NCBI GenBank assembly: GCA_958295785.1
Contig: OY282377.1
Coordinates: forward strand, 3,254,385-3,318,384
DNA length: 64,000 nt
Source of the DNA: an uncultured Latescibacterota bacterium
GTDB taxonomy: Bacteria > Latescibacterota > UBA2968
Direction of reading: 5' to 3'
In this document: positions 1 to 64,000 of the stretch, piece after piece
Layout of the letters: each line of letters begins with the position of its first letter
Position numbering within the stretch: the stretch's first letter is position 1
Notes under the pieces: generated by a model
What the model was told of the DNA's origin: nothing
The model's input: the letters and a program-made list of their open reading frames with translations, nothing else
Database searches by the model: none
Position numbers and translations under genes: made by a program

Positions 1-510
1 GCGATTGAGATCAACAGTTTTTCCAAAGACACGGGCTTTACGGGCGTGCGCTTGGGGTGGACGGTGGTGCCCATGGATCTGGTCGTGGAAGACGCGGTGC
101 CGGGCAAGGTGAACGCGCTGTGGGGCAGGCGGCAAAACACGTTTTTCAACGGCGCGTCGAATATCGTGCAACTGGGCGCGCTGTCGGTCTTTACGGAAGA
201 TGGCGAACGGGAATGCCGCGAGATGATCGCCTATTACATGGAAAATGCACGCATCATTCGCACGGGTCTCGAAAGCTTATGCCTGACGGTTTTTGGCGGC
301 GTTCACGCGCCCTATTTGTGGGTCAAAACCCCGGGTGGCATGTCGTCTTGGGACTTTTTTGACAAATTGTTGTCCGAAGCCCATGTCGTGGGCACGCCGG
401 GGTCGGGCTTTGGCCCCGCTGGCGAAGGCTACTTTCGCCTGAGCGCGTTTGGGCACCGGGAAAATATCGAACAAGCCGTGGCGAGTATTCAGGCGAATTT
501 GCAGCTTTAA
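1..510 (+). CDS. dapL: LL-diaminopimelate aminotransferase, C-terminal part
   Basis: The window opens inside this gene; frame 1 is open from base 1 and gives the last 169 residues. The motif [15 protein letters not shown] lies at residues 6-20: its Lys is the expected PLP Schiff-base lysine and the following GFTGVRLGW is the conserved stretch typical of DapL. The small C-terminal domain is complete and ends with [18 protein letters not shown] followed by a short helix. In the family the enzyme transfers an amino group from glutamate to tetrahydrodipicolinate in one step, giving LL-diaminopimelate for lysine and peptidoglycan; it is cytoplasmic. The name rests on the [13 protein letters not shown] motif; another class I/II aminotransferase is possible but less likely. 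The start codon is upstream of the window. Confidence 0.85.
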
Positions 511-558
511 GACGCTGGAAGCGATCAGCGGTCAACGGTGGAGCATCAGGGGGAAACC

Positions 559-735
559 ATGCAACATCAACCCGCAAGTCTCTATGCCCAAAAAGATCAG
601 CAAAGCATGCTGGATGCGATTCATGCTGACTGAGCACGCCGGCTTGAAGCGCGTCAAAAGGCCCTTAAAGCCAAAAAGAAATTGTTTGAAGAATACATAA
701 AAAGAAAGGAAACCCATGCCTATCCCTCTCATTGA
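559..735 (+). pseudogene. Small helical ORF interrupted by an in-frame TGA
   Basis: An ATG at 559 sits behind a good ribosome site (AGGGGG, 547-552) and opens a 24-residue frame that stops at TGA 631-633. The same frame then stays open to 735 and encodes a charged, strongly helical stretch (RRLEARQKALKAKKKLFEEY). The two halves look like one roughly 58-residue peptide broken by a nonsense change. The 3' end overlaps the start of the next gene in another frame. I do not recognise a family. It could also be a 24-residue peptide followed by chance open frame. Confidence 0.3.
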
Positions 736-934
736 CCCGTCACAAGTCACTACCAACGAAAGACTGACGAGGCTTGAAGCCATTGCAGAAGCACACACAA
801 AGGCCCTTACAGAGATCAAAGCCCACATTGTCAGACTGGAAGACCACATGCATCAGTCTTTCCGTTGGCTTATTGGTCTTATGTTTCTCGCATGGATTTC
901 AACGATTGTCACGATCCTGTTGAAAATTGATTGA
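716..934 (+). CDS. Small coiled-coil protein with one C-terminal membrane helix
   Basis: This 72-residue protein starts at ATG 716 behind AAAGGAAA. Residues 12-48 form a heptad-like amphipathic helix (NERLTRLEAIAEAHTKALTE onward) and residues 50-69 form one hydrophobic segment (WLIGLMFLAWISTIVTILL). This layout of coiled coil plus C-terminal anchor is seen in XhlA/holin-associated and similar small membrane-tethered proteins, but no diagnostic residues let me name a family. It lies between dapL and a sulfatase and does not obviously belong to either. It probably works as an inner-membrane oligomer or adaptor; function unknown. Confidence 0.6.
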   Translation: MPIPLIDPSQVTTNERLTRLEAIAEAHTKALTEIKAHIVRLEDHMHQSFRWLIGLMFLAWISTIVTILLKID

Positions 935-995
935 AACCCCACACAAAACCCGCGTTCCGGCATTGGGAGCGAGGGCTGATAGCTAGGAAATTCGC

Positions 996-2444
996 ATGGC
1001 ACAGAACGAGCCGAACATCATTTTCATCTTGGCCGATGACATGGGCTATGGGGATCTGGCGTGCCAAAATCCAGCGTCCAAAATTCCAACGCCCAATCTG
1101 GATCGGCTGGCGGCACAGGGGGTGCGCTTTACGGATGCCCACGCGCCATCGAGCGTTTGCTCTCCGTCTCGCTATGCCATTCTCACGGGCCGATACGCTT
1201 GGCGAACCCGCTTAAAAGGCGGCGTGTTGTGGCCTTGGGATCCGCCCTTGATCGAACCGGGGCGCACAACGGTGGCGGCATTGCTGCGCGGTCAGGGGTA
1301 TCGCACGGCTTGTATTGGAAAATGGCACTTGGGTTGGCACTGGCAGACAGTGGATGGGCGCGTGCCCAACGAGGGCGCGGAATACGGGGTGCTAGACAGG
1401 GATCGGCGGTATGAACTGGGCAAGCATATCGACTGTGAAAAGCCAGTCACGGGCGGGCCTATTGACTGCGGGTTTGATTGTTATTTTGGCGACGATGTGC
1501 CCAATTTTCCGCCCTATACGTGGTTTGAAAATGATCGGCTGTTGGAAGTGCCCACCGAAGAAAAGCCCGAGGGCATGTTTGGACTTCCCGGCGCAATGGC
1601 GTCGGGGTGGTCGCTCGAAGCGGTGATGCCGGCGTTGACCCAGCGTGCGGTGCAATATATCGAAGCGGCGGACGACCAGCCGTTTTTCCTGTACTTTCCA
1701 CTGACCGCGCCGCACACGCCGATTGTCCCCACAGATGATTTTAAGGGCATGAGTCGCGCCGGTGAGTACGGGGATTTTGTGTGCGAAGTCAATTGGACCG
1801 TGGGCGAGGTGATGGCCGCGCTCGACCGCAAGGGGATTGCCGAGAATACGTTGCTTATTTTTTCCAGCGATAATGGCCCCGAAAACTCTGCTTATGGACG
1901 CATCAGAGAATACGATCACTACAGTATGGACGGCCTGCGCGGGTTAAAACGCGATGCGTGGGAAGGCGGGCATCGGGTTCCTTTCATCGCCAGATGGCCC
2001 GAGCGAATTGCGCCCGGCAGGATCTGCGACGAGGTGATTTGTCTGTCCGATTTTACGGCGACAGCAGGGGCTATCGCAGGCGCGCCTTTGCCCTCAGATG
2101 CGGCTGAAGACAGCTACAACATCCTGCCCGCGCTGTTGAACGAATCCGTTGAAACGCCCATCCGAGAGGCGACTGTTCACCACAGCATGCGGGGCAAGTT
2201 CGCCATTCGGAAAGGCCGCTGGGTGTTGATCGACGCGCCGAGTGGCGATGACAATGCAGAACCCCAGTGGCTGAAAGAAGAACGCGGGTATGAACCCCAC
2301 GATCAGCCGGGCGAACTCTACGATCTCCAACGCGATGGGATCGAGCAGCGATACAATCGCTACGCGGAACACCCCGAGGTGGTCGAGGAACTCAAGGCAT
2401 TGCTCGAAAAGTATCGGCGAGAGGGCCGAAGCGTTTTTCGCTAA
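996..2444 (+). CDS. Arylsulfatase A-like sulfatase
   Basis: This 482-residue protein is a formylglycine-dependent type I sulfatase. Near the N-terminus IIFILADDMGYGD carries the Asp pair (D14, D15) that binds the metal. The C-S-P-S-R motif starts at C55, the cysteine that is oxidised to formylglycine, followed by YAILTGRY. IGKWHLGWHW and SSDNGPENS are further active-site blocks (Lys, His, Asp-Asn). Length is usual for the family, which removes sulfate esters from glycans or small molecules. The start ATG 996 follows AGGAAA. No signal peptide precedes the catalytic domain, whereas most polysaccharide sulfatases are exported, so the product may be cytoplasmic. No formylglycine-generating enzyme is seen in the window. 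The substrate cannot be read from the sequence. Confidence 0.92.
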   Translation: MAQNEPNIIFILADDMGYGDLACQNPASKIPTPNLDRLAAQGVRFTDAHAPSSVCSPSRYAILTGRYAWRTRLKGGVLWPWDPPLIEPGRTTVAALLRGQGYRTACIGKWHLGWHWQTVDGRVPNEGAEYGVLDRDRRYELGKHIDCEKPVTGGPIDCGFDCYFGDDVPNFPPYTWFENDRLLEVPTEEKPEGMFGLPGAMASGWSLEAVMPALTQRAVQYIEAADDQPFFLYFPLTAPHTPIVPTDDFKGMSRAGEYGDFVCEVNWTVGEVMAALDRKGIAENTLLIFSSDNGPENSAYGRIREYDHYSMDGLRGLKRDAWEGGHRVPFIARWPERIAPGRICDEVICLSDFTATAGAIAGAPLPSDAAEDSYNILPALLNESVETPIREATVHHSMRGKFAIRKGRWVLIDAPSGDDNAEPQWLKEERGYEPHDQPGELYDLQRDGIEQRYNRYAEHPEVVEELKALLEKYRREGRSVFR

Positions 2445-2475
2445 ATTTTCACCGCACGCGACAAAACGCAACTTC

Positions 2476-2502
2476 GGGCGAGCACGGGGGCATCGCCCCT
2501 AC
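2476..2502. repeat. Palindromic intergenic repeat unit
   Basis: This 27-bp unit starts GGGCGAGCAC and ends CATCGCCCCTAC, so GGGCGA and TCGCCC can pair. It is one of at least nine copies in the window, all intergenic (see also 3868-4253, 12746, 28299, 44966, 55114). Confidence 0.8.
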
Positions 2503-2552
2503 ACACACTGCACGCCTTCCGTCTTACCCCTAATTTTTTTTGGATAAATTTT

Positions 2553-3488
2553 ATGAAGCCTATTTTTTGCATGTTACTCGCCTTCGCGCTGATGCGGGTT
2601 GGAACGGTGGCCGCAGAGGTGCAGGTCGAATTTCGCTTTGAGGCTGTTTTTGGCGAAATAGGCAGTGGTGAGGGACAGTTTCTCGATCCCGAAGGTTTGA
2701 CCCTCGACATGTCGGGCAATCTGTTTGTGGTCGATACCGGAAATGATCGCGTCCAAAAATGGTCGCCAAATGGCACGTTTTTGATGGCAGTTGGCGCGCC
2801 GGGCTGGGAAGATGGACAGTTTAACAAACCCAGTGGGATTGCCGCGGGCAAGGGCTTGGAAATTTATGTGGCCGACAGCCGAAACCGCCGCATTCAGGTA
2901 TTTAATTTCAATTTGCGCCTCTTGGCAGTCATTGGCGGGCCGGACGTGGATGCGTCTGTGGCATGGGGGACCCTCGGCGGCATTGCCGTGACAGATGCAG
3001 ACGAAATTTTGGTGGGCGACATAGACGCGGATCAACTCGTACAGATCGATACGTATAGCCGAGTTGATCGCAGCTTTGGCGGGTTTGGATACGGCGCGGG
3101 CAATCTGCGGCGGCCTTTGGGCATTGCCACAGAGGGGCGCGATGCGGTTTATGTTTGCGACAGCGAAAATGATCGGATCGCGGTGTTCGACCGGTTCGGC
3201 AATTTTCAAAAAGCAATGGGCGAAGACATGTTAATGCAGCCCTCGGCCCTTTGTGTTGGCCCTCAGCGCACGCTCATTGTCGCGGATACAGGCCACCATC
3301 GCATCGTGGTCTTTGACTTGCATTCAGGCCGTGTCGCAGGCTTCTTGGGCGGTCCCGATCCGGGAAAAGGCCCGATGGCATTTCAAACCCCTCGGGGCGT
3401 CGCGTTCGGGCGCGCCGGCAGGTTATTTGTGCTGGATTCGGGCAATGGTCGCATTCAGAAATTGCAAATGCAGGTTTCAAAACGATGA
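2553..3488 (+). CDS. Exported NHL-repeat beta-propeller protein
   Basis: The 311-residue product begins with a signal peptide (MKPIFCMLLAFALMRVGTVAA) and continues as about six NHL repeats, each with the pattern of P-x-G-[IL]-x3-x-G-x-[IL]-[FY]-V-x-D-[TS]-x-N-x-R-[IV]-Q; examples are LFVVDTGNDRVQKW, IYVADSRNRRIQVF and LFVLDSGNGRIQKL. Six such blades fill nearly the whole chain, so it should fold as a single closed propeller in the periplasm or on the surface, acting as a binding platform; no catalytic motif is visible. It is followed by a decayed hicB-like gene, so it is probably the last gene of its transcription unit, with the hairpin at 3769-3810 as terminator. Confidence 0.85.
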   Translation: MKPIFCMLLAFALMRVGTVAAEVQVEFRFEAVFGEIGSGEGQFLDPEGLTLDMSGNLFVVDTGNDRVQKWSPNGTFLMAVGAPGWEDGQFNKPSGIAAGKGLEIYVADSRNRRIQVFNFNLRLLAVIGGPDVDASVAWGTLGGIAVTDADEILVGDIDADQLVQIDTYSRVDRSFGGFGYGAGNLRRPLGIATEGRDAVYVCDSENDRIAVFDRFGNFQKAMGEDMLMQPSALCVGPQRTLIVADTGHHRIVVFDLHSGRVAGFLGGPDPGKGPMAFQTPRGVAFGRAGRLFVLDSGNGRIQKLQMQVSKR

Positions 3489-3568
3489 CTGTTCTGGCAC
3501 AAGACAAAAAGCAACCACGGATGAACGCGGATGAGAAATGGAAGAAAGGACGAGGAGGATTAACCCGA

Positions 3569-3750
3569 ATGGAGGCATTGATGGACTACAAAGTACCACT
3601 TGTTCTGACACCGCAACCCGAAGAGAGATTATACTGTGACCTCTCCCTTGTTGCCCGAGTTGGTCACTGAAGGCGATTCGATCCCAAGCCGTGGAAAAGT
3701 CCAAGACGCGCTGGCAACTGTATGAAGATCTTGGACGCTCATTGCCTTAA
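3569..3750 (+). pseudogene. Decayed HicB-family antitoxin gene
   Basis: Reading across frames from ATG 3569 (a second ATG at 3581 follows GGAGG) gives MDYKVPLVLTPQPEE, then after a shift DYTVTSPLLPELVTEGDSIP, then KVQDALATV, and after a further shift YEDLGRSLP with a stop at 3748-3750. This order matches the HicB-like antitoxin fold: a strand-rich start, G-G-Y-T-V-x-P-x-L-P, G-D-x-x-x-E-A, and a final helix ending in E-D-x-G-x-x-L-P. At least two frameshifts break it, so it should not make a functional antitoxin. No HicA toxin frame is recognisable beside it. This looks like the remnant of a former toxin-antitoxin locus; the family call is by pattern only. Confidence 0.6.
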
Positions 3751-3768
3751 ACAGAAAACCCGACAAAA

Positions 3769-3810
3769 ACACAAGCCCGAGTTCCTTGCGAACCCGGGCT
3801 TGTGTTTTTT
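3769..3810 (+). terminator. Rho-independent terminator
   Basis: A 16-bp stem with one mismatch (arms 3769-3784 and 3790-3805, ACACAAGCCCGAGTTC pairing with GAACCCGGGCTTGTGT) is followed by a T-run. It would end transcripts of the NHL gene and the hicB remnant. Nearly the same hairpin, inverted, recurs at 10667. Confidence 0.8.
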
Positions 3811-3867
3811 AGTGAGGCATCCTTCAATGATGCACAGACAGCTAAGGAGACTCCCCCTTACATCTTT

Positions 3868-4253
3868 GGGCGAGCACGGGGGCATCTGATGGGGAGCGGA
3901 GAACTGACCGCTGACCGTTGTCTTGTATCTTGCATTTTCGGGCGAGCACGGGGGCATCGCCCCTACGTTTCTATCCTCGCCTCTTGCCTTTGCCTTTCCT
4001 CCGTGTAATCCGCGCAATCCGTTTAATCCGTGATCCGCCTTGTATCTTTGGGCGAGCACGGGGGCATCGCCCCTACGTTTCTATCCTCGCATCTTGCCTT
4101 TGCCTTTCCTCCGCGTAATCCGCGCAATCCGTTTAATCCGCGATCCCCCTTGTATCTTTGGGCGAGCACGGGGGCATCGCCCCTACGTTTCTATTCTCGC
4201 ATCTTGCCTTTGTCTTTCCTCCGTGTAATCCGCGCAATCTGCTTAATCCGCGA
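3868..4253. repeat. Tandem 110-bp repeat array built on the palindromic unit
   Basis: Copies of the GGGCGAGCAC...CATCGCCCCTAC unit begin at 3940, 4050 and 4160, exactly 110 bp apart, and a degenerate one lies at 3868. Between them lies a pyrimidine-rich spacer (CTCGCATCTTGCCTTTGCC) followed by strings of TCCGCG(C)AATCCG. The three full periods are almost identical in sequence. Open frames across the array are only repeats of the same words and are not genes. The segment 4254-4448 up to the next gene holds more TCCGCG-type words and no gene that I can support. Confidence 0.85.
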
Positions 4254-4448
4254 TCCGCATCTTTTCTTGAAGGAAAGGGGACGGGGGGATAGGTCACATC
4301 CCGCCGCTAACCGCATCTCCTAATCCGCGCAAATCCGCGATTCAGACAAGGGGATTGCGAGGATCGGGGACGAACCGCTTGACAGACCGAGAGGTATTGC
4401 AGATTGTTCACTGACGTTACGCAAGTTGATAACAACAAGAGTTATCCC

Positions 4449-7400
4449 ATGAATCCCGTAATCCGCTGCGCTTGTTTTTTGGCTTTTTGGAGTGTTGTGG
4501 CAACCCCGCACGCGCAGCCCGTGCCCGAGGTGTTCACGTTGTTTGACCGGGGACGGGTGTTTCAAACCGATGGCAGCCGCGGGCCCTTTTCGATTTCCGA
4601 CCGGGCCATTGAAAAGGCGAGCGTGCGCGTTTGGGCAGATGGGGTGTTGCTACTGCGCGACCGCGATTACGTGGTGGATGCACACCGCGCGTTGCTGACG
4701 CTCTTGCGGGATGTGGCACGCGGCACTGTGATTGTGGCGCGTTTCAAACAAAGCCCACAGGTGACCGATGCCATTGTTCGGCGTCGCGTGCTTCAGCCGC
4801 CGGATACCGAGGGAGACAAGCCGATGCCGCGCGTGGTTTCCCGGCCCGTTGTGCGAGCGCGGGACGAAGAACAGAAATTGACGATAGGCGGTCACAAAAG
4901 CATTTCCATCACCGCCGGGTCTCAACACGCGGTTCATCAGGCTTTGCAGGTGCGGATTGCGGGCGAGGTCGCCGAGGGCGTGGCGTTGTTGGCCGTGTTG
5001 TCTGACCGCAATTTGCCCATTGGCGAGCGCGGGGGATCGCGGCGGTTGCAGGAATTGGATCGCGTGTTTTTTCAGGTCAATGCCAACCGCATATCCGCCA
5101 CTTTGGGCGACCTCGACGTGGCGTTTGACGAGACGGTATTTGGACGCTATCGGCGGCAGTTGCAGGGCGTGCGCGTGTTTGCCCATCGGGAAAAGGGCCA
5201 GGTTGCGGCGTTTGGGGCCCTCTCGCGCGGGCGTTGGGAAACGCGGCGGTTGGCGCCCCTTGAAGGCTACCAAGGGCCGTATCGAGTCAGTGGCGCGGCA
5301 AGGCAGATTGTGCCCGAGTCCGAGCGCGTGTACCTCGACGGGCGGTTGCTCAAACGCGGGGATGGCGTGGACTATACCATTGACTATGAGCGCGGGCACA
5401 TCTCATTCGCGCCGGAAAGACCGATTGGCGTCGAAAGCCGCATTGCCGTGGCGTATCAAGTCATTGAGGCCGGCGTACACAGCCGGTTGATGGGCATGGA
5501 ATCCCGCTTGTCCCTCGGCGAGGGCGCGTCGTTGGGCACAACGCTGATTCGAGAAGCGGCGTCGCCTGACCGCCCCGCAATCGCGCCGTCTGTGGGCATT
5601 GGCGAGGCGACGCGGCAGTTGGGGGTGGTTTCTGCGAAGTACGCGCCGTGGGCCGGGGTGCAGTTGGCGGGGGAAGTCGCCCTCAGTGATCGCGATGCCG
5701 GAAAAGGCCGCGCATTTCGCATGGACGGGGCCTGGGCATCGCGCCATGTTGAAGTCGCGGGGCGGTTTCGTCAGGTCGGTGCTCATTTTGAAGCCTTTGA
5801 ACGCTTGGACCGAGGGCGTGCTGCCGGGCGATGGGGCTGGCAGGCCGATACGACGCGCACAACCCAACGCGAGGGCGATGTGTCTGCGCGCTGCCACTGG
5901 GGCGAGGCATTTGCCATTGCCGGGGAATACGGACAGCGTTTGGGCGCGCGCCGAACAGATCGCAAAAGCGTGGATATTCGCACGCCCGTGGGGACGTACC
6001 GCTACGAATCCCTCGGGCGCGACAGGGGCCACATGAATCGCCACGAGGGGCAGATTGACGTGTTGATGGGCATTGTCAGGCCGGGGTTTCGCTTCGCGCT
6101 GGAAAATGGCGAGGGCGATGGGGTGGGAAGCAGTTCGCTTTTTTATGCCGCCCGCCCGCGCGTTTTACCTCTGGGGATTGGCAAACGCGAGTTGATTTGG
6201 CAGATGGCTCTTGGAGCAGGGCGCGATTGGGCGTGGTCATCGGAATTGAAATATCGGCATTTCAGGCAGCGGGGAACGGGGTACAACGGGCAAGTGCCCG
6301 TTTCAACCGCGTGGCGAGACAGTTTGCGCGGGTGGTCGCACACGCACAGGGCACGGGTGACAAATTGGAAGGGCTGGATTTTTTCTGGATCGCACACGCG
6401 GGGAACAACGCGGATTGGGCAGGCCTGCCAACAGGCCACACACTTGGGCCGCGTGCGGCTGGGGCATACGCGCCCGGGCCTGTCGCATCAGATCACCTAT
6501 CGCGTTTCGAGCATGGGCGTGCAATCGCGCCAGCCCATTTTTATCGAAGTCGCGTCTGGGCACGGGGAATATATCTGGGAAGACGCCAATGGCGATGGGT
6601 TGCGCGATGTGGAAGAATTCGTGCCCGATGTCGATGGCGATTATGTCCGAGTATCCGATGTCGGCCAATATACCCCCGCACGCGATGGCGCGCTCGGCCT
6701 GCGCGTGGAACTCGATTTTCGCCGCCTGATCGGCCCCGACCACCGCTTGTCTGCCCTCGCGCTGGATGCGTCTTTGCGCGCTGATCGGCAAATTGCATCT
6801 GTGACAAGGGGGGCGACGCCTTGGGATTTGTTTGAATTTGATTCGGGCGATGGGGTTTTGGGTGCGCGCAGGGACGCGCTGGTGCGTCTCTACTTGTTTC
6901 GGTATCACAGGCGGGGATCCCTGCGCCTGACCGGGCGGGTGCGCCATCAGGTCAATCGGGCATTTTACGAGGGGGCCGCCGAAGTTTTCGCAGCGGGGAA
7001 CGCGCTGGGCACCTGGCGGCCTGTCCACCGCCTTGAACTGGAGACGGAGTTCGATGTCGGACAGCGCGTGCGCGAGGGGGCGGGAACTTTTGCCTATCGC
7101 ATTGACAGCGCGGCAAATGCGCTGCGCTGTGCATTTAGACCCTCGCGTCAATGGCACTTGCGATTGGGCGTTTTGGCCGGGCGAGACCGCGAACGCCTGC
7201 GGGCGTTGCGCGTGTTCTATACCGGCGTTCAGCCCGAGATCCTCTGCGCGTTGCCAGGGCGCGGGCGATTGCGCGGGCAGTTGGATTGGACGCGGGTTTG
7301 GGCAACGGATGCGATGCCCTTGTTTTTGGGCTTGGCAAACGGCAATCGGCACGGACAGAACTGGACATGGCGATTGGGCATCGACCACCGATTTGGCAAG

Positions 7401-7493
7401 TACGTCACCGCGCAAGTGATGTACGACGGACGCATCCGCCCCGACCGCCAAGCCGTGCATCTGGCACGCATGGAAATGCGAGCGGCGTTTTAA
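4449..7493 (+). CDS. Large exported protein, probable outer-membrane beta-barrel
   Basis: I chose ATG 4449 because it gives a signal peptide (MNPVIRCACFLAFWSVVATP) with probable cleavage near AHAQ; the product is then 1014 residues. The N-terminal 300 residues contain small beta-domain units with the pattern D-G-x-L-L-x-x-x-D-Y-x-x-D (VWADGVLLLRDRDYVVD; VYLDGRLLKRGDGVDYTIDY followed by ERGHISF). The same pattern occurs in the SprA protein of this window (RTLERDKDYTINYELGRLKF). The remaining 600 residues alternate short polar and aromatic strands rich in Arg, Gly and Trp, as in outer-membrane barrels. An Asp-rich calcium-like loop (DANGDGLRDVEEFVPDVDGD) lies near residue 715. The chain ends in F. 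I cannot name a family; a role in the envelope or in secretion is inferred from its neighbours (surface protein, Omp85, GWxTD). Confidence 0.6.
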   Translation: MNPVIRCACFLAFWSVVATPHAQPVPEVFTLFDRGRVFQTDGSRGPFSISDRAIEKASVRVWADGVLLLRDRDYVVDAHRALLTLLRDVARGTVIVARFKQSPQVTDAIVRRRVLQPPDTEGDKPMPRVVSRPVVRARDEEQKLTIGGHKSISITAGSQHAVHQALQVRIAGEVAEGVALLAVLSDRNLPIGERGGSRRLQELDRVFFQVNANRISATLGDLDVAFDETVFGRYRRQLQGVRVFAHREKGQVAAFGALSRGRWETRRLAPLEGYQGPYRVSGAARQIVPESERVYLDGRLLKRGDGVDYTIDYERGHISFAPERPIGVESRIAVAYQVIEAGVHSRLMGMESRLSLGEGASLGTTLIREAASPDRPAIAPSVGIGEATRQLGVVSAKYAPWAGVQLAGEVALSDRDAGKGRAFRMDGAWASRHVEVAGRFRQVGAHFEAFERLDRGRAAGRWGWQADTTRTTQREGDVSARCHWGEAFAIAGEYGQRLGARRTDRKSVDIRTPVGTYRYESLGRDRGHMNRHEGQIDVLMGIVRPGFRFALENGEGDGVGSSSLFYAARPRVLPLGIGKRELIWQMALGAGRDWAWSSELKYRHFRQRGTGYNGQVPVSTAWRDSLRGWSHTHRARVTNWKGWIFSGSHTRGTTRIGQACQQATHLGRVRLGHTRPGLSHQITYRVSSMGVQSRQPIFIEVASGHGEYIWEDANGDGLRDVEEFVPDVDGDYVRVSDVGQYTPARDGALGLRVELDFRRLIGPDHRLSALALDASLRADRQIASVTRGATPWDLFEFDSGDGVLGARRDALVRLYLFRYHRRGSLRLTGRVRHQVNRAFYEGAAEVFAAGNALGTWRPVHRLELETEFDVGQRVREGAGTFAYRIDSAANALRCAFRPSRQWHLRLGVLAGRDRERLRALRVFYTGVQPEILCALPGRGRLRGQLDWTRVWATDAMPLFLGLANGNRHGQNWTWRLGIDHRFGKYVTAQVMYDGRIRPDRQAVHLARMEMRAAF

Positions 7494-7716
7494 GCAGATC
7501 GCGCCACCTTGGAATGGGCGATTTTTTCACCGGAATTTTCAAGCAGGCCGCCTGTGGCATTTGGGCGGTCTATCCGAAAATCAACCGCGTGTCACTGTAT
7601 TGTGGCATTCGGTTTTTTTGTTTTTTTGTTTTCGGCAGGTTATATATTGTCTCTCGTCAATACATCCATCTACTCGTGAAGATGGCCCCTGTATTCCCAA
7701 CGCAAAGGAGATAGCT

Positions 7717-10632
7717 ATGCGTAGTAAACGGATTGTGGCAATGGGCTTGTTGATGACCGCACTGACCGTGCTGGTCTTTGTGGGCAGGCAGGTCGCTGCT
7801 GAACCCGATGCCAATGCGGGCGCGACCACTGGGGAATCTTCCCCGAGTCCTGAACGGCGCGCCAAAGTTGCCGCTGGCGCCAATGCCAATGCGCGTCTGT
7901 CGCTGGATCTGATTCCCAATGGCGGGTCGGGCAATCAACGAAATGATGCCGTGACCTCGGGCACCGTGTCTGGACGGGGCACGACCATTGCCATTGAAGT
8001 TTTCGCAACCGGCGTGACCACCGCTTTGGTCGGCATGCAAATCCGCTTTGACTTTGATGCGACTGTGCTGACCTTTGTCAAAGCCGAGAACAGCGCGTTT
8101 GTCTTTAACCTGCCACAACCGACGGGCACAGACTTCGCGGCAACTTCGCCGCCGGTCACATTGCCGTCTTCTGGTTTTCTAACACGGGCAGAGTTCACCA
8201 CAGCGACCGATGTCACGGGCAGGGAATTTTCCATTGGCATTGCGTCGGTGACACTTTCTGAAAGCTCGTCATCGAGCGATATGCTCACCACGACAAGCCG
8301 GATCTCGTTTACCTCTACCCCGACGCCGGATTTTGATGGCGATGGCACAGTTGGTTTTTCCGACTTTTTGGCGTTTTCAGGGCAGTATGGGTCAAGTCGC
8401 GGGGATGGCATATACCAAGCCAGGTATGATTTGAATAGCGATGGCGCGATAGACTTTTCTGATTTTCTGATTTTTAGCGGCAGTTTTGGCGGCCCAGGAT
8501 CGCCTCCTGGCGGGGGCGGCGGCAGTAGTAGTAGTCCCGACCTGATTGTTCAATCGCCTTCGGTCAGCGATAGTACCTTGACGTCTGGGCAATCCTTTAC
8601 CCTGCGTGCCACGGTTCGCAACTCGGGCACGGGTTCGGCTGCCGCGACGACCTTGCGCTATTACCGTTCGTCCGATTCGGCGATCTCCACGGGTGATACA
8701 GAAGTCGGCACGGATGCGGTGAGCGGGCTTTCGGCTTCTAACACGAGTGCTGAGTCGATCAGCCTGAGAGCACCTTCGAGTGCGGGGACGTATTACTACG
8801 GCGCGTGCGTGGCAAGCGTCAGTGGCGAGAGCAATACCGATAACAACTGCTCAACCGGCGTGCGCGTCACGGTGAGCAGTGGCAGCGGGGGCGGTACGCC
8901 CAAGATGTACTGGACGGACTATGGCACGGAGAAGATTCAGCGTGCCAACCTCGATGGGTCCAATGTCGAAGACCTCGTCACCACAGGATTGACGACGCCA
9001 CTTGGCATCGCGCTGGATGTGGGGCGCGGAAAGATGTACTGGGCGGACGGGGGCACGTCTAAGATTCAGCGTGCCAACCTCGATGGCTCAAATGTCGAAG
9101 ACCTCATCACCACAGGATTGACGACGCCACTTGGCATCGCGCTGGATGTGGGGCGCGGAAAGATGTACTGGACGGACGGGGGCACGGCTAAGATTCAGCG
9201 TGCCAACCTCGATGGCTCAAATGTCGAAGACCTCGTCACCACAGGATTGAGGCATCCATTTGGCATCGCGCTGGATGTGGGGCGCGGAAAGATGTACTGG
9301 CCGGACAATGGCACGGCTAAGATTCAGCGTGCCAACCTCGATGGCTCAAATGTCGAAGACCTCATCACCACAGGATTGGATCGGCCAGTTGGCATCGCGC
9401 TGGATGTGGGGCGCGGAAAGATGTACTGGACGGACTCTGGCACGGATAAGATTCAGCGTGCCAACCTCGATGGCTCAAATGTCGAAGACCTCATCACCAC
9501 AGGATTGTCGGTGCCAGTTGGCATCGCGCTGGACATAGCCAGGGGCAAGATGTATTGGATGGACCAGGACACGGATAAGATTCAGCGTGCCAACCTCAAT
9601 GGCTCCAATGTTGAAGACCTCGTCACCACAGGATTGGACAGGCCGTTTGGCATCGCGCTGGATACTTCAGGGTCTATCAGTAGTGGTGGCGGTGGTGGCG
9701 ATGACCACAGCAATACCCGATCTGGCGCGACCAGTCTTTCTTTGGGTGGCTCACGCTCAGGACAGATAGAAACCGGTGGCGATGTTGATTACTTCAGGGT
9801 GCAAGTCAGCACTTCTGGTACCCTGACGGTTTACACCACAGGCAACATCGATACTTATGGTACGCTACAAAACAGTTCCGGTTCCGCTTTGGAAACCAAT
9901 GACGATGGAGGCAGTGGTACGAATTTCAGCATCGCACGCGCCGTGAGTGCGGGCACGTATTATGTTGAAGTCAAAGGGCTTCATTCAGGAGTAACTGGAA
10001 GCTATACCCTTCATGCGCGTTTTGTGAGCGGTGGTGGCGGTGGTGGCAGTAGTCGTCCCGATCTGATTGTTCAATCGCCTTCTGTCAGCGACAACACGCT
10101 GACAACCGGGCAATCCTTTACCCTGCGTGCCACGGTTCGCAACTCGGGTACGGGACGGTCGGCCTCGACGACCTTGCGCTATTATCGCTCGTCAAATTCG
10201 TCGATCTCGACAAGCGATACAGAAGTCGGCACGGATTCGGTCAGCGGGCTGTCGGCTTCGGCGACCAGTTCTGAGTCGATCAGCCTGAGAGCGCCTTCGA
10301 GTGCGGGGACGTATTACTACGGCGCGTGCGTGGCAAGCGTCAGCGGCGAGAGCAATACAAACAACAACTGCTCGGATGGCGTGCGCGTCACGGTGAGCGG
10401 TAGTACTCCGCCACCACCACCAACGGGTAGTCTCGGTGCTTGCCGTGTGGGGATGGTCGTGCGTCCCAACCAGAGTTGTAGGACCAGCGATGGAGAGTTT
10501 AGAAATACCGGCGATGGGTGCTTCGGTTATCCCCCCCTCGTCGTCGGCAACGGGATTTGTGGTAGTATCACTTTGAGCGGCTTGCGTGTGACTCGGGTGG
10601 GCAACGATTATCGGATTGACGCGGTTCCCTAA
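7717..10632 (+). CDS. Multidomain surface protein: cohesin-like, dockerin-like, CARDB, YWTD repeats, PPC
   Basis: ATG 7717 follows AAAGGAG at ideal spacing and opens a 971-residue protein with a signal peptide (residues 1-28, ending GRQVAA). In order: a cohesin-like beta domain (about 48-185, IEVFATGVTTALVGMQIRFD); paired EF-hand/dockerin-like loops (DFDGDGTVGFSDFLAFSG and DLNSDGAIDFSDFLIFSG, about 205-255); a Gly/Ser linker; a CARDB domain (about 272-390); six 43-residue LDL-receptor-type repeats (396-653, KMYWTD..TxKIQRANLDGS); a bacterial PPC domain (about 662-770); a second CARDB domain closely similar to the first; a Pro-rich spacer; and a Cys-containing C-terminal domain (about 905-971). 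Holding cohesin-like and dockerin-like parts in one chain suggests self-association or assembly at the cell surface. No enzymatic domain is seen. No sorting signal that I recognise is obvious at the C-terminus. Confidence 0.85.
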   Translation: MRSKRIVAMGLLMTALTVLVFVGRQVAAEPDANAGATTGESSPSPERRAKVAAGANANARLSLDLIPNGGSGNQRNDAVTSGTVSGRGTTIAIEVFATGVTTALVGMQIRFDFDATVLTFVKAENSAFVFNLPQPTGTDFAATSPPVTLPSSGFLTRAEFTTATDVTGREFSIGIASVTLSESSSSSDMLTTTSRISFTSTPTPDFDGDGTVGFSDFLAFSGQYGSSRGDGIYQARYDLNSDGAIDFSDFLIFSGSFGGPGSPPGGGGGSSSSPDLIVQSPSVSDSTLTSGQSFTLRATVRNSGTGSAAATTLRYYRSSDSAISTGDTEVGTDAVSGLSASNTSAESISLRAPSSAGTYYYGACVASVSGESNTDNNCSTGVRVTVSSGSGGGTPKMYWTDYGTEKIQRANLDGSNVEDLVTTGLTTPLGIALDVGRGKMYWADGGTSKIQRANLDGSNVEDLITTGLTTPLGIALDVGRGKMYWTDGGTAKIQRANLDGSNVEDLVTTGLRHPFGIALDVGRGKMYWPDNGTAKIQRANLDGSNVEDLITTGLDRPVGIALDVGRGKMYWTDSGTDKIQRANLDGSNVEDLITTGLSVPVGIALDIARGKMYWMDQDTDKIQRANLNGSNVEDLVTTGLDRPFGIALDTSGSISSGGGGGDDHSNTRSGATSLSLGGSRSGQIETGGDVDYFRVQVSTSGTLTVYTTGNIDTYGTLQNSSGSALETNDDGGSGTNFSIARAVSAGTYYVEVKGLHSGVTGSYTLHARFVSGGGGGGSSRPDLIVQSPSVSDNTLTTGQSFTLRATVRNSGTGRSASTTLRYYRSSNSSISTSDTEVGTDSVSGLSASATSSESISLRAPSSAGTYYYGACVASVSGESNTNNNCSDGVRVTVSGSTPPPPPTGSLGACRVGMVVRPNQSCRTSDGEFRNTGDGCFGYPPLVVGNGICGSITLSGLRVTRVGNDYRIDAVP
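8902..9669 (+). repeat. Six tandem 129-bp repeats encoding YWTD blades
   Basis: The codon for the first Lys of each unit falls at 8902, 9031, 9160, 9289, 9418 and 9547, exactly 129 bp apart. The units are nearly identical in DNA; most differences lie in the short stretches after YW and before GIALD. Six YWTD units are what one closed propeller needs. The DNA similarity points to recent amplification or gene conversion and makes this stretch prone to assembly collapse. Confidence 0.95.
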
Positions 10633-10666
10633 CCGGCTGGTCATGAGAAAGCGTCACTAACAACAC

Positions 10667-10703
10667 AAGCCCGGGTTCGCAAGGAACTCGGGCTTTCTCT
10701 TTG
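10667..10703 (+). terminator. Rho-independent terminator
   Basis: Arms AAGCCCGGGTTC (10667-10678) and GAACTCGGGCTT (10684-10695) pair with one mismatch and are followed by TTCTCTTTG. It lies 35 bp after the multidomain surface protein. From 10704 to the promoter at 10935 I see only TCCGCG-type words and no gene. Confidence 0.75.
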
Positions 10704-10934
10704 TCTGAATCGCGGATTGTCGCGGATTTAGGGATTGCGCGGATTAACCCCACCGCCTGCCACTCACTGCATCCTCCGCACCTGCTACATCCTTTACACC
10801 ACTTGCACGCGCTACCCTACCGACGCCGCCCAGTGCTCGCGTGGCGGCATACCCAGATTAGGCCCAAATTTTTGCATCCTGTCGGTCAAATTAAAATAGC
10901 GTGCTTGAATACTTGGCGGAAAGCGCAAGATATT

Positions 10935-10964
10935 TTGTTGTACTTTCGTGCTGGAATATATAAT
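10935..10964 (+). promoter_or_regulatory. Candidate sigma-70 type promoter for the Omp85 gene
   Basis: TTGTTG (10935-10940) and TATAAT (10959-10964) are separated by 18 bp, about 75 bp before the probable start codon. Only this spacing and the match to the -10 consensus support it. Confidence 0.45.
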
Positions 10965-11038
10965 CTCCCATTCCATTGGGATAGCATATAACGGAGTTGT
11001 TATATTGTGTCAATCTGATTCTGACGAGGTATTGTCTT

Positions 11039-12691
11039 TTGCCTTCCATCCGCGTTCATCGGTGTTTATCTGTGGTTGCTTTGGTTTTCATGCTGATTGC
11101 GTTTGGCACAGCAGCGGGGGATCGCCCGATTGTGGCGCGCGTTCAAATTGAAGGGGCGCGGTCTGTGCCCGTGCGCGATGTGCAGGGGTGGTTGGTCACG
11201 CGGGCGGGCGTGGCAGTGGATTCCGCGTTGTTGCGAAAGGATGTGCAACGCATTTTGGAAGGGTACAAAAAACAGGGATTCTGGCAGGTGGCGGTGGCGT
11301 TTCCCAAAATGATACGCGGCGATCAAACGACGGTCGTTTTTGCTATCGCCGAAGGGGCGCGAACCCGGGTCGCGTCTGTGCAAGTGCGCGGCGCGTTGAT
11401 TTTTGATCCGTTGGATGTGCGCGAAGCCTTTGGGCTTGCACGAGGCGCGGTGTTGATCGAAAGCGATTTGAACCACCACTTGGATCGCCTGTTGCGTTTT
11501 TACGAAGATCGGGGCTACCCGTTTTGCGCGTTGCACCCCGATGTGCATTTGGACGGGAATGGCGCGGGCGTGCAGGTCGCCGTGTCGCCCGGCCCGCTGG
11601 TGCGTATCGATGCCGTGCGGTTCGAGGGAAATGCGGTGACGCGAGAAGAGGTTTTGGCGCGCCATGTCTCGGTGGGCGAAGTCTATGACCAGCGGCGCGT
11701 GGATGCTTTTGTGCAGCGGTTGCAAAATTTGCCCTTTATCGACCGCGTGTACAAGGCGGAACTCGTACTGATGGGGGATGAAATGGCCCTCGTGATCGGG
11801 TTGGAGGAATCGCGCCACACGCGCATCGAAGGGGGGCTGGGTCTCGGTTCTGAACAGACCTTGACGGGGACAATCGCGCTCGATGTGCTGAACTTTTCCG
11901 GCGGCGGGCGCGAAGGCGACGCGCTGTGGTCACGGCGCGGCGCGGGCGCGTCTCATTTGCGCGTCTCCTATCGCGAGCCTTATGTGTTTAACGGCCCGGT
12001 CTCGGCACGGGGCCGCGTGGAAATGACCGAGCGCGTGGGATATGTGACGCAGCGGTTTGGCACGGGCGCAGATGTCGCCGTCGGCGCGGGCAACTTGTTT
12101 GGCGGCATTGTATACCGCCGCGTATTGCCCGATTCAACGGGCTTGGGGTTTTACGATGCAGAAAAGATGTGGGCTTTCGAGGCGGGCGTTCGGATTGACC
12201 GGCGCGTGCAGGCAACACGCGGTTGGCAGGCCGAGTTTCGGGGGGAGATCGGCGAGGTCGCACGCGGAATCAGGCGTGGGCGATGGGCAGCAGATGGACA
12301 GGTGTTTTGGCCTTTGGGCAGGCGATCCATTCTCGCGGGACGGGCGCGGGCCTCGTGGGTTGGGCAAACCGGAGACGTGCCAGAAACGGCCGGCATTTGG
12401 CTGGGAGGCGCGCAATCGTTGCGCGGCTATCGGGAGGAGCGATTCTGGGGAACCAACGCGGGATGGGTCAATGTGGAATGGCGGCGGTTGCTGGGGCCAA
12501 AAACGCGGATCTTCGCCTTTGTCGATGCGGGGCGGATCAGCGGGAATGGCTCTGCCATTTGGCCCGTATCCTACGGCATAGGGCTTTTGGCAAATGGACG
12601 GATGGGCGCGGTTGGGATAGACTATGGATTGCCTTGGCGAGAAAGCCCGGCCCAAGGCATGGTGCATGTGCGGATGATCAGCGCGTTTTAG
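11039..12691 (+). CDS. Omp85-family outer-membrane protein (POTRA domains plus barrel)
   Basis: The product has an N-terminal hydrophobic export signal (CLSVVALVFMLIAFGTAAGD), then POTRA-type units (PIVARVQIEGARSVPVRDV; RVASVQVRGALIFDPLDV; RIDAVRFEGNAVTREEV), then a C-terminal barrel. The barrel carries the lid-loop hallmark GAQSLRGYREERFWG, equivalent to the conserved RGY/F motif of BamA and TamA, and ends with the aromatic terminus ISAF. About 550 residues is close to a TamA-like protein with three POTRAs. The family inserts or translocates proteins at the outer membrane. The start is uncertain: TTG 11039 gives a clean signal peptide; an ATG lies further upstream at 10997. It is followed by a convergent GWxTD gene. 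Confidence 0.85.
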   Translation: MPSIRVHRCLSVVALVFMLIAFGTAAGDRPIVARVQIEGARSVPVRDVQGWLVTRAGVAVDSALLRKDVQRILEGYKKQGFWQVAVAFPKMIRGDQTTVVFAIAEGARTRVASVQVRGALIFDPLDVREAFGLARGAVLIESDLNHHLDRLLRFYEDRGYPFCALHPDVHLDGNGAGVQVAVSPGPLVRIDAVRFEGNAVTREEVLARHVSVGEVYDQRRVDAFVQRLQNLPFIDRVYKAELVLMGDEMALVIGLEESRHTRIEGGLGLGSEQTLTGTIALDVLNFSGGGREGDALWSRRGAGASHLRVSYREPYVFNGPVSARGRVEMTERVGYVTQRFGTGADVAVGAGNLFGGIVYRRVLPDSTGLGFYDAEKMWAFEAGVRIDRRVQATRGWQAEFRGEIGEVARGIRRGRWAADGQVFWPLGRRSILAGRARASWVGQTGDVPETAGIWLGGAQSLRGYREERFWGTNAGWVNVEWRRLLGPKTRIFAFVDAGRISGNGSAIWPVSYGIGLLANGRMGAVGIDYGLPWRESPAQGMVHVRMISAF

Positions 12692-12745
12692 GGACTGGGG
12701 ATTGGGACGCAGATATCTGACAGCGGGCAAGGGCCTACACACTGC

Positions 12746-12772
12746 GGGCAAGCACGGGGGCATCGCCCCTAC
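12746..12772. repeat. Palindromic intergenic repeat unit
   Basis: A single copy (GGGCAAGCAC...CATCGCCCCTAC) lies between the convergent Omp85 and GWxTD genes, 14 bp before the stop of the latter. One base in the left arm departs from the commonest form. Confidence 0.8.
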
Positions 12773-12785
12773 ACGTTGTATCTTT

Positions 12786-14402
12786 TTACGGCACGATTTT
12801 AAACGCAATGTCTTTCTCCACCTCGCGCTCTGCCAGCAAATCCGTTACTTTGACGCGCACTTCCTGGCCGCCCGGTTCGGCGTCTTGCAAGTCCAATTCG
12901 ACATACGCCATATCTTCTGTGCTATCGCCCGATTGCTCGTAGGAAATCACCACCTCGCGCCGCTTCTCTTGCAAGCGCAACAAACGCCCCAAGCCGCGCA
13001 GCGCACGCACCGGCGCGAGTCCTTTTTCTCGGGCGCGAAAAGAATAATCCACGCGGTATTTCGTCTGCCCAAATTCATCGCGTTTCAAATTGTACACTTC
13101 AAAATAGACAAACGCATTTTGATCGGGCCGAAACGCCTTTGACGCCATGGGAATGACCTTTAAGCCGCGTTTGTGAAACGGCCCTAATGTGTCGCTCGGC
13201 TCAATCCAAAAGGCCAGGGCAATATCGCTCATCAACAGACCGTCCGCTTGCGAAAAATCGGCTATGTCCAGCGGTTGCTGATACACCTGCGATTTTCCCG
13301 ACACCACATCGCGGATTTGAAAAGAAAGATGGTGAAGCCCCGCGCCGACCTCAAACGCGACTACCCCCGGAATAAATGCCCCGTCCAAGACTTGCTGATC
13401 TGACGGCGCTTGAAATGTCAGTTGATCCTGCACCCGATAGACTTCTGTCCACAGGCTGTCAAACATGGCCAGGCCGCGATCTAACAGCACCTGGTCGGTT
13501 TTGTCATCCACGGGCAACCGCGCCATTTCCGAGGCGGGCAACCCGTAATAGATTTCCAGTCGCGTCGCCCCATTTTCGCCGCGAAACCCCGCGGGAAAAT
13601 AGTAAAAATCAACGGGCAGATCGGCAAAATCCACATCGTAAACAGAGGGCTGACGCGCGGCGACCTGTCGCAAAACCATCTCGCTTTGATACTCGATCAA
13701 ATCCGTCGTCAAAGCGATGCCCAGGCCATCGGGCATCTGGGGAAATTCGTACACATTCCCCTTGCCACGCCGCACAAAGTCAAACTCCGTCCCGCCAGCC
13801 AAATCCGCATACACCCAATACTCCCACCACGACAGCGATGGCACGGGAAAAATGGGCTGTCCGGGCCTGATTCGCAGCGCAATGCGTCTGCGATTCACGT
13901 AATTTTGTCGCGCATCCTGTATCTCCCTGTCCATTTCATTTTGAATATCGCCCGACTTGCTCGTGTGATCGGGTTCGCCAAATCGCACGTACACCTCCCC
14001 GCGATCATCCCACGGAAACGCCCCCTGACCGTATCGGTGACGCGCATGCGCCACGCGCCGATAATGCTCGATGAGCCGTTCATTGGCCTTTGTCAAAGGC
14101 GATGGATCCACGCGCCGCCAAAACCGGTCGGTCAATTCAGCGCGTTTTTCTTTGCTCGCATCGCGGTAAATCTCCAGATCATCGGGCAGTGCCACTTGCG
14201 AGAGATCGCGATAGAGCACGCGCTCATTTTCCGGCAATGTCGCAATGTATTCTTCAAACAGGGTCTGAGATTGTGCATAGTCCCGAACCGCCTGCGCTTG
14301 CACCGCCTGCACCAAAAGCGGATTGTCAAAACCGCCATCCTGCGCCCACAACATTGTGTTCAGAACGAGCAGAAAACCAGCAAATGTAAATATCGCGGAC
14401 AT
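12786..14402 (-). CDS. GWxTD domain-containing protein 1, exported
   Basis: The 538-residue product starts at ATG 14402 behind GGAGG and has a signal peptide (MSAIFTFAGFLLVLNTMLWAQ). Residues 90-180 hold the family core: FWRRVDPSPLTKANERLIEH, then YRRVAHARHRYG, then DDRGEVYVRFGEPDH; the last is this family's form of the G-W-x-T-D-R-G-x-[IV]-Y-[IV]-x-x-G-x-P-D signature. After it come EYWVYADLAGGTEFDFV and a long beta-rich C-terminal half of repeated immunoglobulin-like strands. GWxTD proteins are common in FCB and related phyla, and their function is not established. A longer paralogue lies at 31120-33474. The left end of an interspersed repeat lies 45 bp upstream of the start. Confidence 0.85.
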   Translation of the reverse strand: MSAIFTFAGFLLVLNTMLWAQDGGFDNPLLVQAVQAQAVRDYAQSQTLFEEYIATLPENERVLYRDLSQVALPDDLEIYRDASKEKRAELTDRFWRRVDPSPLTKANERLIEHYRRVAHARHRYGQGAFPWDDRGEVYVRFGEPDHTSKSGDIQNEMDREIQDARQNYVNRRRIALRIRPGQPIFPVPSLSWWEYWVYADLAGGTEFDFVRRGKGNVYEFPQMPDGLGIALTTDLIEYQSEMVLRQVAARQPSVYDVDFADLPVDFYYFPAGFRGENGATRLEIYYGLPASEMARLPVDDKTDQVLLDRGLAMFDSLWTEVYRVQDQLTFQAPSDQQVLDGAFIPGVVAFEVGAGLHHLSFQIRDVVSGKSQVYQQPLDIADFSQADGLLMSDIALAFWIEPSDTLGPFHKRGLKVIPMASKAFRPDQNAFVYFEVYNLKRDEFGQTKYRVDYSFRAREKGLAPVRALRGLGRLLRLQEKRREVVISYEQSGDSTEDMAYVELDLQDAEPGGQEVRVKVTDLLAEREVEKDIAFKIVP

Positions 14403-14447
14403 ACAAAACCTCCTTGGAGCGGGATTTCTATGATTAAAGGATTACGG

Positions 14448-14861
14448 ATACCAATTTGATTTTTATTTGTCCGTATCCTGCCTCCCATCAGGGAGGAATG
14501 AGGAATGGGGAACAGACTTACTTAAAGCGTTTGGTTCTGCCTCCACGTTGGTTGCCTTCGATGCGTTGGCTACGCCTGTGCCTACGGCGTGCGGCGACTT
14601 CCTTTTTTTCAACAGCAAAAAAAAGGAAGCAAAAAATGCCGCTCTCAAACGCCGAGGGGTGCTCTGCACAGCGCAAATCGCTTTTGTAGTAGTACGACAT
14701 GCACTGGCCTGCAAAGTGGGTTGCAAGAGGGAGGTTGGTTGCGAGACGGCCTTGCGCGCTGTGCGCGATGGCATGATCTGATGGTCTTTGGGGATGGCTT
14801 TTTGCCATGGCTTATTTGACGTACTGCGTAACGGCAAGAGGATCATTAGCTAATTTGGTAT
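14448..14861 (+). mobile_element. MITE-like interspersed element, copy 1
   Basis: This 414-bp element is bounded by ATACCAATTTGA (14448) and TAATTTGGTAT (14851-14861), which are inverted repeats. Inside are a CCTCCC-ATCA-GGGAGG hairpin near the left end, a conserved GATGCGTTGGCTACGCCTG block, a 12-bp perfect stem CTTCCTTTTTTT/AAAAAAAGGAAG, and a block GCGAGACGGCCTTGCGCGC near the right. No transposase is encoded. It sits between the divergent GWxTD 1 and aldolase genes; its right end is 6 bp before the aldolase -35 box. Open frames of about 100 codons inside it are also seen in copy 3 but shifted in copies 2 and 4, so I do not call them genes. Confidence 0.85.
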
Positions 14862-14867
14862 CACGCA

Positions 14868-14896
14868 TTGACAAGCAACCCGCCCGCCCGTATCTT
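14868..14896 (+). promoter_or_regulatory. Sigma-70 type promoter of the aldolase gene
   Basis: TTGACA (14868-14873) and TATCTT (14891-14896) are 17 bp apart, 121 bp before ATG 15017. The roughly 110-nt leader contains ATCCGT (14916 region) that can pair with ACGGAT near 14980; no known riboswitch was recognised. Confidence 0.7.
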
Positions 14897-15016
14897 TTTC
14901 GCTCGCAGTTGTATCCGTTCATAGGTAATAGACGCTTCATCAGCCTCTCGGTTGCCTTAACCTGACAGCCTTCCGCGATACGGATGGCGGCTCAACTTCT
15001 CAAAAGGAGTTCCCAC

Positions 15017-16090
15017 ATGGCAGTTGATGTTCAAAGTGGCATTGGCAAAATCGCAGACTACCTCGGCAATGATTTCGACGATTTGCTCTATCACAAAGCA
15101 TTGGTCGATAAAGACTTGCTCGCGCTACCGGGGCCCGACTTCGTCGACCGGGTGTTTGCGGATTCGGACCGCACGATTCCCGTGCTCAACAATTTGCAAC
15201 GCCTCTACAATGCGGGCCGGCTCGCGGGCACGGGCTACGTTTCCATCCTCCCCATCGATCAGGGTATCGAGCATTCCGGCGGCGCGTCCTTCGCGCCCAA
15301 CCCCATCTACTTTGACCCCGAAAATATCGTCAAACTCGCTATTGAAGGGGGTTGCAATGCCGTGGCAACCACGCTGGGCGTGTTGGGAATGGTGGCGCGC
15401 AAATACGCCCACAAAATCCCCTTCATCCTCAAATTCAACCACAACCAACTGCTCACCTACCCCCCCCAATACGACCAAGTTCTTTTCGGACAGGTCGAAC
15501 AGGCATGGGAAATGGGATGTGCCGGCGTGGGCGCCACGATCTATTTTGGATCAGCCGAATCCAACCGACAAATCGTCGAAATCAGCGAAGCCTTTGCCCG
15601 CGCCCACGAACTCGGGATGTTTACCGTGCTGTGGTGCTATTTGCGTAACTCGGCATTTGCCACCGACGATGTGGATTACCACGAAGCCGCGGACCTGACC
15701 GGACAGGCCAACCACCTCGGCGTCACCATTGGCGCGGACATCATCAAACAAAAATTGCCGACCAACAACCGCGGGTACACGGCCTTGAACTTTGGGCGCA
15801 CGCACGACAAAGTCTATACGGACCTCACGTCCGATCACCCCATTGACCTGTGCCGCTACCAAGTGGTCAATTGCTACATGGGCAAAGCCGGGTTGATCAA
15901 TTCTGGCGGGGCATCCTCTGGGGCAAGCGATTACGCCGAAGCCGTTCGCACGGCGGTGATCAACAAACGCGCCGGAGGCACGGGCCTCATCTCTGGCCGC
16001 AAGGCATTTCAACGCCCCATGCGCGAAGGGATTCAATTGCTCAATGACATTCAAGACGTTTATCTCTGCGCGGATGTAACTATCGCATGA
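15017..16090 (+). CDS. fbaB: Class I fructose-bisphosphate aldolase, DhnA/FbaB type
   Basis: ATG 15017 lies behind AAAAGGAG and gives 357 residues; an upstream ATG at 14984 lacks a site. The protein matches the archaeal-type class I aldolase: [17 protein letters not shown] near residue 75, [15 protein letters not shown] with a candidate lysine, [23 protein letters not shown] with the expected Schiff-base lysine, and [14 protein letters not shown] with [13 protein letters not shown] forming the phosphate site. It interconverts fructose 1,6-bisphosphate with glyceraldehyde 3-phosphate and dihydroxyacetone phosphate in glycolysis and gluconeogenesis, in the cytoplasm. It has its own promoter (14868) and a strong terminator at 16113, so it is probably monocistronic. 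Confidence 0.92.
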
Positions 16091-16112
16091 CATGCATGCA
16101 CCACAAAAAAGC

Positions 16113-16147
16113 GGGGCCTTCGGTTTGCCGAAGGCCCCGTATTTTTG
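16113..16147 (+). terminator. Rho-independent terminator of the aldolase gene
   Basis: A perfect 11-bp stem GGGGCCTTCGG/CCGAAGGCCCC (16113-16123 and 16128-16138) with a TTTG loop is followed by GTATTTTTG. Confidence 0.9.
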
Positions 16148-16218
16148 TATGTATTGCACAGCCACCCCGATCCGCGTACTATCTGCTGACCACGGACCAC
16201 CAATTACAGGGAGAACAC

Positions 16219-16614
16219 ATGGGATATACCGCTCAGGTGCGCCAGTTCACGATGGCTTGCAACGATGACCTGCCCGCGCGTCCGCAAAAAATGACAAAAG
16301 AGGGGATTGCGTTTATACGACAAATGGTCGACGATGAACTCGACGAGTTAATGGCGGCGCAGACCGTTGCGGAACAGGCGGACGCGCTCGTTGACGCCAT
16401 TTACTATATCTGCGATTTTGCCGTGCGGAACGGCGTCAATCTCGACCCGCTTTTCGATATTGTTCACAGTGCAAATATGCAAAAGGTGGTGAATGGAAAA
16501 GCGATTCGTCGAGCAGATGGCAAAATACTCAAACCCGAAGGATGGGAAGATCCCGCGCCCAAACTCGCACGAGAAATGGCGCGTCAAGCGCGTGAAGGCG
16601 GGTTTGACAGTTGA
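16219..16614 (+). CDS. MazG-like / PRA-PH-type nucleotide pyrophosphohydrolase
   Basis: ATG 16219 follows AGGGAG; the product is 131 residues. DDELDELMAA supplies the E-x-x-E-like acidic pair and DALVDAIYYICDFA the second acidic motif (D-x2-x-D) of the all-alpha NTP pyrophosphohydrolase fold. The later blocks LDPLFDIVHSANMQKVVNGK and DGKILKPEGWEDP are typical of the Cof-like PRA-PH subfamily. Such enzymes hydrolyse a nucleoside triphosphate or related phosphate ester to the monophosphate and pyrophosphate with Mg2+, often as house-cleaning. Neither signal peptide nor membrane segment is present. The substrate is not readable from the sequence. Confidence 0.8.
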   Translation: MGYTAQVRQFTMACNDDLPARPQKMTKEGIAFIRQMVDDELDELMAAQTVAEQADALVDAIYYICDFAVRNGVNLDPLFDIVHSANMQKVVNGKAIRRADGKILKPEGWEDPAPKLAREMARQAREGGFDS

Positions 16615-16635
16615 GGAATGGGGGATCGGGTCTCC

Positions 16636-16778
16636 CTATTCCATACGCATCGCGTTAAGAGAATCAATACGACATGCCAGCGCGGTTAGGGATTCGGTGG
16701 CTTTGTCCTTTTGGCACACGCGCAAGCACAACGCCGCAGTCCAGTGATTTTTCAACCCGGTTACAAAAGCGATACTAA
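16636..16778 (-). pseudogene. Possible gene fragment cut by the adjacent IS
   Basis: On the minus strand the left flank of the IS5-family element is open and reads FVTGLKNHWTAALCLRVCQK, then ESLTALACRIDSLNAMRME and a stop at 16636-16638. Codon choice resembles a real gene, but no start is present on this side of the IS. It may be the tail of a gene whose head is the 57-residue fragment at 17696-17869, although the simplest IS excision does not join their frames. Low certainty. Confidence 0.25.
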
Positions 16779-16888
16779 GAAACCCTAACAAAAAGCGTTG
16801 ACATGGATTTGTGAGAGGCCGATTTTCTTCTCAGCCCAACCCTTACAACGTCCATGCCCGGCATCTGCAACCGGGCGAGGAGGAACAA

Positions 16889-17254
16889 ATGACCAAACCC
16901 CTCGTGAGCGATGCACTCTGGGAAAAGGTCCACCCCCTTTTGCCTGTTCCCAAGCCGAGACGATTCCGCTTTCCCGGACGTAAGCGCATTGATGACCGCA
17001 AGGCGTTGACCGGCATGCTATTCGTCCTGAAGAGCGGCATCCCGTGGGAGCAGTTGCCCCAAGAGATGGGGTGTGGTTCCGGGATGACCTGCTGGCGCCG
17101 TCTGAAGGAGTGGCATGAAGCCAGCGTGTGGGAGCGGCTTCATCATCTGCTGTTGTCCAAACTGCGAGCGGCCGATGGCCTGGACGGGTCTCGTGCCTGC
17201 GTGGACAGCACCTGCCTGCGTGCGGTAGGTGCTGGGGGGAAAAACCGGGCCTAA
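16889..17254 (+). CDS. IS5-family transposase, first frame (orfA)
   Basis: ATG 16889 lies behind AGGAGG and opens 121 codons. The protein begins MTKPLVSDALWEKVHPLLP, the DUF4096-type helix-turn-helix head seen in IS427-group transposases. It continues RRFRFPGRKRIDDRKALTGM and ends shortly after ACVDSTCLRA, which carries the first Asp of the DDE triad. The frame closes at 17254 and the rest of the catalytic domain lies in a second frame. Two-frame organisation joined by frameshifting is normal in this group. Confidence 0.9.
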   Translation: MTKPLVSDALWEKVHPLLPVPKPRRFRFPGRKRIDDRKALTGMLFVLKSGIPWEQLPQEMGCGSGMTCWRRLKEWHEASVWERLHHLLLSKLRAADGLDGSRACVDSTCLRAVGAGGKNRA

Positions 17255-17699
17255 TCCCACAGACCGCCGCAAGCCCGGGCGTAAGCATCATGTGATCACC
17301 GATGCCAACGGGCTACCTCTGGCCGCGATTGTGACCGGGGCGAACCGGCATGATGTGACGCAATGGTTGCCATGGGTGGACGCTGTGCCTGCGGTTAGAG
17401 GCAAACACGGTCGTCCGCGCCGCAGACCCCAACGGCTGTATGCGGACCGTGCCTATGACTCGAAGGCATGCCGGAAGGCCCTGCGTGCGCGCCACATCTG
17501 GCCGGTGATCGCCCGGCGGGGTGCAGAGCATGGCAGCGGGTTGGGGGTGTACCGGTGGGTCGTTGAGCGGACGCTGGCCTGGCTCCGGCAGTTCGGTAGC
17601 CTGCGGGTGCGCGACGAGCGCAGAGCGGACATCCATGAGGCGTTCCTCTCCATCGGCTGTTCACTCCTCTGTTTCAGACGCTTGCTTTCTTTATGTTAG
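17229..17699 (+). CDS. IS5-family transposase, second frame (orfB)
   Basis: This frame overlaps orfA by 26 bp and is +1 relative to it; it may be expressed by frameshifting at the GGGGGGAAAAA run near 17234-17244 or start at GTG 17229. It begins GGKTGPNPTDRRKPGRKHHV, the usual hand-over motif, carries the second catalytic Asp in RLYADRAYDS and the Glu in YRWVVERTLAWLRQFGSLRV, and ends one base pair before the right inverted repeat region closes. All three acidic residues are therefore present across the two frames and the element could be active. Confidence 0.88.
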   Translation: MLGGKTGPNPTDRRKPGRKHHVITDANGLPLAAIVTGANRHDVTQWLPWVDAVPAVRGKHGRPRRRPQRLYADRAYDSKACRKALRARHIWPVIARRGAEHGSGLGVYRWVVERTLAWLRQFGSLRVRDERRADIHEAFLSIGCSLLCFRRLLSLC

Positions 17700-17869
17700 G
17701 GCTTCAAGGCCGTGCCCACTTCTCGGGGCACCTTGGGGGCGAGGGGCCCTGCTTTTTTGAACTGCCCGAACACCTTGCGCGCGCGGGCTTCCCATTTTGT
17801 ATTTTGTTCGACAATGGAGGTCCCTTTCTCGACTTGGGCCCCGGGAAGCGGAATATATTGCGTGTTCAT
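17696..17869 (-). pseudogene. 57-residue gene head truncated by the IS
   Basis: On the minus strand ATG (17867-17869) opens MNTQYIPLPGAQVEKGTSIV, then a basic helix (WEARARKVFGQFKKAGPLAP) and KVPREVGTALKP. The stop codon TAA at 17696-17698 belongs to the IS inverted repeat, so the reading frame was cut by insertion. I do not recognise the family. It could be the front of a small basic protein whose natural end was only a few codons later. Confidence 0.35.
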
Positions 17870-17896
17870 TTTTTTTATGTCGCTTTGGGAACGCGT

Positions 17897-18594
17897 GTGA
17901 ACCGATCAGCTGACCAAGGACGCGAGGCGAGATTTCGCTTTTCGGATGACAGGTCCCCCTTTCTCGGCCTGTCAGTGGTTTTTCTTCTTGTGGTGATGCC
18001 GTTGTTGGAGCGCGAAGCGCAGTCCTTTGTGCCCTTTCTTTTCTTGTTGGTTATGGCCGTGGTGCTCTGGCCGCTTGGCCTTGCCAAGGTGCTCTTTGGG
18101 TTGTGTGTGGTTCTCGGATTGTTGGGGTTTGGATTTTCGTTGTGGCTGGAGCTGAGGGCCGTTTCAGAGGCCGTATCTGAAGGGGTTGCGTTGGCCTTGC
18201 TCGGTGTTTATGCCTCGTTTTACGGGATATGTCTCGTGGTTTTTTTGGACCGGATTTTCTCTGAGAAGATGATCGCGGCAGATCCCATTCAGGGGGAATT
18301 GCCGTCTGATTTCTCAGCGGGTTGTTGTGGGCGTTTTTCTATCCCATCTTGCTCTTGCTCGACCCCGCTGCGATTTCATTGCCGGTTCACACATCGGGCG
18401 AGTTTTCAGAGTTGATTTATTTTTTCTTTGTCAGGCTGACCCCTTTGGGGTACGGAGAGATAACGCCGGTGAGTTGGATGGCGCAAAACCTGACCCTGTT
18501 GGAAGCCGTTTGGGGTCAGACGTATCTGGTGGTGCGGGTTGCTCGCCTGGTGGGCTTGCATTTGAGTGGGGCCGGTCAATCGGATCACAAATAG
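17897..18594 (+). pseudogene. Two-transmembrane potassium channel-like gene with a frameshift
   Basis: From GTG 17897 the frame encodes several hydrophobic segments (FLGLSVVFLLVVMPLLE, FVPFLFLLVMAVVLWPLG, VLFGLCVVLGLLGFGFSLWL, VALALLGVYASFYGICLVVF) and continues to DPIQGELPSDFSAG. At about 18317 the sense passes to the -1 frame, which reads LLWAFFYPILLLLDPAAISL, then SGEFSELIYFFFVRLTPLGYGEITP and a final hydrophobic helix, ending at 18594. TPLGYGEITP is the K+ selectivity-filter motif with its preceding pore helix. The whole looks like an ion-channel (Ion_trans_2-type) protein of about 230 residues. The single shift could be decay or an assembly error. Confidence 0.65.
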
Positions 18595-18602
18595 GAAGGG
18601 TT

Positions 18603-18704
18603 ATGAATGACAGATGGCCTGTTGTGTTTGGCGTTTTCTTTTGGGTGCTCTTATTGACGCCTAACGTTTGTGCTCAAAGTGAAAAAGAGCCCGTCGCTAG
18701 CTGA
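18603..18704 (+). CDS. 33-residue peptide with an export signal
   Basis: ATG 18603 lies behind GGAAGGG, 8 bp after the channel gene. The peptide MNDRWPVVFGVFFWVLLLTP continues NVCAQSEKEPVAS and stops. It has a perfect-looking signal peptide with a cleavage site after AQ and almost no mature part, so it may be the head of a truncated secreted protein. A bidirectional hairpin terminator follows at 18756. Confidence 0.35.
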   Translation: MNDRWPVVFGVFFWVLLLTPNVCAQSEKEPVAS

Positions 18705-18755
18705 CCTCATTCCCGCATTTGCAATTCATTGAATTTTGTCCATCCAAAAAATAAA

Positions 18756-18790
18756 AACGCCCGGTCATTGTGCGACTGGGCGTTATTTTG
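18756..18790. terminator. Bidirectional hairpin terminator
   Basis: The 11-bp stem AACGCCCGGTC/GACTGGGCGTT (18756-18766 and 18774-18784) has an A-run on its left and ATTTTG on its right. It can end both the plus-strand channel transcript and the minus-strand cluster that starts at about 20.5 kb. Confidence 0.75.
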
Positions 18791-18804
18791 CTCGATTTGC
18801 GTGA

Positions 18805-19247
18805 TCACTCGGTGCTTGGCTTGGTGTGTGTCAATGATGCGGTTGTTGGGGCGTTTGAGGGTTTGGCGAAAAAGTCGGGGAGGGCAACAACGGGTTCTCC
18901 GAGGGACAGACGCATGCGCGCGTCATGCATGCAGAATGCGGGTTCGTCGGCGCAGGGCGCGGTGCGATTGTTTGAAGCACGAAGAAAATGGGATGGCAGA
19001 TTTGGTTTGGCTCTTGTAAGAGTCGGAACAGACCTTATTTTCCGTCCCGTCCCACTCGGCACAACGATATCGCCCTGCAAAACATAGACATCATGAGCAA
19101 TATCAGGAGCATGAACCTCATTCAATACATTCTGAAAAACCCCCTCATAACGCGCCACAGAAGCCGGCACCCTATGAGGTTCATTTGTCTCAAGCGACTC
19201 ATAGACTTGCCAACCTTATGTTTCAAATCCGCTATCATATCCGCCAT
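18805..19247 (-). pseudogene. Frameshifted unknown gene in an AT-rich cluster
   Basis: ATG 19247 follows a strong site (AAAGGAGAT) and reads MADMIADLKHKVGKS. Within the next few codons the sense moves to another frame that reads VYESLETNEPHRVPASVARY, then EGVFQNVLNEVHAPDIAHDV and YVLQGDIVVPSGTGRKIRSV, and stays open to 18805. The continuity and good ribosome site argue for one gene of about 145 residues with one frameshift; the last 60 residues are less convincing. No family is recognised. It follows the 134-residue gene by 45 bp, probably in one transcript. Confidence 0.45.
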
Positions 19248-19292
19248 TATAGATCTCCTTTCTATTCACCCATCACCATCTCATAAACAAGA

Positions 19293-19697
19293 TCAGATCC
19301 CATCATAAATAGACTTCTCGCCCCCATCCGTCAACTTATCCCACCATATCAAAATCTTCCAAGCATCATCCCTCTCATGTCCTAAATCCATCAATCCCTT
19401 GACCAAACGCTTCCGCCAATACAAACTTTCCCTCTTCTCTCCATTTTTCTTTGTTACAAATATCTGCTTTCCATCCAACACTGCAAGCACTTTTCTCTGC
19501 AAAAGCAACTCTCTAATACGTCCATCCTCATTTCCCTTTTTTCCTTTCACCACCCATTCTAAAACCCGTGACAACAACCCCCCCTTCATCATCCCCTGCA
19601 TCCCTCCCAACATCCCCCGCCGCTCGTCCTTATCGCCTCCATCTGACGCCTCAACAACACCCAATGTCTGTCTCACAATGCACCGCCATTTTCTCAT
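19293..19697 (-). CDS. Unknown protein, 134 residues, Lys/Arg rich
   Basis: ATG 19697 opens MRKWRCIVRQTLGVVEASDG. The first half is Gly/Met rich (GMLGGMQGMMKGGLLSRVLE) and the second half is a charged helical region (RELLLQRKVLAVLDGKQIFV, then YWRKRLVKGLMDLGHERDDA and WKILIWWDKL). No clear ribosome site precedes the ATG. The base composition is AT-rich with purines on the coding strand, unlike the rest of the window, and the plus-strand reading of the same stretch gives a Ser/Pro/Phe-rich shadow. I do not recognise a family. The tail pattern of Trp-rich amphipathic helices suggests a small globular or membrane-associated protein. Probably acquired horizontally. Confidence 0.5.
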   Translation of the reverse strand: MRKWRCIVRQTLGVVEASDGGDKDERRGMLGGMQGMMKGGLLSRVLEWVVKGKKGNEDGRIRELLLQRKVLAVLDGKQIFVTKKNGEKRESLYWRKRLVKGLMDLGHERDDAWKILIWWDKLTDGGEKSIYDGI

Positions 19698-19861
19698 ACG
19701 ACAAAAGGCAATAGACTACTATCGCTTTTTCACAAAATTTTCAAATTTTTATCACCAGCACATCTCCACCCCGGGTCGCTTCCTTCTATATACTAGTGAA
19801 AAAACGACCGAAAAATCGAAATTATACAGACTTTACTGCTTATTTTTTTCTGACAGGCACC

Positions 19862-19907
19862 TCCCGATCATGCCCGTCAGAAAATCCCGATCATGCCCGT
19901 CAAAAAA
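19862..19907. repeat. Short tandem duplication (2 x about 22 bp)
   Basis: TCCCGATCATGCCCGTCA followed by three or four A-rich bases occurs twice in a row, in the leader region upstream of the 134-residue gene. A second short tandem duplication (GAGACAGGGCCTATCTTTG, 2 x 19 bp) lies at 20020-20057. Confidence 0.8.
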
Positions 19908-19915
19908 TCCAAATT

Positions 19916-20149
19916 TCAATGAATCTGACACCTGCCATGATACCCAGAATAACAAATATATCGCCGTTCACTTTCAACAACAGACAGATAACATTTTTGC
20001 TTTTTGCATCTCTCGATGAGACAGGGCCTATCTTTGAGACAGGGCCTATCTTTGACGGGTTTGACCGGCGTCAATGGCCGAGGAAATGCACAAGAAAACA
20101 AGCTCGACATCATCACTAAAACGCCCAACCAACCCCATCTCAAACACAA
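19916..20149 (-). CDS. Possible small lipoprotein, Cys-rich
   Basis: A start at TTG 20149 gives 77 residues: a hydrophobic signal (CLRWGWLGVLVMMSSLFSC) with a lipobox-like LFSC, then AFPRPLTPVKPVKDRPCLKD and a Cys-rich tail (CKKQKCYLSVVESERRYICY). A longer frame reaches GTG 20200. The KDRPCL segment is duplicated because the gene spans the 19-bp tandem repeat. No family is recognised. The lipobox, if real, would place it in the inner leaflet of the outer membrane. Evidence is limited to the signal-like head and the open frame. Confidence 0.35.
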   Translation of the reverse strand: MCLRWGWLGVLVMMSSLFSCAFPRPLTPVKPVKDRPCLKDRPCLIERCKKQKCYLSVVESERRYICYSGYHGRCQIH

Positions 20150-20227
20150 TCCTTTACCCCAACAACCATTCTTTACCTTCAAGACGATTATTCCCCACAA
20201 AACTTGACGCTCCTTGATCTACACGCT

Positions 20228-20504
20228 TTAACGGAGATTTCCCATACCGAGTATAACAGGCCACACAAAAATCGTTCCCAAGGGATGCGACTGCAACACG
20301 TCCGTCAGCGCACGGCGCGCCATGCCCTGAACGAGCACCTGCATCTGGCGGGCGGGCGGGCGCGATCATCGCGCAATGTAGATCGCAGTGCCCACTGGGT
20401 ATAGGAACTCGCGACGGAGGTCTTTTTCGCCCCCCTGTGATGGGCAATTCAGGGGGCATGCGATCCGTTTCGATTGCGTTCACGCTCGTTAGGGGATTTG
20501 CCAT
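20228..20504 (-). pseudogene. Remnant of the Lon protease N-terminal domain
   Basis: ATG 20504 lies behind GAGAGGAG and reads MANPLTSVNAIETDRMPPEL, resembling the head of a Lon protein just before its L-P-[LV]-R-[ND] motif. Then about 55 residues of the domain are missing, and after a shift at a run of six Gs (about 20434-20439) the sense resumes as KDLRREFLYPVGTAIYIAR, an in-frame TGA, and RQMQVLVQGMARRALTDVLQ. The [DE]-x-x-x-L-Y-x-V-G-T-x-A-x-I and M-x-V-L-V-[QE]-G patterns are hallmarks of the Lon LAN domain. No AAA+ or protease part is present. This is a dead fragment of an extra lon copy. Confidence 0.6.
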
Positions 20505-20638
20505 GACATATACTCCTCTCCGAATGCGAGCCGATCTCGCGCGCTGGCGTGAGTCAGAATGGCAGTTGGGGCGCGCTTTGTATGATATGATTTCACGCTG
20601 GAAACGCATGGGGCGTTTCGCTATATGGATGGGGTCTT

Positions 20639-21063
20639 ATACCCATTTGATTTTTCTTTGTCCGTCTCCTGCCTCCCATCAGGGAGGCAGGAGAAATGAG
20701 GAACAGACGCTCCTCAGAGATCATGCGGTGCTTGTCTCAAGCGTTGGGTTCTGCCCCCTCGTTTGTTACTTCCGATGCGTTGGCTACGCCTGTGCCTACG
20801 GCGTGCGGCGACCTCCTTTTTTTTAACAGCAAAAAAAGGAAGCAAAAAATGCCGCTCTCATACGCCGAGGGGGGCTCGGCACAGCGCAAATCGCTTTGCG
20901 GGTTGCACACCATGCGCTGGCCTGCGAGGTGGGGTGCAAGAGGGAGGTGGGTTGCGAGACGGCCTTGCGCGCTGTGCGCGATGGTTTTATCGGAGGGTCT
21001 TTTGGGATGGCCTTTTTGCCATGGCTTTTCTGAATGCCTAGGTAACGTCAAGGGAATCATTAA
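20639..21063 (+). mobile_element. MITE-like interspersed element, copy 2 (right end lost)
   Basis: The left end ATACCCATTTGA (20639) and the same internal blocks as copy 1 are present (the CCTCCC/GGGAGG hairpin, GATGCGTTGGCTACGCCTG, the T-run/A-run stem, GCGAGACGGCCTTGCGCGC). The right inverted repeat is missing; the sequence runs to GGAATCATTAA and then straight into the miniature IS at 21064. It lies 134 bp upstream of the lon remnant on its left. Confidence 0.85.
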
Positions 21064-21180
21064 GAAGCCCTCACATAAAGAAAGCAAGCGTCTGAAACAG
21101 AGGAGTGAACACCCGATGGAGAGGAACGCCTCAAAGTTGGCCTCTCACAAATCCAGGGCAACGCTTTTTGTTAGGGCTTC
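21064..21180 (-). mobile_element. Miniature derivative of the IS5-family element
   Basis: This 117-bp segment joins the right end of the IS at 16779-17705 (inverted, through the GAGGAACGCC block) to its left end (TTGGCCTCTCACAAATCC to GTTAGGGCTTC). Both terminal repeats are kept and the transposase is deleted, so it could be mobilised in trans by the full-length copy. It abuts the broken right end of MITE copy 2. Confidence 0.9.
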
Positions 21181-21186
21181 AAAAAA

Positions 21187-21219
21187 AAAAGCACCACCTC
21201 AAAAGAGATGGTGCTTTTT
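21187..21219. terminator. Hairpin terminator after the cold-shock gene
   Basis: AAAAGCACCACCTC and GAGATGGTGCTTTT pair with one mismatch around an AAAA loop. The A-run on its left serves as the T-run for the minus-strand cold-shock gene, whose stop is 25 bp away. Confidence 0.85.
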
Positions 21220-21244
21220 GCATAATTCTGAATCGAGATTCAGA

Positions 21245-21445
21245 TCATTGCTTCACGACATTTGACGCTTGGAGTCCCTTAGGCCCCTGAGTGATGTCAA
21301 ATTCGACGTAGTCACCTTCGGCCAAAGACTTGAAACCCTCGGATTGAATCGCGGAAAAATGGACAAAAACATCTTCGCCACCTTCTTGTTCGATAAAACC
21401 GAATCCCTTGGCGTCGTTAAACCACTTGACTCTTCCTTCTGCCAA
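21245..21445 (-). CDS. cspA: Cold-shock domain protein
   Basis: The 66-residue protein has the complete cold-shock fold: [18 protein letters not shown] with RNP1 (KGFGFI), DVFVHFSAI (RNP2), and the final [13 protein letters not shown]. It binds single-stranded RNA or DNA and loosens RNA structure. The likely start is TTG 21445 (TTG GCA GAA GGA) behind AAAGGTGGTG; no ATG is available, which is unusual for an abundant protein and may limit its translation. A strong hairpin with a U-tract (21491-21528) lies in the 85 bp upstream; it can be the terminator of the preceding large gene or, if the promoter lies before it, an attenuator in the csp leader. Confidence 0.95.
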
Positions 21446-21490
21446 CGTACTTCACCACCTTTCTAACAGCGAAAATTGCACAACAGAACT

Positions 21491-21528
21491 AAAAAAAAAG
21501 GCAAGAATCAGAAGTTTCGATTCTTGCC
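21491..21528 (-). terminator. Strong intrinsic terminator (or csp leader attenuator)
   Basis: A perfect 10-bp stem GGCAAGAATC/GATTCTTGCC (21500-21509 and 21519-21528) is followed on the minus strand by nine Ts. It is 114 bp past the stop of the M28/FtsX gene and about 46 bp before the csp start codon. Confidence 0.88.
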
Positions 21529-21641
21529 ATACCGTCTTTTTCAGGCCGATTGTACAGGAAACAAAACAACATATTCTCAATGCATGGGCAAAGATACCCG
21601 TTCTTTTGTCAGAAGTCAATGCTTTTTTGCCAAATTTCCGC

Positions 21642-24600
21642 TCAAGCCACAGCCTCAACCAGCATTCCCCGCCCTTTTTTTGTGTATCGCGCCTTGTCTT
21701 CTGGCGCCACGGTTCGCCAAATCAGGAACTGTTTCCGCAACAAATTCATAAAATTCTGGTTGACCCGCCGCCATGACGAGGCATCGCCCGAAAGCCGATC
21801 TATGGTCAGTGCCATTGCAAAAATATCGTGTTCGCCCATGGGTATCGCTTCAAAATGCACCTGCTGGCTCACGCCCAAATCATAAGGCGCCAACCAGATT
21901 GTCGTATCAATCGCATAGCCCTGTCCGGCCGCGGTCTCAATGGATCCGAAGCGTGCGCCATCCGTGTAAAACGTCCCCAAACTCTCGCCCGCGTGTGCTT
22001 CAAAATAATCGACCAAAAACACGGACAGCCCAAATACGTCTTTGCCCCCCACGGTAAATGGAAACTCAAAATGCCAGCGGTCCCCATCCGGCTCTGGAAA
22101 CTTCCAGCGGCGCGTCACGTCGGGCACGGCTATCAGGGACGCCTGACGTGCGGGATAGAGCGAGGACAGCAACACCACCAGCATCACCAGCATGGACGAT
22201 GTCACAGTCGAAAGCGCGGAATAATTCACGGTCAGCCCTTGTAGCGCGTCTTGCCACAACAAAAATTTGGCGACGCTTTGCCCCAAAAGATACCCGGCAA
22301 CCGTGCCCAAAACCGCGTACACACACGCCTCGGCAAGGAACAAAAACGCGATGTGAACGGGCGCCAATCCCACAGAAGAATAAATGCCGATCTCGCGGAA
22401 GCGCTCGTACACCGATCCCATCATCGTATTGAGCACAATCAGCGCGGCCACCAAAATGGGAATAAACAAATTGCCCAACCCCCGCAAAGACGTATCGCCC
22501 AAGGAACTGTAAACCGCCACTCGGATGCCGCCATCTGCCGTTGGAATGCCCGCGAACAACACCACGGACAGGCGCGACAAAAACGACTTGATCTCGGCCT
22601 CTACATCCACGGCCTCGTGAAAGCGCACGGCCACGGACTGCAAGGGACTGCCCACATCGCGCAACAGCGCGTAGGGCACGATCACAATCTCATCGGGGTC
22701 GAGGTGTTCAAACGGCACGGTCTCGACTTCGGGCTGTTCCAAGCCCTGTCGCTCGCGGTTCTCGGTCTGCGACATGACGGTGATAAACTCGTCATCGGTC
22801 ACCTGAAAATCCGCGGGCGTCAAAATTTCCTCATCCAAATCGACAAAGGTCCGCATCTTCTCGGAATCGATCACCCCGATCACCTTCAGTTGTTTGCCGA
22901 AAATGCGAATGTACTTTTCGCCGACGTGCCGATCTGCCACGCCCAAAAGCTCTGCCATGCGGTCGGGCAAAACGCAGGCCGACTCGCCCGGTTGAAACCA
23001 TCGCCCGGCCCGCAGCAGGGTATCGATGCGCGTCACCCGCGCCTCTTGTGGCGCGAGGCCCAACACGCCTTGGGCGCGGGCATTTTTTTCGCCCGACCAC
23101 ACCGCGGCCTTTGATTTTTTTTGTTCCCGCGTCGCAACGTACCAACTCCGGGGCGCCACCGTCCCCGCGTCTTTGAAATTGATCCGCGCATAATCATAAG
23201 CCGTATCTTCCAATGGCCCCCAAAACTTGCTTCTGATCAACACGCCGGGATAGGCACCTGCCACATCGCGTTGAAGTTGGTGAAATTCCAATGCCGATTT
23301 GATGGACGTGAACGACAGCACGGTAAATGTCAGCAACACCAGGGTTGCAAAGGTCAACCACGTCCGCAATTTGCGTTTTTTCATGTTGGCGATGCCCAAC
23401 TGAAACGCGGCCACAGACGCGCTGACCCGCCCCACATCGGTTTCGTGCAACAACACTTCGGCACTTCGCAACCGCCGAATATTCTCGCTGAACCGCCCCG
23501 ACAAAATCGAAATCACAAAAATCGCCAGCGCCATAATCACAAAAGCCAGCAAAATCACAAAGGGATTGGACAGGTCAAACGCGGGATGCACCTGTGACAG
23601 AAAAATCCAGATCGCGACAAAAACCGCGCCAAAGCCGCCGATTTGCATGCGAATATCGGAAAAGGCAAAAATCAGCCGCTCGAGAAAAAACGCACACGGA
23701 ATGACCAGCAGCATGAAGAAAATCACGCCGCGGATCACGTCGTTCTGCGTTGCTTTCACATCCGGATACGCCCGCGACTCAATGCCCATGCCCGAGCGCG
23801 TGTGCTTGACAAAGGCATCCCATTGCTTTTCCGCCATGGCGTTTTCGGCTTCGTCCAAGTGGTATTTGGCCTGCGCGTGCAATGCCTCTAGCCGCTGGTT
23901 CTCTATCGAATACTGGCGCAACTTCTGCATGCGCGACTCGTTCAACATCCACATATCCCGCGCCGCCTGATAGGGCGTGCGGATCAACGCGCCCGATGAC
24001 AGGGTTTGAAACCCCTCGCCGCGCGCATCCCACTCGTTGTCCGCGCTTTTGGAATTGAGCAACAAATAGCGCACGCCGATCACCCCGGATCGCATCGCAA
24101 TTTTCACCCGTTCCCCCGGCGACGTAAAGACCACCCCAACCGGTTCATCCGGGCCAAACCCAACCGCGTACCCGTATTCCTGCGGCGCGGTATTGCCCGC
24201 CCCATACACGCTGATATTCGACAAGGTGGTCAAATACCGCGGATCGACTGTGCCGTAAAAATCGGTTGCCACGCACGGAAACAAAATCACGGTTTGCTTT
24301 GTGATCCACCAGTTCATATCGAAATTGCCGCTGTAAATTTTGCCCTGCCGCCCCATGTTGGGCGCGTACGTGATCTCGCCGGTTTCCGGGTCGAGATAGT
24401 ACGCCCGCACGTGTACCCTGCGCTCTGCCACGCCCGGAATATAGTATTCGCCGCGGTCGTCTGCGAGGTCGTAATAAATGCGCCGCACGCCCTTGATCGA
24501 TTTTTCCAACCCCATCCGCATGGCGGCTATCGCGCCCGGGCGCGGTTTGTCCGGCGTGATGCTCCGCCGCGGAAACGTGCGAACAAATCCCTTGAGGCCG

Positions 24601-26168
24601 CGCATGCGATCATCGGGATCCAACTTGTAATCGGGCAAAAATTCATCGCTGTTCAACGACAAATCCAGCACGCCTGCGAGCACGCGAATCTGTTGGGTCA
24701 AATTGTCGTAATTCACGAACTCGGGCAGATCCAGCGGGGTATCCACGCGAAATCGCGCATCGTTCACCGTGGTCAAAGACAGCGCGGGCGTGCCCGCATA
24801 GAGCACCACTTCGCTGTCGCTCTTGATATTTTTCCCGGGAATGTACATATCCCATGTCATCCCGCCTTTGGGATTGATCCCATCGACCATCGCGTCTTTT
24901 GACGGCGCGCCGATGCCCTTGGCAATGGCGGTGGCATAGCGCGTAAAGGACTTGCCAAAAACGGCAAAAAATCGCGTGTAAAAATAATTGACCGCCGCGT
25001 TCGCCGAAAAGCCAGCGGTCTGACTCGCCACGCCCAATTCAGCGGTTTGGCTCGACAACTCCAACCCGATAAACAGCGCGATATCGATGGGTTCGGTCAT
25101 CAGCGCGGCAAAATGCTCTTCCTTGCGCGAATGCCGATTCAAAAAGTCGCAAATCCCCCGAAAGCCCAGGTGATGCGCCGAAGACGCCAAAAAGAGCACC
25201 GTGTATTTGGGGCGATGCGCCCGAAAATACGCGGCCAATCGCATCAACCCCACAATGCCACACGCCATTTCCGCGCCCGGCGCCTGCGCGGGCACCACAG
25301 ACATGGCGTCGTAGTACGCGTTGATCACGACAATTTTTTTCGACAATTCCGCATCCGACCCCTCGATCCAGCCCAACACATTGGACACATCGCCTTTTTT
25401 CCAGGGCATCCGCGATTCGAGTTGCACCTCTATTTCGCCTTGCGTTGCCAACAGCGCGCGCAATTTTTCCCCGTGCTCGCGGTCAATCCAAAACCGCTCA
25501 ATGCCGTTGGGCACTTGCAAAAATTTCGTCTCGGCCTGCGAGTAAGACGTGGAATCCGGCGCGATAAAAATGACCTGTTGCGCGCCCAAAATGGCCGCGT
25601 TGAGCCATCTGTTCCACGTATTAAAATCCAACAACACGACCGCGCCCTCCACATCTTTGCCATCATACGCCTTAAATTCGCCATTGCCCCCGTCGATCAA
25701 GCGCGTGCGAACACCGCCCGGCGGCAAGGTGGAGGTCTTCACCAGATTGGGCCACATCCCAAAAAGCGGAAACACCTCGCCCGACGCGACGAGGGTCAAC
25801 CGACTGCCTTCATCCACGGGCGACGTCACCCCGTAGGATTCCGTCTCCACATCTTCCAGCCCCAGCGCGCGAAACCGCTCCTCGATAAACGCTGCGGCCC
25901 TATCGTGCCCCGGATAGCCCGGCACGCGCGATTTGTGTTGCGTAAAGGTCGCCATCAACGCGCGCACCTCGGCTTCGGTGATTTCGCGCTTCACGCGGTC
26001 GGCCACCACCTCGGCACCCGGCACGGGCAGTGGTGCGACCGGTTCGGGCGTCTGCAATCGCAGAACGATACGCAACAGCGGATCGACCGTATCCGGCCCC
26101 AAAATCACGGTTCCAAACCCAAACACCCCAAACGCGATCAATGCCAACCAGCCAATGCGCCGATACAT
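21642..26168 (-). CDS. FtsX-like permease fused to an M28-peptidase-like extracytoplasmic domain
   Basis: ATG 26168 follows GAGAGGAAC and opens 1508 residues. After an N-terminal membrane anchor (WLALIAFGVFGFGTVILG) comes an aminopeptidase-like domain (about 60-480): IEGSDAELSKKIVVINAYYD, then GAEMACGIVGLMRLAAYF and LFLASSAHHLGF, which follow the M28 fold. The zinc ligands look altered: the H-x-D position reads Y-Y-D, the N-D-N position reads E-M-A, and the E-E position reads A-H-H. The second half has membrane helices near 830-890, 960-1000 and 1290-1420; the last group (LFIPILVAALIVLNTMMGSV, REIGIYSSVGLAPVHIAFLF) is a clear FtsX domain. FtsX proteins normally partner an ATPase; none is adjacent. 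It probably forms an operon with the DUF6785 gene 80 bp upstream. Confidence 0.8.
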   Translation of the reverse strand: MYRRIGWLALIAFGVFGFGTVILGPDTVDPLLRIVLRLQTPEPVAPLPVPGAEVVADRVKREITEAEVRALMATFTQHKSRVPGYPGHDRAAAFIEERFRALGLEDVETESYGVTSPVDEGSRLTLVASGEVFPLFGMWPNLVKTSTLPPGGVRTRLIDGGNGEFKAYDGKDVEGAVVLLDFNTWNRWLNAAILGAQQVIFIAPDSTSYSQAETKFLQVPNGIERFWIDREHGEKLRALLATQGEIEVQLESRMPWKKGDVSNVLGWIEGSDAELSKKIVVINAYYDAMSVVPAQAPGAEMACGIVGLMRLAAYFRAHRPKYTVLFLASSAHHLGFRGICDFLNRHSRKEEHFAALMTEPIDIALFIGLELSSQTAELGVASQTAGFSANAAVNYFYTRFFAVFGKSFTRYATAIAKGIGAPSKDAMVDGINPKGGMTWDMYIPGKNIKSDSEVVLYAGTPALSLTTVNDARFRVDTPLDLPEFVNYDNLTQQIRVLAGVLDLSLNSDEFLPDYKLDPDDRMRGLKGFVRTFPRRSITPDKPRPGAIAAMRMGLEKSIKGVRRIYYDLADDRGEYYIPGVAERRVHVRAYYLDPETGEITYAPNMGRQGKIYSGNFDMNWWITKQTVILFPCVATDFYGTVDPRYLTTLSNISVYGAGNTAPQEYGYAVGFGPDEPVGVVFTSPGERVKIAMRSGVIGVRYLLLNSKSADNEWDARGEGFQTLSSGALIRTPYQAARDMWMLNESRMQKLRQYSIENQRLEALHAQAKYHLDEAENAMAEKQWDAFVKHTRSGMGIESRAYPDVKATQNDVIRGVIFFMLLVIPCAFFLERLIFAFSDIRMQIGGFGAVFVAIWIFLSQVHPAFDLSNPFVILLAFVIMALAIFVISILSGRFSENIRRLRSAEVLLHETDVGRVSASVAAFQLGIANMKKRKLRTWLTFATLVLLTFTVLSFTSIKSALEFHQLQRDVAGAYPGVLIRSKFWGPLEDTAYDYARINFKDAGTVAPRSWYVATREQKKSKAAVWSGEKNARAQGVLGLAPQEARVTRIDTLLRAGRWFQPGESACVLPDRMAELLGVADRHVGEKYIRIFGKQLKVIGVIDSEKMRTFVDLDEEILTPADFQVTDDEFITVMSQTENRERQGLEQPEVETVPFEHLDPDEIVIVPYALLRDVGSPLQSVAVRFHEAVDVEAEIKSFLSRLSVVLFAGIPTADGGIRVAVYSSLGDTSLRGLGNLFIPILVAALIVLNTMMGSVYERFREIGIYSSVGLAPVHIAFLFLAEACVYAVLGTVAGYLLGQSVAKFLLWQDALQGLTVNYSALSTVTSSMLVMLVVLLSSLYPARQASLIAVPDVTRRWKFPEPDGDRWHFEFPFTVGGKDVFGLSVFLVDYFEAHAGESLGTFYTDGARFGSIETAAGQGYAIDTTIWLAPYDLGVSQQVHFEAIPMGEHDIFAMALTIDRLSGDASSWRRVNQNFMNLLRKQFLIWRTVAPEDKARYTKKGRGMLVEAVA

Positions 26169-26248
26169 GGCGTTCCTCTCGAGAAGTGGTTCATTACCAA
26201 AAATCAGGGGTCAGTACACCTCGCCCGAAGCGAAATGCGCGAATCGAA

Positions 26249-28240
26249 TCAATACCATTTGTGAACCGTGTGTCCGCGGGGCATAAACCACAGGGCATCG
26301 ACAACGAGGCCCAATGCGGTTGACAGCACATAAGCCACCAGCATGCCGACAAAAAACGGCTTTGACCGGCGGTAGAACGGCGCGCCGCCAATTCGCAACA
26401 AAGTGAACTTGATCAGCCACGCGACAAAAATGGTGAAACTGGTGAGGCGGGCGAGCATCGTGCCCGACAACGCGAGTCCAATGGGATGCAGGGGCCACCG
26501 CGTAAATTGATACCGCAAGAACAGCAGGGCAAACATGGCGCAAGATCCGATCAAAAAGAACCAGTAATCGATCCCTTCCATCGGTTGCGGCGACACGATT
26601 GCATTGACCGCATTTTGGTACCCGCCCACGCCCGCGCGGATAATGAGCCAGTTCGGCGTGAAATTATACCCGCCAATGCGATAGCCCAACCAGATGGTGA
26701 ACAATGTCGAGGTGACGATGCCGACGACAAACGCGATGCAGACGCCGCCAAACAGCGGGCGTTTGTTGCCGGGGATGAAATCGGCCAAGCGGTTGAGATG
26801 CGTGCCCACGGAAAAGGTGAACCCGCGAAAGTGGTTGATGGCAACCGATGCCGGATACAGCATGGCGTGTGTCGATGCGGGAATGGCGCGTGCGCCGCCC
26901 ATCAGCGCGGTGGTCAAGGTCCAAGCCGACGCCGGCGCGTTCACGTAGATCAGCCCGGAATCGGCTAAAATTTTCGACACCGCGCCGTAGGTTAAAAACA
27001 TCGTCGGCAACAAAATGGCAATGACTGTCCAAGCGATCCCCGATGCCGCCAACCACACCAACACATAAACCATTGAAACCGCGAGGCAGCAAAAGGCCGC
27101 GCGGTAGGACATCAGTTCGCGGCGGTCGTCGATATGCCCGCTTTTTGGATGCAGGGCTTTTTGAAATGCGTCTTTCAAATGTGCCCGCGAAATCCACACC
27201 CACCACAAGGCGAGCGCGACAAAGGCGCCCGTTGTTTGCCACGAATAGCGTTTGGTGGCATAGTAGCGGTGGAAGGCCGGCACGCCCAGTTGATCGAGGA
27301 TGCCGGACTCGACGGTGAACATCAGATCAAAAACCCACAGACTGAGCAACACTTCCAAACTCGCAAAATACGAAAAGCATATTCCCACCGTGCTGACAAA
27401 TACCCACTGCGGCGGAAAATTTCGCCCAATGGGCACCCATGTGCCCGCGGCAGTGGGGAATTTTGGCAGCGCGGGATGAAACCACGCGATGATATTCCAC
27501 ACAAAGACCACAGCCACCACGCCAAACCCGGTCCAGAACATTCGCCCCTGCATGAAATTGGGCAACCACGTCCGACCCGTGCCGGGCTGTGTGGTCAGTT
27601 CAACGATGGGTTCCATCGCGGGATAGACCAGTTTTTCGTGCTCTGCCCACTGTTTCCGCATAATCACCGAGGCGCAAAAACAGGCGAGCGCCACGGCACA
27701 CACAAAGGTGAACCACCAAAAAAGCGGGCCGAGCCAGACCGCCCAAGGCACGGGCGCGCCTGCGGGCAGGCCATCGTAAAACCACGTCATCGCGCCATCG
27801 CGGTTCGATGGGATGATCCATTCGGGCAAATAGGGGTGCAAAAACTCTGCCCATCGGTTCTCTGGCGTGGCAAAATAGTAGGGGGTGACAATGACCCCGA
27901 CCAGATAGCCGCTGACGCCATAAGTTGGGCCGAGGGAACTGATAAAGCCCATTGAAAAAATCACGAGCCATTCGCCCGGGGAAAAGGCAAAGCGTTTGCC
28001 AAAGCACCGTGCGAGCGCGCTGCACGCGATCACACTCAGCAACGTCAGCATCAGATTGCCCATGGGCATGTGGCTGTACGCCATGAAGGAGCTGTGCAAA
28101 ATATACCGCACGACGGTTGCCAGCGCGCTGATCGCAACGACCAACACGAGCCCGAAAATCAGGGATCGCACCGTCACGCCAGTATTGGCACGCGCCCTCG
28201 GATCGGCCGTTAAATCTGTATGTTCCGCGCTCAAAGCCAT
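26249..28240 (-). CDS. DUF6785/DUF6784-type polytopic membrane protein 1
   Basis: The 663-residue product is a polytopic inner-membrane protein with about 12-14 hydrophobic segments. Blocks shared with the second paralogue in this window (59665-61611) are HMPMGNLMLTLL, SPGEWLVIFSMGFISS, TPYYFATPENRWAEFLHPYL, WAVWLGPLFWWFTFVCAVAL and RKQWAEHEKLVYPA. These fit the DUF6785 family common in Planctomycetes, Poribacteria and FCB candidate phyla, distantly like oligopeptide transporters; transport has not been shown to my knowledge. The start is ATG 28240. It lies 80 bp before the FtsX/M28 gene on the same strand, suggesting co-expression. Confidence 0.8.
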   Translation of the reverse strand: MALSAEHTDLTADPRARANTGVTVRSLIFGLVLVVAISALATVVRYILHSSFMAYSHMPMGNLMLTLLSVIACSALARCFGKRFAFSPGEWLVIFSMGFISSLGPTYGVSGYLVGVIVTPYYFATPENRWAEFLHPYLPEWIIPSNRDGAMTWFYDGLPAGAPVPWAVWLGPLFWWFTFVCAVALACFCASVIMRKQWAEHEKLVYPAMEPIVELTTQPGTGRTWLPNFMQGRMFWTGFGVVAVVFVWNIIAWFHPALPKFPTAAGTWVPIGRNFPPQWVFVSTVGICFSYFASLEVLLSLWVFDLMFTVESGILDQLGVPAFHRYYATKRYSWQTTGAFVALALWWVWISRAHLKDAFQKALHPKSGHIDDRRELMSYRAAFCCLAVSMVYVLVWLAASGIAWTVIAILLPTMFLTYGAVSKILADSGLIYVNAPASAWTLTTALMGGARAIPASTHAMLYPASVAINHFRGFTFSVGTHLNRLADFIPGNKRPLFGGVCIAFVVGIVTSTLFTIWLGYRIGGYNFTPNWLIIRAGVGGYQNAVNAIVSPQPMEGIDYWFFLIGSCAMFALLFLRYQFTRWPLHPIGLALSGTMLARLTSFTIFVAWLIKFTLLRIGGAPFYRRSKPFFVGMLVAYVLSTALGLVVDALWFMPRGHTVHKWY

Positions 28241-28298
28241 GGCGTTTATCTCATTAAAATTATGGGTAGCTGATGATAGACACGGAAAAAAGGTAATC

Positions 28299-28325
28299 GT
28301 AGGGGCGATGTCCCCGTGCTCGCCC
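28299..28325. repeat. Palindromic intergenic repeat unit (inverted)
   Basis: GTAGGGGCGATG...GTGCTCGCCC lies between the DUF6785 and GT87 genes, with one mismatch from the consensus, in the opposite orientation to the 3.9-4.2 kb array. Confidence 0.8.
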
Positions 28326-28405
28326 CGAATGGACGAATAGACGAATCAATGGACAGTGTACAACTGGCCTGAGAGGCTGTGTCAAAATTATCGGGACCTA
28401 CCCCC

Positions 28406-29737
28406 CTACCCCGTTGCTATTTTCGTCTTAAAACAACTTCTCAGAAGCAATACCGTGCTGATCAGGAGCGCGCCTTCGGCAATCACATATTTGTACTCGA
28501 ACCAGTCGTTTAGATACGGAGCGATGAGGGGATAGCCATGTGGGTCGGGCATGCCCGCGAGCAACAGGCCGATGGCCCCCAAATAAAGTGCCAAGGGGTG
28601 AGCGATGCCTTTCCGGTGGCATTGAATTAGGATGAGGAGAGCGGGCAACAACCACACCGTGTTCATCGCCCAAGTTATCGGTGCGGTTAGCAAAATAGCG
28701 GTCACCACCAGTTGCCAATAGATCAATTCTGCGGTCGGATTGAGGCGATCAAAAAATTGTTTTTCGCGCAGGTGCCACGCGATCATCGGCAGCAAAAACA
28801 GCCCCATCAGGCTGGTCGATACGCCGAACGCACTGCCCCATCGCGGAGAGATTACATCGACCAGAGTCGCGTTGCCCACAAATTCAAACGCGCTGAGGCG
28901 ATAGCGATGGCCTTCCTTTTGTGCGATTCCGTTCCGGTGGTCGGACAGATAGGGTTGCACCAATGCGCGGGGCAACAGCATGTCCCGGGTTCCGCCTTCT
29001 CCGTATTGGGAAATGCGAGGCAGGTGCGTCAGCACATAGTCCCGGTTTGCAGAATACCCATCCAGCACGAGAGAGCAAAGGCCAAAAAAGAGACACCCAC
29101 TTGTAAATCCCGCCAGCGCGGTCCATTTTCTCCGCAATACAAGAAATGGCGCGAAATAAACGCAGTGCAATTTCAGAAGTGTCGCCACCGCGAGGCAGAG
29201 GCCCGATGCGACTTGCTGTCTCTTGCCGCGTTGCATAAGATAAACAAATGCGGCGAGCAATAATAGAGTCAAGCCATCGACCTGACCGCGTTCCAAAAGG
29301 GTCAAGACCGGATGGAACAGGCAGACGCATATCCCGGCGAATATCGCTACATCGCGCCCCATTCGCGCCTGCAATGTCTTGTGTGCCACCCACATGGCGA
29401 GCGCGATGCAGATCAGCGCGAGGCCCGTCCACAATCCTTTGGCAACGCGATAGGGCAAATACGCGAGGGGCTGGAACAATCGAGCTGCAAAAGGCGGATA
29501 GAGAAATCGGCTGTGTCGCAAAAGCCCGAACCCGTCCCATATCGGCGGGGTATGTGCCAAGTGGGTCCGATAGGGCGACAACCCCTGTGCCACCGCCTGC
29601 CCGGCTGTGTAAAAAGCCGAGAAATCCATTTGCACGCTCTCACGCCCGAAGAGAACGGCAAACCCCACGACGCGACCAGCCGATAGCAAAAGGAGTGTGA
29701 CCAGCAGCCATCGGACGTATTTTGCCTTCTTGTTCAC
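28406..29737 (-). CDS. GT87/DUF2029-type polyprenol-phosphate sugar transferase-like membrane protein
   Basis: The 443-residue protein starts with a membrane helix (VRWLLVTLLLLSAGRVVGFA) and then MDFSAFYTAGQAVAQGLSPY. Its Asp (D38) in D-F-x-x-[FY]-Y is the conserved catalytic-type Asp of GT-C enzymes of the DUF2029/GT87 family. RFLYPPFAARLFQPLAYLPY and LERGQVDGLTLLLLAAFVYL are further family blocks, and about ten membrane segments follow. Members transfer a sugar, often mannose or arabinose, from a lipid-phosphate donor on the outer side of the inner membrane; donor and acceptor are unknown here. The only start is GTG 29737, with the left end of MITE copy 3 just 6 bp upstream, so the native ribosome site has been replaced by repeat sequence and expression may be impaired. 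Confidence 0.8.
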   Translation of the reverse strand: MNKKAKYVRWLLVTLLLLSAGRVVGFAVLFGRESVQMDFSAFYTAGQAVAQGLSPYRTHLAHTPPIWDGFGLLRHSRFLYPPFAARLFQPLAYLPYRVAKGLWTGLALICIALAMWVAHKTLQARMGRDVAIFAGICVCLFHPVLTLLERGQVDGLTLLLLAAFVYLMQRGKRQQVASGLCLAVATLLKLHCVYFAPFLVLRRKWTALAGFTSGCLFFGLCSLVLDGYSANRDYVLTHLPRISQYGEGGTRDMLLPRALVQPYLSDHRNGIAQKEGHRYRLSAFEFVGNATLVDVISPRWGSAFGVSTSLMGLFLLPMIAWHLREKQFFDRLNPTAELIYWQLVVTAILLTAPITWAMNTVWLLPALLILIQCHRKGIAHPLALYLGAIGLLLAGMPDPHGYPLIAPYLNDWFEYKYVIAEGALLISTVLLLRSCFKTKIATG

Positions 29738-29743
29738 AGGGGT

Positions 29744-30235
29744 TATACCAATTTGAATTAATGTTGTCTGTATCCTGCCCTCCCATCAGGGATGAATGAG
29801 GGATTGGAAACAGAAGTTACGTAGGGATCATGCTTGTCTAAAGCGTTTGGTTCTAAAGCGTCGTTTGTTGCCTTTGATGCGTTGGCTACGCCTGTGCCTA
29901 CGGCGTGCGGCGACTTCCTTTTTTTCAACAGCAAAAAAAAGGAGGCGAGCGGGGTACAACTGCCCCAGCAGTTCAAAAATGCCGCTCTCAAACGCCGAGA
30001 GGCTTGCACAGCGCAAATCGCTTTTGTAGTAGCACGACATGCGTTGGCCTGCGAGGTGGGTTGCAAGATGAATGTGGGTTGCGAGACGGCCTTGCGCGCT
30101 GTGCGTGATCGCTTTTTCCGATGTTTTTTGTGATGGCATTTTTGCAATGGCTTTTCTGAATGACTGCGGAACGTCAAGGGAGATCTCTTGTTAGCAACAT
30201 AACGCACCAGGCCAATAGAAAATCAAATTGGTATA
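29744..30235 (+). mobile_element. MITE-like interspersed element, copy 3 (both ends intact)
   Basis: This 492-bp copy has the clearest ends: TATACCAATTTGA (29744-29756) and TCAAATTGGTATA (30223-30235) are perfect inverted repeats, consistent with a TA target. It carries the common internal blocks plus a 50-bp segment shared only with copy 4, which includes GGGGTACAACTGCCCC. It separates the divergent GT87 gene (6 bp away) from the candidate RNA promoter (-35 box 7 bp away). Confidence 0.9.
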
Positions 30236-30242
30236 AGCCCCC

Positions 30243-30271
30243 TTGACTTCAAAATTCCGTCTATGTATATT
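30243..30271 (+). promoter_or_regulatory. Sigma-70 type promoter of the candidate small RNA
   Basis: TTGACT (30243-30248) and TATATT (30266-30271) are separated by exactly 17 bp. The same box types and spacing precede uppS (34174) and the gene at 53417. Confidence 0.75.
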
Positions 30272-30276
30272 GAACA

Positions 30277-30357
30277 CTCAGTAAAGGTTCCCCCCTGATG
30301 ACAAGAGCCCAAGGGGCTCTCTCCAGAAACGGAGTAGTCAGGGGGGTCGTTTTTTTT
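30277..30357 (+). ncRNA. Candidate small RNA with a three-way junction and U-tract
   Basis: Transcription from the promoter at 30243 would begin near 30277 and run about 80 nt. The RNA closes with a perfect 9-bp stem (CCCCCCTGA 30290-30298 with TCAGGGGGG 30338-30346). Inside are two further hairpins: AGAGCCC/GGGCTCT (30304-30310, 30314-30320, loop of three) and CTCC/GGAG (30321-30324, 30331-30334). TCG and eight Ts follow (30350-30357). No start codon with a ribosome site lies within. Promoter, compact fold and terminator together define a complete transcription unit. It ends 13 bp before the stop of the convergent DUF3800 gene; on the minus strand the hairpin could also help end that gene. 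No known RNA family was recognised. Confidence 0.65.
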
Positions 30358-30370
30358 AATAGAATATATA

Positions 30371-31033
30371 TCAGTAATAGTACAGCACATCGTCCTGAAA
30401 GATGTCCAATTCGCTACGCACCGCTTCCTTGATCTGGTCAAACCATGTTGTTTCTCCTGTTTGCAATTTCCTGTACACGGCCCAACAACAGTAGTCGGCC
30501 ACCTGCAACCCGTAATGGGAACGGGAGTCATGATGTAGAATACGATACTTTATCTTTGGGAGCAACTGGCCGGTCAGCGCGAGTTGAATACTCTTTTCAA
30601 TGGCCTTTCGCCGCTTGTTCACTGGGATGGTATCGGTAATGACGATGACTTCATCAGTATCTACTGCGAACGTCTGAGGCAACACAAACTTCAGCAGATG
30701 GCCCAGCATTTCCGGATAGAAGTGCTGGGCTATCCGCAAATCTGGGTCAGTTTTGGCCTTCTCGATCACCAAGCAGTCGATGCATAAGCCATCGAGATGA
30801 TCGCCGATGAGATCAAACACTTTGCCTCGCACATGTTTGTTGTCAGCGGTGCAGTGGAAGTATTCGCTATCCAAGCCGTATTCAATGCAGTCGTACTTGC
30901 AATCGTCAATTGATCTAAACCACCGGAAGGGTCTCCTCATGCTGACGCTGGTCAGCACGAAATAGCGGGTTCCATTCGCGCTGAAGTCGAAGTTTCCAGC
31001 TTCATCGAGGAAGATATAGGCGCAACGATTCAT
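30371..31033 (-). CDS. DUF3800 domain protein
   Basis: ATG 31033 lies behind a near-perfect site (GAAGGAGGTAACTT). The 220-residue protein begins YIFLDEAGNFDFSANGTRYF, the D-E-[AS]-G-x-x-x-F hallmark of DUF3800, and ends with HYGLQVADYCCWAVYRKL, the conserved Q-x-A-D motif. The acidic residues in these motifs and in VIVITDTIPVN suggest an RNase H-like nuclease fold, as proposed for the family. DUF3800 genes often sit in accessory or defence regions with no fixed partner. Here the neighbours are the candidate RNA (convergent) and a GWxTD gene (same strand, 86 bp downstream of that gene's stop). Its excellent ribosome site contrasts with the weak sites of most neighbours. Confidence 0.85.
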   Translation of the reverse strand: MNRCAYIFLDEAGNFDFSANGTRYFVLTSVSMRRPFRWFRSIDDCKYDCIEYGLDSEYFHCTADNKHVRGKVFDLIGDHLDGLCIDCLVIEKAKTDPDLRIAQHFYPEMLGHLLKFVLPQTFAVDTDEVIVITDTIPVNKRRKAIEKSIQLALTGQLLPKIKYRILHHDSRSHYGLQVADYCCWAVYRKLQTGETTWFDQIKEAVRSELDIFQDDVLYYY

Positions 31034-31119
31034 AAGTTACCTCCTTCAAGAATCCTTTGAGGGAGAGTCCTTGAACTATAAGGAACTTGCTTCGCGGAAT
31101 AAAAAAATAAACGCAGTCG

Positions 31120-33474
31120 CTATCGGTTCGCAATTCGGAACACGCCTTCCCGAACTGCGGATTGCGCGCTGTTGCGGTCTTTCACGGTCATGATCAGGCG
31201 ATACCGCCCGGGGGCAACTTGGCCGATATCGAGTTCGACATAGTCGGCAATCCACAGGTCGCGTCCGGTTTGCGCGTATTGCACGCTGATCACCTCCCCA
31301 TCTCTGCGCCGTATCTTGGGCTGAGATGCCAACGCTCGTCCCTTTTCCGGTGCCACGGCAAAGGCAACTTCGTAGCGCGTTTGCCCGAAGGCGTCTCGCG
31401 TCAGGTTGTAGATTTCAAAATAGACAAAAATGGGCGTTCCCGAGAAAAAGGTGCGAGAGGGCGAGGTCGTGACGCGCCACTGTGCAGACGAGGTATCGCC
31501 TTCGATTTTCGCAATATGCTGTGCGAGTTGCAGATCGCTGATCATCAAACTGTCGCCCGAAAAATCGTGCAGGCGCACCTTTTCTCGATAATTCCCCAGC
31601 CGATTGGTATTTACGCGCCACATCTGCACCGCGAAGTCGTATTCGCCAGGGGGCAACAGGATATCGATTCGATCCCGCGCAAGCAGACTTTTGCCTCGAA
31701 GCCCAATGGGTATGGGCACGGCCACCTCTTCCCGCAGGCGTTTGACTTCGCGGTCGCGGGCATCCACCAGCGCGATGCGCCGCTCGACCACCGCCGCGGT
31801 ATCCGGATCATCGGGCAGTGCCACTTCATCTATGGGCAGACCGATGTTGATCTGCAAGTTCGTCTTGCCCCGTTCCCCTCTGAACGAAAGGGCTTCGTAG
31901 TAAAAATTGAGCGGCTCCAGGTCGGATGTGTCGTAGCGTTCGGGATTTTTTGCCGCGACAGCAGCCACTTGCGATGCGGGCGCGTAATCGTTCATCAATT
32001 GTTGGAAGCGAAGGGGCGATCCTCGGGAATCGACTTCGTAAATATCCTCATGGTCGAGCGATGGCACGGGCGCGAAGTCGAAAATCCGCGTGTGCATCTC
32101 GTCGGTGAACACCACTTCTATGCCGTTGTGGATGTCGGCATAGATCCACACTTCCCACGGCACGCTGGAAAAATCATTTCCGGCGGTTACGGGCTTAAAC
32201 CCGCGCAAGCCGAGCGTGCCATCGTCTTCCTCGAGCGGGCGGTTGCTCTCGACATTTCGCAGGCCAATGCGGACCGGGAACACAGGGCCGATATAGGTCG
32301 CGGTGGTACCGGGGCGACCGTAGAGTTGAAACGCCAGTTTTTCCTGAACCCGCTGCACGGGAATCGGCACGCTGGCATTTGGCTCGCGCCAGGACGAGCG
32401 ATAGTCTGGCTCGCCGTAGCGAATATAGACTTCGCCGCGCCGGTCAAAGGGATAGCGATAACGCCCAAAAAAGGTTCGCGCATGCCAAACCCGGCGGTAG
32501 TGTTCGGCTCGCCTTTGCGTTCCGCCCGTTGTTCCAAACGGGTCTTTGCGAATCCAGAATGCCTTGAGAAAAGCGTCCCTCTCTTCGCCTGAAACCCCGC
32601 GATATGCCGCGACCTCCTCGGCGTTGCCCACCAGCGCGATATCTTCATAGACCGCCTTTTCCCGCGCATCCAAAGTCGCCAAGTATTTTTCAAACAGGGT
32701 CATGGCCGCTTCAAAACGCCGCGAGACCAAAAGCACCTGCGCCAGCAACGGCAGCCTTTGGGCATCGGCCATACGAGCGGCGAGTTGCGTCACGATGTCG
32801 TAGCGTTTTTCGGTCAAAAATCCGAGGGCAAGCTCGAGGGCGAGTGCCTCTTCTTGCGAGCCTTGGGCCAAATAGTGATTGTAGTGGGCAAGCGCGCGGT
32901 GCGTATCGCCTTTTTGCTGATACAGACGCGCCAGCAGCAGATGGGCGGGCGCGTGGCGGGGGTCAATTTGCAATGCCCTGTTTGCCGCTGCCATCGCCTC
33001 CTTCCGCTTCCCGCGGGCGAGATCGGTTTTGCCCAAGAACGCATAGTTTTCGGCGCGGTTGGAATCGGCCTGTATCGCCTTGTTGAAGTGCGTGCGCGCA
33101 CGCTTGTGCTCGTCCCGATATTCCAAAAAAACGCGCCCCAATCCCAGGTGGGCGTCCGCCTGATGCGGATCGTTGTTCAGCACGCGCACAAAGGCCGCTT
33201 CCGCGCTGTCGGGCAGGTGCAGTCGCAGGTAGAGATGGCCGATGCGCGCCAGCAACACAGTGGAATCCGCCGAGGTCGGCAATGCCCGGTTGAGCACATT
33301 GAGGGCGTCCCGAATCAGACTCGGTCGCCCGAGGGTCTGCACTTTGAGATAGAGCGCGTCCAGATCCTCTGAGTTTGCCGAAGAAATCGGCGGCGCGTCA
33401 TCGCCAAACGCATGTCCGACGAGCCACAGGAGCAGACAGAAAAGCCAAATCCAATAGCGGGTGTGAATGTTCAT
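31120..33474 (-). CDS. GWxTD domain-containing protein 2 with N-terminal TPR repeats
   Basis: Three ATGs lie in a row (33480, 33477, 33474); I chose 33474 because GGAG then has normal spacing. The 784-residue product has a signal peptide (WIWLFCLLLWLVGHAFG), then five or six TPR units (about 25-230; examples ARIGHLYLRLHLPDSAEAAF and HLLLARLYQQKGDTHRALAH). The GWxTD core follows (AYRGVSGEERDAFLKAFWIR, RRAEHYRRVWHARTFFGRYR, DRRGEVYIRYGEPDY) and a beta-rich C-terminal half parallel to GWxTD protein 1. It is probably periplasmic or surface bound; TPRs suggest it works in a complex. Its leader contains an 11-copy heptamer repeat (33514-33590), so expression may vary. Confidence 0.85.
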   Translation of the reverse strand: MNIHTRYWIWLFCLLLWLVGHAFGDDAPPISSANSEDLDALYLKVQTLGRPSLIRDALNVLNRALPTSADSTVLLARIGHLYLRLHLPDSAEAAFVRVLNNDPHQADAHLGLGRVFLEYRDEHKRARTHFNKAIQADSNRAENYAFLGKTDLARGKRKEAMAAANRALQIDPRHAPAHLLLARLYQQKGDTHRALAHYNHYLAQGSQEEALALELALGFLTEKRYDIVTQLAARMADAQRLPLLAQVLLVSRRFEAAMTLFEKYLATLDAREKAVYEDIALVGNAEEVAAYRGVSGEERDAFLKAFWIRKDPFGTTGGTQRRAEHYRRVWHARTFFGRYRYPFDRRGEVYIRYGEPDYRSSWREPNASVPIPVQRVQEKLAFQLYGRPGTTATYIGPVFPVRIGLRNVESNRPLEEDDGTLGLRGFKPVTAGNDFSSVPWEVWIYADIHNGIEVVFTDEMHTRIFDFAPVPSLDHEDIYEVDSRGSPLRFQQLMNDYAPASQVAAVAAKNPERYDTSDLEPLNFYYEALSFRGERGKTNLQINIGLPIDEVALPDDPDTAAVVERRIALVDARDREVKRLREEVAVPIPIGLRGKSLLARDRIDILLPPGEYDFAVQMWRVNTNRLGNYREKVRLHDFSGDSLMISDLQLAQHIAKIEGDTSSAQWRVTTSPSRTFFSGTPIFVYFEIYNLTRDAFGQTRYEVAFAVAPEKGRALASQPKIRRRDGEVISVQYAQTGRDLWIADYVELDIGQVAPGRYRLIMTVKDRNSAQSAVREGVFRIANR

Positions 33475-33513
33475 CATCATCTCCACTTGGCGAAAAGGTG
33501 TACAACTGTTGGT

Positions 33514-33590
33514 CAGCAATCAGCAATCAGCAATCAGCAATCAGCAATCAGCAATCAGCAATCAGCAATCAGCAATCAGCAATCAGCAAT
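33514..33590. repeat. Heptanucleotide microsatellite (CAGCAAT) x 11
   Basis: Eleven perfect tandem copies of CAGCAAT fill 33514-33590, followed by degenerate copies (CAGCGGT, CAGCAAC) to about 33620. The array lies 39 bp upstream of the GWxTD 2 start codon. Degenerate relatives (TCAGTGGTCAGTGG, CTGACCGCTGACC) occur in several other intergenic gaps. Confidence 0.97.
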
Positions 33591-33681
33591 CAGCGGTCAG
33601 CAACCAGCGGTCAGTTGTCAGTCCAATCCCCAGTCCACACACCCATCAACCGTAGGGACAGGCCCCTGTGTCTGTCCTCTT

Positions 33682-34160
33682 ATACCAAATTGATTTTAAG
33701 TTGTCCGTATCCTGCCTCCCATTAGGGAGGAATGAGGAACAGACGTTCTGTACGGGTCATGGGTTGCTTGTCTCAAGCATTTGGTCCTACAGCGTCGTTT
33801 GTTGCCTTTGATGCGTTGGCTACGCCTGTGCCTACGGCGTGCGGCGTCAAACGCTCAAATTATTCGCGTTTTCATCCTTGTTTTCAACAGCAAAAAAAAG
33901 TAGGCGAGCGGGGTACAACTGCCCCAGCAGTTCAAAAATGCCGCTCTCATGCGCCGAGAGGCTGGCACAGCGCAAATCGCTTTTGTAACAGAACGACATG
34001 CGCTGGCCTGCAAGGTGGGTTGCCCAATGAACATGTGTTGCGAGACGGCCTTGCGCGCTGTGCGTGATGGCATGATCTGATGGTCTTTTGGGATGGCATT
34101 TTGCCAGGGCTTCTCTGAATGACCGCATAACGTCAAGGGGATCGCTTGCTGGCAACATGC
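33682..34160 (+). mobile_element. MITE-like interspersed element, copy 4 (right end degraded)
   Basis: The left end TATACCAAATTGA (33681) and all internal blocks are present, plus the 50-bp GGGGTACAACTGCCCC segment shared with copy 3 and a private insertion near 33847-33880 that removes half of the T-run/A-run stem. Similarity to copy 3 fades after GCTGGCAACATGCGG, so the right inverted repeat is lost. It separates GWxTD 2 (207 bp to its start) from the uppS promoter (-35 box about 15-25 bp away). Confidence 0.85.
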
Positions 34161-34173
34161 GGTTGCTTCTCGC

Positions 34174-34202
34174 TTGACTTTAATAAATGAAACTGTTACA
34201 AT
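34174..34202 (+). promoter_or_regulatory. Sigma-70 type promoter of the uppS cluster
   Basis: TTGACT (34174-34179) and TACAAT (34197-34202) are 17 bp apart. A start near 34209 makes the ATG at 34221 nearly leaderless, which favours ATG 34257 for uppS. Confidence 0.75.
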
Positions 34203-34256
34203 TTCACAACATTTTTTCTGATGGCTCATCGACCATTTTTAGGCGTACATAGATAT

Positions 34257-35060
34257 ATGGATATGGCAGATACACTTCTGAACGACACGCGCAGTTGCAC
34301 TTCACTTCAGGCCGAGTTGAAAGCGCGGGGCAATTTGCCGCAGCACATTGCGATTATTATGGATGGCAATGGGCGGTGGGCGCAGCAGCGCGATTTGCGC
34401 CGCACGGATGGGCACAGGTCTGCCCGCGAAACCGTGCGCGATATCGTGCGTGCCTGCGGCGAACTCGAAATTGATATTTTGACCCTGTTCACGTTTGGGA
34501 CAGACAATTGGCGTCGGCCCTGGACAGAGGTGTTGTCCCTGATGCAGTTGCTGCGCGACTGTTCATATCAAGAACTCGATGAGTTGCAGGAAAACAATGT
34601 GCGCCTGATTGCAACCGGCAATACGGGTCGGCTGGTCAAGCACTCGCGCGAGGCACTCGAAAAGGCCATCTGCGAAACGGCTGATAACAGCGGACTTACG
34701 CTCAATTTGGTGCTGAGCTACGATGGCAAAAGCGATATTCTTCAAGCCGTGCAAAGCATTGCCCGCGATGTGGCGCAGGGGCGCGTTTCGGCAGACGAGA
34801 TCGATGCCGAGATATTTTCCCGACGCCTGTACACGAGTCGCTTGCCCGATCCCGATTTGCTGATTCGCACCAGCGGAGAAGTTCGGTTGAGCAATTTCAT
34901 GCTCTGGCAATGCGCTTACACAGAGTTTTGGTTCACAGATGTGCTGTGGCCCGATTTTAAGCGCGAGCATCTCTACCAAGCCATTCGCAGTTATCAAAGT
35001 CGAGAACGGCGGTTTGGCAGAACAGGGTTGCAACTGCACGCCGAAATGCTCTCGGGTTGA
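34257..35060 (+). CDS. uppS: Undecaprenyl diphosphate synthase (cis-prenyltransferase)
   Basis: The product is 267 residues from ATG 34257 (alternatives 34221 and 34263; none has a clear ribosome site). It carries the cis-prenyltransferase signatures in order: IAIIMDGNGRWAQQ with the catalytic Asp, RTDGHRSARETVRDIV, LTLFTFGTDNWRRPWTEV, LNLVLSYDGKSDI, and DLLIRTSGEVRLSNFMLWQC followed by AYTEFWFTDVLWPDF. It condenses isopentenyl diphosphate with farnesyl diphosphate to the C55 carrier used for peptidoglycan and surface glycans, at the cytoplasmic membrane face. It heads the conserved uppS-cdsA-dxr-rseP cluster, with its own promoter. The usual G-[LN]-x-R-x-x-G-H Gly positions are partly changed (RTDGH). 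Confidence 0.95.
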   Translation: MDMADTLLNDTRSCTSLQAELKARGNLPQHIAIIMDGNGRWAQQRDLRRTDGHRSARETVRDIVRACGELEIDILTLFTFGTDNWRRPWTEVLSLMQLLRDCSYQELDELQENNVRLIATGNTGRLVKHSREALEKAICETADNSGLTLNLVLSYDGKSDILQAVQSIARDVAQGRVSADEIDAEIFSRRLYTSRLPDPDLLIRTSGEVRLSNFMLWQCAYTEFWFTDVLWPDFKREHLYQAIRSYQSRERRFGRTGLQLHAEMLSG

Positions 35061-35184
35061 AGCCAATGGGTCAGTGGTCAGTGGTGAACAAAACACTGAA
35101 AGCTGATTTCAGTGCCAGTCCCAACTCCTCGCCCCATCGCAAAGGATGAGGAGCGGCAATCTGAAAGCTCTTATCGGAGGATAT

Positions 35185-35994
35185 GTGGCAAAGTCCAATC
35201 TGGTTCAGCGCGTGTTGTCGGCGGCGGTTTTTGGGCCGGTTTTGTTGGTGCTGTTCTGGGTGGGGGGCTATGGGTTGCTCGCGCTGTGGTGCGGCGTGGT
35301 TTGCGTGGGCGTCTGGGAATTTTATCGCCTGCTGTCTCGCAAGGGGTTGCATCCATGGATGGGCTTTGGCATTTTTGCAACGCTTGTGTGGTGCGCGTTG
35401 GCGTTTTGGGTTGGGCTGGATGCTTTCGCGCTGTTTTTTTTGTGTTTATTGCTTTTGCTGTTCTGCCTGGCCCTGTTTGATTCCTCCGATCATCGCCTGC
35501 TCAATGCGGGCGGCACGCTTTTGGGGGTGCTCTATGTCGGTTTTTTGGGTAGTTTTGTTCTCATCGTAAGAGATGCGTTGCCCCTCAGCGCGTCAGAACA
35601 CGGTCGCGGGGCAGTGCTCATTTTGCTGGGGATTTGGGCCAATGATGTGATGGCCTATTTTTTTGGCCGGTGGTTTGGCCGATGGCGCCCGTTTCCCGGC
35701 ATTAGCCCGGGCAAGACCGAAGCGGGATTTGTCGGGGGGCTTTTGTCCGCGCTGTTGGTCGTGGGGGTTGGGGCACATATCTTTGGCTTGTTCAATGCGT
35801 CGCAAAGCCTCGTGCTCGGCCTTCTCATCGGCGTTGGCGCGCCACTGGGGGATCTCGTGGAATCCATGATCAAACGCACGATGGATGTCAAAGACACGTC
35901 TGAATTGATCCCCGGGCACGGCGGGGTGCTGGATCGCTTTGACAGTTTGTTTTTCGTTTTTCCACTCGTTTATCTCTTTTTTTTTCTGCTATGA
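35185..35994 (+). CDS. cdsA: Phosphatidate cytidylyltransferase
   Basis: I chose GTG 35185 because GGAGG lies five bases before it; an out-of-frame ATG at 35183 overlaps it. The 269-residue protein has about eight membrane segments and the CDP-diglyceride synthetase signature near its end: ESMIKRTMDVKDTSELIPGH followed by GGVLDRFDS. It makes CDP-diacylglycerol from phosphatidate and CTP, the branch point for membrane phospholipids, in the inner membrane. Its stop overlaps the dxr start (ATGA at 35991-35994), so the two are translationally coupled. Confidence 0.93.
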   Translation: MAKSNLVQRVLSAAVFGPVLLVLFWVGGYGLLALWCGVVCVGVWEFYRLLSRKGLHPWMGFGIFATLVWCALAFWVGLDAFALFFLCLLLLLFCLALFDSSDHRLLNAGGTLLGVLYVGFLGSFVLIVRDALPLSASEHGRGAVLILLGIWANDVMAYFFGRWFGRWRPFPGISPGKTEAGFVGGLLSALLVVGVGAHIFGLFNASQSLVLGLLIGVGAPLGDLVESMIKRTMDVKDTSELIPGHGGVLDRFDSLFFVFPLVYLFFFLL

Positions 35995-37157
35995 TCAAGC
36001 GCGTTGCCCTTTTGGGATCGACAGGCTCTATTGGCACAAACACGTTGCGCGTTTTGAAGGGCCTGCCCGACCGGTTTGAACTGGTGAGTTTGTGCGCGGG
36101 CCGCAATGCCGAGTTGCTCTGCGTGCAGGCCGAACACTGGCGCCCGAAGCGCGTTTGCATTGACCGAGGCGCGAAAGCGGTGCGGGCGCGGCTGGCGCCG
36201 TTGGGCATCGAGGTGCTCGAAGGGCGTTCTGGCATGCGGGAACTTTCCGTTGATCCAGACGTGGATTTGGTGATCAATGGCCTGGCCGCAGGCGTGGGAT
36301 TGCGCCCGACATTGGCGGCTGTGCGCGCTGGCAAAGATGTGGCTATCGCCAATAAAGAGACGCTGGTTGTCGCGGGGCATCTGGTCACGGCATGGGCAAA
36401 ACAAACGGGCGCGACATTACTCCCCATTGACAGCGAGACCACGCCCTTGTGGCACCTGTTGCAAGAGACAGATCGAGACGATGTCAAACGCATCGTATTG
36501 CCCGCTTCGGGCGGCCCTTTTTTCGACCACACGCGAGAACAGATGGCCGGGGTGTCCCCCGCTGAGGCCCTCGACCATCCCACTTGGCAGATGGGGCCAA
36601 AAATTACGATAGACTCGGCCACGTTGATGAATAAGGGCTTTGAGGTGATCGAAGCGCAGTGGTTTCTAAATTTGCCCGTGTCAAAGATCGATGTGATTAT
36701 CCATCGGCAGTCAATTGTGCATTGCCTCGTGGAATACGTGGATGGGGGCATGGTGGCGCACCTGAGCACCCCCGATATGCAACTGCCCATTCAGCAAGCG
36801 CTGGTGCATCCGCAAAAACTGCCCACGCAGGTCGAACCCCTGGATCTAGCGCGGGTTGGCACGTTGAGTTTTTTCCCGCCCGATACCGCGCGTTTTCCCT
36901 GCCTGCAACTGGCGTATCGGGCCGTGGAACAGGGCGGCACGGCGCCCGCTGTGCTCAATGCGGCCAATGAAGTTGCCGTGTATGCCTTCCTCGACAACCG
37001 CATCGGATTTCTCGACATTTCGCGCGTGATTGCAAGCACCTTAGACGATCGCGAAGCCCATCGAGATGCCGATACCCTCGAGGCGATTTTTGAAGCGGAC
37101 CGCTGGGGACGAGTCCGCGCCAATGAGCTGATTTGTTCACTCGTATCACAGAAATGA
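35991..37157 (+). CDS. dxr: 1-deoxy-D-xylulose 5-phosphate reductoisomerase
   Basis: This 388-residue enzyme of the MEP isoprenoid pathway converts DXP to 2-C-methylerythritol 4-phosphate with NADPH and a divalent metal. Visible are the nucleotide-binding GSTGSIGTNTLRV at the start, AIANKETLVVAG, LPIDSETTPLWHLL with the metal Asp and Glu, LPASGGPFFD, and HPTWQMGPKITIDSATLMNK with EVIEAQWFL. The C-terminal helical domain has LNAANEVAVYAFL. The length is normal. It follows cdsA with a 4-bp overlap and precedes rseP by 9 bp; ispG for a later step of the same pathway is 10 kb downstream. Confidence 0.96.
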   Translation: MIKRVALLGSTGSIGTNTLRVLKGLPDRFELVSLCAGRNAELLCVQAEHWRPKRVCIDRGAKAVRARLAPLGIEVLEGRSGMRELSVDPDVDLVINGLAAGVGLRPTLAAVRAGKDVAIANKETLVVAGHLVTAWAKQTGATLLPIDSETTPLWHLLQETDRDDVKRIVLPASGGPFFDHTREQMAGVSPAEALDHPTWQMGPKITIDSATLMNKGFEVIEAQWFLNLPVSKIDVIIHRQSIVHCLVEYVDGGMVAHLSTPDMQLPIQQALVHPQKLPTQVEPLDLARVGTLSFFPPDTARFPCLQLAYRAVEQGGTAPAVLNAANEVAVYAFLDNRIGFLDISRVIASTLDDREAHRDADTLEAIFEADRWGRVRANELICSLVSQK

Positions 37158-37166
37158 GGTTTCCCA

Positions 37167-38459
37167 ATGATCGTCGATCTGCTCTATTTCATATTTCTGT
37201 TGGGCGTGCTGATATTTGTTCACGAACTCGGGCATTTTTTGGTGGCGAAAAAATCGGGTATCCGCGTCGAAAAATTTTCCCTTGGATTCCCGCCCAAAGC
37301 CGTGGGTCTAAAAATAGGCGAGACCGAATACTGTCTTTCTTGGTTGCCCTTGGGGGGATACGTCCAGATGGCGGGCATGGACGATTTTGCCCGCGAAGAG
37401 GGCAAGGGCGAGCCCTGGGAATTTCAGTCAAAGCCGCGCTGGATTCAAATGGCGGTGCTCGTTGCCGGGCCGATTATGAACTTTGTTTTGGGCTTTTTAC
37501 TGCTGCTTGTTGTGCGGATGGCCGCGGGTGACTACGCTTTTATGGACGATTCGCGCGTGGGCGAGGTGAAGCCAAACTCGCCCTATTACGCGGCGGGGGT
37601 CAGGCCAGGCGACCGCATTTTGACCGTTGGCAATACCCCGGTGAATGACTGGGAGGAAATGACCGATGCGTTTCTCCAAAATGCCGGCAAGGTCGTCTCT
37701 GTCGAGGTTGAGCGCGTCCCCGAGCGGTTGTCGCTTTCCATCGATTTGACCTCGCCACCGCTTGACGGGTCGGGCCTAGGGCATTATATCACCACGGAGG
37801 TCGGAGGGGTAGTGCCCGGCACGCCCGCATCGGAAATTGGCCTGCAACCGGGCGATGTGATTGCATCGGTCAATGGCGTGAAGGTGGCGATGTGGTGGGA
37901 GATGGACCGCGAGATTTCCTCGCAGCTAGGCGTGAAAATGCCATTGACATGGCGGCGCGATGGCGAGGAAATGACCGCGTGGATTACGCCCGCGGCGGAC
38001 ACTTTCAATGGCGTGGGGCGCATTGGCGTTGGGCCTGCGTCCAAACGCAATCCCATTCCCTTTTTGAAAGCCGTGAGCCGCAGCGCGACAGAAACCGTCA
38101 ATTTGTCGATGCTTATTGTCGGATTTGTCAAGGGCTTGGTCGTTGGGGAACAATCCAGCCGCAACTTGGCAGGTCCCGTGGGGATTTTTCAGTTGGTGGG
38201 CATCAGCGCCGAGCACGGTTTTTCCTATTTCCTCAGGTTTATGGCCATGCTCAGCATTAACTTGGGCATTCTCAACCTGCTACCCATTCCCGCGCTCGAT
38301 GGCGGTCATCTCACCCTGCTCACCATTGAAGGCATTATCCGCCGAGATTTGTCTGCGCGCAACAGAATGCGGCTTCAACAGGTCGGATTTGCATTTGTGC
38401 TCTTTTTGATCATTTACGTGACCTTCAGCGATATCGGGCGCATTTCTGGCTGGTACTAA
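37167..38459 (+). CDS. rseP: RseP-type site-2 zinc metalloprotease
   Basis: This 430-residue polytopic membrane protease has H-E-x-x-H in FVHELGHFLVAKKSG near residue 22. The third metal ligand lies in NLLPIPALDGGHL in a membrane helix near the C-terminus. Between them are two PDZ domains (about 115-200 with GEVKPNSPYYAAGVRPGDRI and about 205-290 with GVVPGTPASEIGLQPGDVIA). In the family it cleaves transmembrane substrates such as anti-sigma factors during envelope stress and clears signal peptide remnants. It ends the uppS-cdsA-dxr-rseP operon; spacing to dxr is 9 bp. Confidence 0.95.
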   Translation: MIVDLLYFIFLLGVLIFVHELGHFLVAKKSGIRVEKFSLGFPPKAVGLKIGETEYCLSWLPLGGYVQMAGMDDFAREEGKGEPWEFQSKPRWIQMAVLVAGPIMNFVLGFLLLLVVRMAAGDYAFMDDSRVGEVKPNSPYYAAGVRPGDRILTVGNTPVNDWEEMTDAFLQNAGKVVSVEVERVPERLSLSIDLTSPPLDGSGLGHYITTEVGGVVPGTPASEIGLQPGDVIASVNGVKVAMWWEMDREISSQLGVKMPLTWRRDGEEMTAWITPAADTFNGVGRIGVGPASKRNPIPFLKAVSRSATETVNLSMLIVGFVKGLVVGEQSSRNLAGPVGIFQLVGISAEHGFSYFLRFMAMLSINLGILNLLPIPALDGGHLTLLTIEGIIRRDLSARNRMRLQQVGFAFVLFLIIYVTFSDIGRISGWY

Positions 38460-38663
38460 CGCCTCGCGGCAAGGTACAACTGTCCGTTGAACAGGCTTGA
38501 GAAACAGCCCGTTGTACTCCATTGCTCGGGTCAGTTCATCAACGAATCAGCGACTCGCCTTTTCATCTCCACTGACCACTTTCCCATCCAAATACACGGC
38601 TTTTTATTTTTTCAAAGACGCGCCTTGCGTTGTTTATCCCCTGTCGGTTCATCGGATTTTCCC

Positions 38664-38692
38664 TTGCTCTTTCAGGGGGCTCGTGCTATCAT
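38664..38692 (+). promoter_or_regulatory. Candidate promoter of sprA
   Basis: TTGCTC (38664-38669) and TATCAT (38687-38692) are 17 bp apart, 55 bp before ATG 38747. Rated only on box match and spacing. Confidence 0.5.
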
Positions 38693-38746
38693 GTCGCGTT
38701 GTTTAACGACCCGCTCTGCATTTCAATTGGCATTCCCAAATCGCTT

Positions 38747-41700
38747 ATGAAATCCCGATACTCCCCCCTGTGGTCAATCCTGTCTTGTCTCGCGTTGCTC
38801 TGCCCGTGCGCGGCATTTGCAACGCCGGGCCTGCGCCCGAAAATCGGCGCGTCAACGCTCGAAGCGTTTTTGCGCGACGACCCGCAATCCGCGGCTTATT
38901 TCCCCCGCAGACGCGCTTATGCCACCCCCACGGCGCAATTGTTGGACGCGGAAGCCCCGTACCGCCTGAAGGTTTTCCGCGACCTGGGCGGCATGCCTTA
39001 TGGCCTGCCGATGATTATTGACCTGGGCGAATTTGCGCGCTACAAATTTCGCAATGACGCCTATCGCCTCGCGCAAGAACGCCTGGGCAGCAGCGTGAAT
39101 ACCGACGGCGAAGGCGAGGGGTTGATCGATGTCAAAATTCCGTTTCGCGTGCCCAAACGCCTGAGCGCGATCACGGGCGAAGGGGAAACCAATCTCACCA
39201 TCAGGGGCCGCCGCCGCATTGAACTGTCCGGGGTCTCACAGTACACCTTGGGCGAGGCGCAAGCGGCCACGGCGCGCACGTCGCGCTTTCCAACCATCAA
39301 TTTTGAACAAGACGCCCAACTCACGGTTGAAGGCAACATCGGCGACCGCATCACGGTTTCGCTCGAGCAAAACAGCGCGCAGAACTTTAATCTGACCGAT
39401 GGCCTGCGCCTGCAATACAAAGGCGATGAAGACAGCATCATCGAAACCATAGAGGCCGGCAGCACGTCGCTCACCTTGCCCGGCACGCGCTTGATCGGAT
39501 TCAGCGGCGGCAACCGGGGCGGGTTGTTCGGCATCAAAACGCGCAGTCGGGTCGGCGCGGTCAATTTTACGGTTGTCACGTCGCAAGACAAGGCATCGTC
39601 CGACCGCAAAACCTTTACGGGTCAGGCCGAAGAATCGTCTTCTGAAATCAATGATTACAGATACATCCAAAATATGTACTTTTTTATCGACGAATTTTAC
39701 CGGGAAAACTTCCGCAACGGCCTGCTTCCCGCGCCAAATAACCGCGTCAATGTGCAAAGCGTGCGCGTGTTCATCAACGATTTTAACGCACAAAACGACC
39801 TCGAAGACTCGGCCATTCCCGGCGTGGCCTATGTTTCATGGAACAATGGTTCGCCCGATGAAGCGGGGTCGCGCCGCTTTGACAAGGGCGTTGAAGAAGG
39901 CACGTTTCACGAACTCAGCCCCTCTGATTTTACGGTCTTGCCCGAAGGCTATCTCATTCATGAACGCGGCCCGGTCTCGCAGGGATACACGCTCGCGGTT
40001 GCGTATCAAACCGCGGCAGGGGCGACCTTTGGCGACATCCAATTTATTCCAGAGCCGGGCAATCCAGACAAAAAAATTCAGCTCAAGCTCATCAAGGCCA
40101 GGCAGCAACGCCCCTCGGACCCGACGTGGAAACTTTCGTGGCGCAATGTCTATTCTCTCAGATCGCGCAACATCGATCCCAACGGCTTGCTCGTGGGCAT
40201 CTTTCTCACAGTGCCGGGCGAAAATCCGCAGGACAATCAGGAAGGCAACCCATACCTGCAAATTTTTGGCCTCGACCGGCACACCAATGGATCTTCCGAA
40301 TCCTCCCCGCCGGATCAGAGAATCGACATCGGCACGGGCAATGAAATCCCCGGTCTCATCCTTTCCCGAGGCCATCTCGTGTTTCCCTTTCTCGAGCCGT
40401 TTGGCGAACAGGGCTTGGGCGCGCCCGACCTCGAGGTGCGCGTGCCGGATATCTACACGGAAACCAATTCCGCCAACCGCACCGAAGCCGGGCGTTATGT
40501 GATCACGGTGCGCTCGACGAGCCGCGCAACCGAATACACCCTCGGGATTAAGCTGATCAGAGACAGCGAAGTCGTGCGTCTGAACAACCGAACCCTTGAA
40601 CGCGACAAAGACTATACGATAAATTACGAACTCGGACGGTTGAAATTTATCGGGGACGCGGAAAACGAAGTGTCTGACCCCACCGCCGATCTGGACATCT
40701 CGTATCAAAACGAAGACCTATTCGGCCTAGGCGCGCAGTCCAAAAGCCTGTTGGGCTTTCGCCTCGAGCGGCCCTTTGACGATCAGTATTCGCTCGTCGG
40801 CATGACCTTGCTCTACAGCAATCAGAGCACGGCGAACCACCGCGTGCGGGTCGGGCAAGAACCCGCGCGCACGATTTTGTGGGATGCCAATGCGCGCTTT
40901 CGGATGCAACCCCAGCTCTTGACCTCTCTCGTCAACTCGATCCCGCTGGTGAACACGCAAACGCCTTCGTCTATCGACATCGACTTTGAAATCGCGCAGA
41001 GTTTGCCAAACCCCAACACGCGAGGTGTGGCCTATATCGACGATTTTGAAGGCTCGTCGAGCAGCGATGCCTTTCCGATAGGCAAACTCGCGTGGAGTCG
41101 CGCAAGCGTGCCCACGCGCAACAACAGACCGCTCGCATTGCCACAGGGGCGGCTGACTTGGTACAACCCCCTCGACCGCGACCGCACAACCCTCTCCCAA
41201 ATTCAGCCCACCCGCGACGACATCAGCGCGGAGCAAGACATCGTGGATATTTTCAAACTGCGCTTTGACCCCGCGCGCAGCAATGGGTTTCCCACGCGCA
41301 CGCACAACGACCAAAATGGCATTCCCCAACGCTCGTGGGCGGGCGTGATGCGCTATGCCAATCTCAGCGACCTGTCGCGGGAAAAATTTATCGAACTCTG
41401 GATTCGGGGCGACGACGGCCATTTGCACATCGACTTGGGCGATATATCCGAGCGGGTCAGCTTGCCGTTGGATCACCCCGTTCACAACGCCCCGGACGAC
41501 CGCGACCGGTTCCCGAGCGGCTTTCGCACAGAAGACAAACCCATCGGCGGATTGCCCACCGGCGACGACATTGTCGTCGAAGAAGAGGACATCGGCCTCG
41601 ACGGCCTCACAGACGCCGAAGAAGCCGAGGTCTTTAGAAAAATATTCCCAGGGTCAACCGCGCCCGCCGACCCCGCAGGCGATAATTTTCAAGACATCGA

Positions 41701-44700
41701 CCAAAATACGACGGATATTCGAAGCCGCTATCCCGCAGGGCTCAACGGCACGCAGAACAACCGAGCAGAGCGGCAATCGCGCCCGGATACCGAAGACCTC
41801 AACAGCAATGGGTTTCTCGACCAGCGCGAGAGCTTTATTCGCTACAGCGTGGATTTGAGCACCAACCGGGGCCTGTCTCCGGAAACGGGCGCGTTTACCG
41901 GCCCGTCCCTGCTCGTGCCCGGCACCGAATCCGACCTCTTTCCCGAATTGCGCGGCGTAGCCAATCCGCCGTGGCGCCTGTTGCGTATTCCCCTCAAGGG
42001 GCAAGACGCGCCCCGCACTTTTGAGGGCAGCCCGGATACCACCTTTACCAGCGCGATTGGCTTTGCGCGCCTGTGGCTCGAACACAGCGACACCACCACG
42101 GTTGAAATCTATACCTTTGCGACCACCGGCAACACTTGGCAGGAAGACCCGGCGCCCATCGGGCAATTGTCGGGCGATTTTCAGATTTCGACCATCGGCA
42201 CCGGCAACTCTTTTTACGAATCGCCCGCGGGCCTCGAACGCGAAATCGATCCCACCACCGGCATCCGCCTGTCTGAAAATTCCTTGGTCATCGAATTTGT
42301 CGATCTCTACCCGGGCGAATCCATCTCTGCGTCTCGCACTTTTGCCAAGGGTGAAAACTACACCAATTACGGCGCGATGAAGTTGTTTGTCCACGGGGGC
42401 AACCCCTCCTTGCCGACTTATGACGTCAATTTCCCAGACGCAGCCGACACCTTGGGCGCAGGCCCCAGCTCCATTGAATTTTTTATGCAATTTTCCCCCA
42501 TCAATTCCGACACCCTCAATTTTTACGAATACCGCTCTCGGGTCTATCGCGGCTGGGCCGAAGAAACCAATACCGTGCGAATCGATCTCGAACTCATGTC
42601 GCAACTCAAGGGCCAATTGCTCGACCTCCAAACCGCCGGTCAAGAATCGGACACCGTGCGCGTGTCGCTTCGCCGCGGCGAGTTCCTCGCGCGCTACGAC
42701 CGCGGAGGCAATCGCATCGAAATAGAAGTTGACGGCCACACCTATCTCGTGCGCGGCAATCCCGCGCTGTCGTCGATCAGCGCGTTTACCGTGGGCGTCC
42801 GCAACCTGGGCGACCACATCTTGATGGGCAAAAACGAAATTTGGCTCGACGAATTGCACGTGGATAATATTCGCAAAAAACCCGCCTTGTCCGCGCTGGC
42901 AGACACGCGCATGAAGCTTGCGGATTTGGGCAATTTGACGGTCAATTTGGAGCGCAGAAGCGGAGATTTTCAAGACCTGCAAGGCAATGCCTCGGGCAAC
43001 ACCACCACGCGCTTCAACTTCGACAGCCAGATCAACATCGACAAATTCTTTCCCACCGAGTGGAACGCCTCCATCCCGATGCGATTCAGCTACAACCGGT
43101 TCTCGTCCAGCCCGCGCATTCGCCCGGGGTCCGACATCGTGCTCACCCCGGAACAAAAAACCAATGAAAGCGACGTGCGCTCGCAGACGCGCTTTAGCAT
43201 TTCGCTCAGAAAGCGACCGGCGCGCGAAAACCCCAGCTTGCTGTCGCGCATTTTATTTGACAAAGCCTCTACATCGCTCAACTACAGTTCCGACGCCTCG
43301 ACCACGGGCGCGATCACGCAGCGCAGGCAAAGCCAAAACCAGAACTTAAACGGCAACATGACCTACAATCAGGCGTGGTCGCAGCGCAAATCTTATGCCA
43401 TTTTTAAGTGGTTTCCCTTTTACAAGCCGCTCAAAGAAGCGCAGTTTTTTTACCTGCCCACCAGCGTCAATTACAACCTGCGATTTAATCGCGGCGTGTC
43501 GGATCAGACCTCGTTTCGCGCCGTGGCGAACGATACGTCAAACGTGATCGACACGGTGCGAGAAACCTTCAACCTGAGTGAAAATTACGCCATCAAACTC
43601 TCGCCCTTTCGCAGCCTGAACGCGGATTATTCGCTCAATATCGCCCGCGATTTACGCAATGGCTATGCCCTGACCCAACTCCAATTTGGCCGCGAAACAT
43701 CGCGCACGCAGGCGATCAATTTCCGGTTTACGCCGCGCCTCTCCAACTGGCTCACGATCAACCCCTCGTATTCGGCCAATTACAACGACCGCTTTGAAAT
43801 CGGCGGCGAGCGCGTGCAACACGGCAGCATTCGGCGCGGACTTTCCGTTACGAGCACGCAAACCGCGCAAGCGCGCGTCAACTTCAACCTGCCCGGTTTG
43901 TTTCAACGCTGGGCGCGCAAATCCGGCAAAGACGGTTTTTCCATTTTGCAATGGGTTGGCAAAGCGGGGGCGCGGCTTCAGAATGTGACGAGCAGCATTT
44001 CCCGAAACACGTCCAACAACCTGTTTGGGCTTACGGCCCGCCCGTCATTGGCCTACCAATTCGGCTTTACAGATACCATTGATGTCCCCTCTGTCACCAC
44101 GGGCACGGGCACGCGGGTCAACGCGAAAACCATCCGCAATCAGGCGCAGGCATCCAGTGGGGTTCGCCTGCCCTTGGGCCTGAATTTCAACACCTCTGCC
44201 ACGTATTCCCAAAACGAACGGCGCGGCAACACACTCGGCAAAGACGATCAGATCGTTTTTCCCAAACTGGACATGAGTTGGCGCGGCCTCGACCGCGTGC
44301 CCATCATCGGCTGGTTGTGGGTCAGTTCCAACGCCAATTTTGGCTACCAAGAATCGCGCATCCGGCGCGGGGATGGCGGCCTCGACCTCAGCGAGCGTTT
44401 TATCACGAGCGATGCCAAGGAAACCGCTTTCAATCCGCTTTTCCAGTGGAGCGCGCGCTGGAAAGGCGATGTGAATACGACTTTTAGCCGCCGCCAAACC
44501 CAAACAGATGACATTCGCTATCAGCGCAATGTGACCACCGATACAACGGCTGCCCAACCCTCGCTTGCGGACCGCTTGATCGGAACCACCCTGACAAAAA
44601 ACAGCACCCTGCAAGCGGACACGCGCTATTCGCTTCAGGGAAGATTTCAGCGCAACTTAGAACTCAATATTTCCTTTTCGCGCACCAAAAATATCCAAAC

Positions 44701-44920
44701 CGAAATCCCGCGCAGTGCAGCGCCAGATGTGATCGCAGAACCCATTATCCGCCAGAACACGACGTCTTGGTCCGTCACTTTGGGCACCCAATATGGGTTT
44801 AGCTCGCGCTTTACGGGCGGCACCACGTTTCGCCATGAACGGCGCATCGACAAGTTGCGCGATGACCTGACCAATGTGATCTGGGATTTTCGATTATGGG
44901 GCGAGATTGGGTTTCAGTAA
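38747..44920 (+). CDS. sprA: SprA-like giant outer-membrane protein (type IX secretion/gliding type)
   Basis: ATG 38747 gives a signal peptide (LWSILSCLALLCPCAAFATP) and 2057 residues; longer open frame upstream lacks a signal. The N-terminal part has the SprA pattern SRFPTINFEQDAQLTVEGNI, then GDRITVSLEQNSAQNFNLTD, KGDEDSIIETIEAGSTSLTL and GGLFGIKTRSRVGAVNFTVV. In the middle are VAYIDDFEGSSSSDAFPIG, a conserved SprA element, and an acidic Asp-rich loop. The final 700 residues alternate short strands as in a very large barrel, ending GEIGFQ. In Bacteroidota SprA (Sov) is the 36-strand translocon of the type IX system; no other T9SS gene is visible here. It is downstream of rseP with its own candidate promoter. 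Confidence 0.85.
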   Translation: MKSRYSPLWSILSCLALLCPCAAFATPGLRPKIGASTLEAFLRDDPQSAAYFPRRRAYATPTAQLLDAEAPYRLKVFRDLGGMPYGLPMIIDLGEFARYKFRNDAYRLAQERLGSSVNTDGEGEGLIDVKIPFRVPKRLSAITGEGETNLTIRGRRRIELSGVSQYTLGEAQAATARTSRFPTINFEQDAQLTVEGNIGDRITVSLEQNSAQNFNLTDGLRLQYKGDEDSIIETIEAGSTSLTLPGTRLIGFSGGNRGGLFGIKTRSRVGAVNFTVVTSQDKASSDRKTFTGQAEESSSEINDYRYIQNMYFFIDEFYRENFRNGLLPAPNNRVNVQSVRVFINDFNAQNDLEDSAIPGVAYVSWNNGSPDEAGSRRFDKGVEEGTFHELSPSDFTVLPEGYLIHERGPVSQGYTLAVAYQTAAGATFGDIQFIPEPGNPDKKIQLKLIKARQQRPSDPTWKLSWRNVYSLRSRNIDPNGLLVGIFLTVPGENPQDNQEGNPYLQIFGLDRHTNGSSESSPPDQRIDIGTGNEIPGLILSRGHLVFPFLEPFGEQGLGAPDLEVRVPDIYTETNSANRTEAGRYVITVRSTSRATEYTLGIKLIRDSEVVRLNNRTLERDKDYTINYELGRLKFIGDAENEVSDPTADLDISYQNEDLFGLGAQSKSLLGFRLERPFDDQYSLVGMTLLYSNQSTANHRVRVGQEPARTILWDANARFRMQPQLLTSLVNSIPLVNTQTPSSIDIDFEIAQSLPNPNTRGVAYIDDFEGSSSSDAFPIGKLAWSRASVPTRNNRPLALPQGRLTWYNPLDRDRTTLSQIQPTRDDISAEQDIVDIFKLRFDPARSNGFPTRTHNDQNGIPQRSWAGVMRYANLSDLSREKFIELWIRGDDGHLHIDLGDISERVSLPLDHPVHNAPDDRDRFPSGFRTEDKPIGGLPTGDDIVVEEEDIGLDGLTDAEEAEVFRKIFPGSTAPADPAGDNFQDIDQNTTDIRSRYPAGLNGTQNNRAERQSRPDTEDLNSNGFLDQRESFIRYSVDLSTNRGLSPETGAFTGPSLLVPGTESDLFPELRGVANPPWRLLRIPLKGQDAPRTFEGSPDTTFTSAIGFARLWLEHSDTTTVEIYTFATTGNTWQEDPAPIGQLSGDFQISTIGTGNSFYESPAGLEREIDPTTGIRLSENSLVIEFVDLYPGESISASRTFAKGENYTNYGAMKLFVHGGNPSLPTYDVNFPDAADTLGAGPSSIEFFMQFSPINSDTLNFYEYRSRVYRGWAEETNTVRIDLELMSQLKGQLLDLQTAGQESDTVRVSLRRGEFLARYDRGGNRIEIEVDGHTYLVRGNPALSSISAFTVGVRNLGDHILMGKNEIWLDELHVDNIRKKPALSALADTRMKLADLGNLTVNLERRSGDFQDLQGNASGNTTTRFNFDSQINIDKFFPTEWNASIPMRFSYNRFSSSPRIRPGSDIVLTPEQKTNESDVRSQTRFSISLRKRPARENPSLLSRILFDKASTSLNYSSDASTTGAITQRRQSQNQNLNGNMTYNQAWSQRKSYAIFKWFPFYKPLKEAQFFYLPTSVNYNLRFNRGVSDQTSFRAVANDTSNVIDTVRETFNLSENYAIKLSPFRSLNADYSLNIARDLRNGYALTQLQFGRETSRTQAINFRFTPRLSNWLTINPSYSANYNDRFEIGGERVQHGSIRRGLSVTSTQTAQARVNFNLPGLFQRWARKSGKDGFSILQWVGKAGARLQNVTSSISRNTSNNLFGLTARPSLAYQFGFTDTIDVPSVTTGTGTRVNAKTIRNQAQASSGVRLPLGLNFNTSATYSQNERRGNTLGKDDQIVFPKLDMSWRGLDRVPIIGWLWVSSNANFGYQESRIRRGDGGLDLSERFITSDAKETAFNPLFQWSARWKGDVNTTFSRRQTQTDDIRYQRNVTTDTTAAQPSLADRLIGTTLTKNSTLQADTRYSLQGRFQRNLELNISFSRTKNIQTEIPRSAAPDVIAEPIIRQNTTSWSVTLGTQYGFSSRFTGGTTFRHERRIDKLRDDLTNVIWDFRLWGEIGFQ

Positions 44921-44965
44921 AACGGCGAGAGGGTGGTCTTCTCGCGTCTCATGTCTTGTATCTTT

Positions 44966-44992
44966 GGGCGGGCACGGGGGCATCGCCCCTAC
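44966..44992. repeat. Palindromic intergenic repeat unit
   Basis: GGGCGGGCAC...CATCGCCCCTAC preceded by TGTATCTTT, as in the 110-bp array, and followed by TCCGCGCAATCCGCGC words, between sprA and the comEA-like gene. Confidence 0.8.
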
Positions 44993-45083
44993 GTTTTTGT
45001 GGGGTTGGTTTTCGCCTTTCATCCGCGCAATCCGCGCAATCTGCTTAATCCGCGATCCATCTTAACCTCTTACGGACTTTCCC

Positions 45084-45410
45084 ATGTTCACCTTCAATCG
45101 CAACGAACAAATCATCCTGTTGCTGCTTTGCTGCATTCTCATTGTGGGCATTGTGATCCGGTATCTCGACAGCAGGGACCCGGACAGCATTCCCAATTTT
45201 GAGGTGCAAAAAAGTGCCGTGCCCGTTCCCGAAGAAAAAACAGAATTTGAACGCCTGCCCGGCATTGGCCCTCAAATTGCGGCGCGCATCGTGGCTTACC
45301 GCGAACAGAACGGGGCATTTAAGCGCGTTGAGGAGATTACAAAGGTTAGAGGGATTGGCGCCAAAACCCTCGAGCGGCTGCGCCCCCATCTCACCGTGAG
45401 CACGCCATGA
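45084..45410 (+). CDS. ComEA-like helix-hairpin-helix protein
   Basis: The 108-residue protein has one N-terminal membrane helix (QIILLLLCCILIVGIVIRYL), a short linker, and a pair of helix-hairpin-helix units: FERLPGIGPQIAARIVAYRE and VEEITKVRGIGAKTLERLRP. This is the layout of ComEA, the periplasmic, membrane-anchored DNA receptor for natural transformation. Small HhH proteins of unknown role look the same. Its stop overlaps the next start by four bases (ATGA), so it is translationally coupled to the PilM-like gene, which favours a DNA uptake or pilus context. The start is ATG 45084. Confidence 0.85.
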   Translation: MFTFNRNEQIILLLLCCILIVGIVIRYLDSRDPDSIPNFEVQKSAVPVPEEKTEFERLPGIGPQIAARIVAYREQNGAFKRVEEITKVRGIGAKTLERLRPHLTVSTP

Positions 45411-46207
45411 GCACAGCGACGGGCATTCATATCTCGGACAACACACTGCGCGTGGTCTGCCTCGAAAAATTGGGCCATGTATATCATCTCAAGGGCCTCC
45501 TGACCCAGCGCGTATCGGTTTCATGTGATTTTGATTCAGCAGTGCCCGAGCCATTTGTCGAAGCATTGCGCGAGGCATGTGATCGCTTGCCAAAACCCCT
45601 CGGCACCCTGTCGTTTGCCCTTTCGGATTATCACATCCAAAAAGTGCCCCTCGAGGTCGCATCAGCAGAAGACCGCCGCGAGCAGGTTTTGTGGGAAGCG
45701 TCTCAGGCACTCATTTCTCCGCTTGACGACTTTGAGATCGACTTTGTTGCGGCGGGCCGTGCGGCTTTTTGGATTGCAATACGCAAAGAGGTGATTGGCA
45801 CCTACGAAGCCCTGTGTCACGCGCTTGGTCAAACCCGCGTGCATCTCACTGCCTCGCCTTTTGCCCTTTTTCATGCCGGGCTGATCGCCCGTGTATGGCA
45901 ACCCGGGCCGCAGCTGTCTGTTCACCGCGATTCTGCCGGATCTTTTTGCATCTCCGTTGAAAATGGCGTTTTAACCGCTGTTGGGACAGACTGGCACGCG
46001 GTCGCCCGTCTCCCCTGCAAACGGGTTTATCTGTCCGGAGACAGAACGGACATTGCCCCCTCAGCAGAACGCGACTTTGTGGCATATCCCACATTTCGCG
46101 GGATAAACACGGCGCGATTGCCAAACCGAGACCGCGCAGAACTCGAACACCCGGGCAAATTTGCCCTTGCCCTCGGCGCAGCCGCGCACAACTTATTACA
46201 AATTTAA
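45407..46207 (+). CDS. PilM-like actin-fold protein
   Basis: The 266-residue product starts GIHISDNTLRVVCLEKLGHV, the first beta hairpin of the PilM/FtsA ATPase fold. It then has LGTLSFALSDYHIQKVPLEV, then REQVLWEASQALISPLDDFE and IDFVAAGRAAFWIAIRKEVI. These parallel PilM blocks in which a P-x-x-x-x-x-E-x-x-x-x-V-x-W-E-x-x-x-x-[IL]-P motif is followed by the second strand set. It is shorter than typical PilM (about 350) and the ATP-binding loops are weak, so it may not bind nucleotide. It overlaps the comEA-like gene and precedes the NYN gene by 20 bp. No pilN, pilO or pilQ gene follows. Confidence 0.6.
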   Translation: MSTATGIHISDNTLRVVCLEKLGHVYHLKGLLTQRVSVSCDFDSAVPEPFVEALREACDRLPKPLGTLSFALSDYHIQKVPLEVASAEDRREQVLWEASQALISPLDDFEIDFVAAGRAAFWIAIRKEVIGTYEALCHALGQTRVHLTASPFALFHAGLIARVWQPGPQLSVHRDSAGSFCISVENGVLTAVGTDWHAVARLPCKRVYLSGDRTDIAPSAERDFVAYPTFRGINTARLPNRDRAELEHPGKFALALGAAAHNLLQI

Positions 46208-46227
46208 TCATGGAGATCCCATAACAC

Positions 46228-46974
46228 ATGGCAGACCTTAAAGATCAAATTCAACAAATACGAGAGGAGATGGCGCGCATTGAGCAAAAATTGGATCAGA
46301 TCACGGCCTTTCCAGTGCGAGACCTTCAAGAGATCAAGTCGCGGGTTTTCAAAGAAGCCATTAGCGGCGCGCGGGAACGTCGGGAAATTTTTTCTATGCT
46401 CGCTGAAATTCAAAAAAATATCGCGGCCTTGCAAGCCAGTGCCGAACGCCGATTTCGCCGCCGCACAGACATTCCCGATACCGAATTGCGGGTCGGGATT
46501 TTTGTCGATGTACAAAATATCTTTTACGCGGCAAACGAGTTCGATGCGCGGCTCGATTTTGCAAAACTGCTCGAACGCAGCGTGGGCAAACGCCGCCTAA
46601 TCCGCGCGATTGCTTATGTCGTGCAATCGCCCAACGTCGATCAAAGCAGCTTTATTTCTATGCTCCAACAAAAGAGCTACGAAGTTCGGAGCAAAGATTT
46701 GCGCCAGCGCAACGACGGGTCGGCCAAAGGCGATTGGGATATGGGCATGGCCATCGACATCATGCGATTTGTCGATAAACTCGACGTGGTGATCCTCGTG
46801 AGCGGCGATGGCGATTTTGTCCCCCTGGTCGATCTCGTCAAAACCCTAGGGCCGCGCGTTGAGGTCATCTCCTTTACCCACAACACGGCCCGCGATCTCG
46901 TCAACAGCGCGGATGAGCACATCCCCATTGAGGAAGCCCTGCTCTGGCGGACGGAAAGGCGGATCGCGGATTAA
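46228..46974 (+). CDS. NYN-domain (LabA/DUF88-type) putative ribonuclease
   Basis: Residues 1-75 are a coiled coil (DQIQQIREEMARIEQKLDQI). The NYN domain follows (about 88-235): RVGIFVDVQNIFYAANE with the first conserved Asp and Asn, GDWDMGMAIDIMRFVDKLDV with the second acidic group, and VVILVSGDGDFVPLVDLVKT with the S-G-D-x-D motif. This PIN-like fold is a metal-dependent nuclease, thought to act on RNA; LabA-type members include regulators. All four acidic positions are present, so it should be active. It is 20 bp behind the PilM-like gene and probably co-transcribed. The coiled-coil head may mediate oligomerisation. Confidence 0.85.
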   Translation: MADLKDQIQQIREEMARIEQKLDQITAFPVRDLQEIKSRVFKEAISGARERREIFSMLAEIQKNIAALQASAERRFRRRTDIPDTELRVGIFVDVQNIFYAANEFDARLDFAKLLERSVGKRRLIRAIAYVVQSPNVDQSSFISMLQQKSYEVRSKDLRQRNDGSAKGDWDMGMAIDIMRFVDKLDVVILVSGDGDFVPLVDLVKTLGPRVEVISFTHNTARDLVNSADEHIPIEEALLWRTERRIAD

Positions 46975-47004
46975 ACGGATTGCGCGGATGAAAGGCGAGT
47001 ATGT

Positions 47005-47021
47005 GTAGGGGCGCCCGCCCG
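47005..47021. repeat. Short variant of the palindromic unit
   Basis: GTAGGGGCGCCCGCCC followed by GAAGATACAAG, the inverted flank of the array type. Two other short variants lie at 49176-49194 (GTAGGGGCGCGGCCCC) and 49218-49232. The gap 46975-47214 also contains GGTCAGCAGTCAGC heptamer remnants and no gene. Confidence 0.6.
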
Positions 47022-47214
47022 AAGATACAAGACGTCCGCCTAGCCACCAGGCCCTAAGCGGTCAGCAGTCAGCAAAACATGCGATCAGGGGTGAAGCGGC
47101 AGAGGCTGATAGCTACACGCGAAGCACAATAGTAAAGCCGATGGTTGCCCCTAATCTCAGTGGTGAAGCCCACCAGTCCCAAATCTCCAACCCCGCTTCA
47201 CAGAGAAACGACCT

Positions 47215-49179
47215 ATGTCCATGACCAGCGACCTTCTCATTGCGCCGGGCAAATACTGCGATTCCCTCACGGAATACACCCGGTTCAAAACCCGCGAAGT
47301 CGATATCGGCGGCGTGCCACTCGGCGGGGACAATCCCATTCGCGTGCAGTCGATGACCACGACCGACACAATGGACACCGACGGCACGGTGGCCCAAGCC
47401 ATTCGCATGATCCGCGCCGGGTGTGAATACGTGCGCGTGACAGCACCGAGCCAAAACGAAGCCCGCAACCTCGAAGACATCAAAAAGAAACTTCGGGCCG
47501 CGGGCTACAGCACCCCCTTGGTGGCCGATATTCACTACACCCCGCACGCGGCTGAAATTGCCGCCCGAATTGTGGAAAAAGTGCGCGTGAACCCCGGCAA
47601 TTACGCGGACAAAAAAAAATTCCAGATCATCGAATACACAGACGCGCAATACGCCGAAGAACTCCACCGCATCCGCGACAGATTCGCGCCGTTGGTCAAA
47701 ATCTGCAAGAAATACGGCACGGCCATGCGGATTGGCACCAACCACGGCTCTCTCTCTGACCGCATTATGAGCCGGTATGGGGACACGCCCTTGGGCATGG
47801 TCGAATCGGCCCTCGAGTTTGCGCGAATCTGCCAGGACCTCGACTACCGCGACATCGTATTTTCCATGAAAGCCAGCAACCCCCAAGTGATGGTGCAAGC
47901 CTACCGCCTGCTGGTACACAAAATGATGGCCGAGGGCATGAAGTATCCGCTCCATCTGGGCGTCACAGAAGCCGGCGATGGGAAAGACGGGCGCATCAAA
48001 TCGGCTGTGGGGATCGGCGCGCTGCTCGAAGACGGTTTGGGCGATACCATTCGCGTTTCTCTCACCGAAGCCCCCGAAGCCGAACTCCCTGTGGCGCGAG
48101 CACTCGTGGCCCGCTATGGCAACCGCAGGGATCACGCGCCCATACCGCCCATGGCAGCGTCATCTATCGACCCATTTGCGTACACGCGGCGCGAAACCCG
48201 AGTAATTGAAAAAATCGGCAAGCCCAATGTGCCGGTCGTCATTGCATCGCCCCAAAGCCCCATCACCCCCGAATCCCTCCAACCTTTTGGTTATACCTAC
48301 GACGCCGCGCTCGACAAATGGCATATCGCAGACATGGCGGTTGATTTTATCCACATTGGCGACCGCGCCTTGGATTTTGAACTGCCGGGCACCCTCGGCG
48401 TTATTCAAAATGCCCGCGCTTGGACGCCCGCATCCAATGCCTATCCGATGTTTTCTGCGGATGATTATTTGCAATCCGATCAACGATGCGACTGCATGAC
48501 CTTTGTCTGCGCCGAACTCGCCGAACTCGATGCCCCCCTCATCCGCACGCTCAAAGCCGACCGCAATGCGGTGCTCGTCCTGCAAACCCACAACCCCCAT
48601 GCCATGCCCGAGTTGCGCCGCGCATTTTGCCTGCTCGCAGAACGGGATTGCGACATTCCCGTTGTCATCCGCCGCAGGTATGCCGAGACCGATGAGGTGT
48701 TCATGCTCTACGCCGCCACAGATTGCGGGGGATTGCTCGTGGATGGCTTGGGCGATGGCCTGTGGCTCGAGTCGGATCACACACACGCGGCCCCCCTTAC
48801 CCGCACGGCTTATGGCATTTTGCAAGCCACGCGCACGCGCATCTCCAAAACCGAATACATCTCGTGCCCTTCGTGCGGGCGCACCCTGTTTGACCTGCAA
48901 GAAACAACCGCCCTGATCAGACGCCACACCAACCACCTCAAAGGCGTCAAAATTGGCATTATGGGCTGCATCGTCAACGGGCCGGGGGAAATGGCCGATG
49001 CCGATTACGGGTACGTGGGCAGCGGGCCTGGCAAAATCACGCTCTACAAGGGCAAAGACATCGTCAAACGCAATATCCCCTCAGAAGGCGCGGTTGACGA
49101 ACTGATCGCCCTGATCCGCGAAGGGGGCGATTGGGTCGCGGGAAGAGGGGAGAGGCAAAAGCAACTGAAAGACCTGTAG
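47215..49179 (+). CDS. ispG: 4-hydroxy-3-methylbut-2-enyl diphosphate synthase, long form
   Basis: This 654-residue IspG (GcpE) reduces methylerythritol cyclodiphosphate to HMBPP, the penultimate MEP step, with a 4Fe-4S cluster. The TIM-barrel start has GDNPIRVQSMTTTDTMDTDG, then GCEYVRVTAPSQNEARNL and PLVADIHYTPHAAE. The C-terminal cluster domain has CPSCGRTLFDLQ (Cys pair) and IGIMGCIVNGPGEMADADYG (third Cys and Glu). An extra domain of about 250 residues between them makes it the long type known from Bacteroidota, Chlamydiae and plants, rather than the 360-400 residue type. The start is ATG 47215 (or 47221). It pairs functionally with dxr upstream. Confidence 0.96.
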   Translation: MSMTSDLLIAPGKYCDSLTEYTRFKTREVDIGGVPLGGDNPIRVQSMTTTDTMDTDGTVAQAIRMIRAGCEYVRVTAPSQNEARNLEDIKKKLRAAGYSTPLVADIHYTPHAAEIAARIVEKVRVNPGNYADKKKFQIIEYTDAQYAEELHRIRDRFAPLVKICKKYGTAMRIGTNHGSLSDRIMSRYGDTPLGMVESALEFARICQDLDYRDIVFSMKASNPQVMVQAYRLLVHKMMAEGMKYPLHLGVTEAGDGKDGRIKSAVGIGALLEDGLGDTIRVSLTEAPEAELPVARALVARYGNRRDHAPIPPMAASSIDPFAYTRRETRVIEKIGKPNVPVVIASPQSPITPESLQPFGYTYDAALDKWHIADMAVDFIHIGDRALDFELPGTLGVIQNARAWTPASNAYPMFSADDYLQSDQRCDCMTFVCAELAELDAPLIRTLKADRNAVLVLQTHNPHAMPELRRAFCLLAERDCDIPVVIRRRYAETDEVFMLYAATDCGGLLVDGLGDGLWLESDHTHAAPLTRTAYGILQATRTRISKTEYISCPSCGRTLFDLQETTALIRRHTNHLKGVKIGIMGCIVNGPGEMADADYGYVGSGPGKITLYKGKDIVKRNIPSEGAVDELIALIREGGDWVAGRGERQKQLKDL

Positions 49180-49271
49180 GGGCGCGGCCCCTTACGCGGA
49201 TGAAAGGCGAAAGAGGGGTAGGGCGGCCCTCTCATTTCTTGCGTCTGCCCTCTCACCTTTAGGAGTTCACC

Positions 49272-51056
49272 ATGCCACGCATTCCAGAAACGGTTATCGA
49301 TCAAGTGCGCTTGGCGGCCGATATCGTCGAGGTGGTGGGCAACCACGTCGCGCTGACCCAGCGGGGCAAAAACTTCGTCGGGTTGTGTCCCTTCCACGAC
49401 GATTCCACCCCCTCCTTCAACGTGTCGCAAGACAAGCAGATCTACAAGTGCTTTGCGTGCGGCGCGGGCGGCAATGTCTTTACATTTTTGCGCGACATCG
49501 AAAACATCAGCTTTATCGAAGCGGTTCGCCAACTCGCGGATCGCGTCGGCATTGCCCTGCCCGATGCGAGGCCGGAAAACCCCGAACAGCAACGGGTATT
49601 TGACCAACTCTATCGCGCCAATGAACTCGCGGCCAAATACTTCCACCACATGCTCACGCAGGACAAACGCGCATCTGGCGCGATGGCCTACCTCGCAGAC
49701 CGCGGCATAACCCGCGACCTCATCGACTCGTTTGCACTCGGTTACGCGCCCGATCAGTGGGATGGCTTTTTGCAGGTTGCCACGCGCAGGGGATTCTCGC
49801 CGCAAATTCTCGAGCGCGCGGGCTTGGTCTTGCCCAACAAAAAAGGCGGATTTTACGACCGATTTCGCAATCGGATCACCTTTCCCATCCACGCGGCCAC
49901 CGGGCGGGTGGTCGCTTTTGGCGGTCGCGCACTCGATCCCAACGCGCAAGCCAAATACATCAATTCGCCCGAAACGCCCGTGTACAACAAAAGCGCGACC
50001 CTCTACGGCCTGTGGCGCGACCGAGATGCCATTCGCAAGGCGGGGACCGCACTCCTTGTTGAAGGGTATATGGACCTCATTGCCCTGGCGCAATACGGCA
50101 TTGAAAACGCGGTCGCATCATCGGGCACGGCACTCACGCCCGACCACGCGCGCCTGCTGAGGCGTTACGCGCCCAAAACCATTCTCGTTTTTGACGGAGA
50201 CGCGGCCGGCGCAACCGCGGCCGTGCGCGGGATCGGATCGCTCTTTGAAGAAGGCCTCGAGGTCGGCGTTGTCACCTTGCCCGAAGATCGCGATCCGGAC
50301 AGCTATGTGCGCGCCCAGGGTGCAGAGGATTTTCTGAAGCTCATTGAACGCGCCGCGCCCGCGGTGGATTTTCTCATGCGACAATTTGCCGCGCGAGACG
50401 ACCTTTCCACCATAGACGGTAAAACCCGCACCGCACACGCTATGGCAGCCTTGATCGCCCGCATCAAAGACAATGCGCGCAAACAATTTCTCATCAAAGA
50501 CATCGCCGAAAAACTCGGCTTGGGTGAAGACGTCCTCATTCGCATGGTGCAAACCCAACGCCGCGCGCCATCGCAGAACCGGGCTTCGCGCCCGCAAAAT
50601 GGACAAACCGCCCCCGAATTTGATGCGCGTCCGCGCTACGAGCGCGAATTGCTCACCCTGATGATGCAACATCCCGAAACCGCCGATGCGGTGTTCCGCG
50701 AAATTTCTCCCGACAATTTTACAAACAGCGCGTACAGGCAGATCGCAACGATGATCGCCCGCAACCGCCACGCAAAACAAAGCGCGGAGGCCGCGCACCT
50801 CATCGATCAGTGCGCCGATGATCGCCTCAGCCGCATTTTGACCGACTTGTCTTTGGAAATCGGCATTGCGAATCCCGACATTCAGATTCCAGTAGGGGAT
50901 TATATTCACATGTTTCAACGCAAAAATCTCGACCGCGAACTCGAACAGCTCAAAAGCCAGTTGCGCCAACCGCTCTCTTCCGACGATCTGCGCGCCACGC
51001 TGGAGAAACACCGCCAACTCACCGCACGGCGCAAAGCCATGGTCGAGCCGGAATAA
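49272..51056 (+). CDS. dnaG: DNA primase
   Basis: ATG 49272 follows TAGGAG. The 594-residue protein begins with the CHC2 zinc finger (LCPFHDDSTPSFNVSQDKQI followed by YKCFACGAGG; C-x2-H...C-x2-C). It continues with the primase catalytic core, including the toprim motifs VEGYMDLIAL (Glu) and ILVFDGDAAGATAA (D-x-D). It ends with a helical DnaB-interacting C-terminal domain (about 450-590). It makes RNA primers for chromosome replication. It lies between ispG and a tRNA gene. No rpoD or rpsU is adjacent, so the classical macromolecular synthesis operon is not preserved here. Confidence 0.97.
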   Translation: MPRIPETVIDQVRLAADIVEVVGNHVALTQRGKNFVGLCPFHDDSTPSFNVSQDKQIYKCFACGAGGNVFTFLRDIENISFIEAVRQLADRVGIALPDARPENPEQQRVFDQLYRANELAAKYFHHMLTQDKRASGAMAYLADRGITRDLIDSFALGYAPDQWDGFLQVATRRGFSPQILERAGLVLPNKKGGFYDRFRNRITFPIHAATGRVVAFGGRALDPNAQAKYINSPETPVYNKSATLYGLWRDRDAIRKAGTALLVEGYMDLIALAQYGIENAVASSGTALTPDHARLLRRYAPKTILVFDGDAAGATAAVRGIGSLFEEGLEVGVVTLPEDRDPDSYVRAQGAEDFLKLIERAAPAVDFLMRQFAARDDLSTIDGKTRTAHAMAALIARIKDNARKQFLIKDIAEKLGLGEDVLIRMVQTQRRAPSQNRASRPQNGQTAPEFDARPRYERELLTLMMQHPETADAVFREISPDNFTNSAYRQIATMIARNRHAKQSAEAAHLIDQCADDRLSRILTDLSLEIGIANPDIQIPVGDYIHMFQRKNLDRELEQLKSQLRQPLSSDDLRATLEKHRQLTARRKAMVEPE

Positions 51057-51132
51057 ATACGCAATTTTCGGTTGCACCGCTGGCCTTAGTTCTTTATCTT
51101 TTGCCCCGTGTTGAATTGAAAACCGAATTTTT

Positions 51133-51209
51133 GGGCGCATAGCTCAGTTGGTTAGAGCAACGGACTCATAATCCGTCGGTCCGGGGTTCGAATCCCTGTG
51201 CGCCCACCA
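51133..51209 (+). tRNA. tRNA with CAT anticodon (Met, or Ile2 with lysidine)
   Basis: The 77-nt sequence folds as a cloverleaf: acceptor GGGCGCA/TGCGCCC, D-arm TAGCTCAGTTGGTTAGAGC, anticodon stem ACGGA/TCCGT around CTCATAA (anticodon CAT), TCCGGGGTTCGAATCCC-type T-arm, and encoded CCA. It lacks initiator features (the first pair G-C is matched), so it is elongator Met or tRNA-Ile(CAU); the sequence alone does not settle which. Confidence 0.95.
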
Positions 51210-51275
51210 TTCTAAATCATCCGGTGATCAGCAGCGAGGTCGCCGTTATTTTTTTCTATGTAGAGGGGGTTGCGC

Positions 51276-51581
51276 GTGCAAACCGTCACCAAAGCGAACT
51301 TGACGAAACTACTCGCAGATGAAATGAATTGCCAGACCACGATGTCCAAACAGGTCGTCGATATACTCTTCGAAACCCTCGCAGACGCCATTATGGAGGG
51401 CGAACGAATCGAAATTCGAGGCTTTGGCAGTTGGGAGGTCAAACGCACCAATGCCCGCCCCCGTGCGCGAAATCCCCGAACGGGTGACGAAGTTTTTGTG
51501 CCCGCCCGCCGCAAAGTGGGGTTCAAACCCGGCAAAATCCTGCGAGACGCCCTCTCAACACCCCTCACAGACCTCGAATAA
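51276..51581 (+). CDS. HU/IHF-family DNA-binding protein
   Basis: GTG 51276 has AGAGGGGG at proper distance; an in-frame TTG at 51270 would abut it. The 101-residue protein starts VTKANLTKLLADEMNC and has the beta-arm signature IEIRGFGSWEVKRTNARPRA followed by RNPRTGDEVFVPARRKVGFK with PGKILRDAL. It wraps or bends DNA as a dimer. The G-F-G-S-[WF]-x-[VL]-x-x-R-x-A-R-x-G/R-R-N-P motif is complete and closer to IHF-beta than to HU, but the exact subgroup is open. A clean terminator follows at 51605. Confidence 0.93.
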   Translation: MQTVTKANLTKLLADEMNCQTTMSKQVVDILFETLADAIMEGERIEIRGFGSWEVKRTNARPRARNPRTGDEVFVPARRKVGFKPGKILRDALSTPLTDLE

Positions 51582-51604
51582 CGAGACAGCCAAAAAAAAT
51601 AATA

Positions 51605-51640
51605 AAAATACCGCAACAGATTTGTTGCGGTATTTTGCTT
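51605..51640 (+). terminator. Rho-independent terminator of the HU/IHF gene
   Basis: AAATACCGCAAC and GTTGCGGTATTT pair perfectly around AGATTT; T-run after the stem and A-run before it make it bidirectional in principle. Confidence 0.9.
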
Positions 51641-51786
51641 AATTCTCGGATAAGAAACAAGCCAGTTGACTGCGAAAAGGGAGCATTTTTTTGTCACTTT
51701 TCATGGAAATGCCTTTTGTTCAACCCTTTGTTTTTTAACCAAAATCCCAGCCGGAAATTACAGGTTCTCACACTGAAAAATCAACG

Positions 51787-53331
51787 ATGACATTTGACCT
51801 TCTCATTCGCAATGGCACGGTCGTAGATGGCACGGGCCAAGCCCCTGGTTTTCGGGCCGATGTCGGCATTTGCGGGGATCGCGTCGAAGCCCTCGGCGAT
51901 CTGTCCATGTGCAAGGCCAATGCCGCGATTGACGCAGCGGGACAGATCGTTTGCCCCGGATTTATCGACGTGCATGTCCACTCGGAAATCGGCCTGTTGA
52001 CGGGCGTTCACCGCTTTGCCGAGGTGCAGCAGGGGATCACCACGCAACTGTTGGCACCCGATGGGTTTGGCTGGACGGGGCTATCGCCCAAACGCACACG
52101 CGAATTGTGGACTTACACGCGCTTTTCTATCGGCGAGGTCGATATCCCACTCGGCTGGCAAACGCCGGAAGATTATCTGTCACTTTTTCCCGACAACAGC
52201 GCGGCCAATGTGTATCCACAAGTTCCGCACTGCGCCATTCGCTTGGCTGCATGCGGTTGGGATGCGCGCCCGGCAACAGATGATGAAATCGGCCAGATGG
52301 TCGATCTCACGCGCCAATGGATGGACGCGGGCGCAGGCGCGCTCAACTTGGGCCTCGATTATCAGCCCAGCGCCAACGCGGACTTCCGCGAACTCGTTGC
52401 CCTTTGCAAAGTCGCCGCAGAATACGGCGGCATATACGCAGCCCATGCGCGCTATCACACCATCGGGCGCGTCGCCGCCTGGGAAGAAACAATCGCTCTG
52501 TCCCGCGCTACAAACATCCCGGTTCACATCTCGCACGAGCGCGTCAATGACGAAAACGCGGACCTGCTCGAAAAAATTGATCGCGAAGATATCGACCTCA
52601 CCTTTGAATCCTATCTCTACCCAGCCGGCATGACCCATCTGTACATGATGTTGCCCATGAAATTTCAGACAGGCAGTCCAGACCAAGTCAACCGCCGCCT
52701 CAAAGACCCGGCAGTGCGCGCCGAGTCCATTGCCGAATTGCAAAAATGGCTCGGACGCGGAGACCAAATCGTCGGGTACACCGCATCCGGCAATGGCACG
52801 GGTCAACGCCTGTGCGACCTCGCGGCAAAGGCCAACACATCTATCGCTGCTTTTGCTTATGATCTGATTTTGCGAGAACGCGAGTACCATTCGGTTATTT
52901 TTCCCTGGCAAGTTGATGCGGAAGAAGCCGAACGGACCGTGACGCGCACAGCCACCCACCCGAGGATGATGATTGCCAGCGATGGCATTTTTAATATTCC
53001 GCATCCGCATCCGCGGGGGTTCGGCTGTTTTGCGCGCATATTGGGCCATTTTGTGCGCGAGCGAAAGTTGCTCACGATGGAAGAAGCCATCTACAAAATG
53101 AGTGGTTTTCCCGCACGGCGTTTCAACATTCCCGACCGCGGCGAACTCGCAGCCGGAAAAGCCGCCGATCTCGTTGTTTTTGATCCCGATACAGTGGCGG
53201 CAAAATCCACTTTTGAAAATCCAACACGGCCCCCAACAGGCATCTCGCACGTCGTTGTCAACGGTCAATCCGTCATTGCCAACGGAGAACCCACAGGCGT
53301 GTTTCCCGGCCAAGTGCTCCGAAAAAAATAG
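51787..53331 (+). CDS. N-acyl-D-amino-acid deacylase (D-aminoacylase-type amidohydrolase)
   Basis: The 514-residue protein is an amidohydrolase: FDLLIRNGTVVDGTGQAPGF and IVCPGFIDVHVHSE (the H-x-H metal motif) near the start, YAAHARYHT with a further His, VHISHERV, and the C-terminal strand block NIPDRGELAAGKAADLVVFD. This set is typical of D-aminoacylase and N-acyl-D-glutamate deacylase enzymes, which free D-amino acids from N-acyl forms. Related dihydroorotase or dihydropyrimidinase activity is less likely given the length and the HERVNDEN region. No signal peptide. It is probably monocistronic; a new promoter follows 10 bp after its stop. Confidence 0.85.
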   Translation: MTFDLLIRNGTVVDGTGQAPGFRADVGICGDRVEALGDLSMCKANAAIDAAGQIVCPGFIDVHVHSEIGLLTGVHRFAEVQQGITTQLLAPDGFGWTGLSPKRTRELWTYTRFSIGEVDIPLGWQTPEDYLSLFPDNSAANVYPQVPHCAIRLAACGWDARPATDDEIGQMVDLTRQWMDAGAGALNLGLDYQPSANADFRELVALCKVAAEYGGIYAAHARYHTIGRVAAWEETIALSRATNIPVHISHERVNDENADLLEKIDREDIDLTFESYLYPAGMTHLYMMLPMKFQTGSPDQVNRRLKDPAVRAESIAELQKWLGRGDQIVGYTASGNGTGQRLCDLAAKANTSIAAFAYDLILREREYHSVIFPWQVDAEEAERTVTRTATHPRMMIASDGIFNIPHPHPRGFGCFARILGHFVRERKLLTMEEAIYKMSGFPARRFNIPDRGELAAGKAADLVVFDPDTVAAKSTFENPTRPPTGISHVVVNGQSVIANGEPTGVFPGQVLRKK

Positions 53332-53340
53332 AAACTCGCC

Positions 53341-53369
53341 TTGTCAAAAACGTCAAAGCTGAGTATATT
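53341..53369 (+). promoter_or_regulatory. Sigma-70 type promoter
   Basis: TTGTCA (53341-53346) and TATATT (53364-53369) with 17-bp spacing, 48 bp before ATG 53417. Confidence 0.7.
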
Positions 53370-53416
53370 TTTTAGCCAACAGACCACCAACACCCAAACG
53401 AGCAAGGAAAAACGCA

Positions 53417-54193
53417 ATGTTTGATGCGAATGACATCAAACGCAAACTGGGAGACACATTTACAGAAGATCAAATCCAAACCCTCACCGAGGTATTGCGC
53501 GAAGGATACGTCGGCCTAGCGACCTCAATTGATATGCGAGATCTCAAGGATGCTGTCAAAGACCTCGCCATTGCCCAAGCGCGTTCCGAAGAACGGCTCG
53601 ACCGCATTGAGGCGGCTATCGAGAAACTCACCGCTGCACAAATCCGTTCTGAAAAACGCCTTGACCGCGTGGAAGAACGGCTCGACCGCATTGAGGCGGC
53701 TATCGAGAAACTCACTGTTGCCCAAATCTGTTCCGAAGAACGGCTCGACACTTTGACGGAACGGCTCGATACCTTGGTCAAAGAACACGGTAAAACCCGC
53801 ACGCAACTCGGTGGACTCGCTATGACAGTGGGTTATACCCTCGAAAATGCGGCCTATCGCGCACTGCCTGTACTCCTTAAGGCCGATTATGGAATCGAGA
53901 TTCAGGATAGACTGATTCGCACCTACCTCACGGATGACAAAAAACGTTCTCTCGAGGTGAACATCTTTGGCAAAGGGCTGAAAAATGGGCGAGAAGTGGT
54001 CATCCTCGGGGAAAGCAAAAGCCAGTTGTCCGCAAAGCATATCAATCGCTTTATTTCGACCAGGCTGTATCACTTAAAACCGCTATTTGGCGAGGTCTTG
54101 CCCGTCCTCGTGACGCATATGATTTCATCGGAAGGCGTTGCAGCTTATGCAAAAGAACAGGGCATTGCCTTGTATTATTCCTATCAATTCTAA
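53417..54193 (+). CDS. Coiled-coil protein with DUF3782/PD-(D/E)XK nuclease-like domain
   Basis: The 258-residue product has a coiled-coil first half in which RLDRIEAAIEKLT-AQI is repeated twice (53600-53730), followed by GYTLENAAYRALPVLLKADY and a nuclease-like core: LEVNIFGKGLKNGREVVILG then ESKSQLSAKHINRFIS. E-V-N...G-E-S-K matches the D/E-x(n)-[DE]-x-K active-site layout of the PD-(D/E)XK fold, as described for DUF3782 proteins. Such genes are frequent, often multi-copy, in cyanobacteria and candidate phyla; their targets are unknown. The DNA duplicated in the coiled coil is nearly identical, pointing to recent expansion. It has its own promoter and a palindrome downstream. Confidence 0.75.
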   Translation: MFDANDIKRKLGDTFTEDQIQTLTEVLREGYVGLATSIDMRDLKDAVKDLAIAQARSEERLDRIEAAIEKLTAAQIRSEKRLDRVEERLDRIEAAIEKLTVAQICSEERLDTLTERLDTLVKEHGKTRTQLGGLAMTVGYTLENAAYRALPVLLKADYGIEIQDRLIRTYLTDDKKRSLEVNIFGKGLKNGREVVILGESKSQLSAKHINRFISTRLYHLKPLFGEVLPVLVTHMISSEGVAAYAKEQGIALYYSYQF

Positions 54194-54214
54194 TGCCCAT
54201 CGATTCACAATGTG

Positions 54215-54246
54215 CAGGCTCCGACCATATCTCGGGACGGAGCCTG
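54215..54246. terminator. Inverted repeat after the DUF3782 gene
   Basis: CAGGCTCCG (54215-54223) and CGGAGCCTG (54238-54246) form a perfect 9-bp stem. No T-run follows, so termination is only a possibility. Confidence 0.4.
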
Positions 54247-54322
54247 TCGTGTGTCTGATGGTCAGGGATCGGACCATCCAGCCTTGGGATGGGTAGGGTG
54301 ACTGACCACTGACCGCTTTTTT

Positions 54323-55096
54323 ATGCCCATTCAACTACAAATCTGCGCCACGGCCGACGGAGTGGCGCGAACCGCTGCATCGGAAATCGCCGAACTCATT
54401 CGCCGAAAGCCCCATGCCGTGCTCGGTCTATCGAGCGGCGCGACTCCGGTGAAAACCTATTCCGAACTCATCCGCGCCAATCGGGATGGCCTGGGCTTTG
54501 CGCGCCTGACCACCTTTAATCTCGACGAGTACCGAGGGCTGGAGGCCGGGCACTGCCAAAGCTATCGCCATTTTATGAACCACATATTTTTTGCCCATAC
54601 GGATATTCGACTTTGGAACACGCATATTCCCAATGGCGTGGCGGTTGATCCCAAATGCGAGTGCCGCGCTTTTGAAGCCAAAATTCGCGCGTGTGGGGGC
54701 GTGGATTTGTGGTTGCTCGGCATGGGGCGCAACGGACATATTGCTTTTAACGAACCCGGCAGTTCGCCGGATTCTCGCACCCGTCTGGTCGATCTGACAG
54801 AAGACACGCTGGCAACCAACAGCCGTTTTTTCGCGCATCTCGACGATGTGCCCAAACAGGCCCTCACCGTGGGTATTGCCACCATTTGCGACGCCAAACG
54901 CATTCTCCTTTTGGCAACCGGTCAGAGCAAAGCCCGAGCCATTGCCCGCGCAGTTCAGGGTCCTCTACATCCCGACTGTCCGGCGAGCTTTTTACAGGCG
55001 CATCCCGATTGCACGTTTATTCTCGACAGCGAAGCCGCGTCTGGCCTCAATTTATCGGAAATCAGCCATCGGTCCCGCCGCGCCACCGCCGACTGA
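54323..55096 (+). CDS. nagB: Glucosamine-6-phosphate deaminase
   Basis: The 257-residue protein shows the NagB blocks: VLGLSSGATPVKTYSELIR (phosphate loop), LTTFNLDEYRGLEAGHCQSY with the catalytic Asp, LLGMGRNGHIAFNEPGSS with the catalytic Asp/His region, and VGIATICDAKRILLLATGQS near the end. It converts glucosamine 6-phosphate to fructose 6-phosphate and ammonia in amino-sugar use. The length is normal. The start is ATG 54323, without a strong ribosome site. No nagA lies beside it, but the D-aminoacylase gene upstream belongs to the same amidohydrolase superfamily as nagA. Confidence 0.93.
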   Translation: MPIQLQICATADGVARTAASEIAELIRRKPHAVLGLSSGATPVKTYSELIRANRDGLGFARLTTFNLDEYRGLEAGHCQSYRHFMNHIFFAHTDIRLWNTHIPNGVAVDPKCECRAFEAKIRACGGVDLWLLGMGRNGHIAFNEPGSSPDSRTRLVDLTEDTLATNSRFFAHLDDVPKQALTVGIATICDAKRILLLATGQSKARAIARAVQGPLHPDCPASFLQAHPDCTFILDSEAASGLNLSEISHRSRRATAD

Positions 55097-55113
55097 GGAC
55101 CTCTAACCACAAC

Positions 55114-55140
55114 GGGCGGGCACGGGAGCATCGCCCCTGC
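55114..55140. repeat. Palindromic intergenic repeat unit
   Basis: GGGCGGGCAC...CATCGCCCCTGC with two departures from consensus, between nagB and leuB; a CTAACCACTGACCGCTG heptamer-type remnant follows. Confidence 0.75.
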
Positions 55141-55229
55141 GTTCTGGTGTCTCGCTTTTGCGTGTGGGCGTGCGGGGAGGGGACTAACCACTGACCGCTG
55201 TTTTCCACACTTTTTTGAAAGGTTTGCCC

Positions 55230-56327
55230 ATGAAAAAAACTCTCGCCGTGCTCGAAGGCGACGGCATTGGTCCTGAAATTATGCGCGAAGGCATCAAAGC
55301 CCTTCGCACCATTGAAAAAAAATTCGACCACGAATTTGTGATCGAACACGCGCCCTTTGGCGCGCGGGCTTATTTTGATGAAGGCAGTCCGTTTCCCGAT
55401 CAAACAAAAGCGATCTGCGACCGGGCAGACGCCATCATCAAAGGGCCTGTGGGGCTCTCGCTTGAAGAAATGAACAAAATCCCGCCCGAATCAAGCCCAG
55501 AACTCGGCGCGATCCTGCCGTTGCGAAAGCGATTCAACACCTATGCCAACTACCGCCCGATCCGATTGCCCAAATCCCTCGCATCATTCTCGCCCTTGCG
55601 CGACAGCGTCATCAAAGACGGGATTGACATTCTCATGATTCGGGAACTCGTGGGCGGCATTTATTTTGGCGACAAAGAAGAAGGCGCCGCCACCGGCATG
55701 AAATACGCGCGTGACGACTGCATTTACACCGAAGAACAAGTGCGTGCCATTGGCAAAATTGCATTTGACGAAGCCCGCCGCTTGGGCGCCACCTTGACCC
55801 ATGTTCACAAAGCCAATGTGCTGGCGACCTCGCGGTTTTGGAATGCCATCATCGAAGATATGGCAAAAGAATGCGCCGATGTCGAATGCGTCTCCATCCT
55901 CGTGGATAACGCGGCTTTTCAACTCGTCAAAAATCCCACGCAATTCAACGGCGTCATGCTTCTCGAAAATATGCAGGGCGATATTCTCACAGATCAGGCG
56001 GGCGGCCTGCTCGGGTCTTTGGGCCTGATGCCTTCGGCGTGTATTGGTCCTGAAAAAGGCTATGTCGAACCCGCGCACGGGTCTGCCCCGGACATTGCCG
56101 GTCAAAACATCGCCAATCCCTATTCCATGATTGGCAGCATTGCATTTCTCTTGGACAAATGCCTGGGCCTCAAAGAAGAATCCGACGCCTTGTGGAACGC
56201 GATGTTCGACATTCTCGAACGGGGATATGCCACTTCCGAACTCGCCGGAGAAACCACCGATCCCAAAAACGTGCTCTCCACCCGCGACTTTGGGGATATG
56301 GTCGTGGACATTTTGAGTCAGTCGTAA
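55230..56327 (+). CDS. leuB: 3-isopropylmalate dehydrogenase
   Basis: ATG 55230 has GAAAGG 8 bp before it and gives 365 residues; a TTG 15 bp upstream is in frame. LAVLEGDGIGPEIMREGIKA starts the beta-decarboxylating dehydrogenase fold. LPLRKRFNTYANYRPIRLPK and IRELVGGIYFGDKEEG are the LeuB substrate blocks, and MLLENMQGDILTDQAGGLLG followed by SLGLMPSA and EPAHGSAPDIAGQNIANP complete the family signature. It oxidises and decarboxylates 3-isopropylmalate in leucine synthesis. The stretch usually reading V-D-A-x-A-M is VDNAAFQLV, a small change at the substrate pocket; a related malate or tartrate dehydrogenase cannot be excluded. No other leu genes are next to it. Confidence 0.85.
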   Translation: MKKTLAVLEGDGIGPEIMREGIKALRTIEKKFDHEFVIEHAPFGARAYFDEGSPFPDQTKAICDRADAIIKGPVGLSLEEMNKIPPESSPELGAILPLRKRFNTYANYRPIRLPKSLASFSPLRDSVIKDGIDILMIRELVGGIYFGDKEEGAATGMKYARDDCIYTEEQVRAIGKIAFDEARRLGATLTHVHKANVLATSRFWNAIIEDMAKECADVECVSILVDNAAFQLVKNPTQFNGVMLLENMQGDILTDQAGGLLGSLGLMPSACIGPEKGYVEPAHGSAPDIAGQNIANPYSMIGSIAFLLDKCLGLKEESDALWNAMFDILERGYATSELAGETTDPKNVLSTRDFGDMVVDILSQS

Positions 56328-56406
56328 AAAGGCATAACGAATAGACGAATCCCACGTTCCGCCAATTCACACCCTGTCAATTCAAACCGTTTTAAGGAGA
56401 TTTTCC

Positions 56407-57504
56407 ATGAGCGATATCCTCGCCTACATCGGCACTTATACCCGCGAGGGCGGCAAAGGCATCTACATCCACCGATACGACGCCGACACCGGCGCGCTGA
56501 CCCCTGTTGGCAGCGTTGAGAGTGAAAATCCCTCCTTTCTCGCCATTCACCCCAGTGGTCGCTTTCTCTATGCGGTCAATGAAGTGGGCGAATACAAGGG
56601 CGAGCAAGCAGGCGCGATCAGCGCGTTTGCCATCGGCGCGGACGCCACAGAACTCACCCTCATCAACCAGCAATCCACAAAAGGCACCGGCCCGTGTCAT
56701 GTCAGCATCGACGCCACGGGCCGGTACGCTGTTGTCGCAAATTACGGCGGCGGCAGCACCTGTCTGCTGCCCATTGCCGACACTGGCGCCTTGGGCGAAG
56801 CATCGGATTTTGTCCAGCACGAAGGCAGCAGCGTCAACCCACAACGGCAACAAGGCCCGCACGCCCATTCTGCCAACATCTCGCCCGACAACAAATACGT
56901 CTATGTCGCGGACCTGGGGTTGGACAAGGTGTTGATTTACCAACTCGACCTCGACCAGGGCAAACTCATCGCAAACGACCCGCCCTCTGTTTCCGTCGCG
57001 CCCGGACAAGGCCCGCGCCACTTTGCCTTTCACCCGGATGGACAATGCGCCTATCTCATCAACGAAATCGGCAATACCGTCGCGGTCTATGCCCACGACG
57101 CAGGCACTGGCGCCTTAACCCCGCGCCAATCCATCTCCACATTGCCCGACGAGTTCTCGGGCACCAGCCACACGGCGGATATTCACGTTTCCGCCGACTT
57201 TGTGTATGGGTCGAATCGCGGGCACGACAGCGTGGCGATCTTTGCCATTGACAAATCCACGGGCACCCTAACGCTGGTCGATATCCATCCCACCGGTGGA
57301 CAAACGCCCCGCAACATCGCGCTGTCTCCAGATGGCAACCACCTGATCGCAGAGAATCAGGCCAGCGGCACAATCGTTTCATTTGCCATTGACCACCAAA
57401 CCGGGAAATTGACAGCGACGGGACATGCTGTGGATGTGCCCATGCCCGTCTGCCTGAAATTTTTGCAACGATGCGGTGACTCACGCTTAAAACATGGGAG
57501 CTAA
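56407..57504 (+). CDS. YbhE-type lactonase (6-phosphogluconolactonase family)
   Basis: This 365-residue seven-bladed propeller begins ILAYIGTYTREGGKGIYIHR and has blade words such as PSFLAIHPSGRFLYAVNEVG, GPCHVSIDATGRYAVVANYG, GPHAHSANISPDNKYVYVAD and GQGPRHFAFHPDGQCAYLIN. These are typical of YbhE/Pgl lactonases, which hydrolyse 6-phosphogluconolactone or related lactones; the family also includes muconate cycloisomerase-like propellers. No signal peptide. The start is ATG 56407 behind AAGGAG. Its last codons (after LKFL) overlap the 3' end of the convergent methyltransferase by 18 bp, so the native C-terminus may have been altered when the restriction system was inserted. Confidence 0.88.
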   Translation: MSDILAYIGTYTREGGKGIYIHRYDADTGALTPVGSVESENPSFLAIHPSGRFLYAVNEVGEYKGEQAGAISAFAIGADATELTLINQQSTKGTGPCHVSIDATGRYAVVANYGGGSTCLLPIADTGALGEASDFVQHEGSSVNPQRQQGPHAHSANISPDNKYVYVADLGLDKVLIYQLDLDQGKLIANDPPSVSVAPGQGPRHFAFHPDGQCAYLINEIGNTVAVYAHDAGTGALTPRQSISTLPDEFSGTSHTADIHVSADFVYGSNRGHDSVAIFAIDKSTGTLTLVDIHPTGGQTPRNIALSPDGNHLIAENQASGTIVSFAIDHQTGKLTATGHAVDVPMPVCLKFLQRCGDSRLKHGS

Positions 57505-58641
57505 TGCTTCTCCAATTCTCTGTCCCAACAGGGGTGGAATCGCATTTCCTATTTGTTTGACGATTTGCGAGCGCGATCCCGCAAACGCGAAATCGTCATC
57601 AAAGGATTGTAAACGCGCGCCCTCTCTGGGTGTCAGTGAGCGGTTCTGCACGGGATGGATACATCGGTTAGATGCGGGATGAACAAAATTGACCGTTAAT
57701 GTCACGGCAGGCTCATCCGCATCCAATCTCGAATAACAAGAACTAAACCCGCTGTTGATCAACTGTTTGGGAATAGAATGGATATTTTTTCCTGCATGGC
57801 GTATGATCTCGAGCATTTTTTTAGAATGACAGGTCGCTTCATGTAGCGTGAGGTGCTCCATTGCATTTCTGCGCGCACGTTGATATTCTGTTCTTGGTTC
57901 GTTGACATACACTGTGGCTTTGTCACCCGATTCAATAGGAGGCAAATCATCAATCGCATCTCTCACGGTTATGGCGGGTTTTAATTTTGACTTTGTAAAA
58001 AGATCTGGCTCCTTTGGCAAAAGCATTCTAAATTTCTTTTTATGCCCAATAGTCGTCCCTTGATATTCATAATCCGGCACGGGAAATTTGAGACGCGCTC
58101 CTTTGACGACACCTATAAAGATCAATCTCTCGCGCTTCTGAGGAACGCCAAAATGAGCGGCATTGAGAATCTTCCAGTCGCACTCATACCCAATTTTGTA
58201 AAAGCACGCCTCCATCATTTCTATTGTAGAACCCGCTTTATGCGTTGCCAACCCCACGACATTTTCCAATACAAAGGCTTTGGGCCGAAAAAAGTTGACA
58301 AATGAGGCGTATTCCTCAAAGAGTGAATTTCTCGGGTCGTCTTCTCGGCATGAGCGAAAGGGCCTAATAGAAGAAAAACCTTGGCAAGGAGGGCCTCCAA
58401 TGATCAAGTCCAATTTCCCTCGCTGAATTTTCAACATGTCGGAAACTGCCGTTTTTCTTAAATTTCGCATATCTTTGCATATCCCAAAGGCTTCCGGGTG
58501 ATTGAGGCAAAAAGTTTCAACGGCAATAGGCAATAAATCTACTCCCAAAACAGTTTGATATTGCATGGCGGAAACTTTTTGAAAACCTTTTGAAAAACCA
58601 CCTGTGCCACAAAACAGATCGAAAATTTTGACTCGCTCCAT
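57487..58641 (-). CDS. DNA (cytosine-5) methyltransferase of a restriction-modification system
   Basis: I chose ATG 58641 (or the ATG just before it, 58644) because GGAGG lies at the right distance; longer open frame upstream has no start with a site. The 384-residue enzyme has all C5-methyltransferase motifs: KIFDLFCGTGGFSKGF (I), IIGGPPCQGFSSIRP with the catalytic Cys (IV), FVLENVVGLATH (VI), PQKRERLIFIG (VIII), RSLTPREGARLQSF (IX) and IVKQIGNAIPPLL (X). The target-recognition region lies between VIII and IX. It methylates C5 of cytosine at the site cut by its partner nuclease. It is divergent from the nuclease gene with about 20 bp between start codons. Codon use is more AT-rich than the neighbours, suggesting transfer. 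Confidence 0.95.
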   Translation of the reverse strand: MERVKIFDLFCGTGGFSKGFQKVSAMQYQTVLGVDLLPIAVETFCLNHPEAFGICKDMRNLRKTAVSDMLKIQRGKLDLIIGGPPCQGFSSIRPFRSCREDDPRNSLFEEYASFVNFFRPKAFVLENVVGLATHKAGSTIEMMEACFYKIGYECDWKILNAAHFGVPQKRERLIFIGVVKGARLKFPVPDYEYQGTTIGHKKKFRMLLPKEPDLFTKSKLKPAITVRDAIDDLPPIESGDKATVYVNEPRTEYQRARRNAMEHLTLHEATCHSKKMLEIIRHAGKNIHSIPKQLINSGFSSCYSRLDADEPAVTLTVNFVHPASNRCIHPVQNRSLTPREGARLQSFDDDFAFAGSRSQIVKQIGNAIPPLLGQRIGEALAPMF

Positions 58642-58662
58642 CATTGACCTCCAAAAAAAGTT

Positions 58663-59562
58663 GTGCAATGCGGTAGAGACTTCGGAAATTTTCTCGCTTT
58701 GATAAAAGCGATTCGCGCAGAACAGAATTTGACGCTTGAGCAATTAGCCGAACAAGCGGGGATACACAGAACAATGGTCGGGCTATTGGAACGACGCGAA
58801 CGCGTACCCACAATTCAAGTTGCCAATCAAATTGCCCACGCCCTGGGATTTTCACTATCAGATCTGGTGCAAATGGCCGAATGGATTTCATCAGAGGAAA
58901 ATTCTAAATTTTCTCTTTCATTCCTAAAGCCGCGAAAGCCCAGCAGGTTAAATATCAGAAATGAACACATATTGCTCGAGTTAATGGGTATTGAAGGTAG
59001 CGTGCTGCTTGAGGCCATTGAGTACGCCTACGGAACATTGGATACGATTGATCGAAAATTACTGACATCTCAATCTCCAGTCGTTGCAGAATTGGCCGAA
59101 CTTGCAAATTTTTCATCTATGCTGGGAAATCTGATCGGTAGTGGCATTGCAAAATCATCAGGGGGACTATACGAGCGCAACCGTCCTCATACATACCCCG
59201 ATTTACTACCTCTCAAAGCACCGGCCGTAGATGTAGAATTGAAAATGGCTTTAAAAAATAACAAGCCCAAAGGGCATCTCCCGAAGGCAGGCGTGTACAT
59301 AACCTTCAGATATGTTTTGGGAGATCGCGAGGGCAATTTTATTCGAGGAAGGGAAAACAGAGGAAATACAGCTTGGATATGGGAAATCAAACTGGGTTAT
59401 GTTGACGAGGATGATTTCTCTATCAGCAATACAACCGGAGATTCTGGTAAAACCGCAGCAATCAAGACAGATGTTCACAACAAAATGCCTTTGGTTTACT
59501 ATGACCCCCAATTTCTGCCTTATTCCCCTAGGAAAGATGCCACATATCCAGGCTTTAATTAA
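58663..59562 (+). CDS. HTH-fused PD-(D/E)XK restriction endonuclease-like protein
   Basis: Frame start is GTG 58663; no strong ribosome site precedes it. Residues 10-68 form an XRE-type helix-turn-helix (IKAIRAEQNLTLEQLAEQAG, then IHRTMVGLLERRERVPTIQV), as in controller (C) proteins of restriction systems. After a linker, residues 130-299 form a second domain. HTYPDLLPLKAPAVDVELKM contains P-D...E-L-K, a plausible PD-(D/E)XK active site, followed by ITFRYVLGDREGNFIRGREN and TAWIWEIKLGYVDEDDFSIS. Its position beside a lone C5-methyltransferase makes it the likely restriction enzyme, with the HTH available for autoregulation. I could not match the nuclease domain to a named family. A terminator follows at 59610. 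Confidence 0.7.
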   Translation: MQCGRDFGNFLALIKAIRAEQNLTLEQLAEQAGIHRTMVGLLERRERVPTIQVANQIAHALGFSLSDLVQMAEWISSEENSKFSLSFLKPRKPSRLNIRNEHILLELMGIEGSVLLEAIEYAYGTLDTIDRKLLTSQSPVVAELAELANFSSMLGNLIGSGIAKSSGGLYERNRPHTYPDLLPLKAPAVDVELKMALKNNKPKGHLPKAGVYITFRYVLGDREGNFIRGRENRGNTAWIWEIKLGYVDEDDFSISNTTGDSGKTAAIKTDVHNKMPLVYYDPQFLPYSPRKDATYPGFN

Positions 59563-59609
59563 AAGAGAAATCACAATTGTCAACATAAATTGGGGACCTA
59601 AAAATCATC

Positions 59610-59645
59610 ACGGGTTGCCATTGGGCGATGGCAACCCGTTGTGTT
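59610..59645. terminator. Rho-independent terminator
   Basis: ACGGGTTGCCAT and ATGGCAACCCGT pair perfectly (59610-59621 and 59628-59639); T-rich sequence follows. It lies between the convergent nuclease and DUF6785 genes. Confidence 0.85.
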
Positions 59646-59664
59646 TTGGTTTCATTTTTTTTCC

Positions 59665-61611
59665 TTACCACGAATGCACCATGTGGCCGTTGCCGGGGAA
59701 ATAGATGTGATCTACGAGGGTAGAAAGGCCAACGCCGAGGGTGTAGCCGATTAAAAGGCCCACAAAAAAGGGTTGCAAATTGCGGTAGAGGCGAATGCCT
59801 CCGATACGCAACACAATGGACTTGAACGCCCAGACGAGGAAGACGGTGAAAGCAGTAACTCTGACCGGATAGACATAGCCCACGGTGAACCCGACCGGAT
59901 GCAGGGGCCACCGCGCAAACCGCAGGCGCATCAGGCTCAAAAACAACGTGCCGAGCGCGCCCGCGGCCAAAAAACGCCATTCGATATTGCCAAAAAAGGG
60001 CGGCTCGGACGCCCACGAGACCACGCGGTCAAACATGCGCTGGCTGTACCCGCCGAAAACGAAGACATGGCGGATGTTGGCCGCGCCGGTCGCGCCATAA
60101 CACAGGTTGAGCGTGTAGCCAATTGAAACGACAAAGCCGACGATAAACGCGAGGATGAGGGCCGCGACCATGCGATTGCGCGGCCATTGAAAGGTATCGT
60201 GGATTTTGGCTATGTGCGCGAGCGATGGAAAGGCGTATTCCCGGTGGCTCTCCACGCTGTTGGCCGCCAAGGCCATGCCCACATGGTCCGGGGTTTGCAC
60301 GCTTGTGCCGAGCGCGGCAGCAGCGAGTTCTTGCGTCCGCAACGGGGTTTCCACATACACGAGGCCGGTTTCCGCGACGATTTTAGCCAAGCCAATAAAG
60401 TAGATAAACAACAGGCCGAGTTGCATGGCAATGCCCAGCAGCGAAATGCCCAGCGCGTACATCCACGCACTCGCGTAAATGAGGGCGATGATCAAACAGA
60501 TAACAGCCGTGCGGTAAGACAGGAGTTCGGATCGGTCTTCTGCATCGGCGCGCCATGCAGCGCGGACAACGGCCCCGATGTGTTGCCGCGCGATAAAGAG
60601 GCCGAACAGCGCGAATGCCGCGAACCCGCCTACCTGCTGGAGCAACAAGCCGCTGCCAAAATCCTTGCCCACCGCGACGCCAAACCGGTTCAAGACCCCA
60701 ATTTCAATTAGCGACAACACATGGAACAACCAGATAGAGAGCAGGACCTCGAGGTTGGTGAGATACCCAAAAGCCGCCATGACAAAGTTGAATTTGATTT
60801 GGAGCGGCGGAAAATCGTGCCCAAATGAGATGGTGGTGCGGTGGGTGGGGCCAATGGGGAGAATGGGGAGGTTGTGCCAGAACAGGGGCAGGATGTTCCA
60901 ACTCAAAATGAATAAGGCGATGCCAAATCCGGTCCAGAACAATCTGTTTTTGAGGAAGCCGACCTGCCCCGATGCCGTGTCTTGAATCATGAGGATGGGC
61001 AACTGCGCCAGGGGAAACGCGAGGCGTTCGTATTCCACCCATTGCTTGCGTAAAATGACGGCGATGCACAAACACGCGATAAACAGCGCGAAAAAAAATG
61101 TGAACCACCAAAAGAGCGGCCCCGCCCAGACGTGCCACGGGATGGAAAGATGCGCGGGCAAGCCCTCCCACAGGTGGGTGATGTCGCCCGTGCGATTGCT
61201 CGGCACGGCCCATGGTAGAATGTGTTCGTGGGTAAATTCCGCCCATCGGTTTTCCGGCGTGGCTTTGTAATACGGGCTGGCGAGCACCGCAATCAGACGC
61301 CCGGCGACATTTTTGGTGGGAAATACGCTGCCGATAAAGCCCATGCACAGGATGAGCCCCAATTCGCCGGGGCGAAGCATCCAATCGCGCTGAATTTTTT
61401 TGAGGAGCGGATTGATCAGGAAGATGAGGAGGAACGGCAGCCACAGCGACATGGGCATGTGGCCTAGCGAAACGCGGGAGGCGCGCAGGCGATAGGTCGT
61501 GTCCGTGGCGAACCAACATATCGCAACGGTGAGGATCAAACCGATGACAATGGCGCGCGTGGTGATGTGCCGGGCGGGTTCACTTTGCGGCGCGGGGGCG
61601 GATGCGTTCAT
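59665..61611 (-). CDS. DUF6785/DUF6784-type polytopic membrane protein 2
   Basis: This 648-residue paralogue of the protein at 26249-28240 shares LGHMPMSLWLPFLLIFLINP, RPGELGLILCMGFIGS, SPYYKATPENRWAEFTHEHI, HVWAGPLFWWFTFFFALFIA and RKQWVEYERLAFP, and the same order of 12-14 membrane segments. ATG 61611 was chosen because it precedes the conserved region by only 14 residues and follows GAAAGA; the frame is open for 26 codons upstream. Two diverged copies 33 kb apart suggest different substrates or conditions rather than a recent duplication. Function is unproven; a transport role is inferred from topology only. Confidence 0.8.
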   Translation of the reverse strand: MNASAPAPQSEPARHITTRAIVIGLILTVAICWFATDTTYRLRASRVSLGHMPMSLWLPFLLIFLINPLLKKIQRDWMLRPGELGLILCMGFIGSVFPTKNVAGRLIAVLASPYYKATPENRWAEFTHEHILPWAVPSNRTGDITHLWEGLPAHLSIPWHVWAGPLFWWFTFFFALFIACLCIAVILRKQWVEYERLAFPLAQLPILMIQDTASGQVGFLKNRLFWTGFGIALFILSWNILPLFWHNLPILPIGPTHRTTISFGHDFPPLQIKFNFVMAAFGYLTNLEVLLSIWLFHVLSLIEIGVLNRFGVAVGKDFGSGLLLQQVGGFAAFALFGLFIARQHIGAVVRAAWRADAEDRSELLSYRTAVICLIIALIYASAWMYALGISLLGIAMQLGLLFIYFIGLAKIVAETGLVYVETPLRTQELAAAALGTSVQTPDHVGMALAANSVESHREYAFPSLAHIAKIHDTFQWPRNRMVAALILAFIVGFVVSIGYTLNLCYGATGAANIRHVFVFGGYSQRMFDRVVSWASEPPFFGNIEWRFLAAGALGTLFLSLMRLRFARWPLHPVGFTVGYVYPVRVTAFTVFLVWAFKSIVLRIGGIRLYRNLQPFFVGLLIGYTLGVGLSTLVDHIYFPGNGHMVHSW

Positions 61612-61713
61612 ACGTTCTTTCGGTTGCGGGTTGACGGGCGGGTAATATGGGCGAGATGGATAATCAGCGCAATTCTTTAATTCGCCCAATCGGCGATCCG
61701 GTTTTGGAATTTA

Positions 61714-61825
61714 GAGTCTCTAACAAAAAGCGTTGACATGGATTTGTGAGAGGCCGACTTTGAGGCATTCCTGCGGGTGTTCACTCCTCTGTTTCAGACG
61801 CTTGATTTCTTTATGTTAGGGCTTC
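61714..61825 (+). mobile_element. Miniature derivative of the IS5-family element, second copy
   Basis: This 112-bp segment keeps both ends of the IS at 16779 (left CTAACAAAAAGCGTTGACAT, right GTTTCAGACGCTTG to GTTAGGGCTTC) and lacks the transposase. TTA occurs on both sides (61711-61713 and 61826-61828), fitting a 3-bp target duplication of the TNA type used by IS427-group elements. Its right end lies 19 bp before the start codon of the cupin gene. Confidence 0.9.
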
Positions 61826-61844
61826 TTAGAATGCGGAGGGCATC

Positions 61845-62477
61845 ATGCCATTTCGAGTTTTTGACTATCGCGACGACATCGCCAATATGTTGGTGACACC
61901 GCAGATTCGCTCGCGTTTTTTGAAGATGGCGGTGGGGCAGTTCAATCAGAGTCACACGCACGACTTGGGGCACGAAATTTTCTTGATTTTGCAAGGGCGG
62001 GCCGAGTTTGACATTGAAGGCCACAAAGAAGTGTTGGGCCCCGGACAAATGTGCATCGCGCTGACCGATGAAGCGCATACTGTACGCAATGTGGGCGATG
62101 ACGAGGTGATTATGTATTTGTCGGTGACACCGCATATCTTGCCAACCCACACGTATTGGACCGCAGCAGGCGAAAAAGAGCCGCCGCGATTTGCAAAATC
62201 TTCCGCTTATGATCTGGAAGCGGATTTGAGCGCGGGCGCAGGCGAAAGAGCCGACGAACATCTGCAAGCCGTGGAAGACTTTGTCGCACAGACAAAAGAG
62301 ACAGCAAAAACGCAGCGCGAGCAAGTTGCAGCTTTTAAGCAGGCACTCGCAGCGGACGACAAAGCAACCGCATTAAAAGCGCGAGATGCGATGTGGCACG
62401 CGCTGTATCCGATGTTCAAGGCCGTTCACGAATTGGCAGATGCGTGGAATACATTCGCGCATCGCACCGAGGATTGA
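61845..62477 (+). CDS. Cupin-domain protein with a helical C-terminal half
   Basis: ATG 61845 follows GGAGGG. Residues 30-105 form a cupin barrel: QFNQSHTHDLGHEIFLILQG has the H-x-H...E motif and GPGQMCIALTDEAHTVRNVG the closing His, so a metal site is likely. Residues 115-210 form a charged helical bundle (ADEHLQAVEDFVAQTKETAK). No catalytic assignment is possible; single cupins with such tails are often sugar- or metal-binding or enzyme accessory proteins. The miniature IS stands immediately before its ribosome site and must form most of its 5' leader if the promoter is further upstream. It is followed by the decayed IS701-like element. Confidence 0.8.
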   Translation: MPFRVFDYRDDIANMLVTPQIRSRFLKMAVGQFNQSHTHDLGHEIFLILQGRAEFDIEGHKEVLGPGQMCIALTDEAHTVRNVGDDEVIMYLSVTPHILPTHTYWTAAGEKEPPRFAKSSAYDLEADLSAGAGERADEHLQAVEDFVAQTKETAKTQREQVAAFKQALAADDKATALKARDAMWHALYPMFKAVHELADAWNTFAHRTED

Positions 62478-62609
62478 ATTTAAAGTGTAGCGTGCAGTGA
62501 TCTGGTCCCGATGCGAGAGTGGAGGGGCTGATCGCTGATGGGCCTGCACGGGGCACCGCCTCTACTGTCCTACTTTCGCATTTTGCATCTTAATCCTGCC
62601 CATCCTTTA

Positions 62610-62614
62610 ATCTT
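62610..62614. repeat. Left 5-bp target-site duplication (ATCTT)
   Basis: ATCTT here matches ATCTT at 63706-63710, flanking the inverted repeats of the IS701-like element. Confidence 0.75.
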
Positions 62615-63705
62615 TAGGACTTACGCAATTTCCATTGGAATATGAGGTGCTTTGAGTTGTTGTCTCAAGAAGTCAGCCACCCCCCGGTATTTGACTTGAT
62701 AAATGGTTTGTCCTGTTTGATAGGCCACCTGCGCGAGTCGAATCCAAACGAACATCGCACACCCACTATGATTTCGTACAATGCGTGCCAACCGGCATTG
62801 ACACTTTTCAAGCCCGGTCACCTGTTTGACTTCGCGGTGAAATTGCTCAATTTTCCATCTTTGGTGACACACCTGTTGTACCCCTGAAGAATCGTTTTGA
62901 GCATGGTCGTTAGTTACGACATACGCCGTGCGTCTATCAGCAGACGCCACCCGGAATAATTTCACTTTGTGGTCTTTGGGGAACCCTCTGATTTTAATTA
63001 GCTTGCCTTGTTTGCGTTGCGCTTGAGTCCAAGTTAAGCTATCTACGCGCTGGTAGGGGGTTGTGCCTGCCGAATCGTCCACGCGCCGGTTCGTCTTGAG
63101 GGGACAAGAATAGGTTTTTTGCATCTGCTCTCTGTGTCGCATGACCGTTTTGGTCGCATACCAACTGTCCATCAAGACCCCGGTAAAAGGAAGGCCCTTC
63201 TGATAGACCCACGCAGAGAGCATGTCCTTGAGAGGATCCAATTTGGTTTTGCCATCGCCTTGCGGGTCATAAATCCGATAATCAATCAGCCAGAACCGAT
63301 CCTGTTGCGGATTGACATAGACACATGTGACCCCCCCGATGCCATTGATGACGCCTTGGGCGTTGCCGCTATATTGACGACGCACTCACGCGATCTTGCG
63401 CGCGTGGCGCTTGTCTAAAACCGGGTCATCAAAGATCACATAGCCTTCAGGCGTCAGCGCGATGTGGTCTTTGACATGTTCCCACACCAAGCGGGGGGGA
63501 TACGCTCACCGGCGAGATAGCGGTTGATCATATCATGACTGAACCCTTCGCTATGGTCGGCGAAAGGGGTCAGGGTATAGTTGAGGGGACTGCTAAGCAG
63601 ATACTGACAGTAATCCAAACGCGTCGGGTGGCGCATTGACACCTCCTCAAAGTGATAAATTTTACGGAATTGCACCCTTTGTTAACTCAGCATGCGTAAG
63701 TCCTA
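62615..63705 (-). mobile_element. IS701-like insertion sequence with broken transposase
   Basis: The 1091-bp element runs from TAGGACTTACGCA (62615) to TGCGTAAGTCCTA (ending 63705), perfect inverted repeats, and is flanked by a 5-bp duplication ATCTT. A single transposase gene fills it on the minus strand. Confidence 0.88.
62621..63636 (-). pseudogene. IS701/IS4-like DDE transposase, frameshifted and with a nonsense codon
   Basis: ATG 63636 behind GAGGAGG opens MRHPTRLDYCQYLLSSPLNY and runs to RYLAGERIPP. A run of seven Gs (63493-63499, plus strand) causes a shift into the frame VWEHVKDHIALTPEGYVIFD, then DPVLDKRHARKIA and an in-frame TGA, after which RRQYSGNAQGVINGIGGVTC continues to the end. 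The catalytic blocks GVLMDSWYATKTVM (Asp) and RWKIEQFHREVKQVTGLEKC with ARIVRNH (Glu) are present. The W-K-I-E-x-[FY]-H-R-x-x-K-Q pattern is typical of IS701 and related IS4-group enzymes. With two disruptions the copy is inactive unless the G-run is an error. Confidence 0.85.
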
Positions 63706-63710
63706 ATCTT
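63706..63710. repeat. Right 5-bp target-site duplication (ATCTT)
   Basis: Pairs with 62610-62614. Confidence 0.75.
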
Positions 63711-63775
63711 GAAAATCCCGATCCGTCTTCGGGGTTGGATGGGTGGGGACGGAACATTTTTGAAAAGGAGCAGAT

Positions 63776-64000
63776 ATGGGCAAATTTAGACTGGCTTGTC
63801 ATTTGATTCAATTTCGGGGTGAGCAACACGAAAATCCCGAAAAGGTGTTGGCAGAAGTTGCCCAAGCCGGATGGGATGGCGTTGAAGGGCTGAAAATTAA
63901 AAATGCCGATGATCTGGTGGATAAGGCCAATCTCGCAAAAAGCAATGGCCTGCATCTGGTCAATGTGGGCGGGCCGACCCCGCTGGATCGAGTGCGGTAC
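63776..64000 (+). CDS. Sugar-phosphate isomerase/epimerase-like TIM-barrel protein, N-terminal part
   Basis: ATG 63776 lies behind AAAAGGAG and the frame is open to the window edge, giving the first 75 residues. MGKFRLACHLIQFRGEQHEN is followed by EKVLAEVAQAGWDGVEGLKI, then DDLVDKANLAKSNGLHLVNV. This is the first beta-alpha unit of the AP endonuclease 2/xylose isomerase-like fold, where V-A-x-A-G-[YW]-D-G-[VI]-E is conserved. Such proteins isomerise or epimerise sugars or inositols, often with a metal. The substrate and the C-terminus lie outside the window. Confidence 0.75.
   Translation, partial: MGKFRLACHLIQFRGEQHENPEKVLAEVAQAGWDGVEGLKIKNADDLVDKANLAKSNGLHLVNVGGPTPLDRVRY

What the first reader, a model, noticed from the sequence alone, without database searches (positions are those of the whole stretch)
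57487..59562. Compact restriction-modification system whose nuclease carries its own HTH domain
A C5-methyltransferase and an XRE-HTH plus PD-(D/E)XK protein are divergent with about 20 bp between start codons. There is no separate controller gene; the N-terminal HTH of the putative nuclease is placed to do that job, and both promoters must lie inside the opposite coding sequence or overlap fully. The nuclease domain does not match a family I can name. AT-richer DNA and an 18-bp overlap with the lactonase gene suggest recent arrival.
Basis: partly seen in the sequence, partly recalled or inferred. Interest (0 to 1): 0.65.

Follow-up and report, generated by a model that had tools for sequence, protein, structure and literature searches.

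The report
Restriction enzyme fused to its regulator
This is a restriction-modification gene pair in which the DNA-cutting enzyme carries its own gene-control domain; relatives keep a conserved control site on the methyltransferase promoter, but this copy has lost that site, so the tight packing that looked like clever design is probably a deletion scar.

Summary
The pair is real. A C5-cytosine methyltransferase (57487-58644, -) is divergent from an XRE-HTH plus PD-(D/E)XK protein (58663-59562, +). The pair recurs as a unit in a second Latescibacterota genome, a Psychrobacter plasmid and a phage contig. It works like a known kind, the C-REase ('CR') fusion of Type II RM systems (CR.NsoJS138I), but with a different nuclease domain, absent from Pfam/NCBIfam, with a confident EcoRV/NaeI-like model. 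In four relatives the methyltransferase promoter TTGACN-N17-TATAGT/TATTGT has its -10 in a conserved 19-bp element (exact in three: GAGACTATAGTCTCCACCG) containing the C-protein site GAC-TATA-GTC; DNA around it is unrelated. A blind search for 18 bp of it in viral contigs recovered the same methyltransferase/HTH pair. So the nuclease probably represses the methyltransferase. In the window about 108 bp here are missing: the -35, half the -10 and operator, and the nuclease gene's leader, ATG and first codons. The '20-bp' spacing is therefore probably a scar and this copy probably silenced or rewired, although both ORFs are intact. The island occupies a sulfatase slot; the 18-bp lactonase overlap is a by-product. 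Verdict: new variant of a known kind.

The parts
57487..58644 (-). C5-cytosine DNA methyltransferase, 385 aa (start ATG 58644; the longer TTG ORF to 58743 runs over the nuclease gene's start)
   Evidence: Pfam PF00145 E=3.7e-65, TIGR00675; 86% / 62% / 66% identical to the partners in L003, L004, L029; GPPCQG, ENV and QKRER motifs present
58663..59562 (+). CR-type fusion: XRE/C-protein HTH (residues about 13-70), linker, PD-(D/E)XK nuclease domain (about 95-299); GTG start, no Shine-Dalgarno sequence
   Evidence: HTH_3, PADLOC Control_protein, relatives 87% and 55%
58945..59559 (+). Nuclease domain with catalytic candidates P179-D180, E192, K194 and H205
   Evidence: Invariant in 14 sequences; AlphaFold model pLDDT 85.4, pTM 0.85; nearest solved folds EcoRV, NaeI, DpnI, NhoI, PvuII
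58669..58681 (-). Remnant of the operator / methyltransferase promoter (CGGTAGAGACT on + strand, approximate coordinates); the outer half of the palindrome, half of the -10 and the -35 are missing
   Evidence: Alignment with L003 and L004; intact GAGACTATAGTCTC absent from the window even with 2 mismatches and from the whole genome with 1 mismatch
58681..58682 (.). Deletion junction: about 108 bp present in L003 is missing here
   Evidence: Pairwise alignment; L004, an outgroup, shares the L003 arrangement
57466..59656 (.). Incoming island: occupies the place of the sulfatase gene that sits between the lactonase and the DUF6785 gene in relatives
   Evidence: Homology to five relatives stops at 57465 and resumes at 59657-59665; sulfatase in the slot in G034 and G030

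Best explanation
A Type II RM system of the C-REase (CR) fusion kind. Shown: the divergent pair recurs on different replicons; the nuclease domain has an EcoRV-like PD-(D/E)XK fold model; in relatives the methyltransferase promoter TTGACN-N17-TATAGT/TATTGT has its -10 inside a conserved C-box-type element (GAC-TATA-GTC, exact in three loci). Inferred: on entering a cell the strong methyltransferase promoter fires first; as the CR protein accumulates, its HTH dimer binds the palindrome on the -10 and turns the methyltransferase down, and may also activate the divergent nuclease promoter. The nuclease is thus its own controller. In this genome the region carrying the -35, half of the -10 and operator, and the leader, start codon and first codons of the nuclease gene is missing, so this copy is most likely unregulated and poorly expressed or silent (shown: the missing DNA relative to L003/L004; inferred: the loss of expression).
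For: Pair as a unit in L003, L004 and phage contig L031. MTase promoter and operator in four loci: 17-19 of 19 operator positions identical while surrounding DNA is at chance identity, 18-32%. An 18-mer operator search returned three viral contigs, two of which carry the same MTase divergent from this HTH. HTH closest to C proteins in profile and fold. The operator matches the published C.Esp1396I optimum GAC-TATA-GTC (PMC3758141). The same nuclease family in Acidiphilium (L024) has a separate HTH gene overlapping the nuclease gene by 4 bp, with tandem C-box-like sites upstream. Nuclease motif and fold. Deletion; promoter absent in window. Precedent: CR.NsoJS138I acts as both REase and C protein (PMC3850674).
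Against: No activity or binding is measured. The CR promoter is not securely located in any relative. dN/dS against L003 is low for both genes (0.098 and 0.089), so no relaxed selection is visible; the deletion is recent or the genes are still used. The deletion rests on one assembly and could not be checked against reads. A GTG in frame still allows an intact HTH.
Confidence: 0.78

Rival explanations
1. The window copy is a working, compact system: both genes are transcribed from promoters inside the opposite gene or from read-through, and the GTG-started nuclease controls them at the shortened region.
For: Both ORFs are intact and dN/dS is about 0.1; an in-frame GTG leaves the HTH complete; the MTase keeps a good Shine-Dalgarno sequence.
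Against: The promoter and operator conserved in four relatives are destroyed; no promoter-like site serves either gene in 58500-58900, the only match lying inside the nuclease gene; no Shine-Dalgarno sequence before the GTG.
Confidence: 0.2
2. The 108-bp loss is an assembly error; the organism carries the normal 100-120 bp control region.
For: Only one assembly of this species is available here; the missing stretch includes a palindrome.
Against: The genome is a single 5.66-Mb contig at 99.3% completeness; the reading frame of the nuclease stays open across the junction.
Confidence: 0.12
3. The HTH is not a transcription controller but helps the nuclease recognise or tether to DNA.
For: HTH domains can serve substrate binding; no binding data exist.
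Against: The HTH is C-protein-like; it is tied to a C-box-type operator on the MTase promoter; in phages L029/L030 operator, MTase and HTH persist without the nuclease domain; in other members the HTH is separate or fused to the MTase; L032 and L009-type nucleases lack it.
Confidence: 0.07

Closest known systems
C-REase fusions of the PvuII family (CR.NsoJS138I, CR.Mru1279I; PMC3850674)
   Same: One polypeptide with an N-terminal C-protein HTH and C-terminal REase; divergent MTase; C-box operators between the genes
   Different: Nuclease domain is not recognisably PvuII by sequence (fold match weak, E=0.11); MTase is C5; the only conserved operator found lies on the MTase -10; the window copy has lost it
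C-protein-controlled Type II RM systems (Esp1396I, PvuII, BclI, Kpn2I)
   Same: HTH most similar to C.BclI, C.Esp1396I and C.Kpn2I among RM regulators; operator GAC-TATA-GTC identical to the C.Esp1396I optimum
   Different: No free C protein; controller and nuclease are one chain
RM systems whose methyltransferase carries an N-terminal HTH repressor (autoregulating MTases reviewed in PMC3874152; L032 and L009 are such arrangements of this nuclease family)
   Same: An enzyme of the pair doubles as regulator of the shared promoter region
   Different: Here the regulator domain sits on the nuclease, not on the MTase
BbvCI/Bpu10I heterodimeric systems
   Same: The wider nuclease family includes a two-nuclease, two-C5-MTase locus (Peribacillus L011)
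   Different: No sequence match to BbvCI chains; the window has one nuclease and one MTase

Membership tests
C-REase (CR) fusion RM system | N-terminal HTH of C-protein type | tested here: met
   HTH_3 and PADLOC Control_protein hits; Foldseek to C.BclI, C.Esp1396I
C-REase (CR) fusion RM system | C-terminal restriction-endonuclease domain | tested here: met
   Invariant PD-x11-E-x-K, EcoRV/NaeI-like model; cleavage itself not testable here
C-REase (CR) fusion RM system | Adjacent cognate methyltransferase | tested here: met
   Divergent C5 MTase in the window, L003, L004, L031; that the two share a target site was not testable
C-REase (CR) fusion RM system | C-box operator between the genes (relatives) | tested here: met
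   L003, L004, L029, L030, and a degenerate form in L031
C-REase (CR) fusion RM system | C-box operator between the genes (window copy) | tested here: not met
   Only a half-site remains; the window copy is filed as a damaged member, not as an intact one
C-REase (CR) fusion RM system | Transcriptional activation/repression by the fusion | not testable with these tools
   Needs reporter or binding assays
PvuII-type CR fusions | REase domain orthologous to R.PvuII | tested here: not met
   No PvuII match by phmmer/hmmsearch; weak fold match only, E=0.11
Type II C5 methyltransferase | C5 motifs and family profile | tested here: met
   PF00145, TIGR00675 above cut-off
BbvCI/Bpu10I nuclease family | Sequence relationship to BbvCI subunits | tested here: not met
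   No hit to BbvCI chains in the PDB

The most novel reading that the evidence does not exclude
In this family the restriction enzyme is itself the direct repressor of its own antidote: a single CR site on the MTase -10, with no separate controller, ties methyltransferase supply to nuclease level. The HTH has moved between nuclease, methyltransferase and a free protein within one nuclease family, and phages have kept the HTH and methyltransferase while discarding the nuclease.
Probability: 0.45. Interest if true: 0.55.

Novelty: new variant of a known kind. Interest (0 to 1): 0.43.

Why it matters
C-REase fusions have been described for PvuII relatives; here the same solution appears with an unrelated-looking nuclease domain and a C5 methyltransferase, with an operator conserved between a Latescibacterota chromosome, a Psychrobacter plasmid and phages. 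One nuclease family shows the regulator fused to the nuclease, fused to the methyltransferase, or free, which makes the question of what each wiring does for establishment in a new host directly testable. The window itself shows how such a system may die by losing its shared control region.

Tried and rejected
Pfam, NCBIfam and PHROGs for the nuclease domain: nothing. PDB by sequence, single and profile: only HTH hits or noise. BbvCI/Bpu10I membership was considered because of the two-nuclease, two-MTase Peribacillus locus; no sequence support. Full-length AlphaFold model with four sequences was too weak for the nuclease (pLDDT 56.8), so it was repeated on the domain with 14 sequences. Viral-contig scans with the first nuclease queries found no nuclease-domain relative; the operator search and the MTase search did. 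Site specificity could not be assigned: no characterised methyltransferase close enough was identified. The CR promoter could not be placed consistently (L004 has a candidate directly beyond the palindrome, L003 a different one). One third viral hit of the operator 18-mer (L028) lies by unrelated genes and is taken as chance.

Full report
What is there. The window (chromosome of a Latescibacterota-type genome; nearest named relative JAGWBW010000069.1) carries a C5 methyltransferase at 57487-58644 on the minus strand and, divergent from it, a 299-aa protein at 58663-59562 with an XRE-type HTH and a C-terminal domain without a Pfam or NCBIfam family. The start codons are 18 bp apart, GC is 43-45% against 52-60% around, and the methyltransferase end overlaps the lactonase ORF by 18 bp.

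The pair is a unit. The nuclease gene has an 88%-identical relative in a second Latescibacterota genome (L003 = G030), in different surroundings, a 62% relative (nuclease domain) on Psychrobacter plasmid pA15BP4 (L004), and a 55% relative (nuclease domain) on a phage contig (L031); each is divergent from an orthologous C5 methyltransferase. Among 64 genomes of the phylum only the window genome and G030 carry close copies.

The nuclease domain. P179, D180, E192, K194 and H205 are invariant across 14 sequences, some under 20% identical to the window protein: the PD-(D/E)XK signature. A model of the domain built on that alignment has mean pLDDT 85.4 and pTM 0.85. Its 28 best PDB matches are all Type II restriction enzymes (EcoRV, NaeI, DpnI, NhoI, PvuII, entry 3ndh), with HincII a little lower, though none reaches E<0.001. 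The wider family sits next to C5 methyltransferases (Streptococcus phage L005, Peribacillus L011, E. coli p12579_5 L022) or N4/N6 methyltransferases (Klebsiella L023, Acidiphilium L024, Rhizobium L026, several phages).

Where the HTH sits. In the window, L003, L004 and L031 it is fused to the nuclease. In phage contig L032 it is fused to the C5 methyltransferase and the nuclease has none. In L008-L010 it is fused to an N4/N6 methyltransferase beside a nuclease of the same family. In Acidiphilium it is a separate gene overlapping the nuclease gene by 4 bp, preceded by tandem C-box-like repeats ACTTATAGTC and GACTCATAGTC, the classic C-R layout from which a fusion can form (as argued for PvuII relatives in PMC3850674).

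The operator. L003, L004 and L029 share 19 identical bases, GAGACTATAGTCTCCACCG (methyltransferase orientation); L031 has 17 of 19. Anchored on it, the rest of the intergenic DNA is at chance identity, 18-32%. In all four it overlaps the methyltransferase promoter: TTGAC(A/A/T/G), exactly 17 bp, TATAGT (TATTGT in L031), with the -10 inside the palindrome. The core GAC-TATA-GTC is the published optimal site of C.Esp1396I (PMC3758141). As an independent test, an exact 18-mer of the element was searched in all viral contigs: three hits, two of them (L029, L030, identical in this region) between the same methyltransferase and this HTH. In those phages the nuclease domain is gone after residue about 66. 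The inference is that CR binding occludes the methyltransferase -10.

The window copy is broken at this point. Against L003 about 108 bp are missing, beginning inside the palindrome and ending about nine codons into the nuclease gene. Because L004, a much more distant relative, has the L003 layout, this is a loss in the window lineage. What remains at the promoter position is TTTTAT-N17-CGAAGT; no intact palindrome exists in the window or genome; the nuclease ORF must use a GTG without Shine-Dalgarno sequence. Both ORFs are intact with dN/dS near 0.1 against L003, so the loss is either recent or tolerated. Silencing is inferred, not shown, and an assembly error is not excluded.

How it got here. 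In five congeners checked, homology to the window stops at 57465 and resumes at 59657-59665; in G034 and G030 the slot was read and holds a sulfatase. G030 has the sulfatase here and the RM pair elsewhere. The lactonase in relatives ends at ...LKFLA*; here the incoming DNA extends it by a few residues into the methyltransferase end, which explains the 18-bp overlap.

Novelty. C-REase fusions active in both roles are known (PMC3850674). This is a new variant: different nuclease domain, C5 partner, operator on the methyltransferase -10, and regulator swapping within one nuclease family. Whether REBASE already lists these genes could not be checked.

Noticed in passing
L029:1424-3102 and L030:1442-3120 (phage contigs): Phages keep the orthologous C5 methyltransferase, the operator and the HTH part of the CR gene, but the nuclease domain is gone after about residue 66: possible self-protection against this RM system.
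   Followed up: partly
L032:3710-5790 (phage contig): Same nuclease family with the HTH fused to the C5 methyltransferase instead of the nuclease, genes convergent, vsr gene next door; L031 also has a vsr gene beside its CR gene.
   Followed up: partly
L008:1396-2847: In one relative genome the nuclease domain reads in frame behind a PhyH-like dioxygenase (483-aa ORF); in L009 the same two parts are separate ORFs.
   Followed up: no
L011:2395-6457 (Peribacillus plasmid pSHB26): Locus with two nucleases of this wider family and two C5 methyltransferases, suggesting a heterodimeric enzyme for an asymmetric site.
   Followed up: no
L005:6007-6580 (Streptococcus phage phi-SsuHCJ31_comEC): Relative of the nuclease domain without HTH, split by a frameshift, directly upstream of a second intact nuclease of the wider family.
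   Followed up: no
window 59665-61608: The DUF6785/DUF6784 membrane protein beside the island belongs to a very large paralogous family: 33-57 matches in each of 11 congeneric genomes.
   Followed up: no
own genome G000:C1:5348186-5350201 (L002, L013): A second C5 methyltransferase (36% identical) with a small separate HTH (C-protein-like) gene nearby; the genome holds several further C5-methyltransferase-like matches.
   Followed up: no
window 62621-63385: ORF resembling a DDE transposase, about 3 kb from the RM island (impression from the sequence only, not searched).
   Followed up: no
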